Positions 1-64,000 of a stretch of 64,000 nt of DNA are shown here, in pieces; the first letter of the stretch is position 1; the number at the start of each line of letters is the position of its first letter. A model generated the notes under the pieces. It saw only the letters and a program-made list of their open reading frames with translations, did no database searches and was not told where the DNA came from. The translations under genes were made by a program, and so were the position numbers. This stretch comes from Marimonas lutisalis (GTDB lineage Bacteria; Pseudomonadota; Alphaproteobacteria; Rhodobacterales; Rhodobacteraceae): NCBI RefSeq assembly GCF_005434965.1, contig NZ_SKCI01000001.1:257370-321369 (forward strand). The letters are read 5' to 3'.

Positions 1-1996
<1,996 letters not shown>

Positions 1997-2125
1997 TGTC
2001 ACCGCATGCGGATAAAGTGTGTTCACGGATGAACGCATTGCATATTTCGCACCCGCGGCAAAGTTTTTTGTTACCGGGCGCCTCGATTTTCAATGATGTG
2101 CCGGAAATGCAACGCCGGAAACGCG

Positions 2126-2156
2126 AAGGGCGCCCGCCTCGGTGGCGGACGCCCTT
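2126..2156 (-). terminator. Hairpin downstream of trxB
   Basis: A 13-bp stem with one C/A mismatch closes on a 5-nt loop (2139-2143) and begins about 40 nt after the trxB stop codon. The minus-strand tail has only a short TTT run, so this is a probable rather than textbook intrinsic terminator. Confidence 0.55.
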
Positions 2157-2198
2157 GATGCATCGCAAAGCCCGCCCGGGGCGCGCAGCCCCTGGGGC

Positions 2199-3843
<1,645 letters not shown>

Positions 3844-3847
3844 CCCA

Positions 3848-3869
3848 CCTGTGCGCTGGCGCGCGCAGG
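3848..3869 (+). terminator. GC-rich hairpin just after the lrp-type gene
   Basis: CCTGTGCGC pairs with GCGCGCAGG (one G-T wobble) around a TGGC loop, starting 5 nt after the stop. It has no T-tail and is followed by the tagged hairpin at 3897-3944, which may complete termination. Confidence 0.4.
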
Positions 3870-3896
3870 GTTGATTGCGTTCAGGCCACGCAGGCC

Positions 3897-3944
3897 TTGG
3901 GGGTTTTACCCCCAAACCCCCAAGGTATTTCCGGTCAGATGAAG
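3897..3944 (+). repeat. Hairpin-plus-tag repeat, copy a
   Basis: Stem TTGGGGG/CCCCCAA (3897-3903, 3909-3915) is followed by the tag GGTATTT-CCGG-TCAGATGAAG (3924-3944). It lies 3' of the lrp-type gene and faces copy b at 4068-4115 tail to tail, so the two tags form a long inverted repeat across the convergent intergenic region. Between them (3945-4067) I see only a small hairpin near 3948-3965 and no gene. Confidence 0.7.
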
Positions 3945-4067
3945 CAGGGGATCTGCGCCAGATCCGGCCCCCCGCACGGAACGAGGGGCCTTCACCTGAC
4001 GCGGTCATCGGCTCCTCAGCCTGTACCGCAGGTCTGACGCTGCCACAGCAGGGTTAATGATCCGTTA

Positions 4068-4115
4068 CTTCATCTGACCGGAAATACCTCGGGGGTGCGG
4101 GGGCTGGCCCCCGCA
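4068..4115 (-). repeat. Hairpin-plus-tag repeat, copy b (truA 3' end)
   Basis: Read on the minus strand, an 8-bp stem TGCGGGGG/CCCCCGCA (4096-4115) sits about 10 nt after the truA stop. It is followed by ACCCCCGAGG and the tag GGTATTT-CCGG-TCAGATGAAG (4068-4088). On the plus strand the stem is followed by TTTTT, so it could terminate in either direction. Confidence 0.7.
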
Positions 4116-4124
4116 TTTTTCCTT

Positions 4125-4898
4125 TCAACCCGTGCCGAAGGGATCATCAGGATAACCAACCCCGGACAGGTAGAGCCCGTCCGGCGGGCAGACCGGGCCG
4201 CAGGTGGCGCGGTCGCGGGCGGCAAGTGCCGATTTCACCGTGTCCGGCGCCCAGGACCCGGCGCCGACGCGCTCCAGCGTGCCGACGATCGAACGGACTT
4301 GGTTGTGCAGGAACGAGCGCGCGCGCAGCCGGAAAACAAACTCGGTTCCCACCGTGCGGGGATATTCCTCGATGGTGATCTCGTCGAGGGTTTTCACCGG
4401 GCTGTCGGCCTGGCACATGGTCGAGCGGAAAGTGGTGAAATCATGCCGTCCCACCAGGTGGACCGCACCCGCCTGCATCGCCGCCAGGTCGAGCGGTTGC
4501 TTGACCTGCCAGACCAGTCCCCTGTCATGCGTGGCCGGGGCGCGGCGCACCAGCAGGCGGAAAAGATAGCGCCGCTCGCTTGCCGAGAAGCGCGCATGCC
4601 AGTCATCCGCCACCCGTGCCGCCGCCAGGATCGCCACCGGCTGGGGCTTGAGGTGATAATTCAGTGCCTCGGCCAGGCGGAACGGGTCCCAGTCCCTGTC
4701 CAGGTCGCAATGCGCGACCTGCGCCAGCGCATGCACGCCGGCATCGGTGCGCCCGGCCGCGGCGATGGTATGGTCGCGCGGCTCGAGCCGGGCCAGGGCC
4801 GCTTCGATCGCCCCCTGGACCGAAGGCCGGTCAGCCTGCCGTTGCCAGCCCGCGAAGGGGCCGCCGTGATATTCCACCATGAGCGCGTATCTGGGCAT
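4125..4898 (-). CDS. truA: tRNA pseudouridine(38-40) synthase TruA
   Basis: Isomerises uridines 38-40 in the anticodon stem of many tRNAs. The 257-residue protein carries the TruA signature [15 protein letters not shown] with the catalytic Asp, plus [12 protein letters not shown] near the N-terminus and [15 protein letters not shown] in the C-terminal half. Length and motif order are those of the family. The ATG at 4898 gives the canonical [10 protein letters not shown] start. The gene stands alone here, followed by a hairpin-plus-tag repeat and preceded by a small 12-bp tandem repeat. Confidence 0.95.
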
Positions 4899-4927
4899 GC
4901 CTTCCCATAGCCGCGCGGCAGGTCACC

Positions 4928-4963
4928 GGCAAGAGTGGGGGCAAGAGTGCGGGCAAGAGTGGG
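4928..4963. repeat. Three tandem copies of a 12-bp unit
   Basis: GGCAAGAGTGGG, GGCAAGAGTGCG and GGCAAGAGTGGG follow one another without gaps in the truA-ycjX divergent intergenic region. They may be simple slippage expansion; I see no operator-like symmetry. Confidence 0.75.
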
Positions 4964-5051
4964 GGGAAGCGCGGCGCAAAGCTCCCCCCCTAGCATGTGG
5001 GCCGGGCGAGGGCTATCTTTCACCTAGAGGCAGGCGAAAGGGGGCGCCCGG

Positions 5052-6467
5052 GTGGTCATTTCAACGCTGGCAGACGGAATAGCGCGCCGCGTCGAGAGCG
5101 TGAATGATGCGGTCTCGGAGGCGCTGTTCGAGCCGGTCGTGCGGCTGGGCGTCACCGGGCTGGCGCGGGCGGGCAAGACCGTTTTCATCACATCGCTCAT
5201 TGCCAACCTGATGGATCGCGGCCGTATGCCGGGGCTGAGCGCCGAGGCCCAGGGCCGGATCCGCGCGGCCTTTCTGCAGCCGCAGCCCGATGACACCGTG
5301 CCACGCTTCGACTACGAAGCGCATCTGGCCGCGCTGACCGGCAGCACCCCGCGCTGGCCCGACAGCACCCGGGCGATTTCCGAGCTGCGTCTGTCACTCA
5401 GGGTGCAGCCGGCGGGGCTCCTCGCGGGGCTTTCGGGGCCGCGCACGGTGCATCTCGATATCGTCGATTATCCCGGCGAATGGCTGCTGGACCTTGGGCT
5501 GCTGGAGAAGAGCTATGCCGACTGGTCGGCCGAGGTTCTGGCGCGGATCGAGGCACGGGACGAGGCGGCGGGTTTTCTTCAACTGGCCCAAGTCACCGAT
5601 GGCGCCGCCCCCCTGGACGAGCCGCGGGCGCAGGCGTTGGCGCAGGCCTATACCGGATACCTGCACGCCGCGCGCGATGCCGGGTTTTACGATTGCACGC
5701 CCGGGCGGTTCCTGCTGCCGGGTGATCTTGCAGGGAGCCCGGCGCTGACTTTCGCGCCGATGGCCCAGCCCGAGGCGCCGCCGCGCCGGTCGCTCTGGCG
5801 TGAATTCGAACGCCGGTTCGAGGCCTACAAGTCGCGTGTCGTCAAACCCTTCTTCCGCGATCATTTCGCCCGTGTGGACCGGCAGGTCGTTCTAGTCGAT
5901 GCGCTGGGCGCGATTCACAAGGGCCCGCAGGCGGTCGAGGACATGCGCCGCGCCATGGCCGATATCCTGGGCGCCTTCCGCCCGGGGCGGAATGCCTTTC
6001 TTAGCCGTCTTCTGATGGGCCGGCGGGTGGAAAAGATCCTGTTTGCCGCCACCAAGGCCGATCACATGCACCACACGCAGCATCCGCGGCTGACCGCGAT
6101 CATGCAGGCGCTGGTGCGCGAGGCCGCCGACCGCGCCGATTTCGCCGGGGCCGAAACCCGGGCGATGTCGATCGCCGCGTTGCGCGCCACGGTCGAGGAA
6201 ACGATCACCCATGACGGCAAGCCGCTCGATTGCGTGCGCGGGCGGCTGCTCGATACCGGCAAGCAGGCGGCGTTCTATCCCGGCGACCTGCCCAAGGATC
6301 CCGCGCGCCTGTTGGCACCGGCGCTCGAGGGGGCGGAAAAATGGCTGGATGCGGATTACGCGGTGATGCAGTTCGCCCCGGCGCAACTCAGCCTGAAACC
6401 CGGCGAGGGGCCGCCGCATATCCGGCTGGACCGCGCCGCCGAATTCCTGATCGGAGACAGGCTATGA
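5052..6467 (+). CDS. ycjX: YcjX-family P-loop protein (DUF463)
   Basis: A 471-residue YcjX-like predicted nucleotide-binding protein of unknown biochemical role; in enterobacteria the homologue belongs to the phage-shock regulon. A Walker A motif GLARAGKT lies at about residues 34-41, with a DIVDYPGEWLLDL segment and FAATKADH (a G4-like motif) further on. I chose the GTG at 5052, which follows a purine-rich GAAAGGGGG stretch. It is the first gene of a coupled operon whose third gene is the usual partner ycjF; a GNAT gene lies between them. Confidence 0.85.
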   Translation: MVISTLADGIARRVESVNDAVSEALFEPVVRLGVTGLARAGKTVFITSLIANLMDRGRMPGLSAEAQGRIRAAFLQPQPDDTVPRFDYEAHLAALTGSTPRWPDSTRAISELRLSLRVQPAGLLAGLSGPRTVHLDIVDYPGEWLLDLGLLEKSYADWSAEVLARIEARDEAAGFLQLAQVTDGAAPLDEPRAQALAQAYTGYLHAARDAGFYDCTPGRFLLPGDLAGSPALTFAPMAQPEAPPRRSLWREFERRFEAYKSRVVKPFFRDHFARVDRQVVLVDALGAIHKGPQAVEDMRRAMADILGAFRPGRNAFLSRLLMGRRVEKILFAATKADHMHHTQHPRLTAIMQALVREAADRADFAGAETRAMSIAALRATVEETITHDGKPLDCVRGRLLDTGKQAAFYPGDLPKDPARLLAPALEGAEKWLDADYAVMQFAPAQLSLKPGEGPPHIRLDRAAEFLIGDRL

Positions 6468-6886
6468 CCCCCCGCCGCGCCCGCCTGTGGCATCTGCCCG
6501 CGATCGCCCGCATCCTGTGGCGCGAAACCGGCTGGCCAGCGGCGCGCCGCGCCGATCTGGCGCTTCTGGCGCGGCTGATCCGCCGGGGGCAGGTGCGTGT
6601 GGTGGCCGGGCCGGCGGGCCCGCGCGGTTTCATCATCCGCGATGGTGCACTTGTGCACGCGCTTTACACCCATCCCCGCGCCCGGCGGCAAGGCATCGGC
6701 TCGCGCCTACTGGCCGAGGCGCAGGAGGCCGCCCATCGGCTGGAATTGTGGACTGGGCAGGACAACGGCGCCGCCCGCGCCTTTTATGCCCGCCACGGGT
6801 TCTATCCGGCGATGCTGAGCAACGGAGAGGGCAATGATGACGGCGTGCCCGATGTGCAGATGATCTGGGAAAGGAACGCGCCATGA
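6464..6886 (+). CDS. GNAT family N-acetyltransferase
   Basis: A 140-residue acetyl-CoA-dependent acyltransferase. The acetyl-CoA pyrophosphate-binding motif ARRQGIGSRLLAEAQ lies near residue 73, preceded by the beta-strand ALVHALYTHP and followed by a C-terminal NGAARAFYARHGF segment. The substrate is unknown. The start overlaps the ycjX stop as ATGA with a GGAG just upstream, so translation is probably coupled. Its position between ycjX and ycjF is unusual and suggests a functional link, which is inference. Confidence 0.88.
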   Translation: MTPRRARLWHLPAIARILWRETGWPAARRADLALLARLIRRGQVRVVAGPAGPRGFIIRDGALVHALYTHPRARRQGIGSRLLAEAQEAAHRLELWTGQDNGAARAFYARHGFYPAMLSNGEGNDDGVPDVQMIWERNAP

Positions 6887-7893
6887 CCAATGGCCCCGTG
6901 CTGATCGATCTGGAGGGGAAGGCGCCCAAGGCAGGCCCGGCCGAGGCCCCGCCCGTGCCCGATGACGCCGCGCTGCCCGAAGGCCGGGCGATGCAGTCGG
7001 TGGCGGCGCTGGCCACCGCGCGGCCCTCGCGGCTGGCGCGCTGGTTCTGGGGGTTGCTCACGCTGTTGCTGACCACGGTTCTTTCGGTGGCGGCTTGGGA
7101 TTTCGTGACCGGGTTGATGAACCGCTCGCCCATTCTGGGCTGGGCGATTACAGCGCTGGTCGCGGCTTTCCTGCTGGTTCTGCTGGCGATCGCCCTGCGC
7201 GAACTGGCGGCATTTGCCCGGCTGAAACGCATGGACAGCCTGCACCGCGCCGCGCAGGAGGCGCTGGCGGGGGACGATCTCAAGGCCGCGCGCGACGTGG
7301 TAGCGCGGCTGGACACTCTGTATGCCAACCGCGATGCGCTGAAATGGGGGCGCGAGCGGCTGGCCGAGCGCGCGGGCGAACAGTTCGATGCCGCGACCCT
7401 ACTGGGCCTGGCCGAGACCGAGCTGATGGCGCCGCTTGATGCACAGGCAAGCCGCGAGGTCGAGGCCGCGGCCCGGCAGGTGGCCACCGTCACCGCCATC
7501 GTGCCATTGGCGCTGGCCGATGTCTTTGCCGCGCTCACCGCCAATATCCGCATGATCCGCCGCATTGCCGAGGTCTATGGCGGACGCTCGGGCACGCTGG
7601 GCAGTTGGCGCCTGGTGCGCGCGGTGCTGACGCATCTGGTGGCCACAGGCGCCGTTGCGGTGGGCGATGACATGCTGGGCAGCCTGGCCGGTGGAAGCAT
7701 GTTAAGCAAACTTTCACGCCGGTTCGGCGAAGGTATCGTCAACGGGGCCCTCACGGCCCGAGTCGGCGTGGCCGCGATCGAGGTCTGCCGCCCCCTGCCG
7801 TTTTCGGCCGGGCGGCGCCCTTCGGTATCGGCGCTGGTCGGCCGGGCCCTGAAAGGGCTGTTCGCAACCGGACGGGATAAGGGCAAAGCATGA
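6883..7893 (+). CDS. ycjF: YcjF-family inner-membrane protein (DUF697/TIGR01620)
   Basis: A 336-residue membrane protein. It has a Pro/Ala-rich cytoplasmic N-terminus and two adjacent transmembrane helices at about residues 51-75 and 84-108. A soluble helical domain follows, then a C-terminal region with hydrophobic segments (AIVPLALADVFAALTANIRMI). This is the YcjF architecture, and it follows YcjX as expected. It starts with an ATGA overlap on the GNAT stop and ends with another on the next gene. Function in bacteria is unclear; envelope-stress association is known only from enterobacterial homologues. Confidence 0.82.
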   Translation: MTNGPVLIDLEGKAPKAGPAEAPPVPDDAALPEGRAMQSVAALATARPSRLARWFWGLLTLLLTTVLSVAAWDFVTGLMNRSPILGWAITALVAAFLLVLLAIALRELAAFARLKRMDSLHRAAQEALAGDDLKAARDVVARLDTLYANRDALKWGRERLAERAGEQFDAATLLGLAETELMAPLDAQASREVEAAARQVATVTAIVPLALADVFAALTANIRMIRRIAEVYGGRSGTLGSWRLVRAVLTHLVATGAVAVGDDMLGSLAGGSMLSKLSRRFGEGIVNGALTARVGVAAIEVCRPLPFSAGRRPSVSALVGRALKGLFATGRDKGKA

Positions 7894-9188
7894 GCACGGT
7901 TCTGGTCATCGGGGCCTACGGCCTGATCGGCAGCGGCGTGGTGCGCGAATTGCGCGCCTGTGGCCACCGGGTGATCGGGCTGGGCCGGGACAAAGTGCAG
8001 GCGAAGGCGGCGTTTCCGGACATCGATTGGTTCATTTCCGATCTCGCCCACCTGACCGAGCCGCGTGCCTGGTCGGATGTTCTGGAAGATGCCGATTTCG
8101 TCGTCAATTGCGCGGGCGCGCTGCAGGATGGCGGCGGCGACCGGCTTGCCACCGTGCATCACGATGCGATTGCGGCGCTGGCCTCGATCTGTGCGGAGTC
8201 CGGCATCGGGCTGGTGCAGATTTCCGCCGCAGGGGCCGAGCCCGACGCGCCCACCGCCTTCATGCGGACCAAGGCCGAGGGCGATGCTTCGATCCGCGCG
8301 TTCGGCGGTGATTACTGGATTTTAAGGCCCGGTCTCGTGTTGGCCGACAGCGCCTATGGCGGCACCGCGCTCTTGCGCCTCCTCTGTGCGGTGCCGGTGG
8401 TGCAGCCCCTGGCGATGGGGCGCAAGCCTGTGCAGTGCGTGGGCCTGCCCGATCTGGCCCGCGCCGTGGTGTCCTGTATCGAGGGCGATATCCCGCCCGG
8501 CACCGAAGCCGACCTGGTCGAGGACGAGCCGCATCGCCTGTCCGAGGTGGTCCGCGAAATGCGCAAATGGCTGGGGTTCCGGAAGGCGCGGCTGACGCTG
8601 CCGGCGCCGCGCTTTGCGCTCTATCCGGTATCGTGGATTGCCGATGCGCTGGGGCGTCTGGGCTGGCGCTCGCCTCTGCGCTCGACCGCGGTGAAATCGC
8701 TGGCCCAGGGCATCACCGGCGATGCCGAGCCATGGCGGCAGGCGGGCGGCACGCCGATGAAATCGCTGCGCGGAATTTTCACCGAATTGCCCGCGCGCCC
8801 CGAAAACCGCCTGGCTGCGCGGATGCAACTGCTGATGCCACTGGTGATCCTGACGCTCGCGGTTTTCTGGATAGCCTCCGGCGCGATCGGCCTGATCCGG
8901 CTTGACGCGGCCCGGGCGGTGCTGGCCCCCACCGGCTGGGATGAACCGCTGCGCAGCGCCGCCGTGGTCGGTGGCGCGGTTTTGGATATCTTCCTGGGTC
9001 TCATGGTGCTGGTCCGGCGCACGGCGCGCCTGGCGTGCTGGGGCATGGGGCTGGTCAGCCTGGGCTACCTCGCCGCGGCCAGCACATTCCTGCCCGGGCT
9101 CTGGCTCGATCCGCTGGGCCCGCTGGTCAAGGTCGTGCCGGGGATTGTGCTGGCGCTGGTGGCGCTGCCGCTTCTGTCGAAACGATGA
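7890..9188 (+). CDS. NAD(P)-binding SDR-like protein fused to a DoxX-like membrane domain
   Basis: A 432-residue two-part protein. Residues 1 to about 290 form an atypical (extended) SDR with the nucleotide-binding motif GAYGLIGSGV near the N-terminus. It lacks a clear YxxxK active site, so it may act as an NAD(P) sensor or epimerase-like protein. Residues about 310-430 hold four hydrophobic helices (LLMPLVILTLAVFWIASGAI and following) typical of DoxX-like domains. The start overlaps ycjF as ATGA. Substrate unknown; the membrane tail places the dinucleotide-binding domain at the inner membrane. Confidence 0.82.
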   Translation: MSTVLVIGAYGLIGSGVVRELRACGHRVIGLGRDKVQAKAAFPDIDWFISDLAHLTEPRAWSDVLEDADFVVNCAGALQDGGGDRLATVHHDAIAALASICAESGIGLVQISAAGAEPDAPTAFMRTKAEGDASIRAFGGDYWILRPGLVLADSAYGGTALLRLLCAVPVVQPLAMGRKPVQCVGLPDLARAVVSCIEGDIPPGTEADLVEDEPHRLSEVVREMRKWLGFRKARLTLPAPRFALYPVSWIADALGRLGWRSPLRSTAVKSLAQGITGDAEPWRQAGGTPMKSLRGIFTELPARPENRLAARMQLLMPLVILTLAVFWIASGAIGLIRLDAARAVLAPTGWDEPLRSAAVVGGAVLDIFLGLMVLVRRTARLACWGMGLVSLGYLAAASTFLPGLWLDPLGPLVKVVPGIVLALVALPLLSKR

Positions 9189-9667
9189 TCGAACTGGCCG
9201 ACCTGTTGCGCTGGCTGCACGTGATCGGCGCCACCGTCCTCTTTGGCACCGGCGCAGGGATTGCGTTTTTCATGCTGATGGCGCATCGCACGGGCGATGC
9301 GCGCCTCATCGCCCATACCGCCGGCATCGTCGTGCTGGCCGATACGATCTTTACCGCCACCGCTGTCGTGGCCCAGCCCGTCACCGGCACCTGGCTGGCA
9401 TGGGAGCTGGGCTGGAGCCTGACCGAGGGCTGGTTGCTGCTGTCGATCGCGCTCTATGTGCTCACCGGGGCGTTCTGGCTACCCGTTGTCTGGATTCAGA
9501 TCCGCCTGCGTGACCTGGCCCGCCAGGCAGAGCAGTCCGGCGCCCCGCTGCCTGCACGCTATCACCGCCTCTTTCGCATCTGGTTTGTCTGCGGGCTTCC
9601 GGCCTTCCTGGCCGTGCTGGCGATCCTTTGGCTGATGCTGGCGCGGCCCGACATCGCGCTTGTCTGA
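9185..9667 (+). CDS. DUF2269 family integral membrane protein
   Basis: A 160-residue protein with about four transmembrane helices, starting MIELADLLRWLHVIGATVLFGTGAG. The early LHVIGA and later WELGWSLTEGW segments suit DUF2269. It overlaps the SDR/DoxX stop by ATGA and is the last gene of the ycjX operon. Pairing of a DoxX/SDR protein with DUF2269 suggests a small membrane redox module, but no activity can be assigned from sequence. Confidence 0.82.
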   Translation: MIELADLLRWLHVIGATVLFGTGAGIAFFMLMAHRTGDARLIAHTAGIVVLADTIFTATAVVAQPVTGTWLAWELGWSLTEGWLLLSIALYVLTGAFWLPVVWIQIRLRDLARQAEQSGAPLPARYHRLFRIWFVCGLPAFLAVLAILWLMLARPDIALV

Positions 9668-9670
9668 CGC

Positions 9671-10078
9671 CTAGCGCAGGATCGGCACGCCGCCCGGGCC
9701 CTGCATCTTTTCCACCACGCCCGCGCGCAGGCTGCGCCCGATCTTATGCGCGAGCGCCGACCAGGCCTGTGCCTGCTCGGGCCGCAACTCCTGCGCCAGC
9801 ACATGATCGAACAACGCCAGCCAGGTATCGAACATTCCCGGCCGCACATTGCCGGCATCGCGATGCACCGCCACCGGGTTTCCATCGTAAACGCGCTCGT
9901 GCAGGATCGAATTGGCCCAGAAATCGGCCACCCGCGCCTCGTGCGCGGGCCAGTCATCCACATGCACGGCAAAGACCGGGCCCAGCCCCGGATGCGTGCG
10001 CACCCGCGCATAGAAGGCGGCGACGACGCGCTCGATCTCGTCGCGGGTGATGTCGAAGCGGGGGGGAATCTGTGCCAT
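9671..10078 (-). CDS. Group III truncated haemoglobin
   Basis: A 135-residue globin-like protein that matches group III truncated haemoglobins in length and in the segments ITRDEIERVVAAFYARVRTHPGLGPVF and FWANSILHERVYDGNPVAVHRDAG. The proximal His probably lies in the WLALFDHVLAQEL helix. These proteins bind O2 or NO; the role here is unknown. The ATG at 10078 gives the family N-terminus; longer in-frame extensions are not conserved-looking. It is convergent with the ycjX operon, with only 3 bp between stops. Confidence 0.85.
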   Translation of the reverse strand: MAQIPPRFDITRDEIERVVAAFYARVRTHPGLGPVFAVHVDDWPAHEARVADFWANSILHERVYDGNPVAVHRDAGNVRPGMFDTWLALFDHVLAQELRPEQAQAWSALAHKIGRSLRAGVVEKMQGPGGVPILR

Positions 10079-10335
10079 CTGTCCTGCCTTGGGTGCTGCC
10101 CCGGTGATATCGTGCGGTCGCAAGGGACGAAAGACGCCAATCCGCCGCGTGTTCTGCCACTGGACGCCCCGCCGATGCCGCCCTATAACCCGGGGCAAGA
10201 TGATGGGTTTCGCGATCATTATTCGAATTATATCCCCGGCGCTCTGACCCAGAAGAGCCGCCGGGCAAAGGCGTATGGGACCCCGCGCCGATCTCGAACC
10301 CCACCCTTCCTCAGATAGACGAGAAAGAGACGGTC

Positions 10336-13248
10336 ATGACCGACCAAACCCCCGATTACAAAGACACGCTGAACCTGCCGAAAACCGATTTCCCCATGCG
10401 CGCCGGCCTGCCCACGCGCGAGCCCGAATGGCTGGCCCGCTGGGAAAAGATTGGCATCTACGACCGTCTGCGCGAAAAAGAGGGCCGCCAGAGCTTCGTG
10501 CTGCACGATGGCCCGCCCTATGCCAACGGTCACCTGCATATCGGCCACGCGCTGAACAAGACGATCAAGGACATGATCGTGCGCTCGCACCAGATGATGG
10601 GCTATGACAGCCGCTACGTTCCCGGCTGGGACTGTCACGGCCTGCCCATCGAATGGAAGATCGAGGAGCAGTACCGCGCAAAGGGCCAGAACAAGGACGA
10701 GGTCGATGTCGTCGACTTCCGCCAGGAATGCCGCAAGTTCGCCGAGGGCTGGATCGATATCCAGCGCGAGGAATTCAAGCGCCTGGGCGTCACCGGCAAC
10801 TGGGCCGATCCCTACCTGACGATGGATTTCCACGCCGAGGCGGTGATCGCCGCCGAGTTCCAGAAATTCCTGATGAACGGCACTTTGTATCAGGGCTCAA
10901 AACCGGTGATGTGGTCGCCCATCGAGCAGACGGCGCTGGCCGAGGCCGAGGTCGAATACCACGACAAGCAAAGCTTCACCATCTGGGTGAAGTTCCCCGT
11001 CGCGACAGAAGGCGACCTGAAGGGCGCAAATGTCGTGATCTGGACGACGACCCCCTGGACCATCCCCTCGAACAAGGCCGTGGTCTACGGCGACAGCTTT
11101 GCCTATGGCCTTTACGAGGTCACGGCCACGCCCGAGGAATGCTGGGCCAATGTCGGCGACAGGTTCATCCTTGCCGACAAGCTCGCCGGCGATGTGATGG
11201 TGCGCGCGCGTCTTTCCGACGATCAATGGAAACGCGTCCGTGATGTGAGCGCCGATGAGCTTGCGGGCCTCTCGCTGCAGCACCCGCTCGCAGGGGCCGA
11301 AGGCGCGAACGGCGAATGGGACGACCTGCGCGATTTCCGTGCCGCCGACTTCGTCACCGACGAAGAGGGCACCGGCTTTGTCCATTGTGCGCCGTCGCAC
11401 GGGATGGAGGAATACGAGCTCTACCGCGATCTCGGCATGCTTGATCAGGTCATCACCTATAACGTGATGGACGATGGCAGCTTCCGCCCGGATCTGCCCT
11501 TCTTCGGTGGCAAGCATATCCTGCGCTCCAAGCCCAAGAAGGGCGATTGGGAAGGCGACGCCAACGCCGCCGTCATCGACAAGCTGATCGAGGTGGGCGG
11601 CCTTCTGGCCCGCGGCCGGATCAAGCACAGCTATCCGCATTCCTGGCGCTCCAAGGCGCCGGTGATCTATCGCAACACGCCGCAATGGTTCGCCGCCATC
11701 GACGTGCCCGCCGGGGGCGACGATACCTATGGCAAGACGATCCGCGAACGCGCGCTGACCTCGATCGACCAGCTGGTGAAATTCACCCCGCAAACCGGTC
11801 GTAACCGCCTTCATTCGATGATCGAAACGCGGCCCGACTGGGTCCTGTCGCGCCAGCGCGCCTGGGGCGTGCCGCTCACCTGCTTTACGAAAAAAGGTGC
11901 GCCGCCCACGGACGAGGGCTTCCTGCTGCGCGACGAGGCCGTCAATGCCCGCATCGTCGAGGCGTTCGAGGCCGAAGGCGCCGACGCTTGGTACAAGGAC
12001 GGCGCCAAGGCGCGTTTTCTGGGCAATGACTATGATCCCGAGGAGTGGGACCAGGTCTTCGACGTGCTCGACGTCTGGTTCGATTCCGGGTCAACCCACG
12101 CGTTCGTGCTGCGCGACCGGCCCGATGGCGTGCCCGACCAGATCGCCGATGTCTACATGGAAGGCACCGACCAGCACCGCGGCTGGTTCCACTCGTCGTT
12201 GTTGCAGGGCTGCGGCACGATCGGCCGCGCGCCCTATCGCAACGTGGTCACCCATGGCTTCACGCTGGACGAGAAGGGCAACAAGATGTCCAAATCGCTC
12301 GGCAATACCATCGTGCCCGAGGAAGTGGTCAAGCAATACGGCGCCGATATCCTGCGCCTCTGGGTGGCGCAGACCGACTATACCGCCGACCAGCGGATCG
12401 GCCCGGAAATCCTGAAGGGGGTGGCCGACAGCTATCGCCGGCTGCGCAATACCATGCGCTTCATGCTGGGCAGCCTGGCGCAGTTCGACGAAAGCCAGCG
12501 CGTCGCGCCCGCCGACATGCCCGAACTGGAACGCTGGGTGCTGCACCGCCTGGCCGAGCTCGACCAGAAGGTCCGCGACGGCTACAAGGCGTTCGACTTC
12601 CAAGGCGTCTTCTCGGCCATCTTCAACTTCTGCACCGTAGACCTGTCGGCCTTCTATTTCGACATCCGCAAGGACGTGCTCTATTGCGATGGCGAAAGCG
12701 CCCGCGCACATGCTGCGCGCACCGTGCTCGACATCCTGTTCCATCGTCTCACAACCTGGCTTGCCCCGATCCTCGTCTTCACCATGGAAGATGTCTGGCT
12801 CTCGCGCTTCCCGGGTGAGTTGAGTTCGGTGCACCTGCAGGACATCCCCGAGACGCCGGCAGACTGGCTGGACGAGGCGCTGGCGGCGAAATGGGCGATG
12901 ATCCGGCGCGCGCGCCGCGTCGTCACCGCGGCGCTGGAAATCCAGCGCGCCGACAAGGTGATCGGGGCCTCATTGGAGGCCGCCCCGGTGGTGCATGTGC
13001 GCGACGCCGACATGCTGGCGGCCCTCAAAACGGTGGATTTCGCCGATCTCTGCATCACCTCGGCCATCTCGCTGACCAACGATCCGCTGCCGCAAGAGGC
13101 CTTCCGCCTGCCGGAAATCGAGGGCGTCGGCGTGGTGTTCGAAAAAGCCGAGGGCGAGAAATGCCAGCGCTGCTGGAAGATCCTGCCCGATGTCGGCACG
13201 CATTCGCATCCCGGCGTTTGCGGGCGCTGTGACGACGCGCTGGTCTGA
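10336..13248 (+). CDS. ileS: Isoleucine--tRNA ligase
   Basis: Charges tRNA-Ile in the cytoplasm. The 970-residue class I synthetase shows the HIGH motif (GHLHIGHALNK), the RYVPGWDCHGLPIEWKIE segment, the KMSKS loop (GNKMSKSLGN), and a C-terminal zinc finger CQRCWKILPD with a second CGRC pair. These are all hallmarks of the bacterial IleRS with editing domain. The ATG at 10336 is preceded by GAGAAAGAGA. The upstream 10079-10335 holds no gene that I recognise. Two strong hairpins follow the stop. Confidence 0.98.
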   Translation: MTDQTPDYKDTLNLPKTDFPMRAGLPTREPEWLARWEKIGIYDRLREKEGRQSFVLHDGPPYANGHLHIGHALNKTIKDMIVRSHQMMGYDSRYVPGWDCHGLPIEWKIEEQYRAKGQNKDEVDVVDFRQECRKFAEGWIDIQREEFKRLGVTGNWADPYLTMDFHAEAVIAAEFQKFLMNGTLYQGSKPVMWSPIEQTALAEAEVEYHDKQSFTIWVKFPVATEGDLKGANVVIWTTTPWTIPSNKAVVYGDSFAYGLYEVTATPEECWANVGDRFILADKLAGDVMVRARLSDDQWKRVRDVSADELAGLSLQHPLAGAEGANGEWDDLRDFRAADFVTDEEGTGFVHCAPSHGMEEYELYRDLGMLDQVITYNVMDDGSFRPDLPFFGGKHILRSKPKKGDWEGDANAAVIDKLIEVGGLLARGRIKHSYPHSWRSKAPVIYRNTPQWFAAIDVPAGGDDTYGKTIRERALTSIDQLVKFTPQTGRNRLHSMIETRPDWVLSRQRAWGVPLTCFTKKGAPPTDEGFLLRDEAVNARIVEAFEAEGADAWYKDGAKARFLGNDYDPEEWDQVFDVLDVWFDSGSTHAFVLRDRPDGVPDQIADVYMEGTDQHRGWFHSSLLQGCGTIGRAPYRNVVTHGFTLDEKGNKMSKSLGNTIVPEEVVKQYGADILRLWVAQTDYTADQRIGPEILKGVADSYRRLRNTMRFMLGSLAQFDESQRVAPADMPELERWVLHRLAELDQKVRDGYKAFDFQGVFSAIFNFCTVDLSAFYFDIRKDVLYCDGESARAHAARTVLDILFHRLTTWLAPILVFTMEDVWLSRFPGELSSVHLQDIPETPADWLDEALAAKWAMIRRARRVVTAALEIQRADKVIGASLEAAPVVHVRDADMLAALKTVDFADLCITSAISLTNDPLPQEAFRLPEIEGVGVVFEKAEGEKCQRCWKILPDVGTHSHPGVCGRCDDALV

Positions 13249-13256
13249 CCCGGCCA

Positions 13257-13312
13257 AGGGGTGGGCGCGTGCCCACCCCTACCGGCCCCGTAGGGTGGGG
13301 TTTCACCCCACC
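13257..13312 (+). terminator. Two tandem hairpins after ileS
   Basis: Hairpin 1 is a perfect 10-bp stem AGGGGTGGGC/GCCCACCCCT with loop GCGT (13257-13280), starting 9 nt after the stop. Hairpin 2 is GGTGGGG/CCCCACC with loop TTTCA (13294-13312) and is flanked by TA/TT. No long U-tract follows. Confidence 0.6.
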
Positions 13313-13347
13313 TTCCCCTGCCGCGTGATTTCGCGCATCCTCTCCCC

Positions 13348-13800
13348 ATGCCGCGCCTGACTGTCGATACCCCCACTGGCCCGCTGACCGTCACCGAACA
13401 GGATGGCGCAATCACCCGCGTGAGTTGGGAGGAGGGCGGTACCGATGAAACCCCGCTTCTGATCGAGGCGCGCCGTCAGCTGAGCGAATATTTCGCGGGC
13501 ACGCGCGCGGCATTCGATCTGCCGCTGCATGTCGCGGGGTCGGATTTCCAGCGCGCGGTCTGCGACGCGATGCTGGCGATCCCCCTGGGCGAAACCCGCA
13601 CCTATGGCGATATCGCCCGCGACCTGAACCATCCGGCGCAGGCTGTGGGCCAGGCTTGCGGCGGCAACCCGATCCCGGTCATCATTCCCTGTCACCGGGT
13701 GCTCGGGGCGAATGGGTTGGGCGGTTTCTCGGGTGGCACGGGGATCGAAACCAAGGTCTGGCTCCTGCGCCACGAAGGCGCGGCGGGCCTCCTGATCTGA
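13348..13800 (+). CDS. ogt: Methylated-DNA--protein-cysteine methyltransferase
   Basis: Suicide repair of O6-alkylguanine. The 150-residue protein contains the active-site IPCHRV motif (acceptor Cys115), the DNA-binding helix around TYGDIARDLNHPAQAVGQACGGNP, and the GGFSGG loop. There is no Ada N-terminal domain, so this is the Ogt/AGT single-domain type. It follows the ileS terminators and is probably transcribed on its own. Its 3' end converges with pcs across a 120-bp repeat. Confidence 0.93.
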   Translation: MPRLTVDTPTGPLTVTEQDGAITRVSWEEGGTDETPLLIEARRQLSEYFAGTRAAFDLPLHVAGSDFQRAVCDAMLAIPLGETRTYGDIARDLNHPAQAVGQACGGNPIPVIIPCHRVLGANGLGGFSGGTGIETKVWLLRHEGAAGLLI

Positions 13801-13806
13801 CGGGGC

Positions 13807-13926
13807 ACCGCGCGCAGCATTAAGTAAATTCGGGTTCACGAAACCCGCCATCCCACGGCAGCCGGATGTAAGCCGGGCGGTGCACGCATGTCACCCCCCG
13901 ATTCCTGGGGCGGAAACTGCGTTAAC
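13807..13926 (-). repeat. 120-bp dispersed element, copy 1
   Basis: Minus-strand copy starting at GTTAAC (13921-13926), which contains the pcs stop codon. It continues through a variable hairpin to the core GGGTGACATGCGTGCAC (within 13856-13900) and the direct repeat CCGGCTT-ACAT-CCGGCTG. It ends with AATTTACTTAATGCTGCGCG (13811-13830). The same order and length recur at 25905-26025 and 52109-52230. Confidence 0.8.
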
Positions 13927-14626
13927 CGGCCCGTGCGCCGCGTTCAGGAATGATTTGCTGGGCGATGCCGGCAAACATCAGGTAGACGCTGGTGATAATC
14001 AGCCCCCAGCTGGCCCAGCTTTCAGGGTGGAAATCCACCCAGGCCGCCCAGCCGGCAAAGAACGTCCAGGCAAACGCCATCGGCAAGGTCATCGTGCGCC
14101 AGCGTTCCGTGCGCACCGGATGGACGAATTTCAGCGGTGTGAACATCGCAATGGCCAGCAGCACGACCAGCGCCAGGATCACCCAGAAATTCGGTGTCAG
14201 CGCGAACATCACGATCGCGAACATGTTCCAGCATCCGGGGAACCCGGAAAAGGAATTGTCCTTTGTTTTCATCCGCGTATCGGCAAAATACATGGCGCTG
14301 GCAAAGGTGATGACGATGATCGCGGCCCAGCCCGTCCAGCCCTCGAAGAGCCCCGATTCAAACAGGGCATAGGCCGGGATGAAGACATAGGTCAGGTAGT
14401 CGATGATCAGGTCCAGCAGCACCCCGTCGAACTCGGGCGCGTTGTGCTTGACGTGGTATTTGCGCGCCAGAGGCCCGTCGATGCCATCCACCGCAAAGGC
14501 CACCACCAGCCAGACGAACATCAGGTCCCACTTGTGATCGGCCGCCGCCAGCATCGCCAGCATGGCGAAAACCGCACCGGTGGCAGTCAGCAGGTGAACG
14601 GATAAGGCTTTGAAACGGTTCGACAT
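13922..14626 (-). CDS. pcs: Phosphatidylcholine synthase
   Basis: Condenses choline with CDP-diacylglycerol to phosphatidylcholine, the choline-dependent route found in many alphaproteobacteria. The 234-residue membrane protein has about seven to eight transmembrane segments and a CDP-alcohol phosphatidyltransferase motif, DGIDGPLARKYHVKHN continuing to FDGVLLDLIID, with the conserved Asp residues. The ATG at 14626 gives MSNRFKALSVHLLTATG. It precedes xerC on the same strand side but is separated by 17 bp; the two may be co-transcribed. Choline import or quaternary-amine metabolism would supply the substrate. Confidence 0.92.
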   Translation of the reverse strand: MSNRFKALSVHLLTATGAVFAMLAMLAAADHKWDLMFVWLVVAFAVDGIDGPLARKYHVKHNAPEFDGVLLDLIIDYLTYVFIPAYALFESGLFEGWTGWAAIIVITFASAMYFADTRMKTKDNSFSGFPGCWNMFAIVMFALTPNFWVILALVVLLAIAMFTPLKFVHPVRTERWRTMTLPMAFAWTFFAGWAAWVDFHPESWASWGLIITSVYLMFAGIAQQIIPERGARAG

Positions 14627-14643
14627 TACGTTCTTTCTTGCAC

Positions 14644-15567
14644 TCAGCCGGCCTTGGGGTGGGCCTTGTCGTAAACTTCCATCAACCGCGCCTGGTCGAC
14701 ACTGGTATAGGCTTGGGTCGTGCTCAGCGAGGCATGGCCCAGAAGCTCCTGGATGGCGCGCAGGTCGCCGCCCGCACTCAGAAGATGGGTGGCGAAACTG
14801 TGCCGCATCGCGTGCGGCGTGGCGCTCGAGGGCAGGCCCAGCTGCATGCGCACCTGTGCCATGACCTTTTGCACCGCCCGCGGGCTCAGCCTGCCACCGC
14901 GCATTCCGCGGAACAAGGGCTCATCCGATTCGTGCGGCCACGGAGACAGTTCGAGGTACTGGTCCACCGCCTGCCGCGCGGCACCGATCACTGGCACAAC
15001 CCTTTCTTTACCCCCTTTGCCGACAATCCTCAGAACATCCGGCAGCGGTGCATCCCGCCCATCCAGCCCCAGTGCCTCGGAAATCCGCAGCCCGCAGCCG
15101 TAAAGAAGGGTCAGAACCGCCATGTCACGCGCAGCAACCCAGGGGCTCTGGCTCTGGTTTTCGACTGTGTCGATCATCGCCCTGGCGGCATCCTCGGCCA
15201 ATGGGCGGGGCAGTTTGCGCTGGAATTTCGGTGCCCGCGCCGACAACACCGCCGACACGTCCACTGCTTCGCGTTCGGACAGCCAGCGAAAAAAGCTCTT
15301 CACGGCCGACAGCTTGCGCGCCATTGATCGCGCGGAAACACCCTGGCCACGGGTAAAGGCCATCCAGCTGCGCATGTCCGACACGCTCAGCGCCATCAGG
15401 GGTTTCAGGCCCTGCGCCTCGCCCTTGTGCGTGGCGATGAAGGCCAGGAATTCCGAAACGTCGCGGCCATAGGCATCAATCGTGTTGTCCGAGGCCCCCT
15501 TGAGCGCGCGGTGCCAGGCCAGCCAGCCTTGCAGCGCATCGCGCGCGGCTGGCGAAATCAGGCTCAT
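14644..15567 (-). CDS. xerC: Site-specific tyrosine recombinase XerC
   Basis: Resolves chromosome dimers at dif together with XerD. The 307-residue protein has an N-terminal SAM-like core-binding domain and the catalytic residues Arg161 (CGLRISEA), Lys187 (KGGKER), His252/Arg255 (PHAMRHSF), His278 (LGHASLSTTQ) and nucleophile Tyr287. Length and spacing are those of housekeeping XerC rather than a phage integrase. It overlaps the DUF484 gene by 4 bp, a pairing known from other proteobacteria (DUF484-xerC). Confidence 0.93.
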   Translation of the reverse strand: MSLISPAARDALQGWLAWHRALKGASDNTIDAYGRDVSEFLAFIATHKGEAQGLKPLMALSVSDMRSWMAFTRGQGVSARSMARKLSAVKSFFRWLSEREAVDVSAVLSARAPKFQRKLPRPLAEDAARAMIDTVENQSQSPWVAARDMAVLTLLYGCGLRISEALGLDGRDAPLPDVLRIVGKGGKERVVPVIGAARQAVDQYLELSPWPHESDEPLFRGMRGGRLSPRAVQKVMAQVRMQLGLPSSATPHAMRHSFATHLLSAGGDLRAIQELLGHASLSTTQAYTSVDQARLMEVYDKAHPKAG

Positions 15568-16271
15568 GCCAGCCAGCGGCGCATGGCCCTTTCAAACACG
15601 CCTGCGAAAAAGGCAAGAAGATCAGTGCCTTGTTGCGGTGTAAACTGGTGGGGATCCTCGGATCCCATGATCAGCATACCGGGCAGGCGCCCTTCGCCGA
15701 AATCAAGTTTCAGACAGGCCTCAGAGCGGATCCAGCCGGCCTTGTCGCCGTAGATTTCGGGCGCGCCTTCGTTCAGCTGGCGAAGGGTGACCTGCCGCAC
15801 CGGCGCATCGCGTCCACCGGCAAGATAGCTGTCGATAAAGCCCGGTTCCGCCACCGACAGGACGTCGCCCAGCCGCTGCACTACCGGATCGTCGTCGTTC
15901 TGCACCGATTCCAAAACCAGCTTCACGCAATCGACGCGCAGGATATCGGCCACGTCGCCGCCGAGGTCCTTCAGGAACACCTCGAATTCGACCGGGTCGA
16001 GCATGCGCAGGATCGCGCGGTGCAACTGGTTTGTGCCAGCCAGGTTCTCATAGGCGGCCGCGATCACGCTTCGGTGGGTGTCTTCCAGCCGGTCGAGCCG
16101 CGCTTCCAGACGCTCCATCGCGATGCCGCGCAGGTCGACGATATTGCCGCCCATCGAGCGTTCGTTCGCGGCGATCAGGGCGCACATAACATCTTGGTCT
16201 TCCAGAATAAAATCCGGTTCCGCAATGATCTTCTCGCGGAGGGTGTCTTCCATCCGGGGCTTGCTGCTCAT
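15564..16271 (-). CDS. DUF484 family protein (GAF-like)
   Basis: A 235-residue cytoplasmic protein of unknown function. The N-terminal segment IIAEPDFILEDQDVMCAL is the DUF484 signature, followed by a coiled-coil (MERLEARLDRLEDTHRSVI) and a GAF-like C-terminal half (GMLIMGSEDPHQFTPQQGTD). It sits directly upstream of xerC with an ATGA overlap, so a role linked to recombination or cell division is plausible but unproven. Confidence 0.88.
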   Translation of the reverse strand: MSSKPRMEDTLREKIIAEPDFILEDQDVMCALIAANERSMGGNIVDLRGIAMERLEARLDRLEDTHRSVIAAAYENLAGTNQLHRAILRMLDPVEFEVFLKDLGGDVADILRVDCVKLVLESVQNDDDPVVQRLGDVLSVAEPGFIDSYLAGGRDAPVRQVTLRQLNEGAPEIYGDKAGWIRSEACLKLDFGEGRLPGMLIMGSEDPHQFTPQQGTDLLAFFAGVFERAMRRWLA

Positions 16272-16310
16272 TCCTGCCTCAATTCGTATTTTGGGCCTTA
16301 TAACATGCCT

Positions 16311-16964
16311 TTACAGGATTTTCTGCCCTGTTTTTTCCCAATCGGCCAAAAACGTGGCCAGGCCCTTGTCGGTCAGCGGGTGATTGACCATTGCCTTGAT
16401 CACGCCGGGCGGGGCGGTGATGACGTCGGCGCCGATACGGGCGCTTTCGGCGATATGGTTCACGCTGCGGATCGAAGCGGCGAGGATCTCGGTTTCGAAC
16501 CCGTAATTGTCATAGACCTGCCGGATATCGGCGATCAGGTCCATGCCATCTAGGTTGATATCGTCCAGCCGCCCGATGAACGGGCTGATGAAGGTCGCCC
16601 CGGCCTTAGCGGCCAGAATCGCCTGGTTGATGCTGAAACACAGGGTCACGTTCACCATGTGGCCATCGGCGCTCAGCGCCTTGCAGGCCTTCAGTCCGTC
16701 CCAGGTCAGCGGTACTTTCACGGCGATGTTGTCGGCGATCTTGGCCAGCTTGCGGCCCTCGGCGATCATCGCCTCGGCTTCGGTCGCCACCACCTCGGCG
16801 CTGACCGGGCCGTCGATCATCTCGGCGATTTCTTTCGTGACCTCAAGGATATCGCGACCCGATTTCATGATGAGAGACGGGTTCGTCGTCACCCCGTCGG
16901 CCATGCCCAGATCATTGAGCTCGGCGATTGCGTCGATCTCGGCGGTATCAACGAAGAATTTCAT
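16311..16964 (-). CDS. fsa: Fructose-6-phosphate aldolase / transaldolase-like protein
   Basis: A 217-residue small transaldolase-family (subfamily 3) enzyme, annotated as FSA or transaldolase. The family signature [13 protein letters not shown] lies at the N-terminus. The Schiff-base Lys is in [16 protein letters not shown], followed by [29 protein letters not shown]. The size fits FSA/TalC rather than the long TalB. It could serve the pentose-phosphate pathway in place of a classical transaldolase. It is monocistronic, or co-transcribed with DUF484-xerC 39 bp downstream. Confidence 0.9.
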
Positions 16965-17052
16965 TTGTTGTGCCCCTGCGTGGGTTGGGTTTTGTCAGCG
17001 CTCGCTTTACCCGATACTAACATGTCTCGAAACCCCCTAACCCGGAGCGGCC

Positions 17053-19248
17053 ATGGGCCAGAAGGACTTTTTTGACGAAGGCGATCTCGTTGCGGTTTTG
17101 ACGACACAGCCGCTCGACCGCCTTCTGGATTACCGGGCCCCTGAAGGGGGCTGCCACCTAGGCGCGTTCGTCGAGGTGCCGCTTGGGCCACGCAAGGTGC
17201 CGGGGGTCGTCTGGGCCGAAGGGCGCGGTGATTTCGACCTGTCACGCATCCGCTCGGTCATCCGTGTGCTCGATGTCGCGCCGATGCGCGAGGAGATGCA
17301 ACAATTCCTTGAACGCGCGGCGGCCTACACGCTTACGCCCATGCCGGCGATGCTACGGCTTGCCACGCGCGCGCCGGGGTTGGGCGATCCGCCGTCGATG
17401 CGCAAGGTCTATCGCCCCGGCGATACCACGCCTGAACGGATGACCGACGCGCGCCGCCGCGTTCTGGAGGCGCTGGATGAATATGGCGGGTTGTCCTTCA
17501 CGCTCAAGGAGTTGAGCGATGCCGCCGGGGTTACACCCTCTGTCGTCAAGGGCTTGGTCAAGATCGGCGCCGTGCGGGAAGAGGACACGCCGCGCGACAT
17601 GCCCTTCCCGATGCTGGACGAAGGCTATGCCCGCAAGGCGCTGACCGAGGATCAGGCCGCCGCGGCTGAGAAACTGCGCGCGGGTGTGCAATCGGGGGGC
17701 TATGGCACGACGCTTCTGCGGGGGGTGACGGGATCAGGCAAGACCGAGGTCTATCTCGAAGCTGTGGCCGAATGCCTGGCGCTTCGGCGGCAGGCTCTGG
17801 TGCTGCTGCCGGAAATCGCTCTCAGCGCCGAGTTCATCGCGCGGGTCGAAGAACGGTTTGGCGCGAAACCCGTGGAATGGCATTCGGGCGTGACCATGAC
17901 CGAGCGCCGCCGGGCCTGGAAGATGGTGGGGCAGGGCGGCGCGCAACTGGTTGTCGGTGCGCGCTCGGCCCTGTTTCTTCCGTTTCTCGATCTTGGCCTG
18001 ATCGTCGTGGATGAGGAGCATGACACCTCCTACAAGCAGGAAGATGGCGTGCTTTACAATGCGCGCGACATGGCGGTTTTGCGCGCGTCGATCTGCGGCG
18101 CGCAGGTCGTGCTCGCTTCGGCCACGCCCAGTTTGGAAAGCTGGACCAATGCCGAGGCCGGCAAATACGAAAAACTGGAACTGACCAGCCGATTTGGCGA
18201 GTCTGTCCTGCCGGACATGCGCGCGCTGGATATGCGCGGGGTCGATCTGCCGTCGAACCGCTGGATTTCGCCGCGCCTGAAGACCGCAGTCGAGATACGG
18301 ATACAGCAGGGTGAACAGGCCCTGCTGTTCCTAAACCGCCGTGGCTATGCGCCCGTTACGATCTGCCGGGCCTGCGGACATCAGATCGGGTGCGACCATT
18401 GCGATGCGCGCATGGTTGAACACCGGTTCCTGAAACGGCTGGTCTGTCACCAATGCGGCGAAACGAAGCCGATGCCGGAAACCTGCCCGTCCTGCGAGGC
18501 CGAAGACCGCCTGGCCGCCGTGGGCCCAGGTGTCGAGCGGTTAAGCGAGGAAGCTGCGGAGCTGTTTCCCGAGGCGCGGATCGCCACGCTGTCGTCAGAT
18601 CTTTTCGGCTCGGCCCGGGCCTTGAAGGCGCGGATCACCGAGATCGCCGAAGGCGGCGCCGACATAATCATCGGCACGCAACTGGTGGCGAAGGGTCACA
18701 ATTTTCCTCTGTTGACGCTGGTTGGCGTGATTGATGCCGATCTCGGTTTGCAGGGGTCTGACCTGCGCGCGGCTGAACGCACGTTCCAGCTGATGCGGCA
18801 GGTATCGGGCCGGGCTGGTCGTGCGGACAAGCCCGGTGAGGCGCTTTTGCAGACCTACCAGCCGGAACATCCCGTCATCCGGGCCATCCTGGCGGGCGAC
18901 GAACAGGCGTTCTGGCGCGCCGAGGCGGAGGAGCGCCGCCATGCGGGCGTGCCGCCCTTCGGTCGGATGGCCGGGATCATCCTGTCATCGACGGATATGC
19001 AGGAAGCCTTTGACGCCGGTGGTTTCCTTGCGCGCGAGGATGCGCCACTGCGCCAGATCGGGGCGCAGGTTTTCGGCCCGGCCCCGGCACCCGTGGCGCG
19101 CATCCGCGGACGCCATCGCGTACGATTGCTGGTCAAGGCGCCAAAGGGCGTTGCGCTGCAGCAGGCGGTTGCGAAATGGGTGGCGCAGGTGAAGGGCAGC
19201 ACCAACCTGCGCCTGACGGTCGATATCGACCCACAGAGCTTCTACTGA
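17053..19248 (+). CDS. priA: Primosomal replication restart helicase PriA
   Basis: Loads the replicative helicase at stalled forks. The 731-residue protein has the N-terminal 3'-DNA-binding domain, Walker A GVTGSGKTEVYL, DEEH box, and motif VASATPSLESW as LASATPSLESW. It also has the eight-Cys zinc-binding cluster (CRACGHQIGCDHCD, CHQCGETKPMPETCPSC) and the helicase motif VSGRAGRADKPG. Length matches the family. The ATG at 17053 follows CCCGGAGCGGCC. It is divergent from fsa and convergent with the sulfur permease gene, 7 bp apart. Confidence 0.96.
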   Translation: MGQKDFFDEGDLVAVLTTQPLDRLLDYRAPEGGCHLGAFVEVPLGPRKVPGVVWAEGRGDFDLSRIRSVIRVLDVAPMREEMQQFLERAAAYTLTPMPAMLRLATRAPGLGDPPSMRKVYRPGDTTPERMTDARRRVLEALDEYGGLSFTLKELSDAAGVTPSVVKGLVKIGAVREEDTPRDMPFPMLDEGYARKALTEDQAAAAEKLRAGVQSGGYGTTLLRGVTGSGKTEVYLEAVAECLALRRQALVLLPEIALSAEFIARVEERFGAKPVEWHSGVTMTERRRAWKMVGQGGAQLVVGARSALFLPFLDLGLIVVDEEHDTSYKQEDGVLYNARDMAVLRASICGAQVVLASATPSLESWTNAEAGKYEKLELTSRFGESVLPDMRALDMRGVDLPSNRWISPRLKTAVEIRIQQGEQALLFLNRRGYAPVTICRACGHQIGCDHCDARMVEHRFLKRLVCHQCGETKPMPETCPSCEAEDRLAAVGPGVERLSEEAAELFPEARIATLSSDLFGSARALKARITEIAEGGADIIIGTQLVAKGHNFPLLTLVGVIDADLGLQGSDLRAAERTFQLMRQVSGRAGRADKPGEALLQTYQPEHPVIRAILAGDEQAFWRAEAEERRHAGVPPFGRMAGIILSSTDMQEAFDAGGFLAREDAPLRQIGAQVFGPAPAPVARIRGRHRVRLLVKAPKGVALQQAVAKWVAQVKGSTNLRLTVDIDPQSFY

Positions 19249-19255
19249 GACCGGT

Positions 19256-20317
19256 TCAGACGGTCGCGGCGACGCGGGTCTGGTCGACCAGCATGTCGGT
19301 GATCATTGCCCCGATCCACATGCAGAACAGCGCCAGCCAAGCCGTGCCCGCGAAAATCGAGCCACCGGTGACACCTGCGCCGATGGCGCAGCCGCCCGCC
19401 AGCATCGCGCCAAATCCCATCAGGACTGCGCCGGTCATCGAGCGACGCATGTTCGATTCATCGGTGAAGCCCTGGAACTTGAATTCACGGGCCAGAATGG
19501 ACGAAAGGAAAGACCCGATCACCACCCCCGGCACCAGGCCGATGTCGAATTCAAGCACGGCATTGCGATCGAGAAAGAACATCAAGGTGTTGGCCGACGG
19601 CCCCGAGAAAGTGGCGCTTTCGATCGGCATGGGATCAAAGGAGATCTGGCTGAGCGTGTATGTCAGCACCCATCCAAGCGCGACCGCGAACCCGACACCC
19701 GAGGCGAACACCAGGCGCGAGAACCCGATCCTGTTGCGATAGGAAATGAAAAGCGCCAGCCCAGCCGTCACGAGGCCCAGAAGCAGGCCGAAGTAGTCGG
19801 GCAGGTGGAAGAAGGTCAGCAGATCAAGGTTGTGGCCGCCCTTGGTGATCCAGAGGCCCGCCAGCTTGTCCCGCAGGGGCGATAGCCATCCCGAGAGCGA
19901 CATCTGCGCCACCACGGCAAAGACAAGCCCCGAGACCACTGAGCGCAGGTTGCCCGTGGCGGCCAGAACCAGGAGACGGCCCGAGCAGCCGCGCGCCAGC
20001 ACCATGCCGACGCCAAACATCAGGCCACCGATGATCGCGCCCGACCAGCTGCCCGGCACGGCCATCATGCGGGCATCATCGCTGCGCATCAGGCCCAGAA
20101 GCTCGGCGCCCTGAACCCAGACCAGCGCGGTCGAGAAGGTGAGCAGCCACACGGCCACCTTGTCCTGCATCAGCCCGCGGGCGAATTCGACCGTGGCCGC
20201 GCGTAGGCAAAAACGCGAGCGCTGCGCGGCGACACCGAACACGATTCCGGTGATCAGGCCGAAAAGCGCGGCCGTCGGCCCCTCTCCGATCCGTTCGACA
20301 ATGGCGATAAGGTCCAT
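19256..20317 (-). CDS. YeeE/YedE (TsuA-like) sulfur-compound permease
   Basis: A 353-residue inner-membrane protein with about nine to ten helices. Conserved Cys residues sit in RSRFCLRAA, MVLARGCSGRLL and LAGGCAIGAGVTGG, the pattern of the YeeE/TsuA thiosulfate-uptake channel, in which Cys residues relay the substrate. Length is that of the single-chain, two-repeat form. The start at 20317 has an AGGA Shine-Dalgarno 8-9 nt upstream. It is divergent from an MFS gene, and the shared promoter region carries an FNR-like box, suggesting oxygen control. Confidence 0.87.
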   Translation of the reverse strand: MDLIAIVERIGEGPTAALFGLITGIVFGVAAQRSRFCLRAATVEFARGLMQDKVAVWLLTFSTALVWVQGAELLGLMRSDDARMMAVPGSWSGAIIGGLMFGVGMVLARGCSGRLLVLAATGNLRSVVSGLVFAVVAQMSLSGWLSPLRDKLAGLWITKGGHNLDLLTFFHLPDYFGLLLGLVTAGLALFISYRNRIGFSRLVFASGVGFAVALGWVLTYTLSQISFDPMPIESATFSGPSANTLMFFLDRNAVLEFDIGLVPGVVIGSFLSSILAREFKFQGFTDESNMRRSMTGAVLMGFGAMLAGGCAIGAGVTGGSIFAGTAWLALFCMWIGAMITDMLVDQTRVAATV

Positions 20318-20373
20318 GTGCTTGTCCTGCTGTTTGCTGCGCTGGACATATGCAGTTTCGATGATGCGTTTCC

Positions 20374-20387
20374 TTGATCCAGATCAG
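20374..20387. promoter_or_regulatory. FNR/FnrL-like binding site
   Basis: TTGAT-CCAG-ATCAG matches the FNR/CRP-superfamily consensus TTGAT-N4-ATCAA at nine of ten positions. It lies midway in the divergent region, 56 bp from the permease start and 40 bp from the MFS start. This supports anaerobic or nitrosative control of one or both genes. Confidence 0.6.
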
Positions 20388-20427
20388 TTGTTCTGGGCAA
20401 CGTGCGGGAAAAGGCGTATTCGAGGCT

Positions 20428-21663
20428 ATGAGTAAGACGATTCCACTCGATCAGACGGACCACCTGCCGCTATGGCGGCGTCCTGTCGGGCTGTTGTTCG
20501 TGATGGCGGCGGCGATGCCGATCGCATTCGCGACATGGTCTGCGTTGCTCAACAACTTCATTATCGAGGTTGGCAAGTTCGACGGGTCCGACAATGGATG
20601 GCTGCACACGGTGCGGGAAATTCCCGGTTTCCTGGCCATCGGTGTGATCGCCATCATCATTTTCGTGCGCGAACAGGTGCTTGCGCTGGTGTCGCTTGTC
20701 CTGCTCGGCCTGGCGACGGCACTGACGGCGTGGTTCCCCTCGATGGCGGGGATTCTGACCATCACCATGCTCAGCTCCATCGGGTTTCACTATTACGAAA
20801 CGGTCAACCAGTCGCTGCAGCTGCAATGGCTGCCGAAGGATCGGGCGCCGCAGGTTCTGGGCCTGCTTCTGGCCGCCGGCTCGGCAGCAACTCTGGTGGC
20901 CTATGGGTTGATCGTACTGACATGGCAAGCCTTCGATCTGAGCTACAACTTCGTCTACATGGTTTCGGGGGGTGTCACCGCGTTGATCGCGGTTGTCTGC
21001 TTTTTCGCCTACCCGCAATTCGAAGCGCCAAATCCGCAGGTCAAGAAGATGGTGCTGCGGCGGCGCTATTGGCTCTATTACGCGCTGCAGTTCATGGCCG
21101 GCGCACGGCGGCAGATCTTCATCGTGTTTGCAGGCTTCATGATGGTCGAGAAATTCGGTTTCGACGTGCACGAGGTGACAGGTCTCTACCTTATCAACCT
21201 TGTCATCAATATCGTCGCTGCGCCGCTCTTCGGGCGGGTTGTCGGCCGGTTCGGAGAGCGCAATTCGCTGGCCTTTGAATATGTCGGGCTTGTCTGTGTG
21301 TTCCTTGCCTATGGCGGGATCTACTTTTTCAGCTGGGGTGTTGTCCTTGCGGCTGTGCTCTATGTGCTGGATCACATGTTCTTTGCGCTGGCACTAGCGT
21401 TGAAGACCTATTTCCAGAAAATCGCCGATCCGGGCGATATCGCGCCCACGGCGGCCGTGGCTTTTACCATCAACCATATCGCGGCGGTGTTCCTGCCGGC
21501 ATTGCTGGGCTATCTGTGGCTGGTCTCACCGGGAGCGGTGTTCGTGTTGGCGGCCTGCATGGCGTCGGTTTCGCTGTTTCTGGCGCTGCTGATCCCGCGC
21601 CATCCCGAACCGGGTAACGAAACCGTTTTTGCGCGCTTCGTGCGCGCGGCCCCGGCCGAGTGA
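20428..21663 (+). CDS. MFS transporter
   Basis: A 411-residue major-facilitator protein with about twelve hydrophobic helices and a short basic loop in mid-protein (QVKKMVLRRRYW). The MFS motif region FGRVVGRFGERNSLAFEY resembles motif A. The substrate cannot be named. I chose the ATG at 20428 (MSKTIPLDQTDH) after GAGGCT; the longer ORF would begin at a TTG inside the FNR-like box. Sharing a promoter region with a thiosulfate-type permease hints at sulfur or redox-linked transport. Confidence 0.85.
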   Translation: MSKTIPLDQTDHLPLWRRPVGLLFVMAAAMPIAFATWSALLNNFIIEVGKFDGSDNGWLHTVREIPGFLAIGVIAIIIFVREQVLALVSLVLLGLATALTAWFPSMAGILTITMLSSIGFHYYETVNQSLQLQWLPKDRAPQVLGLLLAAGSAATLVAYGLIVLTWQAFDLSYNFVYMVSGGVTALIAVVCFFAYPQFEAPNPQVKKMVLRRRYWLYYALQFMAGARRQIFIVFAGFMMVEKFGFDVHEVTGLYLINLVINIVAAPLFGRVVGRFGERNSLAFEYVGLVCVFLAYGGIYFFSWGVVLAAVLYVLDHMFFALALALKTYFQKIADPGDIAPTAAVAFTINHIAAVFLPALLGYLWLVSPGAVFVLAACMASVSLFLALLIPRHPEPGNETVFARFVRAAPAE

Positions 21664-21723
21664 TAGTGATATTGACGCCTGCGCGCCTTGGTTTTAGGCG
21701 CAAGAAAAACACCGGAGTGACCC

Positions 21724-22596
21724 ATGCCCACCTTTACCGCCCTCACGACCCTTGCTGGCAAGGCAGCTGCAGAAGCGCTTGGAGAGGCGATGGAGCGGCT
21801 TGATCCCGAACCCACGGGCGTTGGCGTTTTCGAACTCGAGGACGGTTCGGGCCTTTGGGAGGTCGGCGGCTATTTCACCGAAGAACCTGACCGGGCCGGC
21901 CTGGCATTGCTGGAAGCGATGCATGACGCTCGGCCCTTCGTGATCTCGGAACTGCCTGAAACCGATTGGGTGGCCAAGGTTCGCCGTGAACTGGCCCCGG
22001 TCGAGGCGGGACGGTTCTTTGTCTATGGCAGCCATGACGCGGACAAAGTGCCGGTTGGAAGCGAACCGTTGCTGATCGATGCGGCGATGGCCTTTGGCAC
22101 GGGACACCATGGCACCACCTTGGGCTGTCTGCAGGCGCTGGACCGCCTGATCGAGCAGGGGTTCGAGCCGCGAAGTGTTGCCGATATCGGCTGTGGCACC
22201 GCCGTTCTGGCGATGGCCGCCGCCCGGATCTGGCCGGCCGCGATCATTGCCAGTGACATCGACGAGGTTGCGGTGGACGTGGCCGAGGCAAACGTGCGTG
22301 CCAACGGGTTGGAAGGGCGTGTGAAATGCATCGAAGCCGCCGGGTTCGACCACCCCGAACTGCGCGCGGCGGCGCCGTTCGACCTGATATTCGCCAATAT
22401 CCTGAAAGGTCCGCTGATCGCGTTGGCCCCCGATCTGGCGGCGGCGCTGGCGCCGGGGGGGCGGGCGATTCTTTCGGGCATTTTGAACGAACAAGGCGAT
22501 GATGTGGTGGCCGCTTATGCCGAAGCTGGCATCAATCTTGAGTATCGCGCCCAGATTGGTGAGTGGACGACGACAATCATGAAAAAACCGGAATAA
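21724..22596 (+). CDS. prmA: Ribosomal protein L11 methyltransferase
   Basis: Methylates ribosomal protein L11 using SAM. The 290-residue protein has an N-terminal substrate-binding domain, a linker with AFGTGHHGTTLGCLQAL, and the SAM motif DIGCGTAVLAMAAA. Later come the acidic SDIDEVAVDVAEAN segment and the catalytic-loop DLIFANILKGPL. The start follows CGGAGTGACCC. A hairpin overlapping the stop codon (22592-22620) probably terminates it. Confidence 0.94.
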   Translation: MPTFTALTTLAGKAAAEALGEAMERLDPEPTGVGVFELEDGSGLWEVGGYFTEEPDRAGLALLEAMHDARPFVISELPETDWVAKVRRELAPVEAGRFFVYGSHDADKVPVGSEPLLIDAAMAFGTGHHGTTLGCLQALDRLIEQGFEPRSVADIGCGTAVLAMAAARIWPAAIIASDIDEVAVDVAEANVRANGLEGRVKCIEAAGFDHPELRAAAPFDLIFANILKGPLIALAPDLAAALAPGGRAILSGILNEQGDDVVAAYAEAGINLEYRAQIGEWTTTIMKKPE

Positions 22597-22620
22597 GGCG
22601 CGTCGGATTTTCGCCTTATT
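22592..22620 (+). terminator. Intrinsic terminator of prmA
   Basis: Perfect 9-bp stem AATAAGGCG/CGCCTTATT with an 11-nt loop, followed by TTAGGGG. The upstream arm contains the prmA stop codon TAA (22594-22596). Confidence 0.65.
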
Positions 22621-22700
22621 TTAGGGGTTTGCCACAAATTCGCCACAATCGTCGGCGATCAACAGATGAACTCCGGTGGGGGCATGCGCTGGAGGCTGCA

Positions 22701-23045
22701 ATGGCAGATGACTTCAAGAACTTCGAAAAACGGTTGAGCCGTATCGATCGCGCGCACAATCGTGTCTCGGACGGCTATCGGACGACGGTTGGGCCGGACG
22801 GTCTGATCGCGGTACGGGCGCGCCGGCGGCTGCCGCAGGTTCCCTTGAAGGGGCTTGCCTATCTTTTTCTCGGATTTTGTGTGTTCAAGAGTGTTGCCGT
22901 CGCCCATTTCGGCATGACGGGTTATCAGGAACGTGTCGAGACGCTGCGCTCGGGCACGGTGATTGAACAGGCGGGGGCCTGGGCATTGCAGCTCGACGCG
23001 CTTACCGTCTGGATCGCATCAAAGGTTGATCCCTTTATCAACTAG
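22701..23045 (+). CDS. Conserved-looking hypothetical protein, one transmembrane helix
   Basis: I do not recognise a named family. The 114-residue protein has a polar, basic N-terminus (MADDFKNFEKRLSRIDRAHNR, with RARRRLPQVPLKG before the membrane) and one hydrophobic segment GLAYLFLGFCVFKSVAVAHFGM. A soluble tail rich in Thr/Glu follows (YQERVETLRSGTVIEQAG). This predicts an N-in, C-out single-pass protein. Start at 22701 follows GGAGG at a good distance. It is flanked by the prmA terminator and its own terminator, so it is probably monocistronic. Confidence 0.72.
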   Translation: MADDFKNFEKRLSRIDRAHNRVSDGYRTTVGPDGLIAVRARRRLPQVPLKGLAYLFLGFCVFKSVAVAHFGMTGYQERVETLRSGTVIEQAGAWALQLDALTVWIASKVDPFIN

Positions 23046-23086
23046 GCCGGAATATCCGGCCATCAGTTCAGGCGTCTGAAAAGACA

Positions 23087-23127
23087 AAGCGCCGCGTCCC
23101 CCTCCAGGGCGCGGCGCTTCGCTTTTT
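23087..23127. terminator. Bidirectional terminator between converging genes
   Basis: A 10-bp stem AAGCGCCGCG/CGCGGCGCTT around a 13-nt loop, followed on the plus strand by CGCTTTTTC. It lies between the 114-residue gene and the DUF1127 gene, which converge here. Confidence 0.75.
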
Positions 23128-23143
23128 CGGAACTGAAAAACGG

Positions 23144-23350
23144 TCAGTGCTTGGATGCGATGAAGTCGATGTCACCGCGGCACAGGCCGATATCTTCCAA
23201 CTCGCGGTCGCTGAGCTGGGACAGTGCATTGCGGGTCACGCGGGCATCGTTCCATGTAACGATCATCGCACGCAGCGATGCGAAGATCTGGCCGATACGG
23301 CCGTTGGTGCCAGCGGTGAGCTGAACGCGGGGGGTGTCGATTGCAGCCAT
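23144..23350 (-). CDS. DUF1127 small basic protein
   Basis: A 68-residue protein with the C-terminal DUF1127 pattern RNALSQLSDRELEDIGLCRGDID. DUF1127 proteins in Rhodobacter (CcaF1) and other alphaproteobacteria are small regulators that bind RNA or affect RNA turnover; a similar role is likely here. I chose the ATG at 23350 (MAAIDTPRVQ) because AAGGGAA precedes it; two upstream in-frame ATGs have weaker signals. A perfect 9-bp dyad lies about 100 bp upstream. Confidence 0.88.
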   Translation of the reverse strand: MAAIDTPRVQLTAGTNGRIGQIFASLRAMIVTWNDARVTRNALSQLSDRELEDIGLCRGDIDFIASKH

Positions 23351-23448
23351 ATCCGTATTCCCTTTGGTTAGAGTGATGGTCATTGCGATTTCGATGGGGC
23401 AGATAGGCCGATCGCCTGAAAAGGACAAGCAGCGAAAATGGCATATGA

Positions 23449-23469
23449 CCTATGCAGTTTCTGCATAGG
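23449..23469. promoter_or_regulatory. Perfect palindrome in the DUF1127/ruvC divergent region
   Basis: CCTATGCAG-TTT-CTGCATAGG is an exact 9-bp inverted repeat in AT-rich surroundings, and TTTCTGCAT recurs about 60 bp on (23527-23535). It is a plausible operator or a small hairpin. The rest of 23351-23671 shows no gene. Confidence 0.5.
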
Positions 23470-23671
23470 CAAAATATGAATTAAACATCAGAAAATAAGG
23501 CGAAAATCTGCCTGAGCTCATGTCGCTTTCTGCATTTGCGAAGGCGTTTTCCGGCGCCGGGTGTCGCCATGGTGCCGGGGCTGTCGTTTTTGAGCCCCAT
23601 GCGTATAGACGTTGGCAAATGTTCCCCTTTCGTGCTAGTGGTTCAAAAAGGCAACAGAGCAGGCGAAAACG

Positions 23672-24178
23672 ATGCGGGTTTTAGGGATCGACCCCGGGCT
23701 TCGAAACCTGGGATGGGGGGTGATCGATGTCGACGGCAGTCGCCTGAGCCACGTCGCCAATGGAATCTGCCATTCGGGAAGCGGGGAATTGGCGCAGCGC
23801 CTGCTGCGATTGCATGAGCAGCTGAGCGCGGTGGTGGCGCAGTTCCGGCCCGATACGGCTGCGGTTGAGAAGACATTCGTCAACAAGGATGGAGCGGCAA
23901 CACTGAAACTGGGCCAGGCGCGGGGCATTGCCATGCTGGTGCCGGCGCAGGCGGGGCTGAGCATCGGGGAGTACGCCCCGAATGCGATCAAGAAAACCGT
24001 TGTCGGCGTCGGCCATGCAGATAAGACCCAGGTTGCGCACATGGTGAAAATGCAGCTGCCGGGGGCCGTTCCGGAAGGCCCGGACGCAGCGGATGCTCTG
24101 GCGATCGCGATCTGCCATGCACATCACGCGCAGCCAGCCGCGGCGGTGGGAGCAGCACTGAGAAAGGTGGGCACATGA
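23672..24178 (+). CDS. ruvC: Holliday junction endodeoxyribonuclease RuvC
   Basis: Cleaves Holliday junctions after RuvAB branch migration. The 168-residue protein starts [16 protein letters not shown] with the catalytic Asp7, has [22 protein letters not shown], and ends with the acidic/His cluster [16 protein letters not shown]. Length is normal. It overlaps ruvA by ATGA, as expected for the ruvCAB operon. Confidence 0.97.
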
Positions 24179-24855
24179 TCGGAAAGATCAGCGGGCGGCT
24201 GGACTACAGGGGCGACGATCACGTGCTGATCGATGTGCGGGGGGTGGGTTACCTTGTCTATTGTTCGGAGCGCACGATGGCCACGCTGCCCGGCTCAGGC
24301 GAGGCAGTGGCGCTTTACACCGACCTGCTGGTGCGGGAGGACCTGCTGCAGTTGTTCGGTTTTCCATCGCTGATCGAAAAGGAGTGGCACAGGCTGTTGA
24401 TGAGTGTTCAGGGCGTGGGAGCAAAAGCGTCGATGGCCATTCTGGGCACGCTTGGTGCAGAAGGCGTTAACAGGGCGATCGCGCTGGGCGACTGGAACGC
24501 CGTGAAGGCGGCCAAGGGGATCGGGCCGAAAACCGCGCAGCGCGTTGTGAACGAGTTGAAGGACAAGGCCCCGGCGGTGATGGCGATGGGGGGTACGCTG
24601 AGTGCCACGCTGGAGCCCGAGGCGGATACCGGCGATGAGTTGATCGAACCGGTCACATCCGCACCACGCAAATCGGCGCAAACAGGCGGCGGCAGTGCCG
24701 CGGCGCAATCCGAGGCGCTTTCAGCGCTGTCGAATCTGGGATATGCGCCGGGTGAGGCGGCAAGCGCCGTCGCGCAAGCAGCGGGCGAGGCGCCTGAAGC
24801 GGATACCGCCGCCCTGATCCGGGCGGCGCTCAAGCTCCTGGCTCCGAAGGGATAA
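24175..24855 (+). CDS. ruvA: Holliday junction branch migration protein RuvA
   Basis: Tetrameric junction-binding partner of RuvB. The 226-residue protein has the N-terminal OB fold ([21 protein letters not shown]), tandem helix-hairpin-helix motifs ([32 protein letters not shown]), an acidic low-complexity linker and the C-terminal RuvB-contacting domain ([20 protein letters not shown]). It is coupled to ruvC by a 4-bp overlap and lies 3 bp from ruvB. Confidence 0.97.
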
Positions 24856-24858
24856 ATC

Positions 24859-25893
24859 ATGACGGAACCCGATCCGACATTGCGCGCCGAGGCCCTGCCC
24901 GAGGATGCGGACCGGGCATTGCGCCCGCAGATGCTGGACGAGTTCGTGGGCCAGGAAGAGGCGCGGGCGAACCTGGCGGTGTTCATCCAGTCGGCGCGGA
25001 TGCGCGGCGAGGCGATGGACCACACGTTGTTTCACGGCCCGCCGGGGCTGGGCAAGACGACACTGGCGCAGATAATGGCGCGCGAGCTGGGCGTGGGGTT
25101 CCGGATGACCAGCGGGCCGGTTCTGGCCAAGGCCGGCGATCTGGCGGCGATCCTCACCAACCTCGAGGCGCGGGATGTTTTGTTTATCGATGAAATTCAC
25201 AGGCTTAACCCGGCGGTGGAAGAAGTGCTCTATCCCGCCATGGAGGATTTCGAGCTGGATCTGGTGATCGGCGAGGGGCCGGCGGCACGCACGGTCCGGA
25301 TCGAGCTGCAACCCTTCACGCTGGTCGGCGCGACCACGCGGCTGGGCCTGCTGACGACGCCGCTGCGCGACCGGTTCGGGATTCCGACGCGGTTGCAGTT
25401 CTACGAAATTCACGAGCTGAACCAGATTGTGAGCGCCAATGCGCGTAAGCTGGGCATCGAGGCCGAGCCGGAGGGTGCGCTGGAGATCGCAAAGCGGTCG
25501 CGCGGGACCCCGCGGATTGCCGGGCGTCTGCTGCGCCGGGTGGTTGATTTCGCCGTGGTCGAGGGCGGGGGGCGGATCACCCGCGCGCTGGCCGATGCGG
25601 CGCTGACACGGCTGGGCGTGGACGAGCTGGGCCTCGACGGGGCGGACCGGCGCTATCTCACGCTGATTGCAGAGAATTATCACGGCGGGCCGGTGGGGAT
25701 CGAGACCATAGCGGCGGCGCTGAGCGAGCCGCGCGACGCGTTGGAAGACGTGATCGAGCCCTACCTTTTGCAGCAGGGCCTGATCCAGCGCACGCCGCGC
25801 GGGCGGATGCTGGCGCACAAGGGGTGGAGCCACCTGGGGCTGACGCCGCCGGCGCCGGCGGGCAAAGGCCAGACCGACATGTTCGACGGCTGA
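24859..25893 (+). CDS. ruvB: Holliday junction branch migration ATPase RuvB
   Basis: AAA+ motor that drives branch migration. The 344-residue protein has Walker [13 protein letters not shown], Walker [11 protein letters not shown], sensor 1 [11 protein letters not shown], the Arg-finger region [15 protein letters not shown], and a C-terminal winged helix ([17 protein letters not shown]). It is the final gene of ruvCAB; a 121-bp dispersed element begins 12 nt after its stop. Confidence 0.98.
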
Positions 25894-25904
25894 GCGCGCG
25901 GGGC

Positions 25905-26025
25905 GTTAACCGGGGCCTTTGGGCCGAAAACAGGGTGGGTGACTTGCGTGCACCGTCCGGCTGACATCCGGCTGCCGGGCAATCGGGGTCTGCGACTCGG
26001 CGAAAAAGTTAACGGCGGCGCGAGG
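25905..26025 (+). repeat. 120-bp dispersed element, copy 2
   Basis: Begins at GTTAAC 12 nt after the ruvB stop, then a variable hairpin GGCC-TTT-GGCC. The core GGGTGACTTGCGTGCAC follows, then the 11-bp-spaced direct repeat CCGGCTG-ACAT-CCGGCTG, and a more diverged tail AGTTAACGGCGGCGCGAGG. Length and order match the copies at 13807-13926 and 52109-52230. Confidence 0.7.
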
Positions 26026-26103
26026 CGCACGCGAGCGTGCGCCGGGTTGCACCGCCCGGGCGGCTGGGGCATCACGTGCCCGCAGCCAGGAGGGACCCCG
26101 CGC

Positions 26104-26730
26104 ATGACACCGCAAGAGATCGAGCAGCTCTTTACCCGCGACGATGGCAGCTATCTGTTTGCGCGCTGGGCAAGGCCCATCGTGCCGGTGGTCTTTGGCG
26201 TGGACGACAAGACGCTGGCGGTGGTCAAGGGCGCGATCGAGGCGGTGGTCACGCTGGCGGGCCACAAGATGGCCGAAACCGATCCGGAGCTGGGCGGCAA
26301 CCTGATGCTGTTCTTCTTCCGCGAGTGGGACGAGCTGCTTGGGCTTGACGGGCTGGAGAAGATGGTGCCGGGGCTGGACGACACGGTCGAGCGCCTGAAA
26401 GCGCAGGACGCCAACCAGTACCGGTTCTTCCGCTTCGAGGAGAGCGGCGCGATCAAGGCGGCCTTCGTGTTCCTGCGGATGGATGCGGCGCTGTCGCAGA
26501 TGGCGGTGGAGGACCTGGCGCTGGCCCAGGCGGTGCAGGTGATGCTGCTGTGGGGCGCGCGCGCCTTTGCCGAAACCTCGCCGCTGGCGAAACTTCCCGA
26601 GGGGCAGGTGATCCTGCGGCCCGAGATCGCGGGGGTGATCGCCGCCGGCTATGACCCGGTACTGCCGGTGATGGCGGAAGACGGTGCGTCACACAGTCTG
26701 CGGCTGTTTGCGCGGATGCAGGCGGGCTAG
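26104..26730 (+). CDS. Hypothetical protein, 208 residues, soluble
   Basis: I do not recognise the family. The acidic protein lacks a signal peptide or membrane segments. It begins MTPQEIEQLFTRDDGSYLFARWARPIVPVVFGVDDKTL and has a central LMLFFFREWDELLGLDGLEKMVPG and a C-terminal LPEGQVILRPEIAGVIAAGYDPVLP. The start at 26104 follows the strong Shine-Dalgarno AGGAGGG; the in-frame extension back to 25939 lies in the dispersed repeat and is unlikely to be coding. It is flanked by repeat elements on both sides. Codon usage looks native. Confidence 0.78.
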   Translation: MTPQEIEQLFTRDDGSYLFARWARPIVPVVFGVDDKTLAVVKGAIEAVVTLAGHKMAETDPELGGNLMLFFFREWDELLGLDGLEKMVPGLDDTVERLKAQDANQYRFFRFEESGAIKAAFVFLRMDAALSQMAVEDLALAQAVQVMLLWGARAFAETSPLAKLPEGQVILRPEIAGVIAAGYDPVLPVMAEDGASHSLRLFARMQAG

Positions 26731-26769
26731 GCATGCGGTTTGCGGCGGTTGACATGTCCGCGATCGGCA

Positions 26770-26816
26770 TGTGGGGGCCAGCCCCCACACCCCCGGGATA
26801 TTTGGGGCAAGATGAA
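26770..26816 (+). repeat. Hairpin-plus-tag repeat, copy c
   Basis: Stem TGTGGGGGC/GCCCCCACA (26770-26789) begins about 40 nt after the preceding stop. It is followed by ACCCCC and the tag GGGATATTT-GGG-GCAAGATGAA (26795-26816). It ends 17 bp before the thpR start. Confidence 0.75.
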
Positions 26817-26833
26817 TGGATGGGGGCAGGGGG

Positions 26834-27364
26834 ATGAGGGTGTTCGTGGCGATCGAGCTGCCCGAGGATATTCTGGATGGGCTCTTGCCTTGGCAGGACG
26901 GGTTGCCGGGGCGGCTGGTGGATGAGGAGAACCTGCACCTGACGCTGGCCTTCCTGGGCGAGGTGGACGAGGCGCGGCTGGCGGAGGTGGACGAGGCGCT
27001 GGCGGGACTGCGGCTGGCGGCGCCTGTGCTGCGGGTGACGGGGCTCGACGTGTTCGAGGGGCGCAAGCCGAAGCTGGCCTTTGCCACGGTCGAGCGTCGC
27101 GCAGCATTGGAGACAGTGCAGCGCGCAGTGGCCCAGGCGGTGCGCGGCGCGGGCGTGGACCTGCGCCGTGAGCGGTTCCGCCCGCATGTGACGCTGACCC
27201 GGTTCGGGCGCGAGATGTCGCGACGTGACGAGGTGCAGCTGGCTGGGCAGTTGGGACCGATCCCGCCGCTGGAGGCGCGCGCGGAGGCGTTCGGGCTCTA
27301 CCGCTCGGAGTTGCGCCCGGACGGGCCGCGCTATGTCGCCTTGGCGCGCTATGAATTCTATTAG
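26834..27364 (+). CDS. thpR: RNA 2',3'-cyclic phosphodiesterase (2H family)
   Basis: Hydrolyses 2',3'-cyclic phosphate RNA ends and belongs to the 2H/LigT superfamily. The 176-residue protein has the two catalytic HxTx motifs HLTLAFLG and HVTLTRFG at the expected separation, and starts MRVFVAIELPEDI. I chose 26834 over an in-frame ATG at 26816, which falls inside the tag repeat; a GGGGG run precedes 26834. Its stop codon overlaps a dyad that may belong to the next operon's promoter. Confidence 0.9.
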   Translation: MRVFVAIELPEDILDGLLPWQDGLPGRLVDEENLHLTLAFLGEVDEARLAEVDEALAGLRLAAPVLRVTGLDVFEGRKPKLAFATVERRAALETVQRAVAQAVRGAGVDLRRERFRPHVTLTRFGREMSRRDEVQLAGQLGPIPPLEARAEAFGLYRSELRPDGPRYVALARYEFY

Positions 27365-27413
27365 ATTTTCGCTAATCTAAAGTCCGGAATAATATTCTTT
27401 TGCCTAAGTTTAG
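27361..27413 (+). promoter_or_regulatory. Paired AT-rich dyads upstream of the monooxygenase operon
   Basis: Dyad 1 is TTAGATT-TTCGCT-AATCTAA (27361-27380, perfect 7-bp arms, containing T-N11-A). Dyad 2 is CTAA-GT-TTAG (27404-27413). AATAATATTC between them could be a -10. The stretch is strikingly AT-rich against its surroundings and fits a LysR-type operator pair; the LysR regulator at 32263 is the obvious candidate. Confidence 0.5.
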
Positions 27414-27480
27414 CTGCGGGCATCCTGCAGCGGCGCGCACCCGGCGGATGGCCGGGGCGAGACAGGAAAAGGACGCGGGA

Positions 27481-28740
27481 ATGGGAATCGAGACAACGGA
27501 CACGCTCATCGTGGGCGGGGGGCAGGCGGGGCTTGCCATGAGTGCGCATCTGGGCAAGGCGGGTATTCCGCATATCGTTCTGGAGCGCGGCCGGATCGCC
27601 GAGCGCTGGCGCTCGGAGCGGTGGGATTCGCTGGTGATGAACGGGCCGGCCTGGCATGACCGCTTTCCCGAGCTGGAATTCGCGGGCGAGGATCCGGACG
27701 GGTTTCCGGACAAGGAGCGGGTGGCGGAGTATTTCGAGGAATTTGCCGGGCAGATCGATGCGCCCATTCGCTGTGGCGTCGAGGTGCTGAGCGTGACGCG
27801 CAACGCGGGGCGCGGCGGGTTCACGGCCGAGACCAGCGCCGGCGTGATCGAGGCGCAGCGGATCGTGGCGGCGACGGGGCCGTTCCAGGTGCCGGTGATC
27901 CCGCCCATCGTGCCCGAGGCGACCGACGTGGTGCAGATGCATTCGACGGGGTATCGCAACCCCGAGGACCTGCCCGAGGGGGCGGTTCTGGTGGTGGGGG
28001 CCGGATCGTCGGGCGTGCAGATTGCCGATGAGCTGAACCGGGCCGGGCGCAAGGTGTACCTGTCGGTGGGGCCGCATGACCGGCCGCCACGGCGTTATCG
28101 CGGGCGTGATTTCGTCTGGTGGCTGGGGGTGCTGAACCTGTGGGACATGGCCGCGCCGCCGAAAGGCGCCGAGCATGTGACCATTGCCGTCAGCGGCGCC
28201 CAGGGGGGCGAGACGGTGGATTTCCGCCGCCTTGGCAACGAGGGCATCACGCTGGTCGGCATGACCGAGACCTGCGAGGGCGGCGTGATGCGGTTTGCGC
28301 CGGACTTGGCCGAGAACATCCGGCGGGGCGACGAGAATTACCTGTCGTTGCTGGACCAGGCCGATGCCTATGTGGCGCGGATGGGGCTGGACCTGCCGGA
28401 AGAGCCCGAAGCGCGCGCCTTCGGCCCCGAACCGGACTGCGTGAGCGATCCGCTGCGTGCGCTGGACCTGGCCGAGGCCGGGGTGGGCACGATCATCTGG
28501 GCCACGGGCTTCAGGACGGATTATTCCTGGCTGAAGGTGGACGCCTTTGACGAGGCGGGCCGGCCGGTGCATCAACGGGGCGTGTCGCCCGAGCCGGGGG
28601 TCTATTTCCTGGGCCTGCCGTGGCTGTCGCGGCGGGGGTCGTCCTTTATCTGGGGGGTGTGGCATGACGCGAAGTTCCTGGCCGACCAGATCGGCATTCA
28701 GCGCGGCTATGGCGCCTATCGCGCGCCGGGGGAGGTGTGA
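27481..28740 (+). CDS. Flavin-containing monooxygenase-like NAD(P)/FAD oxidoreductase
   Basis: A 419-residue flavoprotein of the FMO/CzcO-like group. It has the N-terminal FAD motif VGGGQAGLAMSAHLGKAGI, the central NADPH motif VVGAGSSGVQIADELNRAG, and the C-terminal IIWATGFRTDYSWL (the ATGY/F-type motif). Members oxygenate N or S atoms or act as Baeyer-Villiger enzymes; the substrate is unknown. The start at 27481 follows AGGAAAAGGA. It is the first gene of the oxidative cluster and ends 3 bp before the Rieske oxygenase gene. Confidence 0.87.
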   Translation: MGIETTDTLIVGGGQAGLAMSAHLGKAGIPHIVLERGRIAERWRSERWDSLVMNGPAWHDRFPELEFAGEDPDGFPDKERVAEYFEEFAGQIDAPIRCGVEVLSVTRNAGRGGFTAETSAGVIEAQRIVAATGPFQVPVIPPIVPEATDVVQMHSTGYRNPEDLPEGAVLVVGAGSSGVQIADELNRAGRKVYLSVGPHDRPPRRYRGRDFVWWLGVLNLWDMAAPPKGAEHVTIAVSGAQGGETVDFRRLGNEGITLVGMTETCEGGVMRFAPDLAENIRRGDENYLSLLDQADAYVARMGLDLPEEPEARAFGPEPDCVSDPLRALDLAEAGVGTIIWATGFRTDYSWLKVDAFDEAGRPVHQRGVSPEPGVYFLGLPWLSRRGSSFIWGVWHDAKFLADQIGIQRGYGAYRAPGEV

Positions 28741-28743
28741 GCC

Positions 28744-29883
28744 ATGGCCAATGACCTGAGACCAAATGCGCTGGCCGAACTGGCCGAGAATGTGGGCCAG
28801 CCGTTCGAACAGGCCCGGGCGATGCCGCCGTCGGTCTATACCAGCCAGACCTTCATGGAGCGCGAGATTTCGGAGGTGTTTGCGAAGGAATGGTACTGCG
28901 TGGGCCGCGCCGATGCGCTACGCGAGGCGGGCGATTACGTGACCGCCGAGCTTGCCGGACAGCCGGTGGTGGTGCTGCGCGACCGCGAGGGCGGGTTGCG
29001 CGCGCTGTCGAACGTGTGCCTGCACCGGATGAGCACAATGCTGGAGGGGCGGGGCCATGCAAGGGCGCTGACCTGTCCCTATCATGGCTGGACCTACAAC
29101 CTTGATGGCAGCCTGCGCGGGGCGCCGGCGATGAGCCTGAACGAGGGGTTCTGCAAGGAGGCGTACAAGCTGCCCGCGGTGGGCTGCGAGGAATGGCTGG
29201 GCTGGGTGTTCATCACGCTGAACCCGGAGGCGCCGCCGGTGGCCCGGCAACTGGCCGAGGTCGGGGAGATGGTCGCGGGCTATGACATGACCAACTATTC
29301 CGAGAGCTTCTATGAGGAGCATGTCTGGGACACCAACTGGAAGGTGCTGGCCGAGAACTTCATGGAAAGCTATCACCTGCCGGTCTGTCACGCGGGCACG
29401 ATCGGGGGGTTGAGCAAGCTGGAGGAGATGGTCTGTCCGCCGGGGCGGGCGGCGTTCAACTACCATACGATCCTGAAGGACGATTCCTTGCGCATCGCGA
29501 TGGCGCATCCCAGCAATGACCGGCTGGAGGGTGACATGCGGCGCACCACCTTCCTGCTGGCGATTTACCCGTCGCTTCTGATCACGCTGACGCCGGGGTA
29601 TTTCTGGTACCTGAGCCTGCACCCGGTGGAACCGGGCAAGGTGCATATCCGTTTTGGCGGGGGCATGTCGGACGATTACAGGGGCGATGCGGATGCGCAG
29701 CAGAACTTCGTCGACCTGAAAACCCTGCTGGACGAGGTGAATGTCGAGGACCGGGGCTGTACGGAGAAGGTTTATGCCGGGTTGAAGTCGGGCCTTGCAA
29801 GGCCGGGCCACCTGAGCCACCTTGAACGCCCGAATTATGATTTCGCGAAATACCTTTACGCGAAGACATCTGGCCAAGGATGA
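28744..29883 (+). CDS. Rieske non-haem iron oxygenase, alpha subunit
   Basis: A 379-residue ring-hydroxylating/quaternary-amine-type oxygenase. The Rieske [2Fe-2S] ligands are Cys92/His94 (VCLHRMS) and Cys111/His114 (CPYHGW). The mononuclear iron site is His211 and His216 (ENFMESYHLPVCH) with Asp336 (NVEDRGC) as probable third ligand. The residue bridging to the Rieske centre is Glu208, not the usual Asp, as reported for the carnitine monooxygenase CntA. That hints at a quaternary or N-substituted substrate. Electrons would need a reductase; the only candidate nearby is the flavin reductase domain encoded next, whose start overlaps this stop by ATGA. Confidence 0.9.
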   Translation: MANDLRPNALAELAENVGQPFEQARAMPPSVYTSQTFMEREISEVFAKEWYCVGRADALREAGDYVTAELAGQPVVVLRDREGGLRALSNVCLHRMSTMLEGRGHARALTCPYHGWTYNLDGSLRGAPAMSLNEGFCKEAYKLPAVGCEEWLGWVFITLNPEAPPVARQLAEVGEMVAGYDMTNYSESFYEEHVWDTNWKVLAENFMESYHLPVCHAGTIGGLSKLEEMVCPPGRAAFNYHTILKDDSLRIAMAHPSNDRLEGDMRRTTFLLAIYPSLLITLTPGYFWYLSLHPVEPGKVHIRFGGGMSDDYRGDADAQQNFVDLKTLLDEVNVEDRGCTEKVYAGLKSGLARPGHLSHLERPNYDFAKYLYAKTSGQG

Positions 29884-31064
29884 ACGACATGACCAGCCCC
29901 CGTGCCGCCGAACTGCGAGACAGGTTCATCGGCGGCATGAGCCATGCGGCAAGCACGGTGAGCGTGGTGACCACGGACGGGCCCGCGGGGCGCGGTGGCG
30001 TGACCGTCTCGGCGATGTCGAGCGTGAGCGCGGACACCCCGCGCCCGACGCTGCTGATCTGTGTCAACGAAGCGAGCCCGGTGGCGGCGCAGATCATCGG
30101 GAACGGGGTGTTCTGCGTGAACATCCTGAAGGATGACCAGGCCTATATCTCCGACACTTTCGCGGGCCGGTTCAAGGACCAGGTCGCCGACAAGTTCGAC
30201 TGCGCGGACTGGCGGGCGATGCCGTCGGGCGCGCCGCGGGTGGTGGACCCCTTGGTCGGGTTCGACTGCCATGTCGTGTCGTCCGAGAAGGTGGGCACGC
30301 ATCACGTGTTCTTTGGCGAGGTGGACGATATTTTCATCGCCGAGGGCGGTTCGCCCCTGATCTATGCGCGCAGATCCTATAGCGCGGCGACGCGGATCGA
30401 GACGCCGGCCACGGTGACGGTGGCGGGCAAGGGCGCGCGCAGGCGGTTGACCGTGGGATGTTTCCACACCTTCGGGCCGGTCCTGTTGCCCGACATCGTC
30501 CGGCGCATGACCGAGGCCGACGAGGGGCTGCAGATCGAGTTGATCGAGGGCGATCAGCGCCGCGTGCAGGAGGCGGTGATGGCGGGCGAGGCCGACCTGG
30601 CGCTGCTCTACGACACCGGCCTGCCCGAGGGGTTGGAGGCGATGCTACTGACCGAGCTGAGCCCCTATGTGCTTCTGGCGCAGGATCATCCGCTGGCGGA
30701 AAAGCACACGCTGACGCCCGACGACCTGGCCGAGCATCCGATGATCCTGTTGGGGGAAAGCCCAAGCGGGGACTATTTCACATCGGTTCTGGAACGGGCG
30801 GGCGTGGCGCCGCGCGTGGCCTATCGCAGTTCGAATTTCGAGATGGTGCGGGGGCTGGTCGGCCAACGGCTGGGATTTGCCCTGCTGGCGACGCGGCCGG
30901 CGGCGAGCGTGAGTTATGACGGGCATCTTCTGGTGACCCGCCCGCTGATGGCGGATGTGGAGCCGACCCGGGTGATGCTGGCCACGCGGCGCGGCGTGCC
31001 GCCGAGCCCGCAGGCAGAGCGGTTCATCTGGTTCTGCCGCGACTATTTCGACCTGAATGAATGA
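29880..31064 (+). CDS. Flavin reductase domain fused to a LysR-type ligand-binding domain (no HTH)
   Basis: A 394-residue protein with an unusual architecture. Residues 1 to about 172 form an FMN-binding split barrel of the flavin reductase family (GGVTVSAMSSVSADTPRPTLLICV, then NGVFCVNILKDDQ). Residues about 188-390 form a LysR substrate-binding domain (GCFHTFGPVLLPDIVRRM, HPMILLGESPSGDYF, GLVGQRLGFALLATRP). No helix-turn-helix is encoded. The frame is open throughout and there is no plausible internal stop or frameshift. It may supply FMNH2 or electrons to the neighbouring oxygenases under ligand control; that is inference. It is coupled to the Rieske gene by ATGA. Confidence 0.88.
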   Translation: MNDMTSPRAAELRDRFIGGMSHAASTVSVVTTDGPAGRGGVTVSAMSSVSADTPRPTLLICVNEASPVAAQIIGNGVFCVNILKDDQAYISDTFAGRFKDQVADKFDCADWRAMPSGAPRVVDPLVGFDCHVVSSEKVGTHHVFFGEVDDIFIAEGGSPLIYARRSYSAATRIETPATVTVAGKGARRRLTVGCFHTFGPVLLPDIVRRMTEADEGLQIELIEGDQRRVQEAVMAGEADLALLYDTGLPEGLEAMLLTELSPYVLLAQDHPLAEKHTLTPDDLAEHPMILLGESPSGDYFTSVLERAGVAPRVAYRSSNFEMVRGLVGQRLGFALLATRPAASVSYDGHLLVTRPLMADVEPTRVMLATRRGVPPSPQAERFIWFCRDYFDLNE

Positions 31065-31106
31065 CGCGCGGTGCGTTTGGAGCGCACCGAATTGGGAGCT
31101 GTGACG

Positions 31107-31523
31107 ATGGCGCATGAACGAATTCGCAAGTTCAACACGAAAGACACCTACCCTGAACAGAATCTGGACAATGACCTGTGCCAGGCGGTGGTCACGCGGG
31201 GCGGGCGCACGGTGTGGATGCGCGGGCAATGTCCGCAGAACCTGGACGATGCGAGGAACATCGACAGCCATGACCCGGCCGAGCAGACCCACAAGGTGAT
31301 GCAGAACATCCGCCAGCTGATCGAGGAGGCCGGCGGCAGCATGGAGCACCTGGTGAAGGTGGTGGTCTACATCACCGATGTGCGCCACCGCGAGGCTGTG
31401 TACCGGACGATGGGGGAATACATCAAAGGGGTCTACCCGGTTTCGACCGGGCTGGTGGTGCAGGCGCTGGCGCGGCCCGAGTGGCTGGTCGAGATCGACG
31501 CTACGGCGGTGATTCCGGATTGA
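31107..31523 (+). CDS. RidA family protein
   Basis: A 138-residue YjgF/YER057c/UK114 protein. RidA enzymes deaminate reactive enamine/imine intermediates or, in catabolic subfamilies, hydrolyse pathway intermediates. Typical segments are VWMRGQCPQNLDDARN, QTHKVMQNIRQLIEEAGGSMEHLVKVVVYITDVRHREAVYRTMGEY (shown in part) and a terminal WLVEIDATAVI. The canonical Arg is replaced or shifted, so it may be a Rid2-7-type protein. The ATG at 31107 follows GGGAG; an in-frame GTG at 31071 is less likely. It sits between the reductase fusion and DUF1028. Confidence 0.87.
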   Translation: MAHERIRKFNTKDTYPEQNLDNDLCQAVVTRGGRTVWMRGQCPQNLDDARNIDSHDPAEQTHKVMQNIRQLIEEAGGSMEHLVKVVVYITDVRHREAVYRTMGEYIKGVYPVSTGLVVQALARPEWLVEIDATAVIPD

Positions 31524-31530
31524 GAGCTGC

Positions 31531-31577
31531 GTGGGGGCGCTGCCCCCGCACCCCCGGAGTATTTCCGGCAAGATGAA
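31531..31577 (+). repeat. Hairpin-plus-tag repeat, copy d
   Basis: Stem GTGGGGGC/GCCCCCGC (31531-31549) begins 8 nt after the RidA stop and is followed by ACCCCC and the tag GGAGTATTT-CCG-GCAAGATGAA. It lies inside the catabolic operon, 12 bp before DUF1028, so it does not simply mark operon ends. Confidence 0.75.
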
Positions 31578-31588
31578 GGAGCGGGGAG

Positions 31589-32266
31589 ATGACATTTTCA
31601 CTGGTGGCGCGTTGTGCGGAGACGGGCATGTTCGGCGTTGCGATTTCATCGTCGTCGCCGGCGGTGGCGGCGCGCTGTGCTTATGCGCGCGCGGGTGTCG
31701 GCGCGGTGGCGAGCCAGAACGTGACCGACCCGACGCTGGGGCCGTTGGCGCTGGATGTGATGGGACGGGGCCTGAGCGCGGGCGAAGCGATCGAGGAGGT
31801 GCAGCGCTGCGGGCGTTACATCGAGTACCGGCAGGTGCTGGCAATCGACGGGCAGGGGCGCACGGCGATCCATTCAGGGCCCAATTCGCTGGGGATCTGG
31901 ACCCAGGCCGAGGGCCGCGACGTGGCCAGTGGTGGCAACCTTCTGGCCAATGACGGCGTGCCGGCGGCGATCGTGGCGGGGTTCGAGGCGGCGGAGGGCC
32001 ACCTGGGCGACCGGCTGATTGCCGCGATGCGCGCGGGGCTGGCAGCGGGCGGCGAGGCAGGACCGGTGCATTCGGCGGGCCTCTTGCTGGTCGATGACGT
32101 GTCCTGGCCGGTCGCCGAGCTGCGATGCGACTGGATCGACGAGGGCTGCCCGATCGAGGCGGTGGCGCGGGCCTGGGAGGTCTACAAGCCGCAGCTGCGC
32201 GACTACGTGACCCGGGCGCTGAACCCCGAGGCGGCGCCGTCTTATGGAGTGCCGGGGGACGAATGA
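31589..32266 (+). CDS. DUF1028 family (Ntn-hydrolase-like) protein
   Basis: A 225-residue protein starting MTFSLVARCAETGMFGVAISSSSPAVAARC, with the DUF1028 features VGAVASQNVTDPTLGP and VASGGNLLAND. The family has an Ntn-hydrolase-like fold and is often encoded beside RidA and M20 peptidase genes in amino-acid or amide degradation clusters. Exact activity is unknown; hydrolysis of an amide-type intermediate is a reasonable inference. It overlaps the LysR gene start by ATGA. Start at 31589 follows a GGGGAG sequence. Confidence 0.87.
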   Translation: MTFSLVARCAETGMFGVAISSSSPAVAARCAYARAGVGAVASQNVTDPTLGPLALDVMGRGLSAGEAIEEVQRCGRYIEYRQVLAIDGQGRTAIHSGPNSLGIWTQAEGRDVASGGNLLANDGVPAAIVAGFEAAEGHLGDRLIAAMRAGLAAGGEAGPVHSAGLLLVDDVSWPVAELRCDWIDEGCPIEAVARAWEVYKPQLRDYVTRALNPEAAPSYGVPGDE

Positions 32267-33201
32267 ACCGCGTCACGCTGCGCCAGCTGGAATATTTCGC
32301 GGCCGTCGGCAAGACCGGCTCGATCGCGCGGGCGGCGGAACTGGTGAATGTCTCGTCGCCGTCGATCTCGACCGCGATCGCACAGTTGGAGGAAGCGTTG
32401 GGGCTGACGCTCTTTGTGCGAAAGCGCGCGCAGGGGCTGTCGCTGACCCAGGCGGGGCGGCAGATGCTGGCGCAGGCGGGCCGGGTGCTGGACGAGGCCG
32501 AGGCGCTGAACCGGTTGGCCGGCGATATCGCGGGCACGGTGCGCGGGCCGCTGGCGGTGGGCTGCCTGCTTACCTTCGCGCAGATCATCCTGCCCGGGCT
32601 GCGGCGCGGGTTCGAAAGCCGCTATCCCGATGTGCAGGTGCGCCAGTTCGAGTTGCATCAGCTGGAGATTTTCGAACGGCTGCGCAGCGCCGAAATCGAT
32701 GTCGCGCTGAGCTATGACCTGGATATCCCGCAGGATCTGCACTTCGTGCCGCTGGTGGCGTTGCGGCCCTTTGCGGTGATGGCGCGATCGCACCCGCTGG
32801 CGGAGCTGCCCGAGGTCACGGTGGAGGACCTGAAAGATCATCCGATGATCCTGCTGGATCTGCCGCACTCGGCCGAGTATTTCCTGTCGTTCTTTGCCGA
32901 GACGGGCGCGCGGCCGAAAATCGCTGAGCGCACGCGCGACATGGCGGTGATGCGCAGCCTGGTGGCCAATGGCTATGGCTATGGCATCGCCAATATCCGC
33001 CCGCTGAGCGACCGCGCGCCGGACGGCAAGCCGCTGGTCTTCGTGCCGCTGGCGGGTGGGGTGCGGCCGATGCAGCTGGGCCTGGTGATGGCAAAGGGGG
33101 CCGAGGCGCTGCTGGGCATCCGGGCCTTTGTCGCGCATGCGCGGGATTATGTGACGGCTGGCAATGTGCCGGGAATCGAGCCGGCGGGAGAGAGAGCATG
33201 A
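32263..33201 (+). CDS. LysR family transcriptional regulator
   Basis: A 312-residue regulator. The N-terminal winged HTH (LRQLEYFAAVGKTGSIARAAELVNVSSPSIS, shown in pieces as TGSIARAAELVNVS) is followed by a linker helix and a substrate-binding domain from about residue 90. Its ligand domain shares HPMILLDLPHSAEYFLSFFAETG with HPMILLGESPSGDYFTSVLERAG of the upstream reductase fusion, so both probably belong to one subfamily. Most likely it controls this cluster through the dyads at 27361-27413. Unlike typical LysR genes it is co-directional and embedded in the operon (4-bp overlaps on both sides). Confidence 0.92.
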   Translation: MNRVTLRQLEYFAAVGKTGSIARAAELVNVSSPSISTAIAQLEEALGLTLFVRKRAQGLSLTQAGRQMLAQAGRVLDEAEALNRLAGDIAGTVRGPLAVGCLLTFAQIILPGLRRGFESRYPDVQVRQFELHQLEIFERLRSAEIDVALSYDLDIPQDLHFVPLVALRPFAVMARSHPLAELPEVTVEDLKDHPMILLDLPHSAEYFLSFFAETGARPKIAERTRDMAVMRSLVANGYGYGIANIRPLSDRAPDGKPLVFVPLAGGVRPMQLGLVMAKGAEALLGIRAFVAHARDYVTAGNVPGIEPAGERA

Positions 33202-34334
33202 CGCGCACGCTGGAGCACCTGGAGCGGTTGATCGGGTTTCCATCGCTGACCGACACCCCCAATGGCGAGATCATCGGTTATATCGAAAACGTGCTGGCGG
33301 CAGTGGGCGCGCGGGTTTGGCGGATCGAAGCGCAAAGCGGGGATCGCGCCGGGATTTTCGCCTCGGTCGGGCCGGAGGGCCCAGGGGGTGTGATGTTATC
33401 GGGCCATGTCGACGTGGTGCCGGTGGACGGACAGGACTGGACCGCGGATCCCTTTGAACTGCGGCGCGAGGGGAGCCGCGTCTATGGGCGGGGCACGACC
33501 GACATGAAGGGGTTCCTGGCGGCGATGCTGAGCGCGGCGGAACGTGCAGAAGGGTTGAAGCAGCCGCTGAAACTGGCGTTTTCGTGGGATGAGGAGATCG
33601 GATGTCGCGGGATCCCGGAGATGCTGGCGCAGATCGACGAAACGGTGGGGCGACCCGATATCTGTATCGTGGGCGAGCCGACGCAGATGCAGGTTGCCAC
33701 GGGACACAAAGGCAAGACGGCGCTGCGCGCGGTGGCAAGGGGCGAGGCCGGGCATTCATCGGATGCGCCGGACTATGCGAACGCGCTGCACCTGGCGGCG
33801 GATTTCATCGGGGCGCTTCGGCAGGAACAGGCGCGGTTGATGCGCGAGGGTGCGCGCGAGGCGGGCTATTCGACGCCCTTCTCGACGGTGCATGCGGGGG
33901 TGATGCAGGGGGGGAGGGCGCTGAACATCGTGCCGGACCGCGCCGAGATCATGTTCGAGATCCGCAACCTGGCGGCGGATGCACCCGGAGCGATCATCGC
34001 CCGGCTGCGCGAGGCGGGGCGGGAGATCGCGGCGCGAACCGGCGGGGCGGCATCGCTGGAGATCGAGGAGACGGGCGGCTATCCGGGGCTGGCGACGCCC
34101 GAAGACAGCGCGGCGCTGGCTTTGTGCCAGTCCCTTCTGCCTGAGGCCGAGACCATAAAGGTGTCTTATGGCACCGAGGCCGGGCATTTCGCGGCACATG
34201 GGATCGCATCGGTTGTGTGCGGGCCGGGATCAATGGCGCAGGGACACAAGCCTGACGAGTTCATCGAGGCCGACCAGCTGGTGCAGTGCGATGCGATGCT
34301 GGATCGGATGCTGGCACGGCTAAGGGCAGGGTGA
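33198..34334 (+). CDS. M20 family metallopeptidase, acetylornithine deacetylase (ArgE)-like
   Basis: A 378-residue zinc-dependent amidohydrolase. Metal-binding and catalytic motifs are SGHVDVVP, GRGTTDMKGFLAAML, WDEEIGCRG (Glu-Glu pair) and a C-terminal GPGSMAQGHKPDEFIEAD. The dimerisation insertion GHKGKTALRAVARGEAGHSS is in mid-protein. It resembles ArgE-type N-acyl-amino-acid deacylases. In this context, after FMO, Rieske, RidA and DUF1028, it likely removes an acyl group from a nitrogen compound rather than serving arginine synthesis. It overlaps the LysR stop by 4 bp and is the last gene of the operon. Confidence 0.9.
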   Translation: MTRTLEHLERLIGFPSLTDTPNGEIIGYIENVLAAVGARVWRIEAQSGDRAGIFASVGPEGPGGVMLSGHVDVVPVDGQDWTADPFELRREGSRVYGRGTTDMKGFLAAMLSAAERAEGLKQPLKLAFSWDEEIGCRGIPEMLAQIDETVGRPDICIVGEPTQMQVATGHKGKTALRAVARGEAGHSSDAPDYANALHLAADFIGALRQEQARLMREGAREAGYSTPFSTVHAGVMQGGRALNIVPDRAEIMFEIRNLAADAPGAIIARLREAGREIAARTGGAASLEIEETGGYPGLATPEDSAALALCQSLLPEAETIKVSYGTEAGHFAAHGIASVVCGPGSMAQGHKPDEFIEADQLVQCDAMLDRMLARLRAG

Positions 34335-34364
34335 GTCGGGAAGTTGGGATGATCCGCGCCGAAA

Positions 34365-34384
34365 ACCTATAAGAAATGACAGGT
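34365..34384. promoter_or_regulatory. lux-box-like dyad
   Basis: ACCTA-N10-CAGGT matches the 20-bp lux-box form ACCTG-N10-CAGGT at nine of ten arm positions, and flanking A and T extend the symmetry by one base pair. It lies 30 bp after argE-like and 1.2 kb from the LuxR-type gene's start, upstream of a gene-free stretch. Confidence 0.5.
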
Positions 34385-34652
34385 TATGGCGATGAGCCTG
34401 TCAGAATCGTCACGCCGCGGGACGTGGATGAGCGCGTAATCGGTCCGCGGAGAAAAAGGTTAACGGGTATTCTGTAATTAGTGGGAAGATCGCGGAGACG
34501 GGGGTGGATGTTCCCCAGACCGAAGCCCTCTCGTCCATCGGGTGCCTGACTGATGCGGCGATGATCTTCCCGACAGGCATTTCTGCCGTGGCGGAGCATG
34601 TATCCCTTGCCCGCTGGCAGGAAAATCATACACGAAGGCATTTCATCAAATC
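34385..34652 (+). other. Gene-free stretch between lux-box-like dyad and hairpin
   Basis: About 270 bp with no ORF that I recognise; the short frames on both strands have no Shine-Dalgarno or family match, and none resembles a LuxI synthase. The layout (dyad at 34365, strong hairpin at 34653) would suit a small RNA on the plus strand. That is a hypothesis only. Confidence 0.3.
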
Positions 34653-34676
34653 GGGGCATCCCGCAGGGGATGCCCC
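34653..34676. terminator. Strong hairpin downstream of the LuxR-type gene
   Basis: A perfect 10-bp stem GGGGCATCCC/GGGATGCCCC with loop GCAG. It begins about 16 nt after the LuxR-type stop on the minus strand and could also end a plus-strand transcript. No U-tract follows on either strand. Confidence 0.55.
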
Positions 34677-34691
34677 TATTGTCGGGCATGA

Positions 34692-35576
34692 TCAACGCCG
34701 GTGAATGCCGCCTTCGTCCATTTCGATCAGCACTTCATCGGCATCGTTTCCGGGACCATGCAGTGGATCGGGCAGAATGCCGAGCCCCATGGCCAGCGTG
34801 GCCAGTTCCGTCCGGGTGCTCAGGCCGGTTTTCTCCATCAGCGTGTGCAGACGCTGGCGCACAGCGGAGATGGAAATTCCGAGTTGATCGGCGATCTGTT
34901 TGTCCTGGAGGCCCTGCCCGATCAGTTCGAGCAGTTCCGTTTGCTTGGGCGAGACGTGGTTGCGTTCGGGAAACTCGGCGGCGAAATGCATCACGTAGCG
35001 TTGATGCGCGGCCAGGGCGGCGACGTTCAGTGTCCAGCCGTGGGCCTTGACGATGGCTATCATGTCACGTCGAGAGTGATTGCCCGAAAAGGTGAGCAGC
35101 GCGGCCTGCGGCGGGGCATGCACGCGCAACGGGATGGAAAATCCCGCGCGGATGCCGTGCTTGGCGGCGCGGCGCAGAATCTCGGCCCGCTTGGCGGGGA
35201 TATGATGGTATTCGTCGATGAACTCGATCCCGACCATGATCGGTGTCAGGTGGTGCATGGCGTGGCTGCGGAAATAGGACCAGCGGTGCAGATCGGGATC
35301 GCGGTTGAGTTCGTTCAGCCAGGTCGAATCGTAGGAGGTGCGGATGAACAGCGTCTTGCGGAAATCGGCCAGCGAACTGGCCGAGATGAAGTCGATATAG
35401 GGCAGGTTCAGCTGCTTGCCGAGCCCGACGATCAGGGCCCAGACATCACGCGAATGCCCGGTGGTTTCGAGATCCGCCAGGAAGCGGTGCAGGAGCTCGG
35501 GCGTGTAGCGCTCGGCTTCAATCAGCCTGCGTTCCGGGCCCGGACGATCCACAGGGTCAGCCCGTTTCGTGTTCAA
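34692..35576 (-). CDS. LuxR family regulator with autoinducer-binding domain
   Basis: A 294-residue quorum-sensing type regulator. It has an N-terminal autoinducer-binding domain (about residues 30-190, with YIDFISASS, YDSTWLNELNRD and AGFSIPLRVHAP) and a C-terminal GerE-type HTH (VSPKQTELLELIGQGLQDKQIADQLGISISAVRQRL, shown by its LGISISAVRQRL part). There is no luxI in this window, so it may be a solo receptor. The reading frame has a TTG as first start at 35576, overlapping the upstream gene by 20 bp; the true start is uncertain. A lux-box-like dyad lies beyond its 3' end. Confidence 0.87.
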   Translation of the reverse strand: MNTKRADPVDRPGPERRLIEAERYTPELLHRFLADLETTGHSRDVWALIVGLGKQLNLPYIDFISASSLADFRKTLFIRTSYDSTWLNELNRDPDLHRWSYFRSHAMHHLTPIMVGIEFIDEYHHIPAKRAEILRRAAKHGIRAGFSIPLRVHAPPQAALLTFSGNHSRRDMIAIVKAHGWTLNVAALAAHQRYVMHFAAEFPERNHVSPKQTELLELIGQGLQDKQIADQLGISISAVRQRLHTLMEKTGLSTRTELATLAMGLGILPDPLHGPGNDADEVLIEMDEGGIHRR

Positions 35577-36012
35577 GGTGCAGCTTCATGTCGATCAGCA
35601 CCTGTTGCAGGGCAACGGTTTCTTTCAGGAGGCGTTTGGCTTCGTTCACGGTGATCACGCCATCCTCGATGGATTGCTGGTATTCCGCCATCAGCATGGC
35701 AAAGCGCTGCGACAACGCGATCACGTCGGAATTCACGCCGCCGCGGCTCGTGTTCTTGCGGCGGTCGTCATAGCTCAGCGTGATGCCCTTCAACTCGGCC
35801 AGTGCCGAGGTGACATGCGGATAGGAGGCGGCCTCTTCCAGCGCGGCGACGGCGTTGATTGGCATGAACCGGTCGGCATGTTCGTCACTATCGGAATAGT
35901 ACCGTCCGAGCGTCGCCTTCGACTTGCCCGTCAGTTCGCAGGCCGGCTCGATGCCGACGTCCTTTACCAAGGCCTCGGTATGTTTTTTCAGATAGCTGCC
36001 AATGCCTGTCAT
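35557..36012 (-). CDS. Hypothetical protein, possible small DNA-binding protein (phage-repressor-like)
   Basis: A 151-residue soluble protein that I cannot place firmly. The N-terminal half has SYLKKHTEALVKDVGIEPACELTGKSKATLGRYY, a pattern resembling a HTH in which GKSKATLGRYY is the recognition helix, as in phage CII-like regulators. The C-terminal half is helical (QRFAMLMAEYQQSIEDG, VALQQVLIDMKLHLEHE) and probably oligomerises. Start at 36012 (MTGIGSYLKK) follows AGGGA. The LuxR-type gene begins inside its 3' end, indicating co-transcription and translational coupling. Function unknown. Confidence 0.62.
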   Translation of the reverse strand: MTGIGSYLKKHTEALVKDVGIEPACELTGKSKATLGRYYSDSDEHADRFMPINAVAALEEAASYPHVTSALAELKGITLSYDDRRKNTSRGGVNSDVIALSQRFAMLMAEYQQSIEDGVITVNEAKRLLKETVALQQVLIDMKLHLEHETG

Positions 36013-36385
36013 GTCAGTTTCGTCCCTGTTCTTCACCCCGCCTTGCCCGCGCGGGGAAATCGTTAAGCCTTTTCCCATTAGTCTTTTTGTTCGCGGATGT
36101 CATTGATGAATTATGCCCGAGCGATCGGGTACAGCAGGGTCCGGCGCCGTAAAACGCGCCGGTCAGAGGCAGGGCCCGGCGCAGAAATTGCGCCTGGTGT
36201 CGCGGGTGCCAGTCATCCCCGGCACGGCGGGCACGGAAACAACGAACGGGCGCGTGCAAGCTCCATCCCCAGTGGCCAGTCCTGCACGCAATTGCCCGTT
36301 ACCCCGTGGCTGTCGGCCCTGTCCGCACACGGTCCATGTCTGCGTGATCTTGCATTGGCGGATCGGAGCGGCGAAAACCGCAGAC

Positions 36386-36976
36386 ATGGCCAAGCTCTAC
36401 TTCAACTACTCGACGATGAACGCGGGCAAATCGACCGTGCTTTTACAAGCGTCGCACAACTATCGTGAGCGGGGCATGGAAACCTACCTGCTGACGGCGC
36501 AACTGGATGACCGGGCGGGGCCGGGGCGAATCGCGAGCCGGATCGGAATTGCCCAAACGGCCGACACGTTCGCGCCCGAGGATGACCTGTTTGCCCGGAT
36601 CGAGGCGCGACAGGCCGCTGGCGCGGTGGCCTGCGTGTTCATCGACGAGGCGCAGTTCCTGAGCAAGGAACAGGTCTGGCAACTGGTTCGGGTGGTCGAT
36701 GACCTGGGCGTGCCGGTGATGTGTTATGGTCTGCGGGTAGATTTCCGCGGAGAGCTGTTTCCGGGCTCGGCGGCGCTTCTGGCGCTGGCCGACGAGATGC
36801 GCGAGGTGCGCACGATCTGCCACTGCGGAAAGAAGGCCACCATGGTGGTGCGCATGGGGCCAGATGGCCGCGCGCTGCGCGACGGGGCGCAGGTGCAGAT
36901 TGGCGGCAACGAAACCTATGTGAGCCTGTGTCGCCGCCATTGGCGCGAGGCCGTGGGCGACAGGGAGGTGACGTGA
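36386..36976 (+). CDS. tdk: Thymidine kinase
   Basis: Salvages thymidine to dTMP. The 196-residue type II thymidine kinase has the P-loop NAGKST (residues 12-17), FIDEAQFL (Walker B), VMCYGLRVDFRGELFPGS (the lasso region), and zinc-binding Cys pairs in TICHCGKKATM plus a distal Cys. I chose the ATG at 36386 (MAKLYFNYSTM); the frame is open back to 36113, but that 91-residue extension is Arg/Pro-rich and has no family counterpart. The 307 bp upstream (36079-36385) holds no other gene. It overlaps the next start. Confidence 0.94.
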   Translation: MAKLYFNYSTMNAGKSTVLLQASHNYRERGMETYLLTAQLDDRAGPGRIASRIGIAQTADTFAPEDDLFARIEARQAAGAVACVFIDEAQFLSKEQVWQLVRVVDDLGVPVMCYGLRVDFRGELFPGSAALLALADEMREVRTICHCGKKATMVVRMGPDGRALRDGAQVQIGGNETYVSLCRRHWREAVGDREVT

Positions 36977-37746
36977 TGGAGATCGAGGCAGTCGGCCGGG
37001 TTTTGGCCGAGGCGCGGCAGGCGGGCCGCAAGCTGGAACGCTATCCCGGCGCGCAGCCTTCGATGGCGCAGGCGCTGGCCATTCAGGAGGCGATGGCCGT
37101 GGCGATGGGCGTGCCCGTCGCGGGCTGGAAAGTGGGGCTGACCTCGGCCAGGGCGCAGGCGCTTTGCGGGGTGGACGCACCGCTGGCCGGACCGGTCTTT
37201 GCCGACTGCATCTGGCAGGACGGGGCGGAGATCGCGATGGTCGCGGGAGATTTGGGTATCCTGGAGGCCGAGATCGGGTTCCGCATGGCGCGGGATCTGC
37301 CGCCGCGGCAGGCGCCCTATGGCCGGGACGAGGTTCTGGCGGCGGCGGGCGAGGTGATGCCGGTGATCGAATGGGTCAACAAGCGCTTGCCGGGCGATTT
37401 GCGAGAGGCGCCCGAATGGCTGGTCGCGGACGGGGTGATCAACCGCGGTCTGGTGGTTGGGCAGGCGATGCGGTTTGAGCCAGCCAGGGACCTGAAAGCC
37501 GAGACGGTGCAGGTTTGGGCAGACGGCACCAGGGTGACCGAGGGCATCGGCGCCAATGCGCTGGGCGATCCGGCAGAGGTTCTGGTTTGGCTGGCCAATG
37601 ACCTGAGCGCGCGGGGCAAGGGGTTGCGCAGGGGCGATGTGATCGCCACGGGGCTGATCTGCGATGTGGTGCAGGCCGAGCCGGGCAAGCGGGTGGAAGC
37701 GCGGTTCGGAGCTCTCGGGCAGGTGGCCTTGGAGATTCTAGCCTAG
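36976..37746 (+). CDS. 2-keto-4-pentenoate hydratase / fumarylacetoacetate hydrolase-family protein
   Basis: A 256-residue MhpD-like protein. Typical sequences are VAGWKVGLTSARAQALCGVDAPLAGPVF (in part), LEAEIGFRMARDLPP with the metal-binding Glu residues, and GLRRGDVIATGLICDVV near the end. These enzymes hydrate 2-oxopent-4-enoates in meta-cleavage pathways or decarboxylate oxalocrotonate. No other meta-cleavage genes are near, so the substrate is open. The ATG at 36976 overlaps the tdk stop and is preceded by GGGAGGTGA, so it is co-translated with tdk. Confidence 0.86.
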   Translation: MEIEAVGRVLAEARQAGRKLERYPGAQPSMAQALAIQEAMAVAMGVPVAGWKVGLTSARAQALCGVDAPLAGPVFADCIWQDGAEIAMVAGDLGILEAEIGFRMARDLPPRQAPYGRDEVLAAAGEVMPVIEWVNKRLPGDLREAPEWLVADGVINRGLVVGQAMRFEPARDLKAETVQVWADGTRVTEGIGANALGDPAEVLVWLANDLSARGKGLRRGDVIATGLICDVVQAEPGKRVEARFGALGQVALEILA

Positions 37747-37755
37747 CGGCGGGCG

Positions 37756-38877
37756 TCAGGCCCGCTCGACCAGCACCGAGCCCACGGAGTAGCCCGCGCC
37801 GAATGAGCAGATCAGGCCCTTGTCGCCTGGTTGCAGGTCATCGGAATACTTGGAAAAGGCGATGATCGAGCCGGCCGAGGAAGTGTTGGCATAGTCCTGC
37901 AGGATGTTGGGTTGTTCGCCGGGTTCGGGATCGCGGCCCAGGACCTTCTTGCCGATGAAATCGTTCATCGTCTTGTTGGCCTGGTGCAGCCAGAGGCGTT
38001 TGAGGTCGGAGGCCTCGACATGTTCTTCGGCCATGTGACTGGCGATATGGGCCGACACCATCGGCAGCACTTCCTTGAACACCTTGCGGCCATTCTGCAT
38101 GAACTGCATGTCGCGCCGATCTTTCATGCCGTCGGGGCGATTGCGGCGCAGGAAACCGTTGTTGTTGCGGATATTGTTGGAAAACTCGGTCGCACAGCGC
38201 GTCGAGAGCACGCGGAAGTGCGGGCCCTTGGCGTCTTCTTCACGCTCAAGCACGGTGGCGGTGCAGACATCGCCGAAGATGAAGTGACAATCGCGGTCGC
38301 GCCATTCGAGATGGCCCGAGGTGATCTCGGGGTTGACGACGATGGCCTTTTTCACGCTGCCCGCGCGGATCATGTCGGCGGCGGCCTGGATGCCGAAGGT
38401 GGCCGAGGAGCAGGCGACGTTCATGTCGAAGGCAAACCCGCCGGCGCCGATGGCCTTCTGGATCTCGACACCGACCGCAGGATAGGCGCGTTCCATGTTC
38501 GAGGCCGCGCAGATCACGAGATCGATCTCGGAGGCGTCGATGCCGGCCTGGGCCAGCGCCTTCTGGCAGGCGTTCAGGGCAATCTCGGTCATAAGGCCCG
38601 GTTCGTCATCGCTGCGCTGGCGGAAATGCGGATACATCCGGTCGGGGTCCAGCACACCCTCTTTTTCAAGCACGTAGCGCTGCTCGATCCCAGAGGCCTT
38701 GATGATGAATTCCGTGGAGGACATTTCCATGGGCGCGAGCGTACCAGCCGCGATCTCGTCGGCGTGATCGGCGTTCCATTTCTCGGCATATTTGTTGAAG
38801 CTTTCGACAAGCTCGTCATTGGTGATGACGTTTTCCGGCGTGAAGACGCCGGTGCCTGTGATGGCTGGCTGATACAT
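37756..38877 (-). CDS. Beta-ketoacyl-ACP synthase III family protein
   Basis: A 373-residue thiolase-fold condensing enzyme related to FabH. The catalytic triad is visible: Cys156 (NVACSSATFG), His298 (LWLHQANKTM) and Asn331 (YANTSSAGS). The C-terminal FSFGAGYSVGSVLVE-like end (ICSFGAGYSVG) is typical. It is about 50 residues longer than housekeeping FabH because of insertions near residues 30-60 and 240-265. It may therefore prime unusual fatty acids or a secondary metabolite. Start at 38877 follows AGGGAGGGG. It is convergent with the hydratase gene and separated from the next minus-strand gene. Confidence 0.87.
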   Translation of the reverse strand: MYQPAITGTGVFTPENVITNDELVESFNKYAEKWNADHADEIAAGTLAPMEMSSTEFIIKASGIEQRYVLEKEGVLDPDRMYPHFRQRSDDEPGLMTEIALNACQKALAQAGIDASEIDLVICAASNMERAYPAVGVEIQKAIGAGGFAFDMNVACSSATFGIQAAADMIRAGSVKKAIVVNPEITSGHLEWRDRDCHFIFGDVCTATVLEREEDAKGPHFRVLSTRCATEFSNNIRNNNGFLRRNRPDGMKDRRDMQFMQNGRKVFKEVLPMVSAHIASHMAEEHVEASDLKRLWLHQANKTMNDFIGKKVLGRDPEPGEQPNILQDYANTSSAGSIIAFSKYSDDLQPGDKGLICSFGAGYSVGSVLVERA

Positions 38878-38954
38878 GGGACCCCTCCCTGAAATTGGTC
38901 AACAGATCACCCGACGGCGCCGTGGAAATCAAGGGGAGAACGCCTGCCGCAAGC

Positions 38955-39905
38955 TCACAACGCGTTGGGCGGCGTTTCCCCGTTCAGATGAGCGCGCAGG
39001 TTGTCGATCGCCATCAGGCCCATCGCCTGGCGCACGTCGAGCGCGGCGGTGCCGAGATGCGGCAAGAGCGTTGCGTTCTCAAGTGCGCGCAGGCGGTCGG
39101 GCACATTCGGTTCGTGTTCATAGACATCGAGACCGGCACCGGCGATGCGGCGCTGTTCCAGCGCGTCGATCAGGGCGGATTCGTCGATTACGTCGCCGCG
39201 CGAGATGTTGACGAGATGCGCGTGCGGGCGCATCGAGCCCAGAAAACCCGCCCCGATCAGGTGATGCGTTTCGCGCCCGCCCGGCACGGCCACGACGACG
39301 ACATCGGCGTGGCGGGCCAGTTCGTGTTGCGACATCTGTTCGGCGGGAAACTCCATGCGTTTCTCGGACCGGTTGGCATAGATCACCTTCATGCCGAAGC
39401 CGTAATGGCAGCGCCGGGCGATGGCCTGGCCGATACGGCCCATGCCGATGATGCCCACGGTTTTGCCGGTGACATGAAGACCCAGGAGCTGCGTCGGGTG
39501 CCAGCCCTGCCATTTTCCCGCGCGCAAGAGCCGCTCGCCTTCGCTGGCGCGCCGGGCGCTCATCAGCATGAGCGTTAGTGCGATGTCGGCCGTGGCATCG
39601 GTGACGGCGCCGGGCGTGTTGGTGACGGTGATGCCGCGGTGGCGGGCGGCCTCGACATCGATGTGGTTATAGCCGACGCCGAAATTGGCCAGGATGCGCG
39701 CCCGGGGGTCGGGCACGGCGGCAAAGATCTCTTCCGAGAACATGTCGCCCAGCGTGGGCAGCACCGCGTCATAATCGGTGAGCGCGGCGTGCAACTCCGC
39801 GGACGAGAGCGGGTCATTGCTGTCGCGCACGGTAACTTCGGCGATCTCGCGCGCGGCAGCGAGAACCGCATCCGGGTGGTGACGCGTGATCAGGAGCCGG
39901 GTCAA
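38955..39905 (-). CDS. D-2-hydroxyacid dehydrogenase (glyoxylate/hydroxypyruvate reductase type)
   Basis: A 316-residue NAD(P)-dependent dehydrogenase. The Rossmann motif is GIIGMGRIGQAIARR; catalytic Arg lies in NISRGDVIDE, Glu in YEHEPNVPD and His in LPHLGTAA. It resembles GhrB/glyoxylate reductases. The best start is TTG at 39905: GGAGGT lies 8 nt upstream and the TTGA overlaps the csaA stop, and MTRLLITRHHPDAV is a family-like N-terminus. Upstream in-frame codons run inside csaA. It is the last gene of a ybjN-proC-csaA-dehydrogenase run. Confidence 0.88.
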   Translation of the reverse strand: MTRLLITRHHPDAVLAAAREIAEVTVRDSNDPLSSAELHAALTDYDAVLPTLGDMFSEEIFAAVPDPRARILANFGVGYNHIDVEAARHRGITVTNTPGAVTDATADIALTLMLMSARRASEGERLLRAGKWQGWHPTQLLGLHVTGKTVGIIGMGRIGQAIARRCHYGFGMKVIYANRSEKRMEFPAEQMSQHELARHADVVVVAVPGGRETHHLIGAGFLGSMRPHAHLVNISRGDVIDESALIDALEQRRIAGAGLDVYEHEPNVPDRLRALENATLLPHLGTAALDVRQAMGLMAIDNLRAHLNGETPPNAL

Positions 39906-40240
39906 TGCATGCGACCTCCGTTCGGGACAGGCTTGTCCGGCGATAGTAGCACGATTCCCCCGTTTTCGTCGGACAGCCCGAGGACAAGGCATTCGGACAT
40001 GAACTTGCCGATCTGGCGCGGCGGGAAATTCACCACGGCGATCACCTGTTTGCCGACAAGGGTTTCAGGCGTGTAATGCGCGGTGATCTGGGCCGAAGAT
40101 TTCTTTTCGCCGACCTCGTCGCCGAAATCGACCCAGAGCTTGATCGCGGGTTTTCGGGCCTCGGGATAGGGCTCGGCCCTGGTGACGGTGCCGACGCGGA
40201 TATCGACGGCGAGGAAATCATCGAAACCGATCTCAGCCAT
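39902..40240 (-). CDS. csaA: CsaA-like tRNA-binding protein
   Basis: A 112-residue single-domain OB-fold protein with the tRNA-binding motifs FLAVDIRVGTV, KLWVDFGD, AHYTPETLVGKQVIAVVNFPPRQIG and SECLVLGL. Proteins of this size are called CsaA, a tRNA-binding protein proposed as a secretion chaperone in Bacillus. It overlaps proC by 8 bp and the dehydrogenase by 4 bp, so it belongs to a coupled operon. Confidence 0.92.
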   Translation of the reverse strand: MAEIGFDDFLAVDIRVGTVTRAEPYPEARKPAIKLWVDFGDEVGEKKSSAQITAHYTPETLVGKQVIAVVNFPPRQIGKFMSECLVLGLSDENGGIVLLSPDKPVPNGGRMH

Positions 40241-41048
40241 TGGCGAGCTCCTTTGAGCGGTTAGTGGCGGCGGCCACGGTTTTCTGTATCAGCGGGGGCA
40301 GCCCGGTGGCTGGGTCCATCAGCACTTCGAGCCCGGCCTGGGTGGTGCCGTTGGGCGAGGTGACGTTGATACGCAGCTGTTCGGGGCTTTCGCCAGATTC
40401 CATGGCGAGCGCACCGGCACCGGCCACGGTGGCGCGGGCCAGCCGCATCGCCAGATCGGGCGCGAGGCCCTGCGCAGCGCCGGCGGCGGCCAGGCATTCG
40501 ATCAGGTGAAAGACATAGGCCGGACCAGAGCCGGAGACGCCGGTGACCGCATCCATCTGGGCTTCGGATTGCAGGCGGACCACCTCGCCCACGGCGGAGA
40601 GCAGGTTTTCGGCGGCGTCGAGATGCGCCGCGGTGGCCTGGGTGTTGCCGATGATCGCGGTGATGCCGCGGCCCACGGCGGCCGGGGTGTTGGGCATGGC
40701 GCGGATGATCGGCGTCTTGTCGCCGAGCACGCGTTCATAGGTTGCGATCGGGGTTCCGGCGGCCACCGACAAAAACAGCGTATCGGCGTTGCCCATGGGG
40801 GCGATGACGGGGAGGGCGTCCTGCATCATCTGGGGTTTGACAGCGATCAGAACGATGGCGGGGGCGTCAGGCAGATCGGCGTTGATGTGCACGCCTGTGC
40901 CCTTGAGCCAGTCGGACGGGGCGGGATCGCGGACATGCACGGATGTGGGTGGCAGGCCGCCTTCAAGCCAGCCCTGCAGCATGGCCGACCCCATCTTGCC
41001 GCAGCCCAGAAGCACGAGCCCGCGGCGGGCAATGTCATCCATGTTCAT
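40233..41048 (-). CDS. proC: Pyrroline-5-carboxylate reductase
   Basis: Last step of proline synthesis. The 271-residue protein has the NAD(P)-binding motif LLGCGKMGSAML, the IVLIAVKPQ segment, RAMPNTPAAVGRG, and the family signature region SGSGPAYVFHLIECLA plus SPNGTTQAGLEVL. Its Shine-Dalgarno GGGGGA is one arm of a hairpin (41052-41074) just after the ybjN stop, so initiation may depend on ribosomes reading ybjN or on melting of this stem. Confidence 0.94.
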   Translation of the reverse strand: MNMDDIARRGLVLLGCGKMGSAMLQGWLEGGLPPTSVHVRDPAPSDWLKGTGVHINADLPDAPAIVLIAVKPQMMQDALPVIAPMGNADTLFLSVAAGTPIATYERVLGDKTPIIRAMPNTPAAVGRGITAIIGNTQATAAHLDAAENLLSAVGEVVRLQSEAQMDAVTGVSGSGPAYVFHLIECLAAAGAAQGLAPDLAMRLARATVAGAGALAMESGESPEQLRINVTSPNGTTQAGLEVLMDPATGLPPLIQKTVAAATNRSKELANG

Positions 41049-41051
41049 TTA

Positions 41052-41074
41052 GTCCCCCTTTCGTTGCGGGGGAC
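41052..41074 (-). promoter_or_regulatory. Hairpin sequestering the proC ribosome-binding site
   Basis: In the minus-strand RNA, GTCCCCC (4 nt after the ybjN stop) pairs perfectly with GGGGGAC, which is the proC Shine-Dalgarno 4 nt before its ATG; the loop is GCAACGAAA. It may control proC translation or act as a weak terminator. Confidence 0.55.
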
Positions 41075-41078
41075 AGTG

Positions 41079-41579
41079 TTACGCGCGGCCGTAGGCCTCG
41101 GCAATGGCGACTTGCAGCGCCTCTTCGGTGCTGCGGCCGGCCCAGACGATCAGCTGGAAGGCCGGGTAGAAGCGCTCGGCCGAGAGAACGGCGGCGCCGA
41201 TCATCGTGTCGATCTGTTCAGGGCTGGCGATCTGCCCGCCGGCCAGGACAAGACCATAGCGGTAGACCATCAGTTTCTGTTCGGCCCAGTAGGTGAAGGC
41301 GCCGGCCCAGCATTGATCGTTGACGGCGTTGAGACCGTCGAGAAGGGCCGGAATCCGGTCCTCGGGCGGCTCCATTTCGAAGGAACAGACCATGCGCAGG
41401 GTTTCGTCGTAGGGCGACCAGGCCAGGGTGATGGAGTAGGTCCGCCATTGCCCTTCGACGGCCATCGCGATCTGGTCATCGGCGATCCGGTCGAAATCCC
41501 AGTCGTGATGCGCGGCCAGGGTTTCGACGATGTCGATTGGATGAATCTCGTCTTCGAGATACTGCTCGCTGAGTGCCAT
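41079..41579 (-). CDS. YbjN domain-containing protein
   Basis: A 166-residue cytoplasmic protein of the YbjN family (type III secretion chaperone-like fold), function unknown in this group. The segments HPIDIVETLAAHHDWDFDRIADDQIAM, WSPYDETLRMVCSFEM and LLDGLNAVNDQCWAGAF are typical. It heads the proC-csaA operon. The upstream intergenic region is about 580 bp and is shared with the divergent transporter operon. Confidence 0.85.
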   Translation of the reverse strand: MALSEQYLEDEIHPIDIVETLAAHHDWDFDRIADDQIAMAVEGQWRTYSITLAWSPYDETLRMVCSFEMEPPEDRIPALLDGLNAVNDQCWAGAFTYWAEQKLMVYRYGLVLAGGQIASPEQIDTMIGAAVLSAERFYPAFQLIVWAGRSTEEALQVAIAEAYGRA

Positions 41580-42163
41580 GACGCCACCTCTTTGGTTATT
41601 AGCGCGTGGGTCTGGCAGCGCCCCAAGCGCTAGGTGCCTGCTCTAGAAACTGGGGCGAATGCCCCGCCTCATACGAGATATGGTGAGGGGTGAAGGCCCA
41701 CCTGTAAAGCCATTTGTTGGGGATAACCTCAATAAGTTGTGGATTTCTCAGGTTGAGACACAAAACGTGAGCATATCGCCGTGCCGCAACTGTGATGACG
41801 GCGCGGTTGAGCCGTGTCACCTGTCGGCAGTAGTCTGGGCCTGTGGTTCGGCGCGCCGGATGCGGGACGCGGCATTCTGACGCTACGTAATGGGGTCAGG
41901 GCGCAACAAAGGCTTGAGTTGCGCGGTTCGGGTTTTCTTAATGGTTCATGCCTCTTGGCACGGAAACCGGAGCGCACGGTCGGAACAACCCGTCCGGAGA
42001 GGGAGGGAGAAAAACACGAGAACCTTATTTAGCCGTACCCCCGCGACAGAACCACAAGGCATATGGAGAATGCCGGAGGGGGCGCAGCGGCGCATCAACC
42101 GTGCCAAGGACGACGACAAGTCCAGCGGACCAAAACGATTTAATCCATGGGAGGAGAAATCAC
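41580..42163. other. Long divergent intergenic region (ybjN / liv operon)
   Basis: 584 bp between ybjN and the transporter operon. I see no tRNA, no recognised riboswitch and no ORF with family character; the ORFs that cross it are in-frame extensions of the binding protein or out of frame. It probably holds the operon promoter and a long leader (AT-rich at 41915-41945), but I cannot place the promoter. Confidence 0.4.
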
Positions 42164-43411
42164 ATGAAATCCATCAAGAAACTCGCGCTTGGCGTGGCTG
42201 TTGCGGGTCTTGCCGCGACCGGCGCCCTGGCCGAGAACGTCAAGATCGCCTTCATCGACCCGCTGTCGGGGCCCTTCGCGGCGACCGGCACCAACGGCCT
42301 GCACCAGTATGAATTCGCAGCCGAGAAGCTGGTGAACGAAAAAGGCGGCGTTCTGGGCGGCACCAACTTCGAGATCGTGCCCTTCGACAACAAGATCAGC
42401 CCCAAGGAATCGCTGATCCAGCTGCAGGTCGCGATCGACCAGGGCATCCGTTACATCGTGCAGGGCAACAGCTCGGGCGTGGCGAACGCGCTGACCGATG
42501 CGATCAAGAAGCACAACGAGCGTAACCCCGACAGCCGCGTTCTGTTCCTGAACTACTCGGCCGTCGATCCGGCGCTGACCAACGAGAAGTGCAACTTCTG
42601 GCATTTCCGTTTCGACGCCAATGCCGACATCAAGATGGACGCGCTGACCGACGTGATCGCGCAGAACCCAGACATCAAGAAGATGTACATCATCGGCCAG
42701 GACTATTCGTTCGGTAAGGCCGTGGCATCGGCCGCCGTCAGCATGCTGGGTGCCAAGCGCCCCGACATCGAGATCGTCGGCAACGAGCTGCACCCGATCG
42801 GCAAGGTCAAGGACTTCACCCCCTATGCCCGCAAGATCACCGCGTCGGGCGCCGATGCCGTGATTACCGGCAACTGGGGCTCGGACATGCTGGGCCTTGG
42901 CAAGGCGATCATCGACAACGGTTTCGAAGGCCCGATCTATACCTACTATGCGGCGGCTGACGGGATCACCGCGGCATTCGGGGAAGCCGGGGTCGGTACC
43001 CTGAAACTCGTGGCGGAAGGTGGCGATGCGCCGCCCGAGAAGCCCGAGGCACAGGAATACCAGAAGGCGTTCAAGGCCAAGTATCCCGATGGCAACATCA
43101 GCCAATCGCGGATCACCAACGTGATCCAGATGCTGGCCATGGCGATCGACGAGGCCGGCACCGCGACCGATGTTGTTGCAGTGGCCAATGCACTGGAAGG
43201 CATGACCTTCAACGACAGCCTGTGGAGCAACAACCCGATGACCATGCGGGCCAGCGACCATCAGCTGATCCAGGACGTGCATATCTATGCGCATACCCAG
43301 GTCGAAGCGCCGTTCGACATGGATAATTCGGGCTTTGGCCTGAAATATGAGAACTCGATCGCTGCAGCCGGCGAGGCCCTGCCGACCAGCTGTGAGATGG
43401 AGCGCCCGTAA
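42164..43411 (+). CDS. Branched-chain amino acid/amide-type ABC transporter substrate-binding protein
   Basis: A 415-residue periplasmic binding protein. The signal peptide MKSIKKLALGVAVAGLAATGALA is cleaved before ENVKIAFIDPLSGPFAATG. The LivJ-like fold shows FEIVPFDNKISPKESLIQ and FTPYARKITASGADAVITGNWG. The start at 42164 follows GGGAGGAG. It precedes two permease and two ATPase genes. The ligand could be a branched-chain amino acid, amide, urea or related compound; the hydrolase at the operon end favours something other than simple leucine. Confidence 0.92.
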   Translation: MKSIKKLALGVAVAGLAATGALAENVKIAFIDPLSGPFAATGTNGLHQYEFAAEKLVNEKGGVLGGTNFEIVPFDNKISPKESLIQLQVAIDQGIRYIVQGNSSGVANALTDAIKKHNERNPDSRVLFLNYSAVDPALTNEKCNFWHFRFDANADIKMDALTDVIAQNPDIKKMYIIGQDYSFGKAVASAAVSMLGAKRPDIEIVGNELHPIGKVKDFTPYARKITASGADAVITGNWGSDMLGLGKAIIDNGFEGPIYTYYAAADGITAAFGEAGVGTLKLVAEGGDAPPEKPEAQEYQKAFKAKYPDGNISQSRITNVIQMLAMAIDEAGTATDVVAVANALEGMTFNDSLWSNNPMTMRASDHQLIQDVHIYAHTQVEAPFDMDNSGFGLKYENSIAAAGEALPTSCEMERP

Positions 43412-43508
43412 GGCGATCCGATCAGATTCCGGGCGCGGCACCCCGCGCCCGGGCCTTTCATCCGACATCTGAACCGCAGAGTTCTGACCGAGGGCAGGAG
43501 CAAGACCC

Positions 43509-44465
43509 ATGTCGCTGTTTATCGTCAACATCCTGGACGGGTTCGTCACGGGACTGTTGCTTTTCATGCTGTGCAGCGGGCTGACGCTGATCTTCTCGAT
43601 GATGGGCGTGCTGAACTTCGCCCATGCAAGTTTCTACATGCTGGGGGCCTATTTCGCCTATCAGATTAGCCTTTTGACGGGCTTCTGGGTGGGCCTGATC
43701 GTGGCCCCTGTGATCGTGGGCGTGATCGGGGCCTTCATTGAACGATACGGGTTAAGACGGGTGCATAAATACGGGCACGTGCCCGAACTGATTTTCACCT
43801 TCGGCCTGGCGCTGCTGATCGAAGAGATCGTTCAATTCTTCTGGGGCAAGAGCCAGATGGCCTATGAGGCGCCGGAAATCCTGGATTTCGCGGCCTTCTC
43901 AATCGCTGGCAATACCTTCCCTGCCTACAAGGTGTTCATGATCTTCGTCGCGCTGGGCATCTTCCTGGTGCTGCTTTACATCCTGACGAAAACCCGCGTC
44001 GGCATGACGATTCAGGCCGCGCTGAGCTATCCCGAAACGGTGCAGAACCTGGGCCACAACGTGCCGCTGGTGTTCATGGGCGTCTTTGGCGTGGGCACGG
44101 CGATGGCGGGGCTTGCCGGCGTGATTGCCGGGCCGGTTCTGGGTACCTTCCCCGGGATGGCTGTTTTGCTGGGCTCGATCGTGTTCGTGACCATCGTGAT
44201 CGGCGGTCTTGGCAGCCTCTGGGGTGCGCTTGCGGCGTCTCTTATCATCGGCTGGCTGCAGACCTTCGCCGCATCCTACAACGTGCGGATGGAGGATATC
44301 CTGACCGGTCTGGGCTTTACCAAGCCGGAGCCGATCTGGGACAGCGCCTGGCAGGATCTTTGGACCCTGACCCTGCCGCAGATCGGGCCGATCCTGCCCT
44401 ATCTTCTGATGATTATCGTCCTTGTGGTGCGTCCGCAGGGCCTTTTCGGGAAGCGTGAAACATGA
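43509..44465 (+). CDS. Branched-chain amino acid ABC transporter permease (LivH type)
   Basis: A 318-residue inner-membrane permease with about eight helices. The N-terminus IVNILDGFVTGLLLFMLCSGLTLIFSMMGVLNFAHASFYMLGAY (in part) is the LivH signature, and GGLGSLWGALAASLIIGW is the EAA-like cytoplasmic loop contacting the ATPase. It overlaps the LivM-type gene by 4 bp. It forms the translocation channel with the next product. Confidence 0.93.
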   Translation: MSLFIVNILDGFVTGLLLFMLCSGLTLIFSMMGVLNFAHASFYMLGAYFAYQISLLTGFWVGLIVAPVIVGVIGAFIERYGLRRVHKYGHVPELIFTFGLALLIEEIVQFFWGKSQMAYEAPEILDFAAFSIAGNTFPAYKVFMIFVALGIFLVLLYILTKTRVGMTIQAALSYPETVQNLGHNVPLVFMGVFGVGTAMAGLAGVIAGPVLGTFPGMAVLLGSIVFVTIVIGGLGSLWGALAASLIIGWLQTFAASYNVRMEDILTGLGFTKPEPIWDSAWQDLWTLTLPQIGPILPYLLMIIVLVVRPQGLFGKRET

Positions 44466-45751
44466 GCACACCTTCGAGCACACCTCTCAAGGCGGGCACG
44501 CAGCGGCTCATCCCGCTTAACCATGCGCTGCCATGGATCATCGCGGCGGTTTTCCTGCTGATCCTGCCTTACATCTTCGACTCGCGGTCGGCGCTGACGA
44601 TCATGAACCAGATGGCGATCACCATCGTCTTCGCGCTGAGCTACAATATGCTCTTGGGGCAGGGCGGCATGCTGAGCTTCGGCCATGCCGTCTATATGGG
44701 GCTTGGCGGCTTCTTCTCGATGCATGTTCTGAACTGGATGAGCGATGATCCCTGGATTTCGCTGCCCTTCCTGCCGATCTTTGGCGGGCTGTTCGGGCTG
44801 ATGTTCGCGATCATGATCGGGGCGTTTTCAACCCGGCGGGCCGGCACGGTTTTTGCCATGATCTCGCTTGGCGTGGGCGAACTGGTGGCGGCGATGTCTG
44901 TCATCATCGTGATCTTCTTTGGCGGCGAGGAAGGCGTAAGCGGCGACCGCACCGAACTGCTGGATTTCTTCGGCATGAGTTTCGGCCCGCAGCGGCAGGT
45001 TTATTACCTGACGGCGGTATGGCTGCTGATCGCGGCGCTGGGCATGTATCTTTATTCGCGCACGCCGATCGGGCGGATCGCCAACGCGGTACGCGACAAT
45101 GAAGAACGTGCCGAATTCCTGGGCTACAGCCAACGGCATGTGCGCTGGATCAGCTTCTGCGCCAGCGGGTTTTTCGCCGGGATCGCGGGGGCGCTTTTCG
45201 CGATCAACTTTGAGATTCTGACCGAAGAGAACCTGAACCTCGCGACGTCGGGCAGCATTCTTCTGGTCACGTTCCTGGGCGGTGTCGGTTTCTTTGTCGG
45301 GCCGATCATCGGCGCGATCGTCTTTACCCTGCTGCAGACGGTGCTGAGCCTTTATACCGAGATCTGGGCGCTTTACCTGGGTATCCTCTTTGTCAGCACG
45401 GTGATGTTCTTTCCGTTCGGCCTGACCGGCCTGCTGGCGATCCATATCCAGCCGTGGAAGCTGGGTAAGATCAGCCACCTGGTGGTGCCTTATGCCAAGA
45501 TGTTCATCCCGGCCGTTGTCGGCGTCCTGTCGGCGGCGGCGGTGCTGGAAATCCTGTTCCACGCGCGCCATGCGGGACTGGGCGAAGAGGAGATGAACCT
45601 TTACGGCATCACCTTCGACAGCCATGCCGCGATGCCGCTGATCATTGCCATCGTTCTGGCGGTGGCCAGTTTCTTTGCGCTGGTCAAGCTGGCGCCGGGG
45701 CTGAAGGCCGCCTGGGATGAGGCCACGCATATGGGAGGGGCGAAACAATGA
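44462..45751 (+). CDS. Branched-chain amino acid ABC transporter permease (LivM type)
   Basis: A 429-residue permease, longer than many LivM proteins because of a C-terminal extension with two extra hydrophobic segments (about residues 340-415). Core features are MLLGQGGMLSFGHAVYMGLGGF, GVGELVAAMSVI, the loop GRIANAVRDNEERAEFLGY and FLGGVGFFVGPIIGA. It overlaps both neighbours by ATGA. The C-terminal extension is of unknown role. Confidence 0.92.
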   Translation: MSTPSSTPLKAGTQRLIPLNHALPWIIAAVFLLILPYIFDSRSALTIMNQMAITIVFALSYNMLLGQGGMLSFGHAVYMGLGGFFSMHVLNWMSDDPWISLPFLPIFGGLFGLMFAIMIGAFSTRRAGTVFAMISLGVGELVAAMSVIIVIFFGGEEGVSGDRTELLDFFGMSFGPQRQVYYLTAVWLLIAALGMYLYSRTPIGRIANAVRDNEERAEFLGYSQRHVRWISFCASGFFAGIAGALFAINFEILTEENLNLATSGSILLVTFLGGVGFFVGPIIGAIVFTLLQTVLSLYTEIWALYLGILFVSTVMFFPFGLTGLLAIHIQPWKLGKISHLVVPYAKMFIPAVVGVLSAAAVLEILFHARHAGLGEEEMNLYGITFDSHAAMPLIIAIVLAVASFFALVKLAPGLKAAWDEATHMGGAKQ

Positions 45752-46506
45752 GTGTTCCCGCCATCGAACTGAGAAACCTGGAGAAGAGTTTTGGCCTGGC
45801 CAAGATCATCCAGGGTGTGAACCTGAAGATCGGCAAGGGCGAGCGCCACGCGATCATCGGGCCGAACGGGGCCGGGAAATCGACGCTGTTCAACCTGATC
45901 ACCGGGAAATACACGCCGACCGCCGGGCAGGTCCTGATGCATGGCACGGACGTGTCGGGCATGAAGCCCTATCAGATCAACCGCATGGGGCTGAGCCGCA
46001 GTTTCCAGATCACCAACATCTTCCACAACATGACGGTGTTCGAAAACGTGCGCTGCGGGCTGCTCTGGAGCATGGGCTACAAATACAGCTTCTGGCACAT
46101 GGTGAACCGGCAGCGCGACCTGACGGAAAAGGCCGATGAGATCCTGGAACAGATCAACCTGTCGAGCCGCCGCAACATGGTGGCGGGCGCACTTGCCTAT
46201 GCCGAGCAGCGCGCGCTGGAGATCGGCATCACCATCGCGGGCGGGGCCGATATCATCATGCTGGACGAGCCCTGCGCCGGCATGAGCCATTCGGAAACCG
46301 ACCTGATCGTCGATCTGATCCGCAAGGTGACCGAGGACAAGACGCTTATCATCGTCGAGCACGACATGGGCGTCATTTTTGACCTGGCCGACAGGATCAG
46401 CGTGCTGGTCTATGGCGAGATCATCGAAAGCGATACACCCGAGAAGGTGCGCGCCAGCACGGCCGTGCAGGAAGCCTATCTCGGCACCACCGTGGAGGAG
46501 GCGTGA
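45748..46506 (+). CDS. Branched-chain amino acid ABC transporter ATPase (LivG type)
   Basis: A 252-residue ATPase. Walker A is GPNGAGKST, the Q-loop region is SRSFQITNIFHNMTV, Walker B is IIMLDEPCAGM, and the switch His lies in IIVEHDMGV. The ABC signature is degenerate (LAYAEQRALEIG in place of LSxGQ), as often seen in LivG-like proteins. It overlaps the LivM-type and LivF-type genes by 4 bp each. Confidence 0.94.
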   Translation: MSVPAIELRNLEKSFGLAKIIQGVNLKIGKGERHAIIGPNGAGKSTLFNLITGKYTPTAGQVLMHGTDVSGMKPYQINRMGLSRSFQITNIFHNMTVFENVRCGLLWSMGYKYSFWHMVNRQRDLTEKADEILEQINLSSRRNMVAGALAYAEQRALEIGITIAGGADIIMLDEPCAGMSHSETDLIVDLIRKVTEDKTLIIVEHDMGVIFDLADRISVLVYGEIIESDTPEKVRASTAVQEAYLGTTVEEA

Positions 46507-47216
46507 TGTCTGCGATGCTGGAAGTCACCGATCTGCACGCCTATTACGGCAAGTCCCACATCCTGCAGGGTGTCAATTTCAATGTGCAGGAAGGCGAGAT
46601 TGTCGCCCTTCTGGGCCGCAACGGCGTGGGCCGTTCGACCACCTGCAAGGCGGTGATGGGCGAAGTGACGCCGACGGGCTCGGTGAAGTTCCGTGGCAAT
46701 GAACTGGCCGGCAAGCCATCCTACGAGATCGCCAAGGCCGGGATTGGCTATGTGCCCGAAAACCGGGATATCTTTCCCGGCCTGACCACGCGGCAGAACC
46801 TGATCCTGGGGCTGAAACCCGGCCAGAAGGACGGGCAGGGGCGCTGGTCGATGGAGATGATGTTCGACGAGTTTCCCAACCTGCGGGAGCGCGCCGATGT
46901 CGACGCCTCGGTTCTGTCGGGCGGCGAAAAACAGATGCTGACGGTCTGCCGGTCGCTGATGGGCGATCCGGATTACATCATGATCGACGAGCCGACCGAG
47001 GGCCTGGCGCCGAAGATCGTCGAGCAGGTGGGCGACATGCTGGAAATGATCGCCAAGCGCGGCGTTTCGATCCTGCTGGTCGAGCAGAAGCTGACCATCG
47101 CTTTGCGGGTTGCGACGCGGGTCTACGTGATGGGACACGGTCATATGGTCTTTGAGGGCACGCCTGACGAGTTGATGGCGAACGAGGCGATCCGAAAGGA
47201 GTGGCTGGAGGTATGA
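46503..47216 (+). CDS. Branched-chain amino acid ABC transporter ATPase (LivF type) with variant Walker A
   Basis: A 237-residue ATPase. The Walker A reads GRNGVGRSTT: the invariant Lys is Arg, clear in the DNA as GGC-CGT-TCG. The remaining motifs are intact: signature VLSGGEKQML, Walker B YIMIDEPTEGLAPK and switch His replaced by the LivF-typical LVEQKL. The K-to-R change usually impairs ATP hydrolysis, so the LivG-type subunit may carry catalysis, or the family tolerates Arg here. The first codon could be at 46503 or 46506 (both ATG). Confidence 0.92.
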   Translation: MMSAMLEVTDLHAYYGKSHILQGVNFNVQEGEIVALLGRNGVGRSTTCKAVMGEVTPTGSVKFRGNELAGKPSYEIAKAGIGYVPENRDIFPGLTTRQNLILGLKPGQKDGQGRWSMEMMFDEFPNLRERADVDASVLSGGEKQMLTVCRSLMGDPDYIMIDEPTEGLAPKIVEQVGDMLEMIAKRGVSILLVEQKLTIALRVATRVYVMGHGHMVFEGTPDELMANEAIRKEWLEV

Positions 47217-48415
47217 GCGCGGCGAGCACGGGCCTTGACCCTGCGCGTGTGGCGCGCATCGACGACTGGATGGTGCGCAACCGCGAGGGTGGGCGCTATT
47301 CCGGTTCATCCCTGCTGATCTGGCGCGACGGGCGCGAGGCCTATTTCGGCTGCGATGGCCTGCGCTCGGTCGAGCGGGCGCTGCCCTATGAGCGCGATAC
47401 GATCGCGCGCATCTACTCGATGACGAAGCCGGTCACCTCGGCGGTGCTGGCCATGCTGATGGAGCGCGGTCTGGTGCGGCTGGAGGATCCGGTCAGCGCC
47501 TACATCCCCGAGTTCGCCGAGTGCCGCGCTCTGATCGCCGGCGCCGAACGCGACGACCAAACCGAGCGCGCGCCGGCGCCGACGCTGGCACAATGCCTGA
47601 CCCATTCCTCGGGGCTGACCTACAGTTTCAACCCTGGGCTGGCGGCGCGCATCTACGAGCGCGAGAAGGTGGATTTCGGGCCGCGCATGGGCGTTCTGGC
47701 CGACATGAGCGCACGTGCGGCGGCCCAGCCGCTGGCGTTCCAGCCCGGCAGCAAATGGGAATACTCGATCGGCATCGACATCATCGGCCGGGTGATCGAG
47801 GTGGTCACCGGCAAGCCGCTGGATGAGGTGTTCCGCGAGGAGGTGTTCGCGCCCCTGGGCATGGTGGACACCGCCTTCTCGGTGCCGGCCGGCAAGCTCG
47901 ATCGCTTTGCCGACTGCTACAACAAGACCGAGGACAACCCGCTGGCGCTGCTCGACCCGGCGACCGACAGTTCCTTTGCCGAGGCCAAGGTGACGATGTT
48001 CTCGGGCGGGGGCGGGCTGGTTTCGACGCTCGACGACTACATGCGCTTCGGCGAGATGATCCGCCGCGGCGGCGAACTGGACGGTGTTCGCCTGCTGGGA
48101 CGCAAGACGGTGGAATTCATGCGGCGGAATTTCCTGCCCGGCGACATCGCCTCGATGGGGGCGGAGAGCTTCATGGAAATGCCCATGGCGGGCATGGGCT
48201 TCGGCATCGGCGGGGGGGTGCTGCTCGATCCGGCAAAGGCGCGCATGCCCGGCTCGGAAGGCGATTTCGGATGGGGCGGCATGGCCAGCACCTATTTCTG
48301 GACAGACCCGGTGGAGCGGCTGACAGTGGTCTATTTCACCCAGCTCGTGCCATCCTCGTCCTATCCCAGCCGGGTCGAACTCAAGGCGCTGGTCCAGGGC
48401 GCGTTGGCGGACTGA
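47213..48415 (+). CDS. Serine hydrolase, class C beta-lactamase/esterase fold
   Basis: A 400-residue soluble protein of the beta-lactamase-related (PF00144) family. The SxxK nucleophile motif is SMTK (in ARIYSMTKPVTSAVLA), with the YxN-equivalent Tyr in KWEYSIGIDIIGRVIEV and a C-terminal GWGGMASTYFW in place of KTG. There is no signal peptide, so it is probably cytoplasmic. It overlaps the LivF-type stop by ATGA. It may hydrolyse the imported ester, amide or lactam; that is inference from the operon. Confidence 0.88.
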   Translation: MSAASTGLDPARVARIDDWMVRNREGGRYSGSSLLIWRDGREAYFGCDGLRSVERALPYERDTIARIYSMTKPVTSAVLAMLMERGLVRLEDPVSAYIPEFAECRALIAGAERDDQTERAPAPTLAQCLTHSSGLTYSFNPGLAARIYEREKVDFGPRMGVLADMSARAAAQPLAFQPGSKWEYSIGIDIIGRVIEVVTGKPLDEVFREEVFAPLGMVDTAFSVPAGKLDRFADCYNKTEDNPLALLDPATDSSFAEAKVTMFSGGGGLVSTLDDYMRFGEMIRRGGELDGVRLLGRKTVEFMRRNFLPGDIASMGAESFMEMPMAGMGFGIGGGVLLDPAKARMPGSEGDFGWGGMASTYFWTDPVERLTVVYFTQLVPSSSYPSRVELKALVQGALAD

Positions 48416-48425
48416 ACCTCAAAGT

Positions 48426-48474
48426 GCCCCCTCCGGCGAATGCCCGCCCACCCACCCCGTTCGCCGGAGGGGGC
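48426..48474 (+). terminator. Strong terminator hairpin of the liv operon
   Basis: A perfect 15-bp stem (48426-48440 with 48460-48474, GCCCCCTCCGGCGAA and its complement) around a 19-nt loop, 10 nt after the hydrolase stop. There is no U-tract, but this is the most stable hairpin of the window. Confidence 0.75.
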
Positions 48475-48523
48475 GCGTCGGTTTGCTCATCAGATCGCCG
48501 TGCGGACCGACACCGGGGAGTTT

Positions 48524-48578
48524 GAGTATTTCGACCAAGAAAGAGCTGATCATATGTTCTTTCTTGGCGAAAATACTC
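48524..48578. repeat. Two converging tag repeats (copies f+ and f-)
   Basis: Arms 48524-48544 (GAGTATTT-CGA-CCAAGAAAGA) and 48558-48578 (complement of GAGTATTT-TCG-CCAAGAAAGA) form a 21-nt inverted repeat matching at 18 positions. They lie between the converging hydrolase and PaaI genes. The tag is a variant of the one in copies a-e. Confidence 0.7.
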
Positions 48579-48640
48579 ATTGGCGCGACCGTGGGGCGGA
48601 CATGCCGTTAGCAGAAGTGCATTCGAGTGATGGCATGGCC

Positions 48641-48665
48641 GGGCCGAGGCGTCAGCCGAGGCCCC
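48641..48665 (+). repeat. GA-mismatch hairpin motif, copy 1
   Basis: GGGCC-GA-GGC-GTCA-GCC-GA-GGCCC can fold into a stem with tandem G-A mismatches and a four-base loop. A near-identical copy is at 53531-53555. Both lie between a minus-strand gene's 3' end and a minus-oriented tag. The rest of 48579-48698 is unremarkable. Confidence 0.55.
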
Positions 48666-48698
48666 CCGTGGCGACGCGCGACAGCGCGGCGAAAAACC

Positions 48699-49190
48699 TC
48701 AGCGAAGTTTCATGATGATGCAGGTGGTCGAGCCGGTGGCATAGAGCTTGCCATCCTCGGCGCCGCGGATCTCACCATCTGCGATGCCGGTTGACCGGCC
48801 GGCGTGATGCACCGTGCCGATGGCTTCAACCTGCGTGCCGATCGGGATCGGGCGGATGATGTTGATCTTGTATTCCAGCGTCGTGTAGGTGCTGCCTTTC
48901 GGCACCTTGGTCTGGATCGCGCAGGCCATGCAGCTGTCGAGGATGGTGCCGTACCAGCCACCATGCACGGTGCCGATCGGGTTCATCACCTTGAATTCGG
49001 GCGTGCCGGTGAAGATCACCTTGCCTTCTTCGATATGCGTCGGCCAGAATCCCATGGTCTGGCCGATGGGCGGGCCGGGGAGGCGGCCTTCGGCTATGGC
49101 CGTCATGAACTCGAGCCCGGACATCGACAGGATGTCGTCAAGCGTGGCGAGATCGTCGGGATTTTCGGCGTATTTGCGCGGGTCGGCCAT
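48699..49190 (-). CDS. PaaI family thioesterase
   Basis: A 163-residue hotdog-fold thioesterase. The signature NPIGTVHGGWYGTILDSCMACAI carries the conserved HGG and the catalytic Asp, followed by YTTLEYKINIIRPIPIG and GEIRGAEDGKLYATGSTTCII. It hydrolyses acyl-CoA thioesters; the substrate is unknown. Start at 49190. It is probably monocistronic, with metF beginning its own unit further right on the same strand. Confidence 0.88.
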   Translation of the reverse strand: MADPRKYAENPDDLATLDDILSMSGLEFMTAIAEGRLPGPPIGQTMGFWPTHIEEGKVIFTGTPEFKVMNPIGTVHGGWYGTILDSCMACAIQTKVPKGSTYTTLEYKINIIRPIPIGTQVEAIGTVHHAGRSTGIADGEIRGAEDGKLYATGSTTCIIMKLR

Positions 49191-49260
49191 GGCATTTCCT
49201 CCTGTCGTGGGGAAATGCTAGGGCTGCGTGGCAGGGGCGTCCAGCCGCGCAGGCCCTTGG

Positions 49261-50124
49261 TTACGCGACGTTTTCCAGCTGAACCCGGGGGGTGACGCCA
49301 AGCGCGTGGCAGACATCACGGGTGAGTTCCGGCCGGTTGAGCGTGTAGAAATGCAGGCTGTCGACGCCTTCGTCGATCAGGTCCGAACAGAGCTCGGTGC
49401 AGAGCGCGGTGGCCAGCAAGTCTTCGCGCCCGTCCCGTTCGGCCTTCGAGAAGGCGTCGTCAAGCCACGCGGGCACCGAGGCGCCGCAGCGGAAGGCGAA
49501 ATTACGCGCGCCCTTCCAGTTCTCGATCGGCAGGATGCCGGGTATGATCGGTTTGTCGATCCCCGCTTTCGCGCAGCGATCGCGGAAACGCAGGAAGGTT
49601 TCGGCCTCGAAGAAGAACTGGGTGATCGCCTCGGCCGCGCCCGCGTCGAGCTTGGCCTTGAGCCAGTCGATATCGGCCTGGGCGCCCCTGGCCTCGGGGT
49701 GGATGTCGGGATAGGCGCCGACACGCAGTGTGAACTTGCCGGTTGCCGACAGGGCTTCGATCAGTTCGACCGAGTTGGCAAAACCCTGCGGGTGCGGTTC
49801 GAACCGGCCAGAGCCCTTGGGCGGATCGCCGCGCAGGGCGACGATCTCGGTGACGCCAGCCGCGGCATATTCATTCGCGATTTCAAGGGTTTCCTCGCGC
49901 GTGGCATCGACACAGGTCAGGTGCGCGGCCACAGTCAGGCCGGTGGCCTTGTTGATGGTGCGCACGGCATCGCGCGTCAGGTCACGCGTGGTGCCGCCGG
50001 CACCATAGGTGACCGAGACGAAACGCGGATCGAGCGGGGCGAGGGCGTGGATCGTATCCCAGAGCCGGAAGGAGCCTTCGAGGTTCTGGGGCGGGAAGAA
50101 TTCGAGAGAAATTTTCGGGGTCAT
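49261..50124 (-). CDS. metF: 5,10-methylenetetrahydrofolate reductase
   Basis: Makes 5-methyl-THF for methionine synthesis. The 287-residue TIM-barrel flavoprotein starts ISLEFFPPQNLEGSFRLW with the catalytic Glu, has SVTYGAGGT, AAHLTCV, IVALRGDPPKG, AITQFFFE and HFYTLNRPELT. The length fits MetF. It is divergent from a MetR-type regulator gene, with a perfect MetR-type operator 51 bp upstream of its start. Confidence 0.95.
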   Translation of the reverse strand: MTPKISLEFFPPQNLEGSFRLWDTIHALAPLDPRFVSVTYGAGGTTRDLTRDAVRTINKATGLTVAAHLTCVDATREETLEIANEYAAAGVTEIVALRGDPPKGSGRFEPHPQGFANSVELIEALSATGKFTLRVGAYPDIHPEARGAQADIDWLKAKLDAGAAEAITQFFFEAETFLRFRDRCAKAGIDKPIIPGILPIENWKGARNFAFRCGASVPAWLDDAFSKAERDGREDLLATALCTELCSDLIDEGVDSLHFYTLNRPELTRDVCHALGVTPRVQLENVA

Positions 50125-50174
50125 GGGGAGACTCGCAGATTTTCAGTTGACCCTTTGTGACGAAATGCGAGATA

Positions 50175-50187
50175 TGAAGCAAATTCA
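50175..50187. promoter_or_regulatory. MetR operator
   Basis: TGAA-GCAAA-TTCA matches the MetR consensus TGAA-N5-TTCA exactly, with one further symmetric base pair on each side (A/T). It lies in the metF/metR intergenic region. Confidence 0.75.
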
Positions 50188-50329
50188 TAATATTCAAGGT
50201 GAACATGAGTTGTGCTCACATTGGATTGTGAAGCGGGTGGATTTTCCTTTCCGACGCGGCAAATGCGTGAGCGCGGGGACTCTGCCCGAAAAAGGTTAAC
50301 CGACGGAAAGACAGGCGAACGGAAGGCCC

Positions 50330-51235
50330 ATGCATATCGAATTCAGGCATCTGCGCACGATCCGCGCGATCCACCAGGCGGGCGGCCTGGCGCGGGCGGC
50401 AGAGCAGCTCAACATCACGCAATCGGCGCTAAGCCACCAGATCAAGGGGATCGAGGACCAGGCGGGGGTGGAGCTGTTCGTGCGCCGCTCGAAACCGCTG
50501 CGCCTGTCGGCGGCAGGCCTGCGGCTCTTGCGCACAGCGGAAAAGGTGCTGCCCGAGATCGAGGCGCTGGAGGCCGAGTTCGAAGGGTTGCGTGCGGGCA
50601 GCGCAGGGCGGCTGCATATCGCCATCGAGTGCCATGCCTGTTTCGAGTGGTTGTTTCCCGTGCTCGAGCAGTTCCGCAAGGCCTGGGGCGAGGTCGATGT
50701 CGATATCCGCCCCGGCCTGGCCTTTGACGCGCTGCCGGCGCTGAGACGCGAGGACGTCGACGTCGTGATCTCTTCGGACCCCGAGGATATTCCGGGCGTC
50801 GAGTTTCGCCCGCTTTTCGACTATGAGCCGGTTTTCGTGGCGGCGAAGGGCCATCCGCTGGCGCAGAAGGATTTCATCGAGGCCGAGGATTTCCGCGACG
50901 AGACGCTGATCACCTATCCGGTGGAACGCGCGCGCCTGGATGTGTTCTCGGAGTTGTTGACGCCGGCGAAAGTGGAGCCGCGCGGCGTGCGCCAGGTGGA
51001 ACTGACGGCGGTGATCCTGATGCTGGTGGCCTCTGGCCGTGGCGTGGCGGTCCTGCCCGACTGGGTGGTGCGCGAAGTGCGCTATTCGTCCGATTACGTC
51101 ACCCGGCCGATCACCGAAAAGGGTTTGACCAAAAGGCTTTATGCCGCCATCCGCAGCGAAGATGGCGATCTGCCCTACATGGCGCATTTCCTGAAACTGG
51201 GGCGCGAGATTCCGGTGCGTCTGCAGCGCGGATGA
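50330..51235 (+). CDS. metR: LysR family regulator MetR
   Basis: A 301-residue LysR-type activator of methionine genes. The N-terminal HTH (HLRTIRAIHQAGGLARAAEQ, then LNITQSALSHQIKGIEDQ) and the ligand domain fragment ECHACFEWLFPVLEQFRKAW match MetR, as does its divergence from metF with a MetR box between. Homocysteine is the usual co-inducer. Start at 50330; ACGGAAGGCCC precedes it. Confidence 0.92.
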   Translation: MHIEFRHLRTIRAIHQAGGLARAAEQLNITQSALSHQIKGIEDQAGVELFVRRSKPLRLSAAGLRLLRTAEKVLPEIEALEAEFEGLRAGSAGRLHIAIECHACFEWLFPVLEQFRKAWGEVDVDIRPGLAFDALPALRREDVDVVISSDPEDIPGVEFRPLFDYEPVFVAAKGHPLAQKDFIEAEDFRDETLITYPVERARLDVFSELLTPAKVEPRGVRQVELTAVILMLVASGRGVAVLPDWVVREVRYSSDYVTRPITEKGLTKRLYAAIRSEDGDLPYMAHFLKLGREIPVRLQRG

Positions 51236-51298
51236 GCCTTGCCCTGCCGGCGCTTGGCGCGTATAGGCGTGGGCCTTGAACAGACCGGAGCGAGCGCC

Positions 51299-52090
51299 AT
51301 GCAGGGCAGTGCAAATCTCAACATCATGATAAAGGCCGCGCACAAGGCGGGGCGCAGCCTGCTGAAGGATTTCCGCGAGGTGGAAAACCTGCAGGTGAGC
51401 ATGAAGGGCCCCGGCGATTTCGTGAGCCGCGCCGACATGCGCGCCGAGGAAATCCTCAAGGAAGAGCTGCGCGGCGCGCGGCCGACCTATGGCTGGCTGG
51501 CCGAGGAAAACGGCGGCGAGGATGGCGAGGACCCCACCCGCCGCTGGATCGTCGATCCGCTGGATGGCACCACGAACTTCCTGCACGGGATGCCGCATTG
51601 GGCGGTGTCGGTGGCGCTGGAACACAAGGGCCAGGTCGTGGCGGGCGTGATCTATGACCCGGTCAAGAACGAGCTGTTCTTTGCCGAGAAGGGCGAGGGC
51701 GCGTGGCTGGGCGACAATCAGCGCCTGCGCGTGTCGGGCCGCCGCCGGATGATCGAATGCGTCTTCGCCACTGGCCTTCCCTTTGGCGGGCGCAGCGATT
51801 TGCCCGAAACATTACAAGACCTTGCGCGCCTTCTGCCGACTTGCGCGGGCGTGCGGCGCTGGGGCTCGGCGGCGCTGGATCTCGCCTATGTCGCGGCCGG
51901 CCGTTACGATGGATTCTGGGAGCGGCGCCTGAACCCCTGGGACCTGGCGGCAGGCATCCTGATCGTCAAGGAAGCAGGCGGGCTGGTCGAGCCGCTGAAC
52001 CCCGAGGGCCTTATCCTCGACGACGGCGAAGTGGTCTGCGCCAACGAGCCGGTCTTCGAGGAATTCTCCAAGATCGTTCGCGGCCGCTGA
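51299..52090 (+). CDS. suhB: Inositol monophosphatase family protein
   Basis: A 263-residue Mg2+-dependent phosphatase. Motif A is WIVDPLDGTTNFLHG, the upstream metal Glu lies in WLAEENGGED, and motif B is NPWDLAAGILIVKEAGG. SuhB-type members dephosphorylate inositol-1-phosphate and may bind the transcription machinery. The ATG at 51299 follows CGGAGCG; the longer ORF start at 51239 overlaps no Shine-Dalgarno. It is downstream of metR, 63 bp apart, and followed by a dispersed 122-bp repeat. Confidence 0.9.
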   Translation: MQGSANLNIMIKAAHKAGRSLLKDFREVENLQVSMKGPGDFVSRADMRAEEILKEELRGARPTYGWLAEENGGEDGEDPTRRWIVDPLDGTTNFLHGMPHWAVSVALEHKGQVVAGVIYDPVKNELFFAEKGEGAWLGDNQRLRVSGRRRMIECVFATGLPFGGRSDLPETLQDLARLLPTCAGVRRWGSAALDLAYVAAGRYDGFWERRLNPWDLAAGILIVKEAGGLVEPLNPEGLILDDGEVVCANEPVFEEFSKIVRGR

Positions 52091-52108
52091 GCCCCACCGC
52101 ACGGCGGG

Positions 52109-52230
52109 GTTAACGGCGATTTTTCTGCGAAAATCCGGGGGGTGACATGCGTGCACTGACCGGCTGACATCCGGCTGCCGGGGAAACCGGCAGCCGTTAA
52201 TCGCAAATTTACTTAACGCTGCGCGCGGTC
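52109..52230 (+). repeat. 120-bp dispersed element, copy 3
   Basis: Begins at GTTAAC 18 nt after the phosphatase stop, then hairpin GATTTTT-CTGC-GAAAATC. The core GGGTGACATGCGTGCAC follows, then CCGGCTG-ACAT-CCGGCTG, and the tail AATTTACTTAACGCTGCGCG. The tail differs from copy 1 by one base over 20. Confidence 0.82.
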
Positions 52231-52235
52231 GCGGC

Positions 52236-52607
52236 TTATCCCTTGCGGTCGCAGGGATGGTTCACCCCGTCACTCCACGGGACCGGCTCGTGATCGCGGG
52301 GATTGCCCCCCTCGATCGTGCCCAGGTTCACGCCGTATTCGTTCGGGTCCGAGCGGCGGCGATGGTGGGTGTAGATGCCGCAGGTCTTGCAGAAGTAATG
52401 CCGCGCGGTTTTCGTGCCCCATTGATAGAGCGTGAGGTTGTCGGCGCCGCGGATCACGCGCAGCCGCCCCACCGGCACGGTGATCGCCGCCGCGCCGCGC
52501 CGGCGGCAGAACGAGCAATCGCAGCGCCGCGCGCTGGCCAGCCCCTCTGGCGGGTCGATTTCCAGCACGACCGCCCCGCAGTGGCAGCTGGCGCGCATCG
52601 CGCTCAT
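52236..52607 (-). CDS. GFA (glutathione-dependent formaldehyde-activating)/CENP-V family protein
   Basis: A 123-residue zinc protein. Cys motifs SCHCGAVVLEI, CDCSFCRRRG and FCKTCGIYTHHRRR give the GFA pattern. The family includes glutathione-formaldehyde enzymes, but most members have unknown substrates. Start ATG at 52607 overlaps the rhomboid stop by ATGA; the longer frame upstream is a shadow of the rhomboid gene. Probably co-translated with the rhomboid gene. Confidence 0.88.
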   Translation of the reverse strand: MSAMRASCHCGAVVLEIDPPEGLASARRCDCSFCRRRGAAAITVPVGRLRVIRGADNLTLYQWGTKTARHYFCKTCGIYTHHRRRSDPNEYGVNLGTIEGGNPRDHEPVPWSDGVNHPCDRKG

Positions 52608-53347
52608 CGCCGGCGCCTGCGGATGGTGGGCACGCGCGAGGGATCGTAGCGCGCTTCGGGATGCGGCGGGTGGCCCTCGTTGTGCTGCCAGAACATCGCC
52701 CCGCCCCGGGCCAGGAACACCGGCAGGGTCAGCGCGGCGCCGATGACAAAGCCGCCGGCATGCGCCCAGTAAGCCACGCCGCCGGTGGCCGGGTCGGCGG
52801 CGATGCCACCGAAAAACTGCATCGCGAACCACACGGCGAGCATCACCCAAGCGGGAATGGTGAAGATGCGGAAGAAGATGATGATTATCAGCAGGATGTC
52901 GATCCGCGCCTTGGGAAAGAGCAGCAGATACCCGCCCATCACCCCCGCGATCGCACCCGAGGCTCCCACGGTGGGCACCATCGAATAGGGCGCCATCAGC
53001 ACATGCGCCAGCCCCGCGCCCACCCCGCAGGTCAGGTAGAAGGCGGCAAAGCCCAGGTGCCCCATCTGGTCTTCGAGATTGTCGCCGAAAATCCACAGGA
53101 ACAGCATGTTGCCCAGGATATGCATGAACCCGCCATGCAGGAACATCGAGGTCACGAGCGTTTCATAGCCCTGGCCGCTCATTACCCTTGCGGGCAGGAT
53201 CGCCCATTCGAAGAAGAACATGTTGAGCGCGCGCGGATCGCTGAAGAGCCCGATATAGGAAAGAAACACCGCCACGTTCACCACGATCAGCGCGTAGGTG
53301 ACATAAGGCGTGCGCCCCGAAGGGTTATGATCGCGGATCGGAAACAT
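52604..53347 (-). CDS. Rhomboid family intramembrane serine protease
   Basis: A 247-residue membrane protease with about six helices. The catalytic Ser lies in PTVGASGAIAGVMGGY and the catalytic His in YWAHAGGFVIGA; HGGFMHILGNMLFLWIFGD is the conserved N-terminal loop and helix 2. A proline/arginine-rich cytoplasmic tail follows. Start at 53347 (MFPIRDHNPSGRTPYVTYALI). It heads a two-gene unit with the GFA protein. Confidence 0.93.
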   Translation of the reverse strand: MFPIRDHNPSGRTPYVTYALIVVNVAVFLSYIGLFSDPRALNMFFFEWAILPARVMSGQGYETLVTSMFLHGGFMHILGNMLFLWIFGDNLEDQMGHLGFAAFYLTCGVGAGLAHVLMAPYSMVPTVGASGAIAGVMGGYLLLFPKARIDILLIIIIFFRIFTIPAWVMLAVWFAMQFFGGIAADPATGGVAYWAHAGGFVIGAALTLPVFLARGGAMFWQHNEGHPPHPEARYDPSRVPTIRRRRR

Positions 53348-53445
53348 GGCTGCACGCTAGCGGCTTTCGACGGGCGGGGAAAGACGCGACAAGGCCCGCG
53401 CGGGCAATCCGGGCCTGCCCGCCAAAACAGGAATGCGGATGCGAC

Positions 53446-53555
53446 TCTTTCTTGGCGAAAATACTCAATGTCCCGTCCTTTCGGCTGGCGCGGGGACAAG
53501 GGGAATCGCCCGGGCGCCGATGGCTGCGCGGGGCCGAGGCGCCAGCCGAGGCCCC
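53446..53555 (-). repeat. Tag repeat copy g with GA-mismatch hairpin copy 2
   Basis: The minus-strand tag GAGTATTT-TCG-CCAAGAAAGA (53446-53466) and the plus-strand motif GGGCC-GA-GGC-GCCA-GCC-GA-GGCCC (53531-53555) recur in the same order as at 48558-48665. They lie downstream of the DUF2125 gene. The 53348-53589 gap holds no gene. Confidence 0.65.
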
Positions 53556-53589
53556 GCCCCGCCGCGACGCGCCTGCGCGGCGCAATGCC

Positions 53590-54591
53590 TTATCGCAGGC
53601 GTAGCCGCGGGGCCGCGCCCAGCGGGATCGGGCCGAGCGCCACCGAGCCATCCGCGAAATCCAGCGGGATATCGAGCGTGTTGGGATTGCCCGAGAGCGC
53701 CGAGGCCAGGTCGAGCCCCTGTTCCAGCCGCCCGGCCCAGGTGGCGTTGATCCAGCCCATGCCCTGGGCCAGCGCCAGGATATCGCGCCAGTTCTCGGCC
53801 TTGACCGTCAGCCGCCCGCTGGGCCGGCCCGCGGCATCCACGTCCAGCGTCCCGGCCAGTTTCAGTTCCAGCTGGCCCCATTTCGCCTCGGTCAGTTTCA
53901 GCTTGATGCGCCGGGGCTGGGGCCGGCCGGTCTCAAGCGCGGACAGGTCCCAGGACCGGTCGAAGGCCACGGTCATGTCGGCGCGCAGGGTTTCCAGCCG
54001 GTCGGGCAGCGCCCCGCCGGTACGCAGGCGCAGGCCGCGCGGGCTGGGCGGTGTCACCCCATCGGCATTGATCGCGAAGCGGTATTCCGCCTCGGCACCC
54101 GCCACGCGCGAAATGGCGGCCTGAAGCCCATCAAGCGTGGTGATCGCCTCGTCGGGCGGGGTGATGGCCATGGCCTCGGCCGTCAGGTTGGCGCGTTCCA
54201 GCGGCAGTTTCGCCTCGGGCGCCATGACCACGCTTGCGCGCATGTCTTCGCTGGCGATCACGTATTTCGCCAGCGGCGTCGAGATCTGCTGCGATTTCGG
54301 CCAGACCGCGATGATGTGGTTGGGCTTGTAGCTGAGCGCGAAGATCTGGAAGAACGGCGCCTGCCACGCGAGGCCGGTTTCCGGATCGGCCAGCACGGGC
54401 GCGTCGAAGGTGGTATCGACGCGGTTGGGAAAGCCGCGCACGGTGAGCGCCGAGTACTCGGCCTGCCAGCCCTCGGCGCGGCGCGCTTCGAACCAGGTTT
54501 CGAACCCGCGGCGCGCGCCGCTGGCGGCGACATACCAGTAGCCGGACCACAAGAGCCCCGCGATGACGACGAAAATCAGAAGGCGTTTCAC
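53590..54591 (-). CDS. DUF2125 domain-containing protein
   Basis: A 333-residue envelope protein. A signal or anchor helix (LLIFVVIAGLLWSGYWYVA) is followed by FETWFEARRAEGWQAEYSALTVRGFPNRVDTTF (in part), the DUF2125 hallmark region, and a beta-rich remainder. DUF2125 proteins are periplasmic, alphaproteobacterial and uncharacterised. Start at 54591. It is divergent from chaC. Confidence 0.87.
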   Translation of the reverse strand: MKRLLIFVVIAGLLWSGYWYVAASGARRGFETWFEARRAEGWQAEYSALTVRGFPNRVDTTFDAPVLADPETGLAWQAPFFQIFALSYKPNHIIAVWPKSQQISTPLAKYVIASEDMRASVVMAPEAKLPLERANLTAEAMAITPPDEAITTLDGLQAAISRVAGAEAEYRFAINADGVTPPSPRGLRLRTGGALPDRLETLRADMTVAFDRSWDLSALETGRPQPRRIKLKLTEAKWGQLELKLAGTLDVDAAGRPSGRLTVKAENWRDILALAQGMGWINATWAGRLEQGLDLASALSGNPNTLDIPLDFADGSVALGPIPLGAAPRLRLR

Positions 54592-54674
54592 GGGCCTTCC
54601 CCCTTGTTCCCGGACCTGTGCCGTGGTGTTTACAGGGCAGTGGGCACAAGGACCAGATCAACAGGGGCCAGATC

Positions 54675-55199
54675 ATGTGGGTTTTCGGATACGGATCTTT
54701 GATGTGGAACCCCGGTTTCGAGCTGGCCGAGCGGCGGCTGGCGCGGCTGATGGGGTACGCGCGCACCTTCTGCATGCGTTCGATCCATCATCGCGGCACG
54801 CCCGAGCAGCCGGGGCTGGTGCTGGCGCTGGACCGGGTCGAGAACACCTGGTGCGACGGTATCGCGATGAAGGTGAAGCCCGGGCAGGAGGACGAGGTGC
54901 TGGCCTACCTGCGCGAGCGCGAGCTGGTGTCTTCCGCCTATCTGGAGCGCCGGGTGCCGATCATCCTGGGCGGCGGTGGCGAGGTCGAGGCGCTGGCCTA
55001 TGTCGTCGATCCCGATCATGTCCAGTATTGCGGGGGCCTCGACCTCGAAGAGCAGGCCCGGATCATCGCCCATGCCAGCGGCGGCATGGGCCCCAATGAC
55101 GAATACCTGCTGAACACGGTCGCGCATCTCGACGAGATCGGCGTGCACGATCCCGATCTGCGCTGGCTGGCGCATCGGGTGCGTATGTATTTCGACTAG
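54675..55199 (+). CDS. ChaC-like gamma-glutamylcyclotransferase
   Basis: A 174-residue enzyme that degrades glutathione to 5-oxoproline and Cys-Gly. It starts MWVFGYGSLMWNPGFE (the GYGSL substrate-binding loop), has SIHHRGTPEQPGLVLAL, and the catalytic Glu probably lies in LRERELVSSAYLERRVPI. I chose the ATG at 54675; the in-frame extension to 54618 is not family-like. A short spacer separates it from the ExbB-like gene. Confidence 0.9.
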   Translation: MWVFGYGSLMWNPGFELAERRLARLMGYARTFCMRSIHHRGTPEQPGLVLALDRVENTWCDGIAMKVKPGQEDEVLAYLRERELVSSAYLERRVPIILGGGGEVEALAYVVDPDHVQYCGGLDLEEQARIIAHASGGMGPNDEYLLNTVAHLDEIGVHDPDLRWLAHRVRMYFD

Positions 55200-55294
55200 G
55201 GCCGCCCGGGCGGGAAGCCGCGATATTCCTTGGCTTCACCGGCGCTTGCCCCTATCATCGCGGCCAAAGAAACAACGTGTCAGGAGCTGTCCTC

Positions 55295-56530
55295 ATGGAC
55301 CAGCCGGACCGCGAGGCCGAGCCGCAGTTTTCCCATCCCGTGCGCCAGATCATGCTGATGCTGATCGTGCTGGGCCTGTCGGGGGTGGGCATCGTCTTTG
55401 CCCTCCCGCGGGTGATGCCCGTTTTCGCGGCGAACCCGTATCTCAACGGCTTCATCCTCTTTGTTTTCATCATCGGCCTGCTGGCCTGTTTCTGGCAGGT
55501 CTTCCAGCTGAGCCGCTCGGTGCGCTGGATCGTGGCCTTTGCCGGCGGGCGCGCCGAGGCCGAGGGCGTGCGCGCGCCGCAGCTTCTGGCGCCGCTGGCC
55601 ACGTTGTTGCGCGGGCGCGGGCAGCGGATGCAGATCAATGCCTCCTCGGCGCGGTCGATCCTCGATTCCGTTGCGCAGCGCATCGACGAAGAGCGCGAGA
55701 TTACCCGCTATATCGTCAACATGCTGATCTTCCTGGGGCTGCTGGGCACGTTCTATGGCCTGGCCACGACCGTGCCGGCGGTGGTCGACACCATCCGCAG
55801 CCTGGCCCCGCAGGAGGGCGAAGAGGGCGTTGAGGTCTTCAACCGCCTGATGACCGGGCTGGAAAGCCAGCTGGGCGGCATGGGCGTGGCCTTTGCCAGT
55901 TCGCTTCTGGGCCTTGCCGGATCTCTGATCGTTGGCCTGCTGGAGCTGTTTGCGGGACACGGTCAGAACCGGTTCTACCGCGAGCTTGAGGAATGGCTGT
56001 CCTCGATCACCCGACTGGGCTTTGCCAGCGGCGATCAGGAGGGCGAGACCGGGGGCGAACACGCGGTTATTGCGGGCCTCGTCGATCACATGGCCGAGCA
56101 GATGGAAAGCCTGCAGCAGACGTTCACCCAGTCCGACGTGAGCCGGGCGATGGTGGACGAGAAGCTGGGCCACCTGGCCGACGCGATCGAGCGGATGACC
56201 TATCGCATGGGCGACCAGAGCCCGGTGAACAGCGCGCTGATGCGCATTGCCGAGGGCCAGGAGGCGATCCTGCACGAGCTGCGCAATCGCGAACTGCACG
56301 AGGGTGGCGGCATCGATGCCGAAAGCCGGATGCGGCTGCGCTCGATCGACGTGCAGATGCTGCGTATCCTCGAAGAGATCAGCGCCGGGCGACAGGAAAC
56401 CATGACCGAGCTGCGCAACGACATCAACGCGCTGGTCCGGGTCCTGGGAGAGCGCCAGGCGCGACCGGCCAAGGCGCTGAAGCTGGCGCCCGGCCACGCC
56501 GTCGACACGACGCCGGACGGGGAGGGCTGA
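55295..56530 (+). CDS. MotA/TolQ/ExbB-like proton-channel protein with long helical tail
   Basis: A 411-residue membrane protein. Helices are at about residues 20-42, 51-72, 142-165 and 193-218; the last two (IFLGLLGTFYGLATTVPAVVDT and GMGVAFASSLLGLAGSLIVGLLE) are the MotA/ExbB proton-channel core. The C-terminal 190 residues form a predicted cytoplasmic helical tail. The next gene encodes a MotB-like partner. The start at 55295 has AGGAG upstream; an in-frame GTG at 55277 is weaker. This two-subunit layout resembles ZorA of Zorya, but ZorC/D/E-type genes are absent. Confidence 0.88.
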   Translation: MDQPDREAEPQFSHPVRQIMLMLIVLGLSGVGIVFALPRVMPVFAANPYLNGFILFVFIIGLLACFWQVFQLSRSVRWIVAFAGGRAEAEGVRAPQLLAPLATLLRGRGQRMQINASSARSILDSVAQRIDEEREITRYIVNMLIFLGLLGTFYGLATTVPAVVDTIRSLAPQEGEEGVEVFNRLMTGLESQLGGMGVAFASSLLGLAGSLIVGLLELFAGHGQNRFYRELEEWLSSITRLGFASGDQEGETGGEHAVIAGLVDHMAEQMESLQQTFTQSDVSRAMVDEKLGHLADAIERMTYRMGDQSPVNSALMRIAEGQEAILHELRNRELHEGGGIDAESRMRLRSIDVQMLRILEEISAGRQETMTELRNDINALVRVLGERQARPAKALKLAPGHAVDTTPDGEG

Positions 56531-56533
56531 GCC

Positions 56534-58471
56534 ATGGCGCTGTCGCGGCGCACGGGCACGCGGTTCCAGGCCTCGATCTGGCCCGGTTTCGTGGATGCGA
56601 TGACGGGCCTGTTGCTGGTGCTGATGTTCGTGCTGACCATTTTCATGGTGGTACAGTTCGTGCTGCGCGAAACCATCAGCGGCCAGGAAAGCGAGCTGGA
56701 TGCACTGAGCTCGGAAGTCGCGGCGCTGGCGCAGGCGCTGGGGCTGGAGCAGCGCCGGTCCGCCGGGTTGCAGGAACGGGTGGGCGAGCTGTCGAGCACG
56801 ATCGAGACGGCCCGCGAGGAGGCCCAGCGGCAGGCGGCGCTGATCGCGTCGCTTACCGCCGAGCGCGCGTCGCTGAGCGAAGACCTGAGTGCGGCGCAGG
56901 GCCGGATCGCCAGTTTCGAGGAGCAGGTGGCGGGCCTTCTGGCCGCGCAGACGGCCGACCGCGAGACGATAGCCGGGCTGGAGGCGCGTCAGAGCGAGCT
57001 GATGAGCGAGCAGGAGGCGTTGAACCTGGCGCTGGCGCAGGCGCGGAGCGAGATCGATGCGGGCGCGGAGGCCGCACGGCTGGCGGCGGCGCGGCGCGAG
57101 GCGCTGGAGGCGTTGATCGCCGACCTGGAGGCGGACAAGGCCGGGCTGATCGCGGACAAGAGCGCGCTGGAGGCGGCGCGGGCGGAGCTGGAGCAGAAGC
57201 TGTCGGAGGAGGAGATCGCCCGGCTGACCGAGGCTGAGGCGGCCAAAGCGCTGCGCGAGCGGTTGAAGAACGCCGATGCCGAACTGACGGCAATGACCAT
57301 GGCGCTGGAAGAGCAGCGCAAGCGCGCCGAGGAGACGCTGACCCTGCTGGCAGCGGCGGAGACGGCGGGCGAGGACCTCGAGGCGCGGCTGGCCGCGGCC
57401 CTGCTGCAAGGCGAAGAAACGCAGGCCGCGCTGGACGCGGCGCAGGCGCGGGCCGAGGCGCTGGGCGCCGAAAGCGGCACGCTGGAGGAGCGGCTGGCGG
57501 CAACCGAGGCCGCGTTGAGCGAAGCCGAGGCCGGGCGCGCGGCGCTGGAGGAGCGGTTGGCGGCGGTTCTGGAGGGGCGCGGCGCCCTGGAGCAGACGCA
57601 GGCGGAGTTGCGCCGGCAGCTGGCCGCCGCGCTGGCGGCGAAACTGGCCGCCGAACAGAGCGCGGAAGAGCGCCTGACCGATGCCGAGACGCGCGCCGCC
57701 CTTCTGGCCGCGGCGCGCGAGCAGTTGAGTGCGCAGGAGGAAATATCGGCCGAGGCGCAGCGCCAGCAGGCGCTGCTGAACCGGCAGGTGGCGGCGCTGC
57801 GCACGCAGCTGGGCCAGTTGCAGGCGCTCCTTGACGACTACAAGGACCGCGAGGCGGCCGCCAATGTGCAGCTGCAGTCGCTGGGCCAGGACCTGAACGC
57901 CGCGCTGGCGCGTGCGGCCGCCGAAGAACGCAGGCGCAGGCAGCTGGAAGAGGCCGAGGCGCAGCGGCTGGCCGAGGAAAAGGCGCGCCTGGAGGCCGAG
58001 AAGCAGGACCTGGAGAGATACCGGTCCGAGTTCTTTGGACGGATGCGCGAGGTGCTGGGCGGGCGCGAGGGCGTGAAGATCGTGGGCGACCGGTTCGTGT
58101 TCTCCTCGGAAGTGTTGTTCGCGCCGGGCAGCGCCGACCTGTCGGAACAGGGGCGCGCGCAGATCGCGCGGATCGCCGGACTGCTCACGGAGGTGGCGGC
58201 GGACATTCCCGACGGCATCGACTGGGTGATTCAGGTGGACGGGCATACCGATGACACGCCCCTGATCCCGGGCGCGCGTTTTGCCGACAACTGGGAACTG
58301 AGCCAGGCGCGGGCTCTGTCGGTGGTGCGCTACATGTCCGAGGGCCTGGGCATCTCGCCCATGCGGCTGTCGGCCAACGGGTTTGGGGAGTTCCAGCCGG
58401 TGGCCGAGGGCGACAGCCCGGAAGCGCGGGCGCAGAACCGGCGGATCGAGCTGAAGCTGACGGAACGGTGA
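56534..58471 (+). CDS. MotB/OmpA-like peptidoglycan-binding protein with very long coiled coil
   Basis: A 645-residue protein. A single helix FVDAMTGLLLVLMFVLTIFMVVQFVL carries an Asp at the MotB proton-accepting position. It is followed by about 450 residues of Ala/Glu/Leu-rich heptads (coiled coil, residues about 50-500) and a C-terminal OmpA domain (VDGHTDDTPL, ARALSVVRYM, NRRIELKL). It lies 3 bp after the ExbB-like gene and must be its stator-type partner. The rod would span the periplasm to reach peptidoglycan. Ordinary ExbD, TolR and MotB proteins lack such a rod. Confidence 0.88.
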   Translation: MALSRRTGTRFQASIWPGFVDAMTGLLLVLMFVLTIFMVVQFVLRETISGQESELDALSSEVAALAQALGLEQRRSAGLQERVGELSSTIETAREEAQRQAALIASLTAERASLSEDLSAAQGRIASFEEQVAGLLAAQTADRETIAGLEARQSELMSEQEALNLALAQARSEIDAGAEAARLAAARREALEALIADLEADKAGLIADKSALEAARAELEQKLSEEEIARLTEAEAAKALRERLKNADAELTAMTMALEEQRKRAEETLTLLAAAETAGEDLEARLAAALLQGEETQAALDAAQARAEALGAESGTLEERLAATEAALSEAEAGRAALEERLAAVLEGRGALEQTQAELRRQLAAALAAKLAAEQSAEERLTDAETRAALLAAAREQLSAQEEISAEAQRQQALLNRQVAALRTQLGQLQALLDDYKDREAAANVQLQSLGQDLNAALARAAAEERRRRQLEEAEAQRLAEEKARLEAEKQDLERYRSEFFGRMREVLGGREGVKIVGDRFVFSSEVLFAPGSADLSEQGRAQIARIAGLLTEVAADIPDGIDWVIQVDGHTDDTPLIPGARFADNWELSQARALSVVRYMSEGLGISPMRLSANGFGEFQPVAEGDSPEARAQNRRIELKLTER

Positions 58472-58536
58472 CACGGTGGCGCATGGCGGCCCGGCGCGCG
58501 CCGGATGAGCCGCTTGCGCGATGCCCGGCGTTGGAA

Positions 58537-58587
58537 GCGAGGGGCGCTGCCCCTCGCGCTCCCCGGGATATTTGCAGCAAGATGAAG
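58537..58587 (+). repeat. Hairpin-plus-tag repeat, copy e
   Basis: A perfect 9-bp stem GCGAGGGGC/GCCCCTCGC (58537-58557, loop GCT) begins about 65 nt after the OmpA-like stop. It is followed by GCTCCCC and the tag GGGATATTT-GCA-GCAAGATGAA (58565-58587). It is oriented with the upstream gene. Confidence 0.78.
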
Positions 58588-58682
58588 GGGCCGGCGGATT
58601 TCGTGACCGCGTGACATGAAAGGTGACTTGCGGCGTCCTGCCGGGCCGGGGTAGCCCCAATCCATGACAGGGAGGGTGCGTG

Positions 58683-59282
58683 ATGCCGGCAGTGAAACCG
58701 ACTGAGCTCTTTGCGGAGGTGACGTGGCTGGGCCGGGTGGCCGATCGCGATGCGGCGCTGGCCGCCGAGCCGCTGGAGGCGGTGGAGCTGGACTGGGGCG
58801 GGATTGCCGGCGAGGCGCATGGCGGGGTGACGCGGCCAAGCTGTTCGCGGGTTCTGGACCAGCATCCGCGGGGCACGGAGATCGCCAATGTGCGGCAGGT
58901 ATCGATCCTGTCGGAGGAAGAGCTGGCCGAGATCGCGCGGGAGATGGGCATCGCGCGGCTGGCGCCGGCGCTTCTGGGGGCGTCGATGGCGCTGCGCGGC
59001 CTGCCCGACTTCACCCATTTGCCGCCATCCTCGCGCCTGCAGGCCGCGAGCGGCGCGACACTGGTGATCGACATGGAGAACCGTCCCTGCCAGTTACCGG
59101 CGAAAGAGATCGAGGCGGTGCATCCGGGAAAGGGCCGGGCCTTCAAGGCGGCGGCAAAGGACCGGCGCGGGGTGACGGCCTGGGTCGAGCGGCCGGGCGC
59201 GGTGAGGTTGGGCGAGCAACTGCGGCTGCACATTCCCGATCAGCCGGTCTGGGCGGGCCTGGAGGCCGCCCGGCGGGGTTGA
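58683..59282 (+). CDS. MOSC domain-containing protein
   Basis: A 199-residue protein of the molybdenum-cofactor sulfurase C-terminal (MOSC) family, which carries or transfers sulfur/metal centres. Family-like segments are the N-terminal [30 protein letters not shown] (a Cys-bearing stretch) and [23 protein letters not shown] (in part). Here the second Cys region resembles the usual site of the conserved Cys. Start at 58683 (ATG) follows AGGGAGGG; GTG at 58680 is an alternative. It stands alone after the OmpA-like gene and repeat e. Confidence 0.87.
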
Positions 59283-59430
59283 GAAACTTTCCGATCTGAA
59301 ACCCGGCTGCGGCAACCCGCCGCAAGCGGGAGCGAAAATGTCGGATTCGCCACGCCATCGCCCGCGGCGCGGGCGTTATACGCGATCTGAACGCAAATCG
59401 CCACAGCGCCAGAAGAAGGGTCGCGCCGCC

Positions 59431-61107
59431 ATGAGTTACAAGTCAGATATCGAGATCGCCCGGGAAGCGAAGAAACGCCCGATCCAGGAGATCGGGGCGA
59501 AACTGGGCATCGAGGACGAGCACCTGCTGCCCTATGGCCATGACAAGGCCAAGGTCAGCCAGGACTTCATCGACGGCGTCCAGAAGAACAAGAACGGCAA
59601 GCTGATCCTTGTCACCGCGATCAACCCGACGCCGGCGGGCGAGGGCAAGACCACCACTACGGTGGGCCTGGGCGACGGGCTGAACCGGATCGGCAAGAAG
59701 GCGGCGATCTGCATCCGCGAGGCGAGCCTTGGCCCCTGTTTCGGCATGAAGGGCGGGGCCGCGGGCGGCGGTTATGCCCAGGTGGTGCCGATGGAAGAGA
59801 TGAACCTTCATTTCACCGGCGATTTTCACGCGATCACCAGTGCGCACAACCTGCTGAGCGCGATGATCGACAACCATATCTACTGGGGCAACGAGCTGGA
59901 GATTGACGAGCGCCGGATCACCTGGCGCCGGGTGATGGACATGAACGACCGTGCGCTGCGCGACATGGTGGTGGGCCTGGGCGGTGTTCCGAACGGGTTT
60001 GCCCGGCAGACCGGGTTCGACATCACGGTGGCGAGCGAGGTGATGGCGATCCTGTGCCTGGCCAGGAACCTGGCGGACCTGGAGAAGCGGCTGGGCGATA
60101 TCATCGTGGCCTATACCCGCGACCGCAAACCGATCTATTGCCGGGACATCGGTGCCGAAGGCGCGATGACGGTTCTGTTGAAGGACGCGATGCAGCCGAA
60201 CCTGGTGCAGACGCTGGAGAACAACCCCGCCTTCGTGCATGGCGGACCGTTCGCCAATATCGCGCATGGCTGCAACTCGGTCATTGCCACGACGACGGCG
60301 CTGAAGCTGGCTGATTACGTGGTGACCGAGGCAGGCTTTGGTGCCGACCTGGGCGCCGAGAAGTTCATGAACATCAAGTGCCGCAAGGCGGGGCTTGCGC
60401 CCGACGTGGTCGTCCTGGTGGCGACGGTGCGGGCGATGAAGATGAACGGCGGGGTGGCCAAGGCCGACCTGGACCAGGAAAACGTGGCGGCGGTGGCCGA
60501 GGGCTGCCCGAACCTGGGGCGGCATATCTCGAACCTGAAAGCGTTCGGCGTGCCGGTCGTGGTGGCGATCAACCATTTCGTCACAGACACCGATGCCGAG
60601 ATCCAGGCGGTGCGGGATGCCGCGCGCGCGGAGGGTGCCGAGGCGATCGTGTGCAAGCATTGGGCCGAGGGCAGCGCCGGGACGGTGGAACTGGCCGAGC
60701 GGGTGGCGCAGCTGGCCGATGCGGGTGCCGCGCAATTCGCGCCGCTTTACCGCGATGACATGGGCCTGTTCGAGAAGATCAAGACCATCGCCACCCGGAT
60801 CTATCGCGCCGATGACGTACTGGCCGACAAGAAGATCCGCGACCAGCTGCGCCAGTGGGAAGATGCCGGTTTCGGCCATCTGCCGATCTGCATGGCCAAG
60901 ACGCAGTATTCGTTCTCGACCGATCCTAACCTGCGCGGGGCGCCCACCGGGCACAGCGTGCCGATCCGCGAGGTGCGGCTGAGCGCGGGGGCGGGCTTTG
61001 TCGTGGTGATCTGCGGCGAGATCATGACCATGCCGGGCCTGCCGCGCAAACCCGCGGCGCTTGAGATCGGGTTGAATGACATGGGCTATGTCGAGGGGCT
61101 ATTCTGA
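59431..61107 (+). CDS. fhs: Formate--tetrahydrofolate ligase
   Basis: ATP-dependent synthesis of 10-formyl-THF from formate. The 558-residue enzyme shows the P-loop [36 protein letters not shown], the [14 protein letters not shown] segment and [16 protein letters not shown]. Length equals the family. The ATG at 59431 is my choice; the frame is open to an ATG at 59338, which has a good GGGAG but adds 31 Arg-rich residues without family counterpart. With folD 476 bp downstream this forms a one-carbon module. Confidence 0.95.
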
Positions 61108-61135
61108 TCCGTGACCAGAACACGGAGGAACGCAG

Positions 61136-61507
61136 ATGAGCACCGAGAAAACCCTGTTTCACCTGGATGATCCCGCGGGCGGTATCCCGCGGGTCCTGGC
61201 CGAGGGGCTGACCACGACCGTATTTCCCGGCGACCAGGCGATGCTGTCGGTGGTGCGCCTGGCGCCCAACGCCGAAGGCACGCGCCACAGCCACCCCGAG
61301 GAGCAGTGGGGTGTGCTGCTGGAGGGATCGGCCGCGCGCTACCAGGGGGACGAGGTGTTCGAGGTAGGCCCCGGGCATTTCTGGCGCACGCCGGGCGGGG
61401 TGGAGCACACGGTGAAGGCCGGGCCCGAGGGCGCGGTGATCCTCGATGTTTTTGCACCGGTGCGCGAGGCCTATCTGAAACCCGGCGAGGGATTTGGCGA
61501 GAGTTGA
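61136..61507 (+). CDS. Cupin domain-containing protein
   Basis: A 123-residue single cupin. Motif 1 [19 protein letters not shown] supplies two His and the Glu; motif 2 is [17 protein letters not shown] with the third His. It likely binds a metal; function unknown. It lies between fhs and folD on the same strand with GGAGGAACG before its ATG, so it probably belongs to the one-carbon operon. Confidence 0.88.
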
Positions 61508-61583
61508 TGTTGAAGCGCCGGGGGCCAGCGCGTATGCCGGCCCCGCGGCAAGGGCGCATGGGCCCGGATCGGAAGGAAGGCAA

Positions 61584-62486
61584 ATGACGGCGGAAGTGAT
61601 CGACGGCAAGGCATTCGCGGCAACGGTTCGCGAGAAGGTGGCAGGCCACGTGGCGCGGCTGAAGGAAGAGCACGGGATCACCCCGGGCCTGGCCGTGGTG
61701 CTGGTGGGCGAAGACCCGGCAAGCCAGGTCTATGTCCGCTCGAAGGGCAAGCAGACCGTCGAGACGGGGATGAACTCGTACGAGCACAAGCTGGATGCTG
61801 ACACGGGTGAGGCCGAGCTGCTGGCGCTGATCGACCAGCTGAACAACGATCCGGCGGTGCATGGCATCCTGGTGCAGCTGCCGCTGCCGGGGCATCTGAA
61901 CGAGGACCTGGTGATCAACGCGATCGCGCCGGAAAAGGACGTGGACGGGTTTCACATCTCCAATGTCGGCCTGCTGGCCACCGGTCAGAAGGCGATGGTG
62001 CCCTGCACGCCGCTGGGCTGCCTGATGATGCTGCGGGACCATCACGGCAACCTGTCGGGCATGAACGCGGTGGTGATCGGACGCAGCAACATCGTGGGCA
62101 AGCCGATGGCGCAACTGTTGCTGCGCGACAGCTGCACTGTGACGATTGCGCATTCGCGCACCAGGGACATCGAAGAGGTCTGCCGCCGCGCCGATATCGT
62201 GGTGGCCGCGGTGGGCCGGCCGGAGATGGTGACCGGAGACTGGATCAAGCCCGGCGCAACGGTGATCGACGTGGGCATCAACCGGATCGACGCACCTGAA
62301 AAGGGCGAGGGCAAAACCCGGCTGGTGGGCGATTGCCATTTCGACAGCTGTGCCGCGGTGGCGGGCGCCATCACGCCGGTGCCGGGAGGCGTGGGGCCGA
62401 TGACTATTGCCTGCCTTCTGGCCAACACGGTGACCGCCTGTTGCCGCGCTCATGGCCTTGCCGAACCCGAAGGCCTGACCGCCTGA
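61584..62486 (+). CDS. folD: Bifunctional methylenetetrahydrofolate dehydrogenase/methenyltetrahydrofolate cyclohydrolase
   Basis: Interconverts 5,10-methylene-, methenyl- and 10-formyl-THF. The 300-residue protein has YVRSKGKQ (catalytic Lys), the signature [28 protein letters not shown] (NADP-binding region) and [18 protein letters not shown]. Start at 61584 follows GGAAGGAAGG; the ORF extension upstream is not family-like. It ends the fhs-cupin-folD unit. Confidence 0.96.
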
Positions 62487-62612
62487 TCACGTGACCGGGG
62501 CGCTGCGCCGCGCGGGATGCGGGGTTGCATGCAGTCTTGAGCATGCGTTAACCATTGCCCGCACGCTGAGCGGATTGCTGCGTGAAGGGGACAACGGTAC
62601 AGGTTTGGCTTT

Positions 62613-63338
62613 GTGACAGCCTTGTTTTCGAAAGTATTTTCGCCGGTCAGTCTGGCGTTGTGGCTGGTGATTACGGCGGTTGCGGCGGTGACGGGTCCGT
62701 TTGGGACCTATCAGAAACTCGACCTGCCGGAACGCGCGTTGTACTGGGCGGTTCTGGTGGGCGTTGCTATTGTCTTGGGCCGGACGATCCGTCACGCGAT
62801 CGACCTGGTGCTGTGTGAAAGGCCCGCATGGTTGTCCGAGGCGCTGACCGTTTCGCTGATCGTGCCAGCGATGACCGTGGCCGTGATCGCGATCTCGCCG
62901 CAAATGCCCGGGATGGTGCATGCGCCGGTGCCATCGGCAGGGACAGTGGCGGGATATGTCCTGACAATTGCCTGCATCGTGATCCTGTTTCGCCGTTCGG
63001 TGCATATCGAACCCAGGCGCGAGGATGAGTGCGAAGAGGCGCCACGGCTGGCCGAGCGGTTGCCCGAGGCGATGCGGGGCAAGATCCTGCGGCTCACGGG
63101 CCAGGATCATCATGTCGAGGTGGTCACCACGCGGGGCACGACGACGCTGCGCATTCGGCTGACCGACGCGATGCGGGAAATGGAGCCGGTCGAAGGCTAT
63201 TGCACGCACCGTTCGCATTGGGTGACGCGCGGTGCAATCGACCATGTCGAGCGCGAGAGCTCGGCGAAGCTGTGGATCGTGCTGATCAATGGCGATCGGG
63301 TTCCGGTCAGCCGCAAATACCGCCCCGAACTGGAATAG
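62613..63338 (+). CDS. Membrane-anchored LytTR DNA-binding regulator
   Basis: A 241-residue protein. About four hydrophobic helices occupy residues 8-120 (PVSLALWLVITAVAAVTG, ALYWAVLVGVAIVLG, ALTVSLIVPAMTVAVIAI, VAGYVLTIACIVILF). A C-terminal LytTR domain follows (residues about 150-238: ILRLTGQDHHVEVVTTRGT, YCTHRSHWVTRGAIDHVE, DRVPVSRKYRPEL). It has no receiver domain. The start is GTG at 62613, with only a weak AGG upstream. It is a probable membrane-sensing transcription factor of unknown target; monocistronic and convergent with pdeM. Confidence 0.88.
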   Translation: MTALFSKVFSPVSLALWLVITAVAAVTGPFGTYQKLDLPERALYWAVLVGVAIVLGRTIRHAIDLVLCERPAWLSEALTVSLIVPAMTVAVIAISPQMPGMVHAPVPSAGTVAGYVLTIACIVILFRRSVHIEPRREDECEEAPRLAERLPEAMRGKILRLTGQDHHVEVVTTRGTTTLRIRLTDAMREMEPVEGYCTHRSHWVTRGAIDHVERESSAKLWIVLINGDRVPVSRKYRPELE

Positions 63339-63355
63339 GCGGGCATCATCGAAAG

Positions 63356-64000
63356 CTAGCGCTGCATCGGGACGGGCCTGGGCGACGGGCCGGTGAGGAT
63401 CGCCAGTGCCTCGGGGCGCATGAGGGTGGCCAGCGCGGCATCATGGCTGCGCAACCCGCCGGTGTAGGTGCCGAAGGCGGGCAGGATCACCCGATCGCCG
63501 TCAACAAGGAACGCGGGCCGCGAGATCGCGCGCCCGCGTGCGCTGATCCGAACCTTGGGGTGGTAATGGCCCGACACCTCGCCCGACTGGCCGGGCTGGG
63601 CAATGTGGCGGAAGCAGAGCGCGTCGATCGGTAATTCGGCAAGGTGCGTGCCGCCCAGGTCGATCGGGCCGGGATCGTGGTTGCCCTCGATCCAGACCCA
63701 GCGGCGGCCGGCCTGAAGCCGGGTGATCCAGAGCTTTTCATCCTCGCTGAGCGCCAGTGCTGCGGCGCGGTCGTCGAAACTGTCGCCGAGGCAGATGACG
63801 GTTTGCGCGCCGGTGGCGACAAGCTCGGCATCGAGGCGTTCGAGCGTGTCGCGGGTTTCATAGGGTGGCAGGGTGGCACCCCCGCGGCGCGCCATGCGTT
63901 CGGATTTGCCCAGGTGCAGGTCGGAGACGCACAGAAGGTTCTGTGCGGGCCAGTGGAGCGCGCCGGAACCGCGCGCCTGAAGCTGGGCGCCGGCGAGGGT
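63356..64000 (-). CDS. pdeM: Ligase-associated metallophosphoesterase PdeM (partial, 5' end outside window)
   Basis: A calcineurin-like phosphoesterase associated with a bacterial DNA-repair cluster (ligase-associated). The visible 214 residues include SDLHLGKSE, CLGDSFDDR, WIEGNHDPG and VSGHYHPK, the four metal-site motifs in order. The frame is open to the window edge, so the true start lies beyond 64000; ATGs inside are internal. Ligase, helicase and exonuclease partners would be expected further right, outside the window. Confidence 0.9.
   Translation of the reverse strand, partial: TLAGAQLQARGSGALHWPAQNLLCVSDLHLGKSERMARRGGATLPPYETRDTLERLDAELVATGAQTVICLGDSFDDRAAALALSEDEKLWITRLQAGRRWVWIEGNHDPGPIDLGGTHLAELPIDALCFRHIAQPGQSGEVSGHYHPKVRISARGRAISRPAFLVDGDRVILPAFGTYTGGLRSHDAALATLMRPEALAILTGPSPRPVPMQR

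Follow-up and report, generated by a model that had tools for sequence, protein, structure and literature searches.

The closest described system is AbHpaC (C1), the reductase of the p-hydroxyphenylacetate 3-hydroxylase of Acinetobacter baumannii, in which a C-terminal MarR domain is self-inhibitory and 4-HPA boosts flavin reduction at least 30-fold (PMC10816480). HpaB-class oxygenases depend on reduced flavin supplied by a separate reductase (PMC6165268). Here, a gene in a 64,000-nucleotide stretch of Marimonas lutisalis DNA (the window) was analyzed, in which a flavin reductase is joined to the effector domain of a LysR regulator. The principle of a sensor-gated flavin reductase is already known from C1; the LysR version is conserved and, as far as could be searched, uncharacterized. 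A literature search for the flavin reductase-LysR architecture returned no paper describing it, and this absence is weak evidence, with subscription literature thinly covered. The statement of an earlier note on this DNA, that no characterized protein of this design is known, stands for the LysR version within the same limits, but in function C1, with its MarR domain, provides a close precedent.

The fusion gene and its operon

Coordinates are collected in Table 1. The fusion ORF has zero internal stops and its ATG lies within the stop codon of the Rieske gene (ATGA overlap); Met4 (29889), which is better spaced from an upstream AAGG, may be the true start. With hmmscan against Pfam, Flavin_Reduct scored 108.3 bits against a gathering score of 27 (E 5e-31, profile positions 1-151 of 153) and LysR_substrate 144.9 bits against 28 (E 3e-42, positions 3-208 of 209); HTH_1 gave no match in the protein, the N-terminus of which is the reductase. 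Because both domains are full-length at these E values, chance was ruled out. The nearest NCBIfam models for the reductase half were RutF (134.8 bits, cut-off 254.75, E 2e-39) and HpaC (110.5 bits, cut-off 205.95, E 7e-32), both well below equivalog level, and the C1-HPAH reductase model NF045919 reached 45.4 bits, under its cut-off of 340. Alignment of the fusions showed that the flavin-site motif GVTVSAMSSVSAD and a G-T/S-H...G.V motif are kept, as are EGDQ/H, EMVRGLVG.GLGY and YDG in the sensor half.

An AlphaFold2 model was built from 14 aligned fusions. Mean pLDDT was 76, falling to ~30 in the linker, and a pTM of 0.54 makes the relative placement of the domains unreliable. Using VIA-align, model residues 24-167 matched the flavin reductases TftC (3k86) and CobR (3cb0), each at Z 20.9, and residues 183-394 matched the LysR effector domains 3fzv (Z 25.9), 2ql3 (Z 25.7) and HinK (6m5f, Z 25.4). 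The ORF coordinates in the earlier note are correct, its split barrel (residues 1-172) and HTH-less LysR domain (188-390) agree with Pfam within a few residues, its LysR assignment of the C-terminal half was borne out by domain score and structural match alike, and the model that it proposed fits both folds, with domain packing that is not usable.

Table 1. Features of the fusion gene and neighboring genes, in window positions.
Feature	Position	Strand	Basis
FMO-type flavin monooxygenase, MSMEG_0569-like (below model cut-off), two Rossmann motifs	27475..28740	+	Profile matches, sequence
Rieske oxygenase alpha subunit resembling GbcA (below cut-off); stop codon overlaps start of fusion	28744..29883	+	Profile matches
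Fusion gene, flavin reductase and LysR substrate-binding domain, 394 aa	29880..31064	+	Open frame, conserved in relatives
Flavin_Reduct (split-barrel) domain, residues 20-169	29937..30386	+	Pfam PF01613, 108 bits; VIA-align Z 20.9
Linker, residues 170-184	30387..30431	+	Poor conservation, low pLDDT
LysR effector (substrate-binding) domain, residues 185-390, no HTH	30432..31049	+	Pfam PF03466, 145 bits; VIA-align
RidA family protein	31107..31523	+	ORF opens at 31071; start 31107 picked from orthologue comparison
DUF1028 protein	31589..32266	+	Profile match
Complete LysR regulator of the operon (HTH_1 and LysR_substrate)	32263..33201	+	Profile matches
M20 deacylase (acetylornithine-deacetylase-like)	33198..34334	+	Profile matches
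Downstream of the operon: LuxR-type protein, autoinducer-binding and GerE domains	34692-35576	-	

The window operon runs FMO, Rieske, fusion, RidA, DUF1028, LysR, M20 deacylase. The FMO, which has FAD and NAD(P)H motifs of its own, was found in 112 of 395 sampled genomes of the window's family (over a quarter). The effector domains of the operon LysR and the fusion are ~33% identical and have many, not all, conserved positions in common. The presence of RidA and the M20 deacylase suggests that a nitrogen-containing substrate may be converted by way of an enamine or imine and then or also an N-acylated intermediate. Homarine would be one speculative candidate for the substrate. A literature search on the pathway (homarine, trigonelline, pyrrole-2-carboxylate) yielded nothing usable.

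Distribution and operon types

Thirty distinct full-length fusions were recovered from the window and related loci, after dropping duplicates and one mis-extracted row, so the search for both domains and for proteins of this architecture, suggested in the earlier note, gave a family. The joined frame was free of stops in 13 GTDB contigs. The fusion was present in 19 of the 395 family genomes and intact in 18, the remaining copy (G295) having a stop within the reductase half; a phylum-wide sample (n = 398) added four matches, three of them full fusions. Further copies are on named plasmids of Paracoccus, Sinorhizobium and Aminobacter. Several of these are labelled by NCBI annotation merely as 'LysR substrate-binding domain-containing protein', and as this label names the LysR domain alone the enzyme half is hidden.

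Relatives of the operon were sorted into types by gene content. Type A has the FMO (mostly with Rieske), RidA, DUF1028 and LysR without the fusion (loci L073-L079). Type B, that of the window, has the order FMO-Rieske-fusion-RidA-DUF1028 at seven loci (L021, L022, L023, L025, L053, L069, L070). Type C combines HpaB, with or without Rieske, and the fusion (L026, L029, L032, L033, L055-L062), in the order HpaB-RidA-DUF1028-ArgE-LysR-fusion on Paracoccus plasmids. Type D has HpaB and a sensorless reductase (L087, L088, and L095, an annotated Rhizobium plasmid with HpaB-flavin reductase-RidA), and type E has HpaB without a linked reductase (L080, L085, L086, L089, L090). A variant of type D carries, in the same slot, an in-frame reductase-RidA fusion with no LysR domain (L067, 7798-8818, +; L084, from 8799, +).

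Type F, from Hyphomicrobiales, consists of a glutamine-synthetase-like gene, the fusion and an APC permease (L064-L066, L093), with an acyl-CoA-dehydrogenase-family protein and a second flavin reductase close by; it is a different pathway using the same protein design. These fusions are distant, at ~37% identity (L064, 7041-8213, +; L093, 6995-8173, +). Type G occupies the window's chromosomal site and keeps an intact fusion, in one genome with the rest of the operon gone (G373, locus L054, 7706-8998, +) and in another with the Rieske gene frame-broken (G009, locus L068, 7663-8976, -).

Partner oxygenase

The ~510-residue protein upstream of type C fusions is HpaB (Pfam PF11794 and PF03241), encoded next to the fusion on its upstream side or separated from it by a single Rieske gene (L026, L029, L032, L033, L055-L059, L061, L062). 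Across the 395 family genomes, the fusion was found in 10 of 16 with HpaB versus 9 of 379 without (Fisher P 3e-11). Its association with the FMO was weak (11 of 112 FMO genomes versus 8 of 283 others, P 0.007; adjacent in five only). The ancestral partner thus looks like an HpaB-type flavin-dependent monooxygenase. Three of the six HpaB genomes without the fusion (G083, G228, G347) have a sensorless reductase, which means that the pathway can do without gating. The genome that holds the window gave no HpaB match at E 0.001; the fusion is accompanied there by two other Flavin_Reduct proteins (three domains in total) and by two luciferase-like proteins, which are possible acceptors of reduced flavin.

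The earlier note suggested that the fusion is a ligand-gated supplier of reduced flavin or electrons to the oxygenases encoded immediately upstream. Gating would still be its most sensible role, by analogy with AbHpaC, but direct feeding of the FMO and Rieske oxygenases is unlikely. The genes are adjacent, with overlapping stop and start codons, and their order is repeated in the seven type B loci. Against this, the same FMO and Rieske genes occur without the fusion in orthologous operons (L073-L076, L078, L079), so that their supply by the fusion is unproven in the window, and 101 of the 112 FMO genomes lack it. Moreover, an FMO-type enzyme reduces the FAD that it carries, and the usual electron donors of Rieske enzymes are iron-sulphur or flavin-iron-sulphur reductases.

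Selection and phylogeny

Values of dN/dS were calculated as Nei-Gojobori medians across five close operons of the window clade and are rough pairwise values. The reductase half had a value of 0.13 and the fused sensor 0.26, compared with 0.13 for the HTH and 0.32 for the effector domain of the operon LysR, the last with a wide range and with one locus lacking that LysR. Both halves of the fusion are under purifying selection, and constraint on the sensor half matches that on a genuine LysR sensor.

In the reductase tree, 26 operon fusions formed one clade (96/95) beside solo reductases of equivalent operons, which fits the addition of a sensor to an existing HpaB reductase. Three Hyphomicrobiales-type fusions and L048 were of uncertain placement (AU p 0.057) and may have a separate origin. 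The same 26 fusions grouped in the sensor tree with modest support (81), and the operon LysR formed a separate clade (96); the fused sensor is therefore not a recent copy of the neighboring regulator. Operon types were interleaved in the RidA+DUF1028 tree and in the Rieske tree, which indicates repeated exchange. A simple swap of HpaB for FMO was weakened as an account of the window operon by these interleaved trees and by FMO and HpaB standing side by side in two genomes (G131, G223).

It is quite unlikely that the fusion is a leftover of an HpaB system, with a decaying or passive sensor and generic flavin reduction alone left. Such a reading would suit a genome without HpaB and with additional flavin reductases, as well as the orphan copies in G373 and G009 and the broken copy in G295, but the sensor's dN/dS resembles that of a working LysR sensor and the frame is intact in every copy except that of G295.

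Proposed function

The reading that we favor, with somewhat better than even confidence, is that the fusion is an NAD(P)H:flavin reductase for two-component flavin monooxygenases in which the LysR effector domain would act as an allosteric gate, as the MarR domain does in AbHpaC. Since some 30 distinct relatives keep the fusion, in most cases next to an oxygenase that needs reduced flavin, the sensor probably turns the enzyme on when a nutrient is present. In such a scheme the LysR domain would hold the reductase at low activity until this domain binds a ligand, which is probably the substrate of the pathway or one of its early intermediates; binding would bring both lobes of the LysR domain together and release the reductase, and NAD(P)H and O2 would not be wasted on free reduced flavin. 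As HpaB is absent from the window lineage, with an FMO-type enzyme in the operon, and the reductase is nevertheless under selection, the latter must serve a different acceptor; candidates in the window's genome are the FMO and Rieske protein of the operon and flavin-dependent oxygenases encoded elsewhere, e.g., either of the two luciferase-like proteins. The intact fusions kept after operon loss (G373) or breakage (G009) run counter to the gating scheme.

The LysR domain could instead be no gate but a binding partner of the operon's full LysR through dimerization surfaces common to both; the enzyme would then tune transcription as a decoy or redox-linked co-regulator. LysR effector domains assemble as dimers and tetramers, and the operon also encodes a complete LysR whose effector domain is related to the fused one; yet the Hyphomicrobiales fusions and the orphan fusion of G373 have no neighboring LysR, and the fused and operon effector domains fall in separate clades, which leaves the co-regulator role quite improbable. 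That a sequencing or assembly error fused two adjacent genes, or that the ORF is a pseudogene, can be dismissed as practically impossible, because the same stop-free joined frame, called clean in the earlier note, recurs in GTDB contigs, family genomes and named plasmids, in 30 distinct full-length homologues from independent assemblies and in more on complete plasmids.

More broadly, and somewhat short of an even chance in our estimate, a LysR effector domain may have been freed from DNA control to become an enzyme gate, so that transcription factor sensors would have been recruited at least twice by the flavin reductases of two-component monooxygenases (MarR in C1, LysR here), and in the window's lineage the gated reductase would have outlived its oxygenase and gained a new acceptor. 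If the gate is real, the fusion would allow a direct test of ligand signalling by a LysR effector domain without a DNA-binding domain, and the occurrence of the same operon with a plain reductase, a reductase-RidA or a reductase-LysR fusion would be a natural comparison of the benefit of gating. The sensor could then report the substrate of the pathway that is marked by the widespread FMO.

Comparison with known systems

The single-domain reductases HpaC, TftC, RutF and CobR have the fold and flavin motif in common with the fusion (TftC shows 44-45% identity across the domain) but are without a sensor domain. The LysR regulators HinK (6m5f), 3fzv and 2ql3 have effector domains 32-36% identical to that of the fusion, at Z 24-26 over ~200 residues, and that of CynR is 20% identical; unlike them, the fusion lacks the HTH and linker helix and carries the effector domain on an enzyme. 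In the operon of Rhizobium sp. ACO-34A plasmid pRACO34Ac (HpaB-flavin reductase-RidA-DUF1028-LysR), a reductase 53% identical to that of the fusion occupies the same slot, without a LysR domain. With AbHpaC (PDB 5zc2, 5zyr) the fusion shares an N-terminal flavin reductase of the same superfamily (match over residues 20-170, E 6e-6), a C-terminal domain that comes from a transcription factor and, as proposed here, service to a two-component monooxygenase. The reductase halves are distant, and C1 is known biochemically whereas the fusion is known from sequence; the sensor of C1 is a MarR domain, and that of the fusion is an unrelated LysR effector domain.
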